Source of the DNA: a virus | Strand: one strand, 5' to 3' | IMG/VR virus record: IMGVR_UViG_3300045967_000077 | Location: 1-23,659 of that record | DNA length: 23,659 nucleotides | Shown here: piece by piece, positions 1 through 23,659 of the stretch | Position numbering within the stretch: position 1 is the stretch's first letter | How the letters are laid out: every line of letters begins with the position of its first letter | Translations under genes and position numbers: made by a program | Notes under the pieces: generated by a model | What the model was told of the DNA's origin: nothing | The model's input: the letters and a program-made list of their open reading frames with translations, nothing else | Databases searched by the model: none

Positions 1-10
1 CCTCCGCCAT
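1..10 (-). CDS. Start of the next leftward gene (cut by window edge)
   Basis: An ATG on the minus strand (bases 8-10) overlaps the stop codon of the resolvase gene in a TAATG arrangement, the coupling style used throughout this operon. Only the codons for Met-Ala-Glu fall inside the window, so nothing can be said about the product. It suggests that the early operon continues leftward. Confidence 0.4.
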
Positions 11-333
11 TACAGCGGCATCTCCACCGCCGTCAGCACGACGCCGCGACCCTTCGGCCCCGGCTGTGCGACGAGCGGCCGCGCGTTGATCTCCCTCGCC
101 AGCCCGAGCAGCCGTTCGCGGCCCGTAGCGTCCAGCTTCCCTCGACGCTTACACTGAATCACGTCTACACGCGTGCGGTGCCGTGTGAGCGGCGAATCGG
201 GCAGGTAGAACGCGTACAGGTCTGCCGGCCCGCGCGAGCCCGGAGAGCGCACGACGTGAGCAGCTCCCTCCCGCAGCAGGAAGTCGGCGACCCGGCGCTC
301 GAAGTCGTATCCGCGGCGGCCGTTCGTCGTCAC
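10..333 (-). CDS. Hjc-type Holliday junction resolvase / PDDEXK nuclease
   Basis: A 107-residue protein from a GTG at 333; the longer open frame to 846 is a shadow of the ATPase gene. The order resembles archaeal-type Hjc resolvases: a basic G-Y-D-F-E start (E12), V-V-R-S-P-G-S-R-G-P-A-D-L around residues 28-39 with D38, then V-I-Q-C-K-R-R-G with K62. The usual E of the E-x-K pair is Q here (Q60), a variant to check. Length is normal for the family (about 110-140). Its start overlaps the ATPase stop as GTGA (330-333), so the two are co-translated. In a phage recombination operon its likely job is to cut branched DNA intermediates. A generic VRR-NUC or RecB-like endonuclease is the alternative. 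Confidence 0.75.
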   Translation of the reverse strand: MTTNGRRGYDFERRVADFLLREGAAHVVRSPGSRGPADLYAFYLPDSPLTRHRTRVDVIQCKRRGKLDATGRERLLGLAREINARPLVAQPGPKGRGVVLTAVEMPL

Positions 334-1301
334 TGCGCGCTCGCCGGAATCGGGAACTGCGACTGCTCGCCCTCCTTCTCCTCGAGCGACCGCTTCATCG
401 TCGAGCGCTGGCGCTTCAGCCAAGAGAGGTGCTTCGAGGGCTCGCCGCCGTTCTTCTTTGCGTTGTCGGCGATCGACTGCGCGACGAGCTCCGGGTCGGC
501 TTCGAGTTGCTTCGCTAGGTCGAGTATCTCGGCCGCGATCGCCAGCGACTCCGGCACCTCGGGCGCTTCGCCACCGGCAGCCCACTCCCCGAGCAGCCGG
601 CCGGTCTCCGCGGTCAACGGCTTGTCGAGCGGCACGAGCGCCCGGTGCTGCTCCTGCAGCTTGATCGGCTTCGGCAGTCCGGGCGCGTCGGCGGTGAGCA
701 GGAACGAGAGCGTCAGCTCGTAGGGCAGCGTCTTCTCGCAGACGGGAATCCAGCCGTCGAGCCCGGTCAGCGATGCCTTCGGGCGCACGATGGTCTTCCC
801 CTGCGCGTCCTTCGCGATCTCGATCTTCTCTTCGGCGCGGAAGCACAGGATGACGTGGGCGCGCACCTGTAGAAGCCGCTGCACCATGCGCTTGTGCTCC
901 GACTTCGGCTTGATCCAGGCAGCCATCTTCGCGGACTCACGGCTGCCCATCCGTTCGAACTCCGCGTCGTGCATGTCGAGCAGGCCTCCGTCGCCTGCGT
1001 GCTCGTGCGAGGCTGAATCGACAACGATCACCGGATACTTCGCGGCGTCCGCGGCCTCGATCGCGTCCGCGTAGCGAGCAGGCGTGAAGGGCGCGGCCAG
1101 GTCGCCGTGGTCGAAGCGGAAGTCGTCCGCGTAGTGCTTCGCGCGGCCGGCCTCCGTGTCGATGACGGCGAAGGGCTTGTCGCCACACAGCCCCTGCGCG
1201 ATCTGCATCGCCGAGAACGTCTTGCCCGACCCCGTTCCCCCGGCCAGGCCTATGAGCAGGCTGACGGCTTCACGCTTCGCCGGGTGGAACTCGAAGCTCA
1301 T
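330..1301 (-). CDS. RecA-like/AAA_24 ATPase (Sak4-like recombination ATPase)
   Basis: A 323-residue protein from ATG 1301, chosen because it overlaps the exonuclease stop as ATGA (1298-1301). The Walker A motif G-G-T-G-S-G-K-T lies at residues 21-28 and a Walker B-like strand V-I-V-V-D-S-A-S-H-E-H at 91-101, followed by a Q-R-L-L-Q-V-R-A-H-V-I-L-C-F-R-A strand typical of RecA-fold phage nucleotide-binding proteins. The C-terminal third is helical and charged. Phage proteins of this group (AAA_24, including Sak4) sit beside exonucleases and act in ssDNA annealing or recombination. The neighbours here, a PDDEXK exonuclease upstream and a Holliday junction resolvase downstream, support that role. 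Strand-annealing activity itself is inferred. Confidence 0.8.
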   Translation of the reverse strand: MSFEFHPAKREAVSLLIGLAGGTGSGKTFSAMQIAQGLCGDKPFAVIDTEAGRAKHYADDFRFDHGDLAAPFTPARYADAIEAADAAKYPVIVVDSASHEHAGDGGLLDMHDAEFERMGSRESAKMAAWIKPKSEHKRMVQRLLQVRAHVILCFRAEEKIEIAKDAQGKTIVRPKASLTGLDGWIPVCEKTLPYELTLSFLLTADAPGLPKPIKLQEQHRALVPLDKPLTAETGRLLGEWAAGGEAPEVPESLAIAAEILDLAKQLEADPELVAQSIADNAKKNGGEPSKHLSWLKRQRSTMKRSLEEKEGEQSQFPIPASAQ

Positions 1302-2149
1302 GCGGCCTGCTCCTCGACGGCGAGCACGCGCGCTTCCTCCCAAGCGGGCAGCTGCGCGAGGTGGACGTCTGGTGCGTACCCCGGCCACGTGTCCGAGTCC
1401 AGGCACCGCTTCCAGAGAGCGAGTGCGTACTCGACCTTCTTCTCGCCGATGGTCAGGACGTCGGCACCTGGCGAGATCACGGACAGCGCGTACGGCGGCG
1501 ACGTCTCCTGAACGCACCAGCGGAAGACCGGCGTCTGACCTGAGAGCGCACGGACGGCGCGTATGTAGAACGCTGCCTGCACGTCGCTGCCCATCCCGTA
1601 CAGCGAGCGCGTCCACGATTCGGGGTTCGCGCTGCGCGTGGTCGTCTTGTAGTCGTCGATCGCGGTGTGGTCATTACGGAGCCAGTCGAGGCGAGCCCGG
1701 CACTCCACGCCATGCTCGCTCCACACGATCGCCTGCTCGGGCTTGCCGTCCTGAAAGAGCGGTGGATCCGCGCCGTGCGCTTCCAGCTGACGGTGCAGAG
1801 CCGCGATCATCCCTTGAACGGACGCCAGCGAGTGCGCGAGTAGCGCCGTCTTGCCCTCCGCGCGCGCTTCGTCGCGTGCATCCTTCGCAGCCTTCGTCCG
1901 CCAGTCGGGCGCGTCCACGACGACGAGGTTCGCGTCACCTTCGAGGAACAGCGCGTGCGCGACCGTACCGACGTCGAAGCGATCGTGTACCTCGCGCTCG
2001 TAGTCCGGGTTCAGCCGCGGGTGAGCCGTCCAGGCGTGTGCCGGCGACTGCGACCACAGAAGGTGCGCCATCGAGGACGAGAGCGAGGGCGTGTCAGCGG
2101 GATCGGCGTGATATTCGGCCACGCTCAACTCCACGAGCTCGGCGCTCAC
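1298..2149 (-). CDS. PDDEXK exonuclease (DUF3799 / RecE C-terminal-like)
   Basis: A 283-residue protein from a GTG at 2149 that overlaps the upstream stop as GTGA. Family motifs are visible in order: an N-terminal S-x-S-S-M-A-H-L-L helix that recognises DNA ends in relatives, G-T-V-A-H (61-65), E145, C-R-A-R-L-D with D155, and D-D-Y-K-T-T with D166 and K168, which together make the PDDEXK metal site. A later Q-A-A-F-Y helix is also characteristic. Relatives are exonuclease VIII-like 5'-3' dsDNA exonucleases. Downstream it is coupled to the RecA-like ATPase, giving an exonuclease/annealing-type pair for phage recombination or genome concatemer processing. Confidence 0.85.
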   Translation of the reverse strand: MSAELVELSVAEYHADPADTPSLSSSMAHLLWSQSPAHAWTAHPRLNPDYEREVHDRFDVGTVAHALFLEGDANLVVVDAPDWRTKAAKDARDEARAEGKTALLAHSLASVQGMIAALHRQLEAHGADPPLFQDGKPEQAIVWSEHGVECRARLDWLRNDHTAIDDYKTTTRSANPESWTRSLYGMGSDVQAAFYIRAVRALSGQTPVFRWCVQETSPPYALSVISPGADVLTIGEKKVEYALALWKRCLDSDTWPGYAPDVHLAQLPAWEEARVLAVEEQAA

Positions 2150-2418
2150 TCGACGACCTTGAGGCTCTGCGGCTCGGGCACAAAGTCCTCGCCGTCAACG
2201 TGCCGGTCGTATGCCCGCAGGGCTGCTCGGCGCTCCTCACCTGCGAGCCGGTAGCGGTCGTACATGATCGGGTCGCTGTCGCCATCGCCCTTCGGGTCGG
2301 TGATGGACACGAGGAGCTCGGCCTCGATCTGCCGAGCGGCGATGTAGGACTCCCACAGCCTCAGCGCCGTTGCGCAGGCCGCTACGCCCTTGTCGCAGGA
2401 GCAGGGAAGCGGCGCCAT
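2146..2418 (-). CDS. Hypothetical small early protein
   Basis: A 90-residue protein from ATG 2418, which overlaps the upstream stop as TGATG; its own stop overlaps the exonuclease start as GTGA. I do not recognise the family. It begins with a short Cys pair (C6, C8) followed by a helix-rich stretch with acidic and aromatic residues, and has no membrane segment or signal peptide. Conserved coupling on both sides is the main reason to call it. Placement between a DNA-binding protein and the exonuclease suggests an accessory role in early DNA metabolism, but no function can be assigned. Confidence 0.65.
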   Translation of the reverse strand: MAPLPCSCDKGVAACATALRLWESYIAARQIEAELLVSITDPKGDGDSDPIMYDRYRLAGEERRAALRAYDRHVDGEDFVPEPQSLKVVE

Positions 2419-2795
2419 CAGGCCCAGGCCGGCTTTCGCGGTGCCTCGAACAGAGTGAGCGAGGGCGCCGTGTCCCCAGAGGGTGGCGACTCCCCATGCT
2501 GGTAGCCCTCGCTCACACCACCGCCGATTCCAGAGCCCGCGGGTGGCGGGAGAACCGAGACCGGCGGTGGTGTCAGGGAGGGCTCTACGAGGCGGTAGTA
2601 GGAGACGACGCGCGTGCCGACGCGCTCGCAGCGGTTCTCGATGACGTGGCCGCGGCGACGGAGATCCGAGACGCGACTGTGAACCGTCATGCCGCAGCGC
2701 CGGCGTTGCTCGGAGCTGTTCAGGATCTCGCGCTGCGACACCCACTCGTTCGGGTGCTCGCGAAGGACGACCTCGAGGAAGTCGTTGTCTGTCAT
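2418..2795 (-). CDS. Winged-helix DNA-binding protein
   Basis: A 125-residue protein from ATG 2795, overlapping the regulator stop as ATGA. Residues 1-70 look like a winged helix: an N-terminal helix, W-V-S-Q-R-E-I-L as helix 2, then T-V-H-S-R-V-S-D-L-R-R-R-G-H-V-I as the recognition helix leading into the wing (R-V-G-T-R-V-V-S-Y-Y-R-L). The remaining 55 residues are a Pro/Gly/Ser-rich, probably disordered tail. It lies second in the early operon after an Xre-type regulator. It could be a regulator or a replication-initiation accessory; the sequence does not decide. Confidence 0.7.
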   Translation of the reverse strand: MTDNDFLEVVLREHPNEWVSQREILNSSEQRRRCGMTVHSRVSDLRRRGHVIENRCERVGTRVVSYYRLVEPSLTPPPVSVLPPPAGSGIGGGVSEGYQHGESPPSGDTAPSLTLFEAPRKPAWA

Positions 2796-3019
2796 TCGCC
2801 GTCCGCCGTGGCGAGAAAGAACGAGAGCGGGCGACCCGTCAGGGCCGCAATCTCACGAAGCCGCCTGATGCTCGGCTCGCTGACGTCGGTCTCCCATCGC
2901 TGGACGGTTCGATGACCGACGCCGAGCTCCACGGCCAGCGTCTCGATGTTGCGATAGCCGGCAGCACGACGCGCTTCGCGGATGCGGGCGCCGAGAGCGA
3001 CTGTCAACGCATCTGCCAT
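2792..3019 (-). CDS. Xre-family regulator, Cro-like
   Basis: A 75-residue single-domain helix-turn-helix protein. R-I-R-E-A-R-R-A-A-G-Y is helix 1, T-L-A-V-E-L-G-V-G-H-R-T-V-Q-R-W-E is the helix-turn-helix (about 27-43), and S-I-R-R-L-R-E-I-A-A-L-T-G is the closing helix. It is the first gene of the leftward early operon and is divergent from a second Xre gene across a 40-bp gap, the arrangement of a phage Cro/CI switch. No Shine-Dalgarno sequence precedes ATG 3019. The candidate promoter (-10 at 3032-3037) would give a 5' leader of only about 5 bases, so a near-leaderless message is likely. Confidence 0.85.
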   Translation of the reverse strand: MADALTVALGARIREARRAAGYRNIETLAVELGVGHRTVQRWETDVSEPSIRRLREIAALTGRPLSFFLATADGE

Positions 3020-3048
3020 TTGACGAAGTAGAAGTTACACGTCACACT
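3020..3048 (+). promoter_or_regulatory. Candidate rightward repressor promoter
   Basis: TTGACG (3020-3025) matches the -35 consensus at five of six bases. With 17-bp spacing, CACACT (3043-3048) is a weak -10. The start would fall close to the repressor ATG at 3060, consistent with the absence of a Shine-Dalgarno there. The call rests on pattern and position only. Confidence 0.4.
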
Positions 3049-3050
3049 TC
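3031..3050. promoter_or_regulatory. Candidate operator dyad
   Basis: A 20-bp imperfect palindrome: GAAGT, three bases, ACGT, three bases, ACTTC. It covers the leftward -10 and most of the rightward spacer and -10. A further GAAGT copy lies at 3025-3029. This is where a dimeric Xre repressor would be expected to bind. Confidence 0.5.
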
Positions 3051-3060
3051 GGCGCGTCAA
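3032..3060 (-). promoter_or_regulatory. Candidate leftward early promoter
   Basis: On the minus strand TTGACG (3060-3055), a 17-bp spacer and TAACTT (3037-3032) form a good sigma-70-type promoter. It drives the Cro-like gene and the recombination operon. Its -35 overlaps the first base of the divergent repressor ATG, so the two promoters occupy the same 40 bp face to face. Confidence 0.5.
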
Positions 3061-3449
3061 TGACGACCAGCTTTGTGAGTACGCAAACAGCGGGAACTTT
3101 CGCCACGCTACTTCTCGCTGTGTCCGTGGCCCCCGAGGAGATCGGCAAGCGCATACAGGGCGCTCGCGAACGGAAAGGCTGGACGCAGCTCCAGTTTGCG
3201 CTGGAGGCCGGCGTCAGTCCTTCGTCGATTCAGCGATGGGAGGCGGGGAAACTCCCGCGCGTGCGCGAGCTGATGAGGGTCGCCGACCTATTGGGGATCG
3301 ATGCCGAGACGCTCGTCGAGCCCGAGGGTGCTAGCGAATCCGACGAAGAGACGCACGCCCGCCTCGACCGGATAGAGCAAGTGCTCGAAGAGCTAGTCGC
3401 TCGACTCGAACGAGACGCTCAGGGACGATCGAGGAGGAAGGCGCAGTGA
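3060..3449 (+). CDS. Xre-family repressor, CI-like
   Basis: A 129-residue protein. The helix-turn-helix spans about residues 27-85: I-G-K-R-I-Q-G-A-R-E-R-K-G-W-T as helix 1, then Q-F-A-L-E-A-G-V-S-P-S-S-I-Q-R-W-E-A-G, then V-R-E-L-M-R-V-A-D-L-L-G-I. The C-terminal 40 residues form a charged heptad-like helix (L-D-R-I-E-Q-V-L-E-E-L-V-A-R-L) suited to dimerisation. There is no peptidase S24 domain, so it would not be RecA-cleavable in the lambda manner. ATG 3060 fits a near-leaderless transcript from the promoter above it; GTG 3120 is an alternative that would drop an unstructured 20-residue extension. As the only rightward leading gene in the window, it is the best candidate for the lysogeny repressor. 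Confidence 0.8.
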   Translation: MTTSFVSTQTAGTFATLLLAVSVAPEEIGKRIQGARERKGWTQLQFALEAGVSPSSIQRWEAGKLPRVRELMRVADLLGIDAETLVEPEGASESDEETHARLDRIEQVLEELVARLERDAQGRSRRKAQ

Positions 3450-3613
3450 CGAGCCGCTCCTCGAGGACGATCCCGCCACACGTGTCACAACTCGGGAACG
3501 TGCCACCACCCGGCCGACGCTGCGGGCTCACGGACACCTGCACGGGACATTCACACACGGCAGCCTTGCGAGCGGCTGAGGGCATGAAGGCGATTCTAGG
3601 GGAGGAGAAGTGA
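3446..3613 (+). CDS. Small ORF between repressor and exported protein
   Basis: A 55-codon frame missed by simple length cut-offs. It starts with GTG 3446, overlapping the repressor stop as GTGA, eight bases after a strong GAGGAGGAAG Shine-Dalgarno (3431-3440). Its TGA overlaps the ATG of the next gene (TGATG, 3611-3615). This double coupling is the best argument that it is translated. The product is basic, contains two Cys and three His residues and has no recognisable family. The opposite strand of the same stretch carries a competing zinc-ribbon-like reading (3331-3585), which lacks a Shine-Dalgarno. Confidence 0.5.
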   Translation: MTSRSSRTIPPHVSQLGNVPPPGRRCGLTDTCTGHSHTAALRAAEGMKAILGEEK

Positions 3614-3960
3614 TGAAGGTAGTGGCGATTTTTGTCGTGGCCGCGGCATTTGCCTGCGGTTCTGCGGTCGGTGCGATAGGGCCGTGGCGTGTGCTCGCAA
3701 AGGCCGAGGACGACAGCGTGTACTACAGCTCGGCCAGCGCGAACGTCGACGTCACGAGGCCGAAGGCTCTGAGGATCCGCGCATTCGGGCCTTCGCTCAA
3801 GGTCGGCGGGCTGTTCTCGTGTGATCTGCCCGACAAGAGGGTGAGATCCGGGCAAGCCGTGGTGCTCACCGTCTCGGTGGCTGAGAGCTGCACCGTCTAC
3901 GCGAACGCATCCTCCGACAGCGGCGGCAAGATCCGGGTGCTGATCGAGGGCCGGAAGTAG
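3613..3960 (+). CDS. Exported hypothetical protein in repressor operon
   Basis: A 115-residue protein from ATG 3613, five bases after GGAGGAG; an in-frame GTG at 3610 is less well spaced. Residues 1-22 form a signal peptide (M-K-V, then a V/A/F-rich core, then G-S-A-V-G-A). The weak F-A-C context could make it a lipoprotein. The mature part is about 90 residues, probably beta-rich, with two Cys (F-S-C-D-L and E-S-C-T-V) that could form one disulfide. It is transcribed with the candidate repressor, so it may be expressed in the lysogen, possibly as a surface or superinfection-exclusion factor. I do not recognise the family. Confidence 0.7.
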   Translation: MKVVAIFVVAAAFACGSAVGAIGPWRVLAKAEDDSVYYSSASANVDVTRPKALRIRAFGPSLKVGGLFSCDLPDKRVRSGQAVVLTVSVAESCTVYANASSDSGGKIRVLIEGRK

Positions 3961-3970
3961 AACGCAAGAA

Positions 3971-4006
3971 GCGCCCCGCCCCTGGCCGAAGCCAGAGACG
4001 GGGCGC
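3971..4006. terminator. Strong hairpin terminator between convergent operons
   Basis: GCGCCCCG (3971-3978) pairs with CGGGGCGC (3999-4006). Inside it, CTGGC (3982-3986) pairs with GCCAG (3991-3995) around a CGAA tetraloop. There is no long T-run. It sits just after the exported-protein stop and just beyond the Rpf-like gene stop, so it can end transcription from both sides and insulate the switch from the late operon. Confidence 0.75.
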
Positions 4007-4016
4007 AGAGAGCAGG

Positions 4017-4472
4017 CTATCGAATGAGACCGCAGTACCTTGCTGTGTTGGGCCAAGGGTAGAAGCCGCGGCCCGAGAGATAGGCCCGCATAGCGACGGC
4101 GAGCTGCACCGAGACAGGCCAGTTGTCGGCCGTTCCCCAGGCTCGTAGGAACTCGGGCCCGTACGTCCGCTGAAAGCCCGAGTCCATCTGCATGCCGCCG
4201 TAGTAGCCGTTGCCGGTGTTCGAGCGCCAGGCCCCCTCGAAGCTCTTGATGCAGAGGAAGGCGCGTTCCAGCGGATGTGAGCCGACCGCCGCGACCCGCC
4301 TGGAGATCGTGCGCCTGTGAGCCCGGCGCTCGAGCTTGTACTGCCAGTGCCAGTACTCGGCCCCGTGTCCCTTGAACGTGCGGGCAGCTGGCTTGCCCGG
4401 AGATGCTGCGTGGCCCGCCGCTGTCAGCACGGCGATGGTGAGGAGCAGCGCCAGCGCGGCGAGCAGCCTCAC
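4017..4472 (-). CDS. Secreted Rpf-like transglycosylase
   Basis: A 151-residue protein from GTG 4472, which overlaps the upstream stop as GTGA and places a clean signal peptide (R-L-L-A-A-L-A-L-L-L-T-I-A-V-L) at the N terminus; the frame to 4523 is longer but lacks this logic. The C-terminal 85 residues match the transglycosylase-like domain of resuscitation-promoting factors: C-I-K-S-F-E-G-A-W with the likely catalytic Glu, N-T-G-N-G-Y-Y-G-G-M-Q-M, and W-P-N-T-A-R-Y-C-G-L at the end. These enzymes cut peptidoglycan glycan strands and are largely actinobacterial. As the last gene of the late operon it probably assists lysis, and it may have been acquired from the host. Confidence 0.85.
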   Translation of the reverse strand: MRLLAALALLLTIAVLTAAGHAASPGKPAARTFKGHGAEYWHWQYKLERRAHRRTISRRVAAVGSHPLERAFLCIKSFEGAWRSNTGNGYYGGMQMDSGFQRTYGPEFLRAWGTADNWPVSVQLAVAMRAYLSGRGFYPWPNTARYCGLIR

Positions 4473-4738
4473 CGTTTCCCGTCCATGTCGGCTAACTGAC
4501 GCTTCGCCCGCCAGTCGAACCACGCCTCGCGCAGCGGGAAGTCGAAGGTCGGGGTCACCTCGATCCCGAACTCGTCGCGCAGCTCCTGCATCGAGCCGTA
4601 GTAGTCCTCGAACGCAGCCGTGAGCGCCTGGCCGAGCTCGACGACGCGGTCGTGCGACTTGCCGTGCCGGCGGTGCGCCAGCTCGCTCCGCGATGCCGAC
4701 ACAGCCGGCCCCGCGATCTGGAGTACCGATGCTTCCAT
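4469..4738 (-). CDS. Hypothetical protein in lysis block
   Basis: An 89-residue soluble protein from ATG 4738 with a good GGGGGAA Shine-Dalgarno. It is helix-rich and charged, with an acidic F-E-D-Y-Y segment and a basic C terminus. There is no signal peptide, membrane segment or recognised domain. It lies between the TIM-barrel protein and the Rpf-like enzyme and overlaps the latter by four bases. No function can be assigned. Confidence 0.65.
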   Translation of the reverse strand: MEASVLQIAGPAVSASRSELAHRRHGKSHDRVVELGQALTAAFEDYYGSMQELRDEFGIEVTPTFDFPLREAWFDWRAKRQLADMDGKR

Positions 4739-4749
4739 AGGTTCCCCCT

Positions 4750-5529
4750 TCAGTAGGCGACGCCGGTGTCGATGGCCCTGCGGATGAACTCGCGCAGGTA
4801 CGAGAGCTCGGCGCCGTCGAGGTAGTAGAAGACCGCGCCCTTCGTGCCGGCTTGGACGCTGTTCACGATCGCCTGATCCTGGTCGAGCCTCTGCCCGGAG
4901 TTGTTAGCCGTCACGCGGAACACGGGCTTGACGTTCGCCTTCGGGATCGACGGCTGCGCGCCCTTGCACCACTCGACGATGCGCGTGGTCGGGTCGTCCC
5001 AGATGCCCTCCGATCCCCAGTACGTCTGGACGTTCATGCGAAAGGCGCGCGTGACGTAGGCGCCGAGGTTCATGCCGCCGCCGGCCGAGCCGAAGTACGT
5101 GTCGAGAGCGCAGGGCAGCGTAGGACAGAGCTGTCGGAGGCGCGTCGCGAAGGCCTCAGACCATGTGCCGCTCGAGTCGTTGTCCGCGCGCCTGACCTCG
5201 TCCTCGAAGTTCATATCGATGCCGTGGAGTGCAAGCCGGCGCTTCTCGCTTGCGGCCCACTCTGCGGCTGGAAACGGCTCCCAGATCGACCCGCCGAGCG
5301 GCTGGTGCGAGGGGCGCATCGCGCCCCACACCTTCCAGCCCGCAGCCTTGTAGCCATCGACGAGCTCACGGGGCACCGGGCCATCGTCCTGTAGGTGGAC
5401 GCGGATGACGCGCGCCCCGGCCTCCCGCAGCGACCGGAGCTCCGCCGACTGCGGATCGCGAACCCAGCCAGGGCCGTCGCGCCAGTGCCATAGCCACAGA
5501 TGGACTCGCTGGTGAATCGTGATGGCCAT
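4750..5529 (-). CDS. TIM-barrel glycoside hydrolase-like protein
   Basis: A 259-residue protein from ATG 5529, two bases after the holin stop; the open frame to 5601 overlaps the holin and is rejected. The pattern of short hydrophobic strands alternating with helices (R-V-I-R-V-H-L near residue 40, W-K-V-W-G-A-M, H-G-I-D-M-N-F-E-D-E, C-A-L-D-T-Y-F, F-R-M-N-V-Q-T-Y-W, K-P-V-F-R-V-T, G-A-V-F-Y-Y-L-D-G) is that of a beta/alpha barrel of the glycoside hydrolase superfamily. The acidic D-M-N-F-E-D-E is a plausible active-site strand end. There is no signal peptide, so release would depend on the holin. A second endolysin-type activity is inferred from context; the exact family is not recognised. 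Confidence 0.65.
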   Translation of the reverse strand: MAITIHQRVHLWLWHWRDGPGWVRDPQSAELRSLREAGARVIRVHLQDDGPVPRELVDGYKAAGWKVWGAMRPSHQPLGGSIWEPFPAAEWAASEKRRLALHGIDMNFEDEVRRADNDSSGTWSEAFATRLRQLCPTLPCALDTYFGSAGGGMNLGAYVTRAFRMNVQTYWGSEGIWDDPTTRIVEWCKGAQPSIPKANVKPVFRVTANNSGQRLDQDQAIVNSVQAGTKGAVFYYLDGAELSYLREFIRRAIDTGVAY

Positions 5530-5531
5530 GC

Positions 5532-5717
5532 CTACGGCCTGTTGGAGAGCCCGTACACGCCGCCGAAGGCAGCGAGTGTCACGCCGACGACGATCAGCCA
5601 CTGCTGCGTGGTGATGTCGCCGAGGTTCTGATCTCCAGTCAGCGTCGTGGCCAGTGATCCCACGAGCGCGACGGCAGCCGCGTAGAAGGCGCGGAGCGCC
5701 TGTCCGATGAACTTCAT
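5532..5717 (-). CDS. Holin
   Basis: A 61-residue protein with two predicted membrane segments (about residues 8-25 and 40-56) separated by a polar stretch containing G-D-I-T-T-Q-Q-W, and a short basic tail ending S-N-R-P. This matches small two-helix holins common in actinobacteriophages, where a G-D-I-T-x-x-Q-W-L loop precedes the second helix. It has a strong GGGGAG Shine-Dalgarno. It would permeabilise the membrane to release the amidase and other lytic enzymes encoded alongside it. Confidence 0.8.
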   Translation of the reverse strand: MKFIGQALRAFYAAAVALVGSLATTLTGDQNLGDITTQQWLIVVGVTLAAFGGVYGLSNRP

Positions 5718-5728
5718 GATCTCCCCTT

Positions 5729-6163
5729 TCAGACTTCGAGACTGAAGAGCAGCCGCTCCTGGCGCGGTGATTCCGCGATCGTGGAGACGATCAGCTCGCC
5801 CTTCACGTTCGAGTAGAGGCCCGTGCCGCCAGTGACGGCGAGGACGTAGAACGCCCGTTCTTTGATAATCCCCGAGGCGACGATGCGGCCCTTCCTCAAC
5901 GAGTAGAAGGCCTCGCAGAGCTGCGTGCCACTAGCAAGCGGCCCGCCCCTACCGACGAAGTCGCAGGACAGGATCGCATTGCCGATGGCCGCCCGGAAGG
6001 CGGGCCGGTTGTAGATGAGGGAGACGTGCATCGTGTCTCCCTCGCGAACGATGGTTCTGATCTGGGTTGCCGTGACGCGAATCACGCCTGGGCCCGGCAG
6101 CGCCGGACTCATAGCAGGCGTCCACAGAACGACCGCGACGGCTAGTGCGGCTAGCAGTCGCAT
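5729..6163 (-). CDS. Secreted allene-oxide-cyclase/dirigent-like barrel protein
   Basis: A 144-residue protein. ATG 6163 is preferred over the upstream ATG at 6181 because AGGAGG lies between them, and it overlaps the upstream stop as TAATG. Residues 1-20 form a signal peptide (R-L-L-A-A-L-A-V-A-V-V-L-W). The rest is beta-rich and carries the hallmark A-V-T-G-G-T-G-L-Y-S-N-V-K-G-E-L, seen near the end of allene oxide cyclase and dirigent barrels and in related small secreted proteins of actinobacteria. Two Cys residues may pair. Its position between the membrane genes and the holin is unusual, and its role in the phage is unknown. It may bind or alter the envelope, or be a host-derived passenger. 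Confidence 0.6.
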   Translation of the reverse strand: MRLLAALAVAVVLWTPAMSPALPGPGVIRVTATQIRTIVREGDTMHVSLIYNRPAFRAAIGNAILSCDFVGRGGPLASGTQLCEAFYSLRKGRIVASGIIKERAFYVLAVTGGTGLYSNVKGELIVSTIAESPRQERLLFSLEV

Positions 6164-6531
6164 TACTGAACCTCCTGACATGGTCGCTGGTCTGAAAGCT
6201 CGGCATGGAGGACTTCGAGCGCAGCAAGGCGGCCCCGTGTCCGCTCGCGCTCGTTCGGCCCGAGGTCGCCGGCGACGAGCTCGAGTCTGAGCGCGCCGAT
6301 CTGTTGAACGAGCAGCACGTTCTGGATCGCCACCGTTCGGCAGAGGTACGTCAGCGCAGCGCGATCCACGGCCTGCTGCCGGTCGCGGTCGCGGTCGCGG
6401 AGGAGGAACAGGCCGGCCACTAGCAGGGAGAGGACGAGCACGAGCGCGGCGGTCGAGTAGCCGATGAAGCGCAACTGCCTCGAGACCTCGGTCGTGGTGG
6501 CCGGGCGCTCGAAGGCCTCAGGCATGTACAT
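6163..6531 (-). CDS. Membrane protein with basic repeat and helix
   Basis: About 122 residues; ATG 6531, GTG 6534 and ATG 6525 are all possible starts because no strong Shine-Dalgarno decides. A single membrane helix spans roughly residues 28-46 and is followed by the run R-D-R-D-R-D-R. The rest is a long amphipathic helix with Leu heptads (L-L-V-Q-Q-I-G-A-L-R-L-E-L) and a Cys near the end. The topology of one membrane segment plus coiled coil resembles spanin-like or holin-accessory proteins of Gram-positive phages, but no family is recognised. It overlaps the upstream gene by 14 bases. Confidence 0.6.
   Translation of the reverse strand: MYMPEAFERPATTTEVSRQLRFIGYSTAALVLVLSLLVAGLFLLRDRDRDRQQAVDRAALTYLCRTVAIQNVLLVQQIGALRLELVAGDLGPNERERTRGRLAALEVLHAELSDQRPCQEVQ
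6381..6398. repeat. Hexanucleotide repeat (GGTCGC)3
   Basis: Three perfect copies of GGTCGC, encoding the R-D-R-D-R run just after the membrane segment of the overlapping protein. Changes in copy number would stay in frame. Confidence 0.6.
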
Positions 6532-6769
6532 CACCGTTCTCTACCCGGTCGAGCCTCCGTTGTAGCTCGCGGTTCTCTGTCCGCAGCCTAGAGTTGTCCT
6601 CCTCGAGCTTCGTGATGCGCGCGGTGAGCGCCTCGACGTGCGTCTGCATGACCTTCCACAGCACGTCGGCATCGGTGGTGCTGATCTTCCCCGAGGAGCG
6701 GCGGACGAGGCCCAGGTAGGTGACGAATGCCGAGACAGCGGCGGTGAGGACGACGGCCCACGCCGGCAC
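6518..6769 (-). CDS. Small membrane/coiled-coil protein of lysis block
   Basis: An 83-residue protein from GTG 6769. One N-terminal membrane segment (residues 3-22) is followed by a short basic stretch and a strong coiled coil: K-L-E-E-D-N-S-R-L-R-T-E-N-R-E-L-Q-R-R-L. Similar one-helix plus coiled-coil proteins lie directly after amidase genes in many actinobacteriophages and are candidate holin partners or spanin-like factors. It follows the amidase gene by 23 bases and overlaps the next membrane-protein gene. Function is inferred from architecture and position only. Confidence 0.65.
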   Translation of the reverse strand: MPAWAVVLTAAVSAFVTYLGLVRRSSGKISTTDADVLWKVMQTHVEALTARITKLEEDNSRLRTENRELQRRLDRVENGDVHA

Positions 6770-6792
6770 GAATCACGGCTTCCGCTTGCGGC

Positions 6793-7329
6793 TCACGACA
6801 GGTACTCCTGGACGTAGGCCATGAACCTCTCTCTGGGCCAGCCCTTGCCCGGATCCCAATGGGTGCTTCCGCCGAAGGCGCGCGAGACCTCGACATGCGT
6901 GGTGATCCCCGGCACCTTCCGCTTCAGCGCGGCGGCGGTGACGAAGCGGACGGGAATCCCGAATCGCTTGCAGTGAAGCGCCGTCTTGTGAGCAGCTCGG
7001 CGCAGCGTCTTCTCGTGCTGCATCCACTCGGCCCTTGACCAGCGCGCGTAGCCGCACTGCTCGATGTGAAAGCCGTTCGCGTTGGCACCGGGCGCACCCC
7101 AGGGGATCGCGCTGTTCGGCAGGCTGCGCTGGCAGGAGTCCTCGTCGACGGTGATGTGCGCCGACCCGCGAGACGACTGGCTCTGGAAGAAGCGGGCGAC
7201 GCCCTCTGCCGACAGAGCTTCCGCCGAGTGTAGGACGATCCAGATGATGCTTGAGAGCGGCCTGGAACCCGACGAGTGGACAGCCGGGTAGAAGTCCTTG
7301 TGACAGGACGCCTTGATCGGGTCAGGCAT
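6793..7329 (-). CDS. Endolysin: N-acetylmuramoyl-L-alanine amidase
   Basis: A 178-residue, single-domain Amidase_2/PGRP-type enzyme. I-I-W-I-V-L-H-S-A-E carries the first zinc ligand (H34). G-F-H-I-E-Q-C-G-Y is the conserved central strand, and T-T-H-V-E-V-S-R-A-F-G-G-S-T-H-W-D-P-G supplies the likely second and third ligands (H145, D159). It cleaves the amide bond between muramic acid and the stem peptide. It has no signal peptide and no separate cell-wall-binding domain, so it depends on the holin and is shorter than multi-domain LysA proteins. The start is set by AGGAGGG five bases before ATG 7329. Confidence 0.9.
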   Translation of the reverse strand: MPDPIKASCHKDFYPAVHSSGSRPLSSIIWIVLHSAEALSAEGVARFFQSQSSRGSAHITVDEDSCQRSLPNSAIPWGAPGANANGFHIEQCGYARWSRAEWMQHEKTLRRAAHKTALHCKRFGIPVRFVTAAALKRKVPGITTHVEVSRAFGGSTHWDPGKGWPRERFMAYVQEYLS

Positions 7330-7338
7330 GTGGCCCTC

Positions 7339-8991
7339 CTACGCAGTCCGAATGAAGCTCAGGCGGTTGAGGAGCCCCTCGAATCCCGTCGACGAGGCGT
7401 TCTTCGAGTTGATGCGAACGCGCACCCGGTAGGTCTTCGTCTCCGAGACCGAGATGCCAGACGTCGTCCGCCACTGGCCCGTGTTCGCAGAGGCGTGGTA
7501 GAACTCCGCGTTCGACACGACCTCCGAGCCGTCAAGCAGCACGTCGATCTGGCCGGCGAACGATCGCTGATGCGCGACGACGACACACTTGTACGTCCCG
7601 GCGGCGAACGGCACATCCCATTCCACCCAGTAGCCGTCGTAGCCCGGCAAGTGCTGGTCGTCGGTCTTCAGCGCGCACATATACAGGTGGTCGCTGTTGT
7701 AGAGGTACGTCGACCAGCCGTTGTTGTCGATCGACGGGCAGAGCGGGTCGATGGTGATCACCCAGGGCATCTCTCCGCGCATCTCCATCGCCGGGATCAT
7801 GGCCGCGTTCAGCTCTGCGACCGACACGAGGTTCCGCGCCGGCAGGTGGAGCAGGTCGGCCCAGGCGTCGGGATCCGAGCCGATGTAGATGCGCTGCATC
7901 TCCAACCGGTAGCTCGAGCTCGACCCGTTCTTCGTCGCGTTCGTGATCCTGAGGCGCGCCTTCTTCGCCACCGAGTTCGTGAACGTGATCTCCGCGCCGC
8001 GGTGGTTGTCTCCTCCAGACCCGTTGTAGAAGTCCGTCGTGCCGCGGTCGACGCCGTCCCATCTGACCGTAGCGATGCCGTGATCTGAGCCGCGGTGGCC
8101 GCAGAGGATGATCCCGACGTCACCCTGCGGCAGCACGAGATCCCACTCGGCCCACTCGTTCTGCGTGTCCCACAGTAGGTAGTGACCGAGCACGCTACCG
8201 GTGTCCGGCTGAAAGTTCAGTGCTCCCGAGTCGGCGATCTTCTCGTGCATGTCCAGGCAGGTGCGCTGGCGGAAGCAGCCGCTCATCCTGAGCGCATCCT
8301 TCATGTGGGTAGCCAGGTCGGCGGCAGAGACGTACTCGCCGTCCGTCCACGTCCTCGGCGCCGTCCAAACGACCGGAGATGTGTCCAGGTCGCTCATCTT
8401 CTGGAGATAGATGGCGAACAGGCGCACGGTGTTGCCGTCCGAGTTGATGTCCTTCTGCATGATCTCGAACCGAATCGTGAAGAGGCCTGCCGCCTCGACC
8501 ACGAAGTCGAACGGGTCGGCGAGCTGGAACACCGCGTCCGTCGGAGCGTCACCGTCGTAACAGTTGAACTCACCCACCACCTTCGTCACGCCCTCGTCCG
8601 GATCCTCGCCCCCTGAGGTGCCACCTCCTGCGGCGATCAGGGGTAGGTCGCTCGCGTCAGAGTCGATGACGGTGACCTTCAGCAGCCCGTAGTCGTCTCG
8701 CTTGGCAGTGTGGATGTTGCAGCGCCAGGTGCCGGGTGTCAGGTACTCCTTGAGATCGATGAACTCGCCCTCCGCGTCGGCGGCGAGCCCGAAGCCGTAC
8801 GGATCGTTAGGCGGTGTCGTATCGGTGACGATGTCCCAGCTGCCGCTCGTGTCGTCGCGGTGCTGCGAGGCGTCGATCCAGATGTGCCGCAGCGACTCGC
8901 CCTGGGCGAGCAGGTTGTCGCGCAGATACGTGTTCAGCGTCGCCGCCGGCACGAAGGCAGCGGTGAAGTCAGGCGGGTTCGTCCAGGCCAT
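7339..8991 (-). CDS. Minor tail / receptor-binding protein with three internal repeats
   Basis: A 550-residue protein without a signal peptide, three bases after the LamG tail protein. It is built from three diverged units (about residues 1-200, 205-375 and 380-550). Each opens with a helical hook (L-N-T-Y-L-R-D-N-L at 19-27; D-L-A-T-H-M-K-D-A-L at 225-234; E-L-N-A-A-M at 393-398). A beta-sandwich-like region follows with a W-x-E-W-D-V/L strand, a G-T-Y/W strand and a final R-L/I-x-I strand. The hook is frequent at the N terminus of actinobacteriophage minor tail proteins. Location downstream of the tape measure and just before the lysis genes fits a distal tail or adhesion role. Carbohydrate binding is possible but not shown. 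Confidence 0.75.
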   Translation of the reverse strand: MAWTNPPDFTAAFVPAATLNTYLRDNLLAQGESLRHIWIDASQHRDDTSGSWDIVTDTTPPNDPYGFGLAADAEGEFIDLKEYLTPGTWRCNIHTAKRDDYGLLKVTVIDSDASDLPLIAAGGGTSGGEDPDEGVTKVVGEFNCYDGDAPTDAVFQLADPFDFVVEAAGLFTIRFEIMQKDINSDGNTVRLFAIYLQKMSDLDTSPVVWTAPRTWTDGEYVSAADLATHMKDALRMSGCFRQRTCLDMHEKIADSGALNFQPDTGSVLGHYLLWDTQNEWAEWDLVLPQGDVGIILCGHRGSDHGIATVRWDGVDRGTTDFYNGSGGDNHRGAEITFTNSVAKKARLRITNATKNGSSSSYRLEMQRIYIGSDPDAWADLLHLPARNLVSVAELNAAMIPAMEMRGEMPWVITIDPLCPSIDNNGWSTYLYNSDHLYMCALKTDDQHLPGYDGYWVEWDVPFAAGTYKCVVVAHQRSFAGQIDVLLDGSEVVSNAEFYHASANTGQWRTTSGISVSETKTYRVRVRINSKNASSTGFEGLLNRLSFIRTA

Positions 8992-8994
8992 CGC

Positions 8995-10872
8995 TCACCA
9001 CGTCGGGAATGTGTCGGTTCCGAGAATGTCCGCGGCGGAAGCTCCCAGCACCCAGGGATCCTCGTCTCCGAACGGCGACAGGTGCCATGTCGTCTTCCAG
9101 CCACCGGGCCCGACGTCATGGGTGATGCGCTCGATGAAGGCGTCCTGCTCGATCGTCGTGCCTCCTAGCGGGCGATGCTTGAACGTGTAGCGGTTCGAGT
9201 TGTAGGCGCCGAGCAGCACCGGCCAGAGAAGGCTGGGGTACTTCTCGCCGAGGAACGTGACGCCGGTGAACCGGGTCGCCGGATCCTTGTACCGGGCGAC
9301 ATACCACTCGGCCGCGGCCTGGCACTCGTTGAAGCCGGTCAGCAGTGACTTCGTGAACGTGCGCGGCCCGTACTCGTCGACGCTCTCCTGGTCGCGGGCT
9401 TCGGCAGTGCCCGTGCCGTCGCCTGATGAAACCTGTGCCTCGTTGAAGAGGTAGGCGGTGTCGCTCGAACGCGGGAGATCGACGTAGGGCAACTCGGCAC
9501 CCTGCGTGCCGACGATGCCGCGGCTGACGCTCTCCGACTCGAAGCGGTGTCGGCGATCCTCGTAGACGACGCGCCCGTCCGAGCCGACGTAGAAGAAGCC
9601 ACCGTCAGAGTCGGCCACCGCGAGCAGATGCTCTAGGACGCGGCCGGTAGCGGCTTCGATCGCTGGCATGGTCGAGATGCCTGCATCGATGTTCCGCATC
9701 GACGCCGGGACACTGAGCAGGTCGAGGCAAGATTCGATCCGCGCGCCCGCGAGCTCGGCGTCGAACGAGGTCTCCAGCGGAAACTCGACGGCAGCGAAGG
9801 CCGCGAAGAAGTCCACGACATCGACGTCGGTGATCGCGTCCGCACCGAAGCCGGGATACGTCGGAGGCCAGCTCTCGATCCATCCGCGCAGCAGCCAGTA
9901 GAGCGAGCCGTTCCACTCCGCGCGGAAGCGAATGGCCCGCATGGGAACGACCTTCGCGCCGTACGGCCCGGTCGTGACGTCGGGGTCGAACCGCTGATCG
10001 CGATTGTTCAGCGAGGCCTCGCCCGCGCCGGGCGCCGGGCGCTGAGTCTCGTCCTGCCTGCCCGAATGCGTGAACTTCAGCCCCTCCAGGCGCAGGTACG
10101 AGGTGACGTCCTCCCAGAGCGGGTAGGGCGCGTTCCACGCCGAGTCGAAGGCGATCTCGACTTTGACGGCAGGGAAGCTCGTACGCAGGCGCGTGCCGAA
10201 GGTGCCGCTTCCGGGCCCGTAGTGCCCGAGCGCCATGTCCTCGGTCATCGGATAGGCGTAGACGGCGACCTCGTCGAGAACGCCGTCGTACCATTCGGTC
10301 GAGTCCGACTTCCGCGCGATGTTGAGCGCCGTAGCCGTGTTCGCGCAGGTGCGAACGGTCACGCTGCCCGAGACGTTCACGCCGTTGACGATCAGCCTGG
10401 CGCTAGCGGCACCGTCCTTCGTGGCGATGATGTGGTAGGTCTGCCCGACGACGAGCGTCAGGCCGGTGGAGGCCACGATGACGCCGTCACCCTGCTTCAA
10501 CAGCTCGACGGCCGTGCCGTTCGTACGGAGCTGGTAGCCGTTCGTGCCCTTCGAGATCAGCGTATGGGCGCCCGTCACCGAGTCGGGCTTTATCCAGACC
10601 TCGAGCGTGAAGAAGTCGCCCAAGTCCAGCGAGGCGTGGTCGGCAGCGGTGTAGGCCTGCGTCGAGCCGTTGAAGTCGCGGGCCTCGCCAGCCGTGATGA
10701 GGCCCGTGATGTTCGCCGGGGAGGCGACCGCAGACAGCGTGTTCGCGTTGCCGGACTCGTCCGTCGTCGGCGCGGCGTTGTCGAGTCGCCAGTAGCCGGC
10801 CGGTATGTCGTGAAGGGCGACCGATTCGTATAGCGGGTAGGCGGCGCCTTGGGCGAGAGGCCCAGAGGGCAT
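8995..10872 (-). CDS. Minor tail protein with N-terminal LamG domain
   Basis: A 625-residue protein whose ATG overlaps the tape measure stop as TAATG. Residues about 25-220 form a concanavalin/LamG-like jelly roll: G-Y-W-R-L-D near the start, F-T-L-E-V-W-I-K-P-D, I-I-A-T-K-D-G, and Y-D-G-V-L-D-E-V-A-V-Y near the end. The remaining 400 residues resemble actinophage tail-hub or minor tail proteins, with N-N-R-D-Q-R-F-D-P, V-V-P-M-R-A-I-R-F-R-A and L-L-R-G-W-I-E-S-W-P. The lectin-like domain may contact host glycans at the tail tip. Position right after the tape measure supports a baseplate or tail-tip location. Confidence 0.85.
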   Translation of the reverse strand: MPSGPLAQGAAYPLYESVALHDIPAGYWRLDNAAPTTDESGNANTLSAVASPANITGLITAGEARDFNGSTQAYTAADHASLDLGDFFTLEVWIKPDSVTGAHTLISKGTNGYQLRTNGTAVELLKQGDGVIVASTGLTLVVGQTYHIIATKDGAASARLIVNGVNVSGSVTVRTCANTATALNIARKSDSTEWYDGVLDEVAVYAYPMTEDMALGHYGPGSGTFGTRLRTSFPAVKVEIAFDSAWNAPYPLWEDVTSYLRLEGLKFTHSGRQDETQRPAPGAGEASLNNRDQRFDPDVTTGPYGAKVVPMRAIRFRAEWNGSLYWLLRGWIESWPPTYPGFGADAITDVDVVDFFAAFAAVEFPLETSFDAELAGARIESCLDLLSVPASMRNIDAGISTMPAIEAATGRVLEHLLAVADSDGGFFYVGSDGRVVYEDRRHRFESESVSRGIVGTQGAELPYVDLPRSSDTAYLFNEAQVSSGDGTGTAEARDQESVDEYGPRTFTKSLLTGFNECQAAAEWYVARYKDPATRFTGVTFLGEKYPSLLWPVLLGAYNSNRYTFKHRPLGGTTIEQDAFIERITHDVGPGGWKTTWHLSPFGDEDPWVLGASAADILGTDTFPTW

Positions 10873-13613
10873 TACGGCAGCTCCGCGCCCCTGCGCGCCA
10901 TCCTGAACTGGTGCTTCGTGACGACCTCTGCTACTGGCTTGCCGTCGAGGTAGATGTGATGGTGGTGGGTGCTGGTCGGCGCCGCCGCGCGCATCGAGCT
11001 TCGCATGCCGATCGGGCTGAGAGCAGCAGCCGTGCCGCTGGGCAGCGCGGCGAATGCCTGGTTGACAGTCGGCACCATTGAACGTAGACCCCTAGCGAAT
11101 GCGAGCGCGTAGTTGCGCCCTGCGTCTTCCGGCGAGAACTTCGAGAGCGGCCCTTCCTTCGTCGGCGACTTCCCCTTCGTGTTGTCGGCGACGGCCTGGG
11201 CGACGGCCTGGGCGGCGGCGACGACTTCCGGGATCGAGTCGTAGAGGCCCTTGGCCATCGACTTCCCAAAGGATTTGCCGATGGCCCTGGCCTCGATGCC
11301 GAACTTGCGCCATAGCTCCTCGATCCGATTACGCAGTTCCCCATGCCGTCTGCCATGGCGCTCGGCCCAGCTTCCCAGATCCGCGAGCTGCTCCTCGAAC
11401 TCGGCGCGCCTCTCGGCGCGCTTGGCGAGGTATGCCTCGCGCTCTGCCTTGGCCTGCTGCTCGAGGTTGAACTCCACCAGCGCGCGCTTGGCGGCCTCGA
11501 GCTGCTCCTGCGCCGCCAGGATGCGCGGGCCGTTCTCCTTCATGATGGCCTCGGCTGCGTCGACCTGCTTCTGCCACTCTTCGGGATCCATTCCCGAAGG
11601 CGGCGCTAGGCCGAGCGCCTGGCGCTGCTGAGAAGCCGCCGCGCTCTCTGCGATCAGGCGGTCGAGCTCCGACTGCGCGTCCGCGACGGCGTCGTTTACG
11701 GCCTTGATCTGATCCTCCAGTCGCATCTTCTCCAGCGCCCTCTCCGCGGGCGACTTCCAGCCAGCGGTGACAGCGTCGAATGCGGCCAGGGCTGCACTCG
11801 CCATGCTCCCGAACGCCGCGGCGAGCTCGCCCTTCTTCTCCAAGACCTTCTGCTTCGCAGCTTCCATTGCCTGCGAAGTGGCGTCTGCAAGCGCCTGCTT
11901 CAACTGCTGGGTGAGCGTGGGCTGAATCCCCACGACGCCGTTGATGATCTCCTGCACGGCGCTGACGCCCAGCAGCCTTGACGCCGCGGCGATGTCTGCC
12001 TTGGACGCGAAGATGGCCGCGCGGACGCCTGCGCGGGTGGCCTTGTCCAGCGTGCCTACGTTCTCGAGCACGCCCCTCGCTGCGCCGTCCATGATCGGCT
12101 TGCCGATGTACCTGTAGCCGCCCTCCTCGACAGACGAGAACGGGCTGAGATCCTTCAGGAAGCCGAGCGCGTTCTCGATCTGATCCTTGAGCCAGCTGAT
12201 CTTTCCCTTGATCGCGTTGTAGATGCCCTCGATGACGTTGCCGCCGATGTCGAGCGCGAAGTTGTAGGCCGTGGTGGCCGCCGTCTTGAGAGCGTCCCAG
12301 ACCTTCTGCATCTGCTCGCCGACCTTGTTGGCGAGGCCAGCGAGGCCAGCGAGGATGCCGCTGACGATCATCCTGCCAATCTCGACCGCGGCCGAAACCA
12401 GCGCGCCGCCGATCGCCTTGATGTTGGCGAGGATCCCGCCGAGCGTGCGCGTGACTACGCCCTTGATCTCGTTCCAGGCAGTCGACCAGTCGCCTCGTAT
12501 GAGCGCCAGGATGATCTTCATCGGCGCCAGCATGTTCTGCATCGTTCCCTTGATGCTGGCCGCTAGTCGAGTGAGGATGGTCATGATCTCGCCGCCGAAG
12601 CGATCCCAGATGGCGATCGCCGCGGTGATGACGCCCTGGATGATCGGGACGATGTTCGTCCGAATCCACTCGATCGTTCTCATGATCGCGTTCTGGACGG
12701 CGTTCCAGGCCGTGATGACCGACTCGCGGTGAATGTCCCACTGCGTTCGTAGCCAGTTCACCGCGACGCCTATGGCGTCGAACGCCGCCTGTATCGCCGT
12801 CGCCCCGGCATTGATGACGGCCTCGATCGTGGGCCAGTTGGAGTTCACCCAGTCGAGGAGGCCCGTCAGCATCGGTAAGAGCTTCATGGCGACGTTCCCT
12901 GCGACCTCATCAAAGGCGTTGCGCGTCTTCGCCAGCTGGCCTGGCAGCGTCTCCCCGAACGCCTTGGCCGACCCGCCGAACTCCCTGTTCAGCTCGCCGA
13001 GGATGAGCTTCTGAGCGCCCATCACGTCGCCGGTCTCGACCATCTTCTTGATGGTTTCCTTCTGGCCTTCCGTGAACGAGACGCCGACCCGCTGCAGCGC
13101 CGTGATGCCCTTGATGGGATCGTTCAGCGCCTTGCCGAGCTGGATGGCCGACTTGTTCATGTCCGTGCCCAGCGCCGTCGACATGTCGAGCAGCGTGGCC
13201 GTGGCCTGGTTGAAGACGTCGTTGCCCTCGCCGACCTCGTTGCGGATGTTCGTGAACGTGAGCAGCATGTTCTCGCCGCCCTGGATCACCTCGTCGTCGA
13301 CGCCGCTCATCTGCGACAGGGACTCCGCGAGCCCCGTCACCTGTTTGGCGGTGACCTGAGCCGTGCCGCCCGTCGACTTGATGACGGCCTCGGTCTGGGC
13401 CATCACCTTCTGCGACTCGGAGATCTCGTCGAACCCCTGCTTCAGGGCGACGACGAGTCCGCCTGTGATCGCAGCGCCCGCGGCCAGGCCGATCTTGCCG
13501 ACCTTTCCCATCACGGAGCCGAACCGGCTCCCGGAGGAGGCTGCGTTTCCTAGCGCGCGCTGAAGGGAGCTCGCATCGCCGACGATCTCGACGACGAGCT
13601 TGCGGTTAGCCAC
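10872..13613 (-). CDS. Tape measure protein
   Basis: A 913-residue protein from GTG 13613, preceded by AGGAGG. The N terminus (about residues 1-250) is of the TP901/phage-minor-tail type: V-V-E-I-V-G-D-A-S-S-L-Q, A-K-Q-V-T-G-L-A-E-S-L-S-Q, and L-G-K-A-L-N-D-P-I-K-G-I-T-A-L-Q-R-V-G-V-S-F-T. Several hydrophobic segments lie at about 40-57 and in the 380-430 region. A long charged coiled coil covers about 565-770, and the C terminus carries K-S-P-T-K-E-G-P-L. It sets tail length and is ejected toward the cell during infection. It is the longest gene here and follows the frameshifted chaperone genes as expected. Confidence 0.95.
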   Translation of the reverse strand: MANRKLVVEIVGDASSLQRALGNAASSGSRFGSVMGKVGKIGLAAGAAITGGLVVALKQGFDEISESQKVMAQTEAVIKSTGGTAQVTAKQVTGLAESLSQMSGVDDEVIQGGENMLLTFTNIRNEVGEGNDVFNQATATLLDMSTALGTDMNKSAIQLGKALNDPIKGITALQRVGVSFTEGQKETIKKMVETGDVMGAQKLILGELNREFGGSAKAFGETLPGQLAKTRNAFDEVAGNVAMKLLPMLTGLLDWVNSNWPTIEAVINAGATAIQAAFDAIGVAVNWLRTQWDIHRESVITAWNAVQNAIMRTIEWIRTNIVPIIQGVITAAIAIWDRFGGEIMTILTRLAASIKGTMQNMLAPMKIILALIRGDWSTAWNEIKGVVTRTLGGILANIKAIGGALVSAAVEIGRMIVSGILAGLAGLANKVGEQMQKVWDALKTAATTAYNFALDIGGNVIEGIYNAIKGKISWLKDQIENALGFLKDLSPFSSVEEGGYRYIGKPIMDGAARGVLENVGTLDKATRAGVRAAIFASKADIAAASRLLGVSAVQEIINGVVGIQPTLTQQLKQALADATSQAMEAAKQKVLEKKGELAAAFGSMASAALAAFDAVTAGWKSPAERALEKMRLEDQIKAVNDAVADAQSELDRLIAESAAASQQRQALGLAPPSGMDPEEWQKQVDAAEAIMKENGPRILAAQEQLEAAKRALVEFNLEQQAKAEREAYLAKRAERRAEFEEQLADLGSWAERHGRRHGELRNRIEELWRKFGIEARAIGKSFGKSMAKGLYDSIPEVVAAAQAVAQAVADNTKGKSPTKEGPLSKFSPEDAGRNYALAFARGLRSMVPTVNQAFAALPSGTAAALSPIGMRSSMRAAAPTSTHHHHIYLDGKPVAEVVTKHQFRMARRGAELP

Positions 13614-14063
13614 GGCGCCTCCTAGCCATGCGGGCCTCCTTCTTGTGCTGCTGTTCTATCGCGTAGATGTCCGCCTGGATGTCCACCCACTCGCGGATCT
13701 TCAGCTCGCCGATGGTGAACGGCGTTAGCCAGGGGTAGAGGCGACTGAGAGCCGGGCTCCAGAGGCGGCGGGGTCTGAGGCGGCCGGACTCGCCTCTTCG
13801 TCTGGGGGGAGCTTGGGCATCTCCTCGTCCGCGGGCAGGAAGTCGATGAGCTTCACCTTGCCCACGTCGGACATCTCGATCTCGGGATCGGTTCGCTGCA
13901 TGAGCGTGAACGCGATCGCCTTCATCGCCTTCGCCGAACCGAACGACAGATCTGAGAAGGGCGCGCCGCCGCACAGCTCCTCGATCTGCTCGACCTCGTC
14001 GAGCGTGAAGTCATCGAGGTCGTACACCTCGCCGTTGATGTTGAACGTGCCGAACCGTGACAT
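13606..14063 (-). CDS. Tail assembly chaperone, GT-type -1 frameshift product
   Basis: Reading from ATG 14063, a -1 shift at the heptamer at 13803-13809 joins the first 87 residues of the G protein to a 65-residue extension, making about 152 residues. The extension is only open in the -1 frame (stop at 13606-13608) and has no start of its own at a sensible place. It contains Y-P-W-L-T-P-F-T-I-G-E-L and ends in a helical, basic stretch (E-Q-Q-H-K-K-E-A-R-M). This G/GT arrangement immediately before the tape measure gene is near-universal in long-tailed phages. The fusion product chaperones the tape measure protein during tail assembly. Its end overlaps the tape measure start by eight bases. 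Confidence 0.85.
13725..14063 (-). CDS. Tail assembly chaperone, G-type (unshifted)
   Basis: A 112-residue product from ATG 14063 with a strong AAGGAGGA Shine-Dalgarno. The core (residues 1-75) is acidic and helical: G-E-V-Y-D-L-D-D-F-T-L-D-E-V-E-Q-I-E-E-L, then S-A-K-A-M-K-A-I-A-F-T-L-M-Q-R. After the slippery site it runs a further 25 residues of Ala/Ser/Pro-rich, probably disordered tail. It lies between the gp10-like gene and the tape measure gene. It is made in excess over the frameshift product and is not expected in mature virions. Confidence 0.9.
   Translation of the reverse strand: MSRFGTFNINGEVYDLDDFTLDEVEQIEELCGGAPFSDLSFGSAKAMKAIAFTLMQRTDPEIEMSDVGKVKLIDFLPADEEMPKLPPDEEASPAASDPAASGARLSVASTPG
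13777..13796 (-). other. Hairpin downstream of the slippery site
   Basis: A six-base-pair GC stem (GAGGCG with CGCCTC) and an eight-base loop begin six bases after the heptamer, the spacing at which stimulatory structures act. A competing seven-base pairing of AGAGGCG with CGCCTCT at 13761-13767 could form a longer structure. Confidence 0.5.
13803..13809 (-). other. Programmed -1 frameshift slippery heptamer
   Basis: On the minus strand the heptamer is CCCCCCA, read in the zero frame as C-CCC-CCA (codons 86 and 87 of the G protein, both Pro). It fits the X-XXY-YYZ rule with X and Y both C. Six bases downstream a hairpin begins: GAGGCG (13796-13791), an eight-base loop, then CGCCTC (13782-13777). 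The heptamer, the spacer and the -1 open frame all agree. Confidence 0.8.
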
Positions 14064-14074
14064 TCGTTCCTCCT

Positions 14075-14473
14075 TTAGAAGCCGCTTTGGCCGGCGAGTC
14101 GCCCCAGGAGGTCATCGACCTTCTTCTCGACCGAGCTTGCGTTACGTTCCACCGCCGGATCCATCGCTCGCTCTCGGAGGAGGTTCGCGAGGTTCCCGCG
14201 GCTTGATCCTGCCCTGCGTCTACTGCGTGCTGACGGGACGATGTAGACGAGCCCCTGGGCCCGCGACACGCCGATTCTCATCCCAGACCACCGCGGACTG
14301 GACGGCATGTTGCGAATGCGCCCGAGAGCGAAGTCCTCGGCGTCTCGCTCCACGACTTCCGCCGCCTCCTTGAGGCTGTCGACGAGATCGTCGGAGAGAC
14401 CCTTCGAGATGCGGCGGAAGTCGCGGGACAGTTCCTTGAGCCCTCTGACGTTGACCCGGACTCCGTCGGCCAC
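14075..14473 (-). CDS. HK97-gp10-like tail completion/neck protein
   Basis: A 132-residue basic protein from GTG 14473, two bases after the major tail protein stop. V-R-V-N-V-R-G-L-K-E-L-S-R-D-F-R-R-I is a typical opening of the HK97 gp10 family, followed by a long helix (D-L-V-D-S-L-K-E-A-A-E-V-V-E-R-D-A) and a beta region (G-M-R-I-G-V, L-V-Y-I-V-P). Family members sit at the head-tail junction. Here the gene lies after, rather than before, the major tail gene, a moderate departure from the common order. No strong Shine-Dalgarno is present, so it probably depends on coupling to the major tail gene. Confidence 0.65.
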   Translation of the reverse strand: MADGVRVNVRGLKELSRDFRRISKGLSDDLVDSLKEAAEVVERDAEDFALGRIRNMPSSPRWSGMRIGVSRAQGLVYIVPSARSRRRAGSSRGNLANLLRERAMDPAVERNASSVEKKVDDLLGRLAGQSGF

Positions 14474-14475
14474 GA

Positions 14476-14904
14476 CTACGGCGCGGCGGTGCCCCAGTTG
14501 AAGACAGAGTTCGTTGCGGGCGCGAACTCGATCTCCAGCTCCTCGATCTCGTTCAGCGACGCGCCGACCGGGAAGCTGTAGACGGAGGCGGAGCCACCGT
14601 AGATCGGGTTCGTGGACGACGTGCCCGCGTCCGAGTCGCGCTGGACGAAGAACGGGAACACCGAGCCACCCTCGTACAGCGGCTTGATCGTCTGGAACGG
14701 CCCGCCCGAGGCCATGTCGTTGCGGAACTGCACCGTCACCGTCTGATCGCGGAGACCGGGGACGTAGGTGCGGTTCCCTGTCGGGCTGAAGCCTGAGGCG
14801 TCGAGCTTCTCCTTCTCGTCCTCGATCTGGACGTCGTGCGCCCAGGTCGAGAGCACGACGCCCGCGACGACGACCTTCCAGTCAGTTGCTGCGCCTACTG
14901 CCAT
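14476..14904 (-). CDS. Major tail tube protein
   Basis: A 142-residue beta-rich protein from ATG 14904 with a very strong GGAGGAGGAACC Shine-Dalgarno, as expected for an abundant structural protein. D-W-K-V-V-V-A-G-V-V-L-S opens the fold; R-D-Q-T-V-T-V-Q-F-R-N-D and a G-A-S-L-N-E-I-E-E-L-E-I-E-F-A strand near the end are typical of small siphophage tube proteins. It lies upstream of the chaperone and tape measure genes. It is the first gene after the carbohydrate cassette, making it one candidate acceptor if that cassette glycosylates the virion. Confidence 0.8.
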   Translation of the reverse strand: MAVGAATDWKVVVAGVVLSTWAHDVQIEDEKEKLDASGFSPTGNRTYVPGLRDQTVTVQFRNDMASGGPFQTIKPLYEGGSVFPFFVQRDSDAGTSSTNPIYGGSASVYSFPVGASLNEIEELEIEFAPATNSVFNWGTAAP

Positions 14905-14934
14905 TGCTGGTTCCTCCTCCCTTGCGGGTTCGTG

Positions 14935-16119
14935 TTAGGCGACGCTCTGAGCCCTGGCGACGTAGACGGCGCGGTTGTACGCGGACGCCTTCTGCACCTG
15001 CGGATTGCGCTCAGGCTCTGACGTGACGCTCGTCTTGTGGTGCAGAGAGACCCGTACGTCGCGGAGCGTCATGCCCGCCAGGCGGGCAGCGAGGCACAGG
15101 AGGTTGTCGGAGTAGTAGGCGGGCTCCTCGAGGGTTGAGTCGAATCCGCCGAGTGCGTTCAGGTCGTCCCGCATCCCGGCGAGGCACCAGCCGTCGATGT
15201 AGGGGAAGCGCATGCCGTTGACGTCGGCGTGCGGCGCGACGCGGAGCGGCCCGCAGAGAACGTCGGGCGCGAGCGCCGCACGGATCTGGGCCAGCCAGCC
15301 TCGGCGACCGGGAGAGATGTCGTTGTTCAGGAACAGCACGGCGTCCGTCTCGGCGTGGTCGAGCCCCAGGTTCGATCCAGCCGCGAACCCGAGGTTCCGC
15401 GAAGGCGTGAGACTCCGGAACGGCAGCTCGGGCGCATCGCCGTTGTCCACGATGATGACGTCGTCGCCCGGTCGGAGCTCTGGCACCACGGCGGCGACGT
15501 AGTCGTCTGCCAGCTCGGGGTGCCCGTACCAGGGCGTGACGATCGTGATCGAGGGCCGCTGGCGCTCGTGCGGACGGATGACAGAGATGATCTCTTCGCG
15601 CCAGACAGGCCCGCCCATGTTCTGAACGCAGCCCGCGATGAAGGTGTAGTCGCCGCCTGGCTCCTTCAGCCCCGGCGCATGCGGTTCCCAGGTTCCGATC
15701 CTGTCCGGGTCGTTCGGCACCACATACATCTGCGTGGAGACGTTCCCGAAGCGCACCTCGCGGTCTCGCCAGAGGACACCGTGCGCGTAGTGATCCATGC
15801 GGAAGATGACAGGGACGTCACAGGCGGCTTCACGCATGAGAGCGATCGCACCGGGTACATAGGCGTCGTCGTCATCGAAGAACGCCAGATGCGTGCCGGT
15901 AGCGAGGCCGATGCCGTGTACGCGGCCGGCGTGGCCGCCTGTGACCCCGAAGTGGCCCTCTGTGAAGACGGCGTTCGGCGGCAGGTCGCAGGGGAGTATT
16001 CCGCCCCTCGCCGTATCGAGCACGACCACGATCTCGTCTGCCTCGGCGCACGACGCAAGCGTCTGCTCCAGCGTCGCCCTGCCGAGCGTCGGGATGACGA
16101 TCGAAAGCTTCACGTCCAT
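14935..16119 (-). CDS. Double-domain GT2 glycosyltransferase
   Basis: A 394-residue protein with two consecutive GT-A folds. Domain 1 begins L-S-I-V-I-P-T-L-G-R (5-14) and has the acidic metal/nucleotide-sugar motif F-F-D-D-D-D (80-85). Domain 2 begins S-I-T-I-V-T-P-W-Y-G (190-199), with I-I-V-D-N-G (222-227), R-N-L-G-F-A-A-G-S-N (241-250) and F-L-N-N-D (263-267), typical of rhamnosyl-type GT2 enzymes. Two transferases fused in one chain could add two sugars in sequence. It has no membrane segment, so it acts in the cytoplasm. ATG 16119 overlaps the methyltransferase by 10 bases. It is the last gene of the cassette, separated from the major tail gene by 30 bases that hold that gene's Shine-Dalgarno. 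Confidence 0.85.
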   Translation of the reverse strand: MDVKLSIVIPTLGRATLEQTLASCAEADEIVVVLDTARGGILPCDLPPNAVFTEGHFGVTGGHAGRVHGIGLATGTHLAFFDDDDAYVPGAIALMREAACDVPVIFRMDHYAHGVLWRDREVRFGNVSTQMYVVPNDPDRIGTWEPHAPGLKEPGGDYTFIAGCVQNMGGPVWREEIISVIRPHERQRPSITIVTPWYGHPELADDYVAAVVPELRPGDDVIIVDNGDAPELPFRSLTPSRNLGFAAGSNLGLDHAETDAVLFLNNDISPGRRGWLAQIRAALAPDVLCGPLRVAPHADVNGMRFPYIDGWCLAGMRDDLNALGGFDSTLEEPAYYSDNLLCLAARLAGMTLRDVRVSLHHKTSVTSEPERNPQVQKASAYNRAVYVARAQSVA

Positions 16120-16634
16120 ACGACCCCGATTCCGTGCCGCGTCTCGTTGTGCGGCTCGACCGTCTCGTTGATCTCCATCCAGCGCGCGCCCGGCTGCGCT
16201 CTGATCTCTTGCCAGAGCTGCGAGACGCCGTATCCAGGCCGCTCGATGATGTCGTGCAGCGCGACGATGCTCGTGAGCGGCGGCCCGTAGTGCTCCCAGT
16301 CAGCGCGGACGGTCTTGTACGTGTGGTCGCCGTCGATGAAGCAGAAGTCGTACGGGCCGAACTGCTGGGCGCGCTCGACGATCGCCGGATCCTCGGAGTG
16401 ACCGTGCAGCAGGTGAAGTTCCACGCCGAGCTCGTCGGCCCACCGCTGCCAGGTGTCCGCCATCCGCATCTCGTCGTCGATCACGACGACCGCGTCGGTC
16501 GCGAGGTTCATCCAGTGCCGCAGCGTCCCGCCGTGCCACGCGCCGACCTCGAGGATGCGCTGCGGGCGCATGAGGCTGATGACACCGACCAGGGCGTCGA
16601 TCTCAAACTCCGTCTGGAAGGTCTCGACGGTCAA
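16110..16634 (-). CDS. Class I SAM-dependent methyltransferase (CmcI/Methyltransf_24-like)
   Basis: A 174-residue protein whose probable start is TTG 16634, overlapping the deacetylase stop as TTGA with GAGGTGG just upstream. I-L-E-V-G-A-W-H-G-G (27-36) is SAM-binding motif I. F-I-D-G-D-H-T-Y (99-106) and V-A-L-H-D-I (124-129) are the metal-site motifs seen in CmcI and sugar O-methyltransferases. Its neighbours are glycosyltransferases, so a sugar hydroxyl is the likely substrate. It is single-domain and cytoplasmic. Confidence 0.8.
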   Translation of the reverse strand: MTVETFQTEFEIDALVGVISLMRPQRILEVGAWHGGTLRHWMNLATDAVVVIDDEMRMADTWQRWADELGVELHLLHGHSEDPAIVERAQQFGPYDFCFIDGDHTYKTVRADWEHYGPPLTSIVALHDIIERPGYGVSQLWQEIRAQPGARWMEINETVEPHNETRHGIGVVWT

Positions 16635-17167
16635 CCGACCACCTCGCTCATGAACTCGAACGACTGTGCTTCCTGCACCCTGCGGAGCAGCATGGGGAAG
16701 GTCTCCTCGATGCCGTTGCCGCAGACGTTCCCGACATGCGTATGGACGTGGTCGCCGGTGCCGCAGACGTGGACACGGAGCCCGCGTGGGCGCCGGTCAT
16801 TGTTCATTGGGTGATCGGCGCACCACCAGTCCAGATCCAGCAAGGCTTGATACGTCCCATTGGATACGAGCCAGCCCGGACTCTTCCAGCCGCCCGCGAG
16901 TCGGTCTGGGACGGAGAGCAGCACGTCCATTGCCTGTTCGTACGTCCAGTGCTCTGCTTCTCGAGGATCGGGGCAACCAGGGCCGCCATGCCGCAAGCCA
17001 TGAGCCGCGCATTCAATCCACTCGGGCAGTCCTTGCAGGTACTCCTCGGAGCACAACGCGGGAACAACGAACGCGGTCATGCGGAACCGGGGATTGGCAG
17101 CCTTGAGTTCTAGGAACAGGTCTAGGCGGTCGTGCCCCTCGTGGAGATCATCCGTGTCGAAGATCAC
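16631..17167 (-). CDS. Polysaccharide deacetylase-like (NodB-fold) protein
   Basis: A 178-residue protein from GTG 17167 (GTGA overlap with the homing endonuclease gene). F-D-T-D-D (3-7) resembles the first catalytic motif of NodB-type deacetylases. M-T-A-F-V-V-P-A strand 2 is followed by E-C-A-A-H-G-L-R-H-G-G (52-62), where two His could bind metal, and W-K-S-P-G-W-L at 94-100. Members remove acetyl groups from N-acetyl sugars. The protein is shorter than many relatives, so the barrel may be incomplete; the His-rich C-terminal part (D-H-V-H-T-H) is unusual. In this cassette it would modify an amino sugar or act on a sugar intermediate. Confidence 0.65.
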   Translation of the reverse strand: MIFDTDDLHEGHDRLDLFLELKAANPRFRMTAFVVPALCSEEYLQGLPEWIECAAHGLRHGGPGCPDPREAEHWTYEQAMDVLLSVPDRLAGGWKSPGWLVSNGTYQALLDLDWWCADHPMNNDRRPRGLRVHVCGTGDHVHTHVGNVCGNGIEETFPMLLRRVQEAQSFEFMSEVVG

Positions 17168-17703
17168 CGCTTGGCGGCACGTAGGAGCTGGCGATGGCGC
17201 TCAGCGTCGGCTCTACTGCCGCTGCGGACAACCTTCTCTCGGTAGTCCAGAGCGAGTGCGACTTGCTCGCGCTTCTGCACCACGTAGGGAGCGATGGCCC
17301 TAAGAAAGAGCTCCGCTGCTCGACATGAAACCTGCCATGTGTGATGGGGGAGACCATTGGGTCTCTGCATGCAAGAGAGCGACCCTCCGAAGTGCTCTCT
17401 CAACTTGAGAACCATCGGCGCTGGTCGAGCACGGCTAGAAGATGACTGGCCGACTGAAATGATCAGGCTGTACGTTCGGCGGCGTGGGGATATGTAGACG
17501 GAGCCTTCGCCGTCGAATACACCAGCGGCCCATGCGCGATCCGCCTCGGTCGCCGGAACCTGAGTGCGCCAGGGGTAGTGGCGATGGTGTCCGTGAATGA
17601 ACCGCCGCGGCTTGCCCTTCTCATAGCCACGCTTGCGGTCGGTGGTCGGAGCTATCGGCGCTGGCCCGCCGCAGCCGCATTCGCACAGACCGTTCAGACT
17701 CAC
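17164..17703 (-). CDS. LAGLIDADG homing endonuclease (single motif)
   Basis: A 179-residue protein from GTG 17703; the open frame to 18018 overlaps the FkbM gene and is rejected. An N-terminal C-E-C-G-C-G-G motif (7-13), then R-R-F-I-H-G-H-H, forms the zinc-knuckle-like leader often found on phage homing endonucleases. The LAGLIDADG helix is W-A-A-G-V-F-D-G-E-G (58-67), followed by a beta strand and the characteristic V-L-K-L-R-E-H-F-G-G and Y-V-V-Q-K-R-E-Q-V-A-L-A-L stretches. With one motif it should act as a homodimer that cuts DNA at a long site. The gene is free-standing, coupled by GTGA overlaps to methyltransferase and deacetylase genes rather than lying in an intron. Confidence 0.85.
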   Translation of the reverse strand: MSLNGLCECGCGGPAPIAPTTDRKRGYEKGKPRRFIHGHHRHYPWRTQVPATEADRAWAAGVFDGEGSVYISPRRRTYSLIISVGQSSSSRARPAPMVLKLREHFGGSLSCMQRPNGLPHHTWQVSCRAAELFLRAIAPYVVQKREQVALALDYREKVVRSGSRADAERHRQLLRAAKR

Positions 17704-18182
17704 ATCCACCAGCGCCTGACGCGACAGCTCAGTCGCTCCTCGAGCTCCTCGCCCGCACCGTGCCACTCGACGAGGAGCTCGTCGATGAGCTTGTCGGTGC
17801 CATCTTCGATCATCCTCTGAACGATCGGCACCTCGGCGCCCTCGATGTCCATCTTCACGACGATGACGTCGGGCCGGGGATGGCTCGTGCGGAGATCGGA
17901 GAGCCAGCGCGAGAAGTCGAAGCATGCCACCGAGCCGTTGTCGCCTTGCACCCTGGAGCCGTTGCCGTTCACCACGAAACCGGCTGTCCCATCGTGGAGC
18001 CAGGCCGCAGCCCGGCATAGGATGAGCGAGGTGTCGTCTTCCCGCTGCGACTCGAGGGGAAGCTCGAGCAGCGGGTCGAATCCGAAGACCAGATCGGGCT
18101 TGTACTCCTCGACGAGCGTCTTCAGCGACGTCTCACTGGGGCTGTGGTCGACGCAGCCGAGATCCACGACGATGGTCTTCAC
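17700..18182 (-). CDS. FkbM-family methyltransferase
   Basis: A 160-residue protein from GTG 18182, overlapping the preceding GT2 stop as GTGA. V-V-D-L-G-C (5-10) is a short SAM motif, F-G-F-D-P follows at 33-37, and V-V-K-M-D-I-E-G-A-E-V (108-118) is the signature of the FkbM family. V-E-W-H-G (138-142) matches the later conserved strand. Family members O-methylate sugars and other small or glycan substrates. It is shorter than typical FkbM proteins (about 200-270), so the fold may be minimal. A second methyltransferase in the same cassette suggests two methylated positions. Confidence 0.85.
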   Translation of the reverse strand: MKTIVVDLGCVDHSPSETSLKTLVEEYKPDLVFGFDPLLELPLESQREDDTSLILCRAAAWLHDGTAGFVVNGNGSRVQGDNGSVACFDFSRWLSDLRTSHPRPDVIVVKMDIEGAEVPIVQRMIEDGTDKLIDELLVEWHGAGEELEERLSCRVRRWWM

Positions 18183-18859
18183 CGCGGCCGTCCTCCCTCA
18201 TGAACTCGCCTCTCGAAGTACCAGGGAATGTCCTCCACCTGGCCGAGCGTGGTCTTGTAGTGGTTGACGTAGAAGCCCTGGACGTAACCGCAACGTCCGC
18301 CACGGTCGCGGTGCCAGGCCGTGATCGACTCGCCACCGTCCCAGACCGCGTATCGCTCGTCCCAGCGGAAGCCGCCCCACGCGAGCAGCGACGACGGAAT
18401 CGCCATGAAGATGTTGCCGAGGATCGTCGTCTCGTCGATGAGGTTCGGCCCGAGCCGGAACCTCGAGATCGTCGGCGGCGGGTGCAATAGGCCCAGCACA
18501 CGCGGAGCCAGAATCTCCTTGTGCGCGTACGCCGCGTGGCCGACGGCCTGCAGCGTGTTCTTCGTGATGACCTCGCAGTCGTTGTCGAAGCACACGATGA
18601 CGTCGTAGAACTCCGGACGGCAGACCCGCAGCAGCGTGTTCCAGCCACGCGTGCAGCCGATGTTCTCGCCGGTGAGGTACACAGACCTGACACGGCCGGC
18701 GGCCTGCTCGGTCAGGAGCCAGCCGGCCGTGTCATCCGAGGAGCCCTGGTCGAGCACGAAGTGGTCGAAGTCGCAGCCGGCGTTGTCGCGGAGCGTCTGG
18801 AAGCAGTGCTGCGTGTAGTCGAGCCTGTCTCGGCAGAGCGTCAGAACTGCGACCTTCAC
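18179..18859 (-). CDS. GT2-type glycosyltransferase
   Basis: A 226-residue GT-A protein from GTG 18859. V-A-V-L-T-L-C-R-D-R opens the nucleotide-sugar-binding fold, and H-F-V-L-D-Q-G-S-S-D-D-T (33-44) is the second conserved segment. E-N-I-G-C-T-R-G-W-N (65-74) and V-C-F-D-N-D (89-94) supply the acidic metal motif. A W-G-G-F-R-W-D-E-R-Y segment follows, as in other family 2 enzymes. No membrane helix is present. It is coupled by GTGA to the GT4 gene upstream and the FkbM gene downstream, so these products are probably made in fixed proportion. Confidence 0.85.
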   Translation of the reverse strand: MKVAVLTLCRDRLDYTQHCFQTLRDNAGCDFDHFVLDQGSSDDTAGWLLTEQAAGRVRSVYLTGENIGCTRGWNTLLRVCRPEFYDVIVCFDNDCEVITKNTLQAVGHAAYAHKEILAPRVLGLLHPPPTISRFRLGPNLIDETTILGNIFMAIPSSLLAWGGFRWDERYAVWDGGESITAWHRDRGGRCGYVQGFYVNHYKTTLGQVEDIPWYFERRVHEGGRPR

Positions 18860-20124
18860 GCCTTCGCTCTCGCGCGCTTCCGGGCTGTCGCTCTCCGCTG
18901 CGCGCGGTTGCCGTTCGCGTTCGGCGTGAGCGGCGGCACTTCCCGCGGCGTCCCTAGCTGCTCGATGATCGGCTCCCAGTACGTCGTGACGACGAGGTCG
19001 GCGTCGTACTGCATCGCGAACTCGACGGCTGCCTCGCGCAGCGCCGTGTCCTCACGGGCCTCGTAGGCGGCCTCCAGCGCCGCCTCGATCGACGCGATGT
19101 GAGGCATGAAGGCGAACGAGTCCTGCAAGGCGTCCCACCAGGGATCGCCACCGACGAGCCAGCCGGCCTGCGCGAGCTCGGTCATGGCCGAGTGGTCGGA
19201 TGCGATGACCGGGACGCCGCACGCCTGAGCCTCGATGATCGGCACTCCGAACCCCTCGCCCATCGATGGGTTCAGGAGCACGTCGAAGGCCGCGTACTGC
19301 GCCGCGAGGAAGTTCCGCGGCAGCCCCATCAGCACCTCGCGCTCGGAGGGGAAGCGGATGCGCTCGAGCAGTCGCCCCGGCCTCTCGTCGAGGCCGTTCA
19401 TCGCCAGCACGAGGGACTCCAGGTTCGTGCCGTCACCCGAGCGTCCAGTGGCGTCCGTGTGCGCGTAGAGCCAGGCGTCGTCGTGGCGGGCTGAGAACCG
19501 GGAGAACGCCTCGAACGCCTGAGGGAAGCACTTACGCGAGACCTGCCGATTCCAGCCCTTGTTCGCCGCCACCATGCCTACCAGGAAGGCATCTCGCGGG
19601 ATGCCCATGTCGTCGCGCACCGCGTCTCGGATCTCGGGCTGCGGCCGGAACATCTGCGTGTCGACGGCGTGCGGCGCGTACAGCGGCCCGAGCTTCAGGC
19701 GCTCCATCCAGTCGCGCCCGAACTGCGACATGGCGATCGGCTGAACCTTCTCGCTCTTCAGAACAGCCCCGACGAGCGGCGGAACTGGGTAGTGGTCGAC
19801 AGGTGCCCAAATCGCCATGCGGAAGTCGTCGGGCCACGCCTTCGGCTTCATCGGCCAGGCATCGAGCAGCGCCAGGACGACGTCGGCCCCGAAGTGCTCT
19901 GCGTAGTAGGCGACGGAGTTGTTGCCCTGGTCTCCGTGTGCCGGGTAGACGACGAACTGCTGGCCGTCCGGTGAAGACCAGGGGACGATCGTGCCCTGGA
20001 TGCCGTAGTTGGCCGCGATCGCGACCTCATGTCCGAGCGCCTTGAGCCGCGGTGCCAGCAGCGCGATCTGTTCCCCGTAACCCGATGGTGCCCACGGCGC
20101 GTTGCCGAGCAGGAGCACCTTCAC
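18856..20124 (-). CDS. GT4-type glycosyltransferase
   Basis: A 422-residue GT-B fold protein. The N-terminal domain starts M-K-V-L-L-L-G-N-A-P-W-A-P-S-G-Y-G-E-Q, with the G-Y-G segment that contacts the donor. The C-terminal domain has N-P-S-M-G-E-G-F-G-V-P-I-I-E-A-Q (285-300), where E290 and E298 form the E-x7-E motif of retaining family 4 enzymes. The last 30 residues are basic (R-A-Q-R-R-A-T-A-R-K-R-A-R-A). GTG 20124 overlaps the tail-terminator stop as GTGA, which physically joins the carbohydrate cassette to the structural genes. Confidence 0.9.
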   Translation of the reverse strand: MKVLLLGNAPWAPSGYGEQIALLAPRLKALGHEVAIAANYGIQGTIVPWSSPDGQQFVVYPAHGDQGNNSVAYYAEHFGADVVLALLDAWPMKPKAWPDDFRMAIWAPVDHYPVPPLVGAVLKSEKVQPIAMSQFGRDWMERLKLGPLYAPHAVDTQMFRPQPEIRDAVRDDMGIPRDAFLVGMVAANKGWNRQVSRKCFPQAFEAFSRFSARHDDAWLYAHTDATGRSGDGTNLESLVLAMNGLDERPGRLLERIRFPSEREVLMGLPRNFLAAQYAAFDVLLNPSMGEGFGVPIIEAQACGVPVIASDHSAMTELAQAGWLVGGDPWWDALQDSFAFMPHIASIEAALEAAYEAREDTALREAAVEFAMQYDADLVVTTYWEPIIEQLGTPREVPPLTPNANGNRAQRRATARKRARAKA

Positions 20125-20564
20125 CGGATCACCTGCACAGTCCAGGTGCAGCCGAGCAGGTTCCCGTCGCCGCCCGTGTCCTGAAACACGCCGAAGGCCG
20201 AGGGCCCCTCTCGGATGTTCACCTTGTCTACGGCACCGCCGAGGGTCTTGTCGGAGAGAATCGCCTGAGCCATCGACGTCGAGGCCTCGGGATCCATCAT
20301 CGAGAGCAGGAGGTCTTGGCCAGATTCGTTGTCAGCGGTGTGGACACGAGCTCGGACGGTGAGGTAGACGATGTTGTTTCCCGGCCCCATCGCCAGCGGC
20401 TCCTGAAACGGGTCGGCGGGGTAGATATCCACCGCGGGCGGCGAAGGACTCGGCACCATGCGACCGTCCACCTGGAGATCGGGGATCGGCACGTTCGCGG
20501 TGCCGCAGAGCTCTTCGTGGATCTGCTCCGCAAGCGCGTCCATGATCGCCGCCACTGTTGCCAC
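20121..20564 (-). CDS. Tail terminator-like protein
   Basis: A 147-residue protein from GTG 20564, overlapping the connector stop by one base (TAGTG). It has an N-terminal helix (I-M-D-A-L-A-E-Q-I-H-E-E-L), a central beta strand pair (I-V-Y-L-T-V-R-A-R-V), a helix containing D-L-L-L-S-M-M-D and a beta C terminus (C-T-W-T-V-Q-V-I). This order resembles gpU-like tail terminator proteins of siphophages. Position after the connector supports it. The assignment is by architecture rather than a strong motif. Confidence 0.6.
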   Translation of the reverse strand: MATVAAIMDALAEQIHEELCGTANVPIPDLQVDGRMVPSPSPPAVDIYPADPFQEPLAMGPGNNIVYLTVRARVHTADNESGQDLLLSMMDPEASTSMAQAILSDKTLGGAVDKVNIREGPSAFGVFQDTGGDGNLLGCTWTVQVIR

Positions 20565-21193
20565 TATGCGATGCCCCAGCTGGCCTTGAGCGGCGCGAGC
20601 TTGTGCGCGTGGCGATCCCAGGAATCGCGGGCGGTGTACGTCGCGCCTGTGTCGCCGACGCCGATGATGCCGAAGGGCGACTGCTGCTGCTGCCAGTGCT
20701 CGACGGCGCGCTCGAGGTTGACCTCGCGTGCCAGCGCTGGCGCGTTCGAGTAGGGCAGCGTGTCGCCGTTCACGTCCACGGTGCCGATCTCAGAGTCGAT
20801 CTCCTCGGCTGCGGACTTCAGAACTCGCATCAGCGAGGCGTGGCGCTGCGTCACGTTCACGCGCAAGAGCTGCGCGAGCTCGGAGGCCGAGGCATACACC
20901 GGCCGGTCGTCGGCCACGTTCTGCATCGGGAACGTCGGTAGCCCCGTGTCGCCCTGGGCGTCCCTGAAGACGAGCCGGTACCACAGACCGCTCGCCGTGC
21001 CGGCGTTGTCGACGGTGAAGTCACGGTAGGCCGGATTGGCCGGATCGGAATCGACGGGCGAGAGGCTGATCGTGCCGAGATCCGTCCACGGGCCCGCCGA
21101 AGCCGTGCCTTCCTGAAACAGCGCGTTCGTCCACGGCTGGCTGTCGTAGCGGGGAGATGGTCTGACGTCCTCTACGCTGACAACTTGACCCAT
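20564..21193 (-). CDS. Head-tail connector/adaptor-like protein
   Basis: A 209-residue protein from ATG 21193. The N-terminal half is beta-rich, fibronectin-like (W-T-D-L-G-T-I-S-L-S-P, G-L-W-Y-R-L-V-F-R-D), which is uncommon for this class. The C-terminal half contains S-A-S-E-L-A-Q-L-L-R-V, then S-L-M-R-V-L-K-S-A-A-E-E-I-D-S-E-I and R-A-V-E-H-W, the helical pattern of gp6/gp15-type connectors that form a ring under the portal. A fused accessory domain on a connector is thus possible. It overlaps the HNH stop by 22 bases. Confidence 0.65.
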   Translation of the reverse strand: MGQVVSVEDVRPSPRYDSQPWTNALFQEGTASAGPWTDLGTISLSPVDSDPANPAYRDFTVDNAGTASGLWYRLVFRDAQGDTGLPTFPMQNVADDRPVYASASELAQLLRVNVTQRHASLMRVLKSAAEEIDSEIGTVDVNGDTLPYSNAPALAREVNLERAVEHWQQQQSPFGIIGVGDTGATYTARDSWDRHAHKLAPLKASWGIA

Positions 21194-21687
21194 GACGCCG
21201 CCTTTCGCCAGTTGCAGAGAGGATGAGCGACCTGGACGTTCTGGTACGAGTGCTCGCCGCCGCGAGCAAGCGGCACGATGTGGTCTAGGTGCCAGTCATT
21301 CGGCTCGGCTGGCTCACCGCAAAGTTGGCAGATGCCCTCGTCTCGTTCCCAGACGACCGCTGGCGCAACGTGCTCAACATAGGCCGCTCGCTGTCTCGCC
21401 CGACGCTTTGCCATCGTTGCCCGCCGCTCGGCCCGCACCTCTTCAGGATTCTTCGCCAACGCGCGCTGGTACCAGCCGCGTTGCATCTCGCGAACGTGTG
21501 CGTGGTTCTCGCGATACCACAGCCCCGCGTATTGAGGGTTCTTGTCCCGCCACCGCTTCCTGATGGCGCGAGCCTTCTCTCGATTACGCTCAGCCCAGGC
21601 CTGATTACGAGCAAGTATCCGTTCGCGATTCGCTAGGTAATACTCGCGTCCGTGCCGACGCTTCTGTTCTGGATCCGCGTACGGCAT
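21172..21687 (-). CDS. HNH homing-type endonuclease
   Basis: A 171-residue protein from ATG 21687 with a strong GAGGAGGTG Shine-Dalgarno. Residues 1-105 are highly basic and helical, with repeated R/K-rich segments for DNA binding. The HNH domain is C-terminal: C-Q-L-C-G (120-124), W-H-L-D-H-I-V-P-L (132-140), Q-N-V-Q-V-A-H-P-L-C-N (149-159), with Cys pairs at 120/123 and 158 for zinc. It is a free-standing gene between the repeat protein and the connector, so it is likely a mobile element rather than the packaging-associated HNH that sits near terminase genes. Confidence 0.9.
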   Translation of the reverse strand: MPYADPEQKRRHGREYYLANRERILARNQAWAERNREKARAIRKRWRDKNPQYAGLWYRENHAHVREMQRGWYQRALAKNPEEVRAERRATMAKRRARQRAAYVEHVAPAVVWERDEGICQLCGEPAEPNDWHLDHIVPLARGGEHSYQNVQVAHPLCNWRKAASWVKLSA

Positions 21688-22710
21688 CTACACCTCCTCG
21701 AGCACTTCTTCCATCTCACCGGCAACGGTGTCCGAGATCACGCCCTGCTCCATGCCGTCGATGCTTCCCTGCGTGGCGTCGGCGATGCGGCCCGAATGGA
21801 TCGCGTCGAGCATCTGAAACACGATGCCGACGAAGACGTCGGCGGCCACGGCGGTCTGTCCGGCGATGCTCGCGGCCAGATGGCGGAAGTGGCCGAAGAC
21901 CGCGGCGACGGTGCCCTGCCCGCTGATGACCACGGCGAGGTTCCTGATGTGGTGGTGGATGGCCGTCAGGGCGCCCTGCCCTGCGACCGCGACAGCCAAC
22001 ACACGCTGATTCCGCACGAAGTTCGGTACGACTGCGCCGATTCCCGCTACGGCGACTGCCACGCCTCGCGTTCGCACGGTGTTCGCCACGACGTTGCCGA
22101 CACCCGCTATGGCGACCTCGAAGCGAACCTGGCCGAGGATGGTGACGTCAGCGACCAGCGAGCCGACGCCAGAGACGACGACGTTGAGTGCCCGCACGGA
22201 GCGCACGAAGCTGCCGGTGACGGCACCGACACCCGCCACGGTTACGGCCAGCGCCCGTGTCACTCCGATGGTCGCCGTGACGCTGCCCGTACCGGCGATG
22301 GTCGCGGCGATCCCGCGCAGCACCGCGAGCGGCCCGGCGCTCACCGCTCCTACGCCTGCAATCGTCACCTGCAGGAACTTCACGCGGACGAACTCGGCGA
22401 CGAGGGCACCTGCTCCCGCGATGGTTGCGGCGATGCTCCGCGTCACGGCCAGCGGGACGCTGACGGCACCCGTACCGGCAACGCTGACAGCCAGGACACG
22501 CTGGTTGCGGACGACGCTGGGCGTCAGCGTCCCGCTCCCCGCGATCGTCGCCGCCACGATGCGCTGGTCGCGGACGAAACTGCTGGCGAGCGCGCCTAGC
22601 CCCGCGACCGTCGCGTCGAACGTGACGGTTTCGCCGGCCCTTACCCCGCCGTGCAGATAGCCCTGGAGCTCAGGCAGCTCGGGGATGAACCGTCCGGGTG
22701 CGCCTGGCAT
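21688..22710 (-). CDS. Protein with 13 tandem about 20-residue V-A-G-x-G repeats
   Basis: A 340-residue protein whose ATG overlaps the upstream stop as TAATG. After a 30-residue leader, 13 repeats of 20-22 residues run from about residue 31 to 290. Each has a hydrophobic strand (such as L-A-V-T), V/I-A/S-G-x-G (the last repeat has G-Q-T) and a second hydrophobic strand ending V-R-x-x-R. The period and alternating small/hydrophobic residues suggest a beta-rich rod or solenoid. The final 45 residues are acidic and helical (G-E-M-E-E-V-L-E-E-V). No enzyme motif or membrane segment is evident. Gene position among virion genes suggests a structural appendage. The exact family is not recognised. 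Confidence 0.75.
   Translation of the reverse strand: MPGAPGRFIPELPELQGYLHGGVRAGETVTFDATVAGLGALASSFVRDQRIVAATIAGSGTLTPSVVRNQRVLAVSVAGTGAVSVPLAVTRSIAATIAGAGALVAEFVRVKFLQVTIAGVGAVSAGPLAVLRGIAATIAGTGSVTATIGVTRALAVTVAGVGAVTGSFVRSVRALNVVVSGVGSLVADVTILGQVRFEVAIAGVGNVVANTVRTRGVAVAVAGIGAVVPNFVRNQRVLAVAVAGQGALTAIHHHIRNLAVVISGQGTVAAVFGHFRHLAASIAGQTAVAADVFVGIVFQMLDAIHSGRIADATQGSIDGMEQGVISDTVAGEMEEVLEEV
21840..22620 (-). repeat. Thirteen in-frame repeats of about 60 bp
   Basis: The DNA underlying the V-A-G-x-G repeats. The G of the A-G (or S-G) pair recurs at residues 37, 58, 79, 99, 119, 140, 160, 181, 203, 223, 244, 264 and 284. Units are clearly diverged at the base level, with some close pairs such as the two V-R-N-Q-R-V-L-A-V units. 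Confidence 0.85.
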
Positions 22711-23429
22711 TAGACGAAGTTCCTCGGATGCGTCTTACCAGCCAGCGGATCGAAGCTCGCATGGGGATAGGGGCGAATCTCGAAGCCGAGCAGCCCAACC
22801 GGGTCTGCGGCGGTGATGTTCGTGGTTCCGCCTGAGATCGTTCCGGGGTTCGCGGTCGGCGTGGCTGTCTGAAGTTGGAGACTCAGCCCAGGTGTCAGCG
22901 CCACCGTGTACTCAGCCACGGCCTCCGTCCAGTCTCCACCGGACTCGCCCGTGGCGGGAGCGGTCGCGTTGTTGTCGTTGACGGCGACGCAGCACACGGC
23001 CAGTCCTCCCCGCACCGTCGTCGTGACTGTCGGCATTCCCGGTGTCGAGGAGTTGGCAGAGATGTGGGCGAAGCCGCGAATGATCTCTTCGAGCTTGCCC
23101 GCCTCATAGCCCGAGAAGGAGTAGCACCGGCCCGAGCGCATCGTCGTCACCGCCTGCGAGCCGAGGGCGTTCGCCGCTCCGTCCTCTGAGCCAACCGCGA
23201 TCTTGCCGTACAGCCAGTGTCGGCTGATAGTCGTCTCGATGACGTGTGGCCCCGACAGCAGCGTGAATCCCGCTGGCGTGTCGGGTGTCGTTGCCGTTCC
23301 CTCGAAGTAGGCATGGACGATGAGAATGTCGTTCGGGTCAACCGTGGCCGGGCTTGCCGGGGAAACGGCCGCGCCGCTCGTCTCAGAGGACGCGCCTGCC
23401 CCCTGCGACTTGAAGGCGATGGCGGGCAT
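22710..23429 (-). CDS. Phage structural protein (beta-rich)
   Basis: A 239-residue protein from ATG 23429, overlapping the LamG protein stop as TGATG. The N-terminal A-T-V-D-P-N-D-I-L-I-V-H-A-Y-F-E-G followed by D-T-P-A-G-F-T-L-L is a recurrent pattern in phage tail and virion proteins with a beta-sandwich domain. A second strand set contains R-C-Y-S-F-S-G-Y and L-A-V-C-C-V-A-V-N-D-N. There is no signal peptide or enzyme motif. It lies between a LamG-like protein and the repeat protein, suggesting a three-gene block of virion surface proteins. Function is not further resolved. Confidence 0.7.
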   Translation of the reverse strand: MPAIAFKSQGAGASSETSGAAVSPASPATVDPNDILIVHAYFEGTATTPDTPAGFTLLSGPHVIETTISRHWLYGKIAVGSEDGAANALGSQAVTTMRSGRCYSFSGYEAGKLEEIIRGFAHISANSSTPGMPTVTTTVRGGLAVCCVAVNDNNATAPATGESGGDWTEAVAEYTVALTPGLSLQLQTATPTANPGTISGGTTNITAADPVGLLGFEIRPYPHASFDPLAGKTHPRNFV

Positions 23430-23659
23430 CAGACAATGGCTCTCAGTTGTTTGCGGAGTCGGTCGGACTGGTAGGTGACCGCGCCAGCCGTTGATACGGT
23501 GGCACCAGCGTTGTAGTGCGCTAGCACCCTGGCCGATGAGAGTGCGGTCGGGTACAGAGCGAACTCATCGTGGAAGCCTGCGGCGGTGTCTCCGACACGC
23601 ATATCCGCATCCCCGGCCAGCGTGTTGTCCACGTAGTTCTCCGTCACGTCCACGCTGTC
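23429..23659 (-). CDS. LamG-like virion protein, C-terminal fragment
   Basis: The right edge of the window cuts this gene, leaving the last 76 codons. The end reads H-D-E-F-A-L-Y-P-T-A-L-S, then V-L-A-H-Y-N-A-G, the terminal strand and helix of a concanavalin/LamG domain, as in the LamG part of the minor tail protein at 8995-10872. A valine codon (GTG) at 23653 is in frame but is unlikely to be the true start. It is probably a virion surface or adhesion protein. Confidence 0.7.
   Translation of the reverse strand, partial: DSVDVTENYVDNTLAGDADMRVGDTAAGFHDEFALYPTALSSARVLAHYNAGATVSTAGAVTYQSDRLRKQLRAIV

Follow-up and report, generated by a model that had tools for sequence, protein, structure and literature searches.

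A phage repeat protein as a candidate head or neck rod: a predicted GIN-like array with an octad tail

What might a protein built of some thirteen V-A-G-x-G repeats do among the structural genes of an uncultured phage? The gene was analysed within the window, by which we mean the whole 23.7-kb virus record that contains it (23,659 nucleotides). Features of the repeat gene and its neighbours were recorded as follows.

23429..23659 (-), LamG-like (concanavalin A-like) protein, C-terminal part; whole in record L002 (PF13385, 47.7 bits there)
22710..23429 (-), protein of 239 aa, function not assigned, adjoining the array gene; 88% identical in L014
21688..22710 (-), repeat protein gene, an open reading frame of 340 aa with 12 exact and 1 degenerate VAGxG units
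22621..22710 (-), leader of the repeat protein, aa 1-30, beginning MPGAPGRFIPELPELQGYL...; 20/30 residues identical to relative L014
21835..22635 (-), array of 13 units of 20-22 aa, aa ~26-292; a beta-rich coil in the model, GIN/DUF2807-like, basic
21691..21828 (-), C-terminal tail, aa 295-340, octads GRIADATQ-GSIDGMEQ-GVISDTVA-GEMEEVLE; motif common to relatives
21172..21687 (-), HNH endonuclease gene between the repeat gene and the connector (PF01844, 44 bits)
20564..21193 (-), head-tail connector, 209 aa (phrog_5938, E 0.0049 over aa 103-193, the C-terminal half)
20897..21193 (-), additional domain at the N-terminus of the connector, aa 1-~99; it accompanies the repeat gene
20121..20564 (-), tail terminator, the next neck gene (phrog_17840, E 1.6e-12)

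Exact [VI][AS]G.[GA] motifs were located in the window protein at residues 35, 56, 77, 97, 117, 138, 158, 179, 201, 221, 242 and 262, spaced 20-22 residues apart, and a degenerate thirteenth (IAGQT) at residue 282. Shuffled arrays contained a mean of 0.69 motifs and a maximum of 5 (5000 trials), against the 12 observed, and identity autocorrelation of the array peaked at lags of 20/21 and 41 residues. The thirteen-repeat array of regular period described by the sequence-only reading was thus confirmed. Tandem Repeats Finder reported no tandem unit of ~60 bases in the array DNA, so the units have diverged in DNA while the protein pattern was kept. Searched with tblastn against cultured phages, the repeat protein gave no match even at E 10, a search in which low-complexity filtering may hide matches, and only weak matches were returned from PHROGs and NCBIfam.

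An AlphaFold model of the window protein was built from four sequences and is of moderate confidence (mean pLDDT 61.5; 70-85 in the central array; <40 in leader and tail). The modelled chain is rich in beta structure, each unit contributing two strands and turning tightly at G-x-G. Among the Foldseek matches to this model were an antifreeze protein of beta-helical fold and three putative adhesins of the GIN type, 3pet, 3lyc and 4ygu; no match reached E<0.001 (3pet: probability 0.96 and rmsd 2.8 Å, but E 1.4). Comparison by VIA-align gave Z 19.0 and 3.6 Å over 269 residues against the beta-helical structure 3p4g, and Z 16.8 (3lyc), 14.3 (3pet) and 10.8 (4ygu) against GIN-type structures. A profile of VAGxG proteins (A4, also containing L004 and L008) matched the solved structures 3lyc (E 1.7e-7), 3jx8 (1.3e-6) and 4opw (1.5e-4); searched alone, the window protein matched only 3jx8, at E 0.051. 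Against Pfam it had no match at E<=1 and did not reach the gathering score of PF10988, whereas the related phage proteins L004 (36.3 bits) and L008 (30.6 bits) lay above the cutoff of 24.2; it is therefore called GIN-like and not a GIN member.

On this basis the array is predicted, with moderate confidence, to form a GIN-like beta-solenoid, and the regular, extended beta-rich coil that had been proposed from the sequence gained support from both the structure prediction and the structure comparisons. Like GIN/DUF2807 proteins (PF10988; 3lyc, 3jx8, 3pet, 4opw), the array has V-x-G-x-G coils of ~20-21 residues and a similar predicted fold. Unlike them, the repeat protein is longer, carries a leader and an octad tail, and by itself matches no Pfam model; the GIN/DUF2807 proteins named are bacterial (Bacteroidales), whereas the repeat protein is encoded in a phage structural block. 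One GIN/DUF2807 protein, PGN_1547, is classed as an adhesin on the strength of its mutant phenotype (PMC10949514). A structure model of a relative with another repeat type (L018) reached a pLDDT of 40, so that a shared fold across repeat types is argued for by the shared period only.

Record L002, 99% identical to the window in the overlap, extends the gene order upstream. It was read as terminase-like, portal-like, protease-like, major capsid, an 86-aa gene, further reading frames, LamG, the 239-aa gene and the repeat gene; the terminase, portal and protease names come from reading the sequences and not from a family search, and the major capsid gene matches phrog_2263. The resulting order (capsid, LamG, 239 aa, repeat, HNH, connector, tail terminator) puts the repeat gene towards head and neck, at a distance from the tail-tip genes. 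Its location in the virion gene block, as first read from the sequence, was accordingly upheld, and the accompanying suggestion of a fibre shaft was not, as far as a tail fibre is meant, the tail-tip genes lying at the opposite end of the module. The suggestion of a decoration protein survives: a beta-rich coil encoded in the structural block on the head/neck side makes a decoration or appendage role plausible. The nearest cultured capsid proteins are ~27% identical and occur in mycobacteriophages, which hints at an actinobacterial host; a genome scan for hosts found none.

The HNH gene, probably a mobile insertion at one site, separates the repeat gene from the connector in the window and in L075 and is absent from L014. 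The gap before the connector in L069 and L070 is similar in size to the HNH gene.

Relatives were found by connector scans (110 connector relatives in IMG/VR); for the repeat-protein scan, a 12-row repeat alignment was too variable and a consensus query worked. A repeat-protein gene lies immediately upstream of the connector at 40 related viral loci. At loci with the repeat gene the connector carries an extra N-terminal domain of ~100 residues, for which comparison with solved structures gave no convincing match. Short connectors have the capsid gene directly upstream in 23/24 cases (21 by a script motif; L099 and L118 by reading the protein end) and another gene in L112. At all of the 35 listed junctions the stop of the repeat gene lies some dozen bases or less from the connector match, and the two often overlap in ATGA. 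These junctions, and the joint presence of repeat gene and extra domain, fit a physical partnership with the connector; the joint presence may also be mere common ancestry. At L098 and L108 a similar non-repeat gene lies upstream of the connector in place of the repeat gene, and the L108 connector has a different N-terminal extension of ~100 residues.

We give a probability of about one half to the reading in which the repeat protein is a virion rod of two parts, a GIN-like beta-solenoid array and an octad tail seated on the head or neck, with the array exchangeable. On this reading some 13 coils of 20-21 residues would stack into the predicted solenoid, and the octad tail would hold the rod on the head or neck, most likely via the connector or its extra N-terminal domain; in relatives, translation of the repeat gene directly precedes that of the connector. 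The protein would be present in the virion, with the array facing outward and acting as a low-affinity adhesin for polymers at or close to the host. Comparison of relatives shows that the whole array is replaced by unrelated sequence while the tail motif and, nearly always, the 20-residue period are kept; such replacement would alter the targets to which the virion adheres.

Capsid, rather than connector, could be the partner of the octad tail. A decoration of the Hoc kind, with the octad tail on the capsid lattice and many copies forming short fibres over the whole head, is a possible but rather unlikely account of the protein. It is favoured by the position of the repeat gene between capsid and connector, beside LamG-type genes, and by the layout of T4 Hoc, a variable string of changing array length on a conserved C-terminal anchor (PMC10385173). 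Against it, the repeat gene is joined to the connector and not to the capsid gene, accompanies the extra connector domain, and shows no sequence relation to Hoc in Pfam or PHROGs. The likeness to Hoc is one of layout and, going by the moderate model, not of fold. Hoc is a string of Ig-like domains with an anchor that binds the capsid hexamer, whereas in the repeat protein the string is made up of 20-residue units whose types are unrelated, an octad repeat of ~40 residues is the putative anchor, and the gene is tied to the connector. Tested for an Ig-like string, the window protein had no Pfam or significant PHROG match, and its moderate model is a repetitive coil and not a row of Ig domains.

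Fibritin is a trimeric coiled coil; tested against this, the moderate model of the array shows beta strands and lacks any confidently predicted helix. Fibritin forms the collar whiskers of T4-like phages, a neck/collar fibre with modular swapping that is ancient and affects the C-terminal domain (PMC3797505). The repeat protein resembles it as a putative neck fibre with modular swapping and differs in that the body is swapped and the C-terminal motif kept.

The reading as an exchangeable rod draws on comparison of the repeat genes themselves. Best periods were obtained for 39 genes, including that of the window's own virus (L059) and near-copies (L067/L068, L069/L070); L075, with its repeat gene behind the HNH gene, is additional. 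The best period was 20 in 32 genes, 18 in 3, 22 in 3 and 23 in 1, and the period signal exceeded all 200 shuffles in each. Unit sequences include ETGSLTA..SGADVF (L012, L018), ADSVALADQL (L019, L067), GYATVGLVGAGPSAS (L020, L026), GAATQALTLGLTT (L022) and ATASGPTPAV (L025, L029). By phmmer and single-linkage clustering the units fall into at least 7 groups, a lower bound because single linkage merges some arrays alike in composition, such as that of the window with those of L014 and L080. The connector tree requires at least 18 repeat-group changes, against 24.3 when shuffled and with none of 200 shuffles as low (L011, L013 and L075, which have no measured array, were scored as their own group). 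Profile comparison detected no homology between the VAGxG profile and the repeat types of L022 and L019; L018 matched it weakly, in the tail and last units only.

The exchange is seen most clearly in L014. Its DNA identity with the window is 80% on one side, ending in the first codons of the repeat gene, and 86% on the other, beginning at the connector, with no DNA match across the array region; at the protein level the leader is kept as listed above, and 19/40 tail residues are identical. The sequence-only reading had called for repeat number to be compared among related phages, and the comparison was informative in another way, as relatives change the whole repeat sequence and not only the number. 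The same spot, repeat length and similar tail motif, combined with an often unrelated repeat sequence, suggest an exchangeable surface rod on the virion.

The tail motif in relatives is an octad, G-x-[IVLM]-x5, of which the window octads use G-x-[IVM]. Pairs of G-x-[IVLM] in the tails of the genes compared numbered 71 at a spacing of 8 (2.9 expected), 44 at 16 (2.3 expected) and 20 at 24 (2.0 expected); a few tails, such as those of L072 and L076, are poor in the motif. The tail had been described as acidic and helical. It is acidic (pI 4.05), but its 8-residue repeats showed no confident helix (pLDDT ~30). Genes consisting of the tail with no array occur in L011 (71 aa) and L013 (67 aa), and just upstream of both stand genes that, from reading their sequences, resemble a glycosyltransferase and a methyltransferase.

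The window segment 14935-20124, flanked by the tail terminator and tail tube genes, holds GT1/GT2 glycosyltransferases, a CmcI-like methyltransferase and small genes. That the repeat protein carries sugars made by this cassette is improbable. The cassette is real (Glycos_transf_1/2, Methyltransf_24) and lies inside the structural block, sugar-type genes also precede the tail-only genes of L011 and L013, and some repeat types are rich in Ser, Thr and Pro; however, the Ser+Thr content of the window array is unremarkable at 14% (relatives' arrays: median 22%, range 12-38%), and L011 and L013 have the sugar genes with no array. The idea that recurring Thr and Ser form a glycan scaffold was thus left unsupported, the glycosyltransferases not being specifically tied to the repeat protein.

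It is equally doubtful that the protein is not displayed at all and serves as an assembly factor or as an internal basic protein travelling with the DNA. The window array is strongly basic (18 R+K against 5 D+E over aa 30-290; pI 12), as such a role might have it, but the relatives' arrays span pI values of 4.1 to 12, so that charge is not conserved, nor is any single charge-based target. Repeat turnover is typical of exposed surfaces, and the turnover seen here fits one. Least probable is a functionless repeat expansion in which the tail alone matters, to which the array-less tails of L011 and L013 would lend themselves, since the units differ in DNA yet keep the protein pattern, and an array is kept by 40 of the 42 relatives whose tail gene is readable, its period almost always the same.

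Returning to the rod with exchangeable arrays, we tentatively propose, as a possibility somewhat short of even odds, that one anchoring tail and a rule of 20-residue coils could make up a socket for unrelated arrays: whole arrays would be swapped, repeat length and not sequence would be conserved, and the outcome would be a plug-in display at the neck. If true, these phages vary a surface rod by whole-array exchange, with anchor motif and repeat period preserved, akin to T4-like phages varying Hoc but with different building blocks. The locus would then offer a case in which selection on repeat length, as opposed to sequence, can be tested, and a candidate new neck appendage in uncultured phages, with a tail motif usable to find others.

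Further genes were noted alongside. Between capsid and connector, L012, L013 and L018 carry genes judged by reading to encode a GH16-type hydrolase, a GH26-type hydrolase and a beta-helix protein. In L007, a check for fusion between the 239-aa protein and the array gave no support for one. Much longer VAGxG proteins are encoded in unrelated phages (L006:6168-11156, L007:6234-8420, L008:3923-5893), one of them standing behind a glycine-rich N-terminal region. The window tail genes at 8995-10872 and 7339-8991 have LamG (PF13385) and a weak CBM6 match, which suggests that carbohydrate may be bound at the tail tip too.
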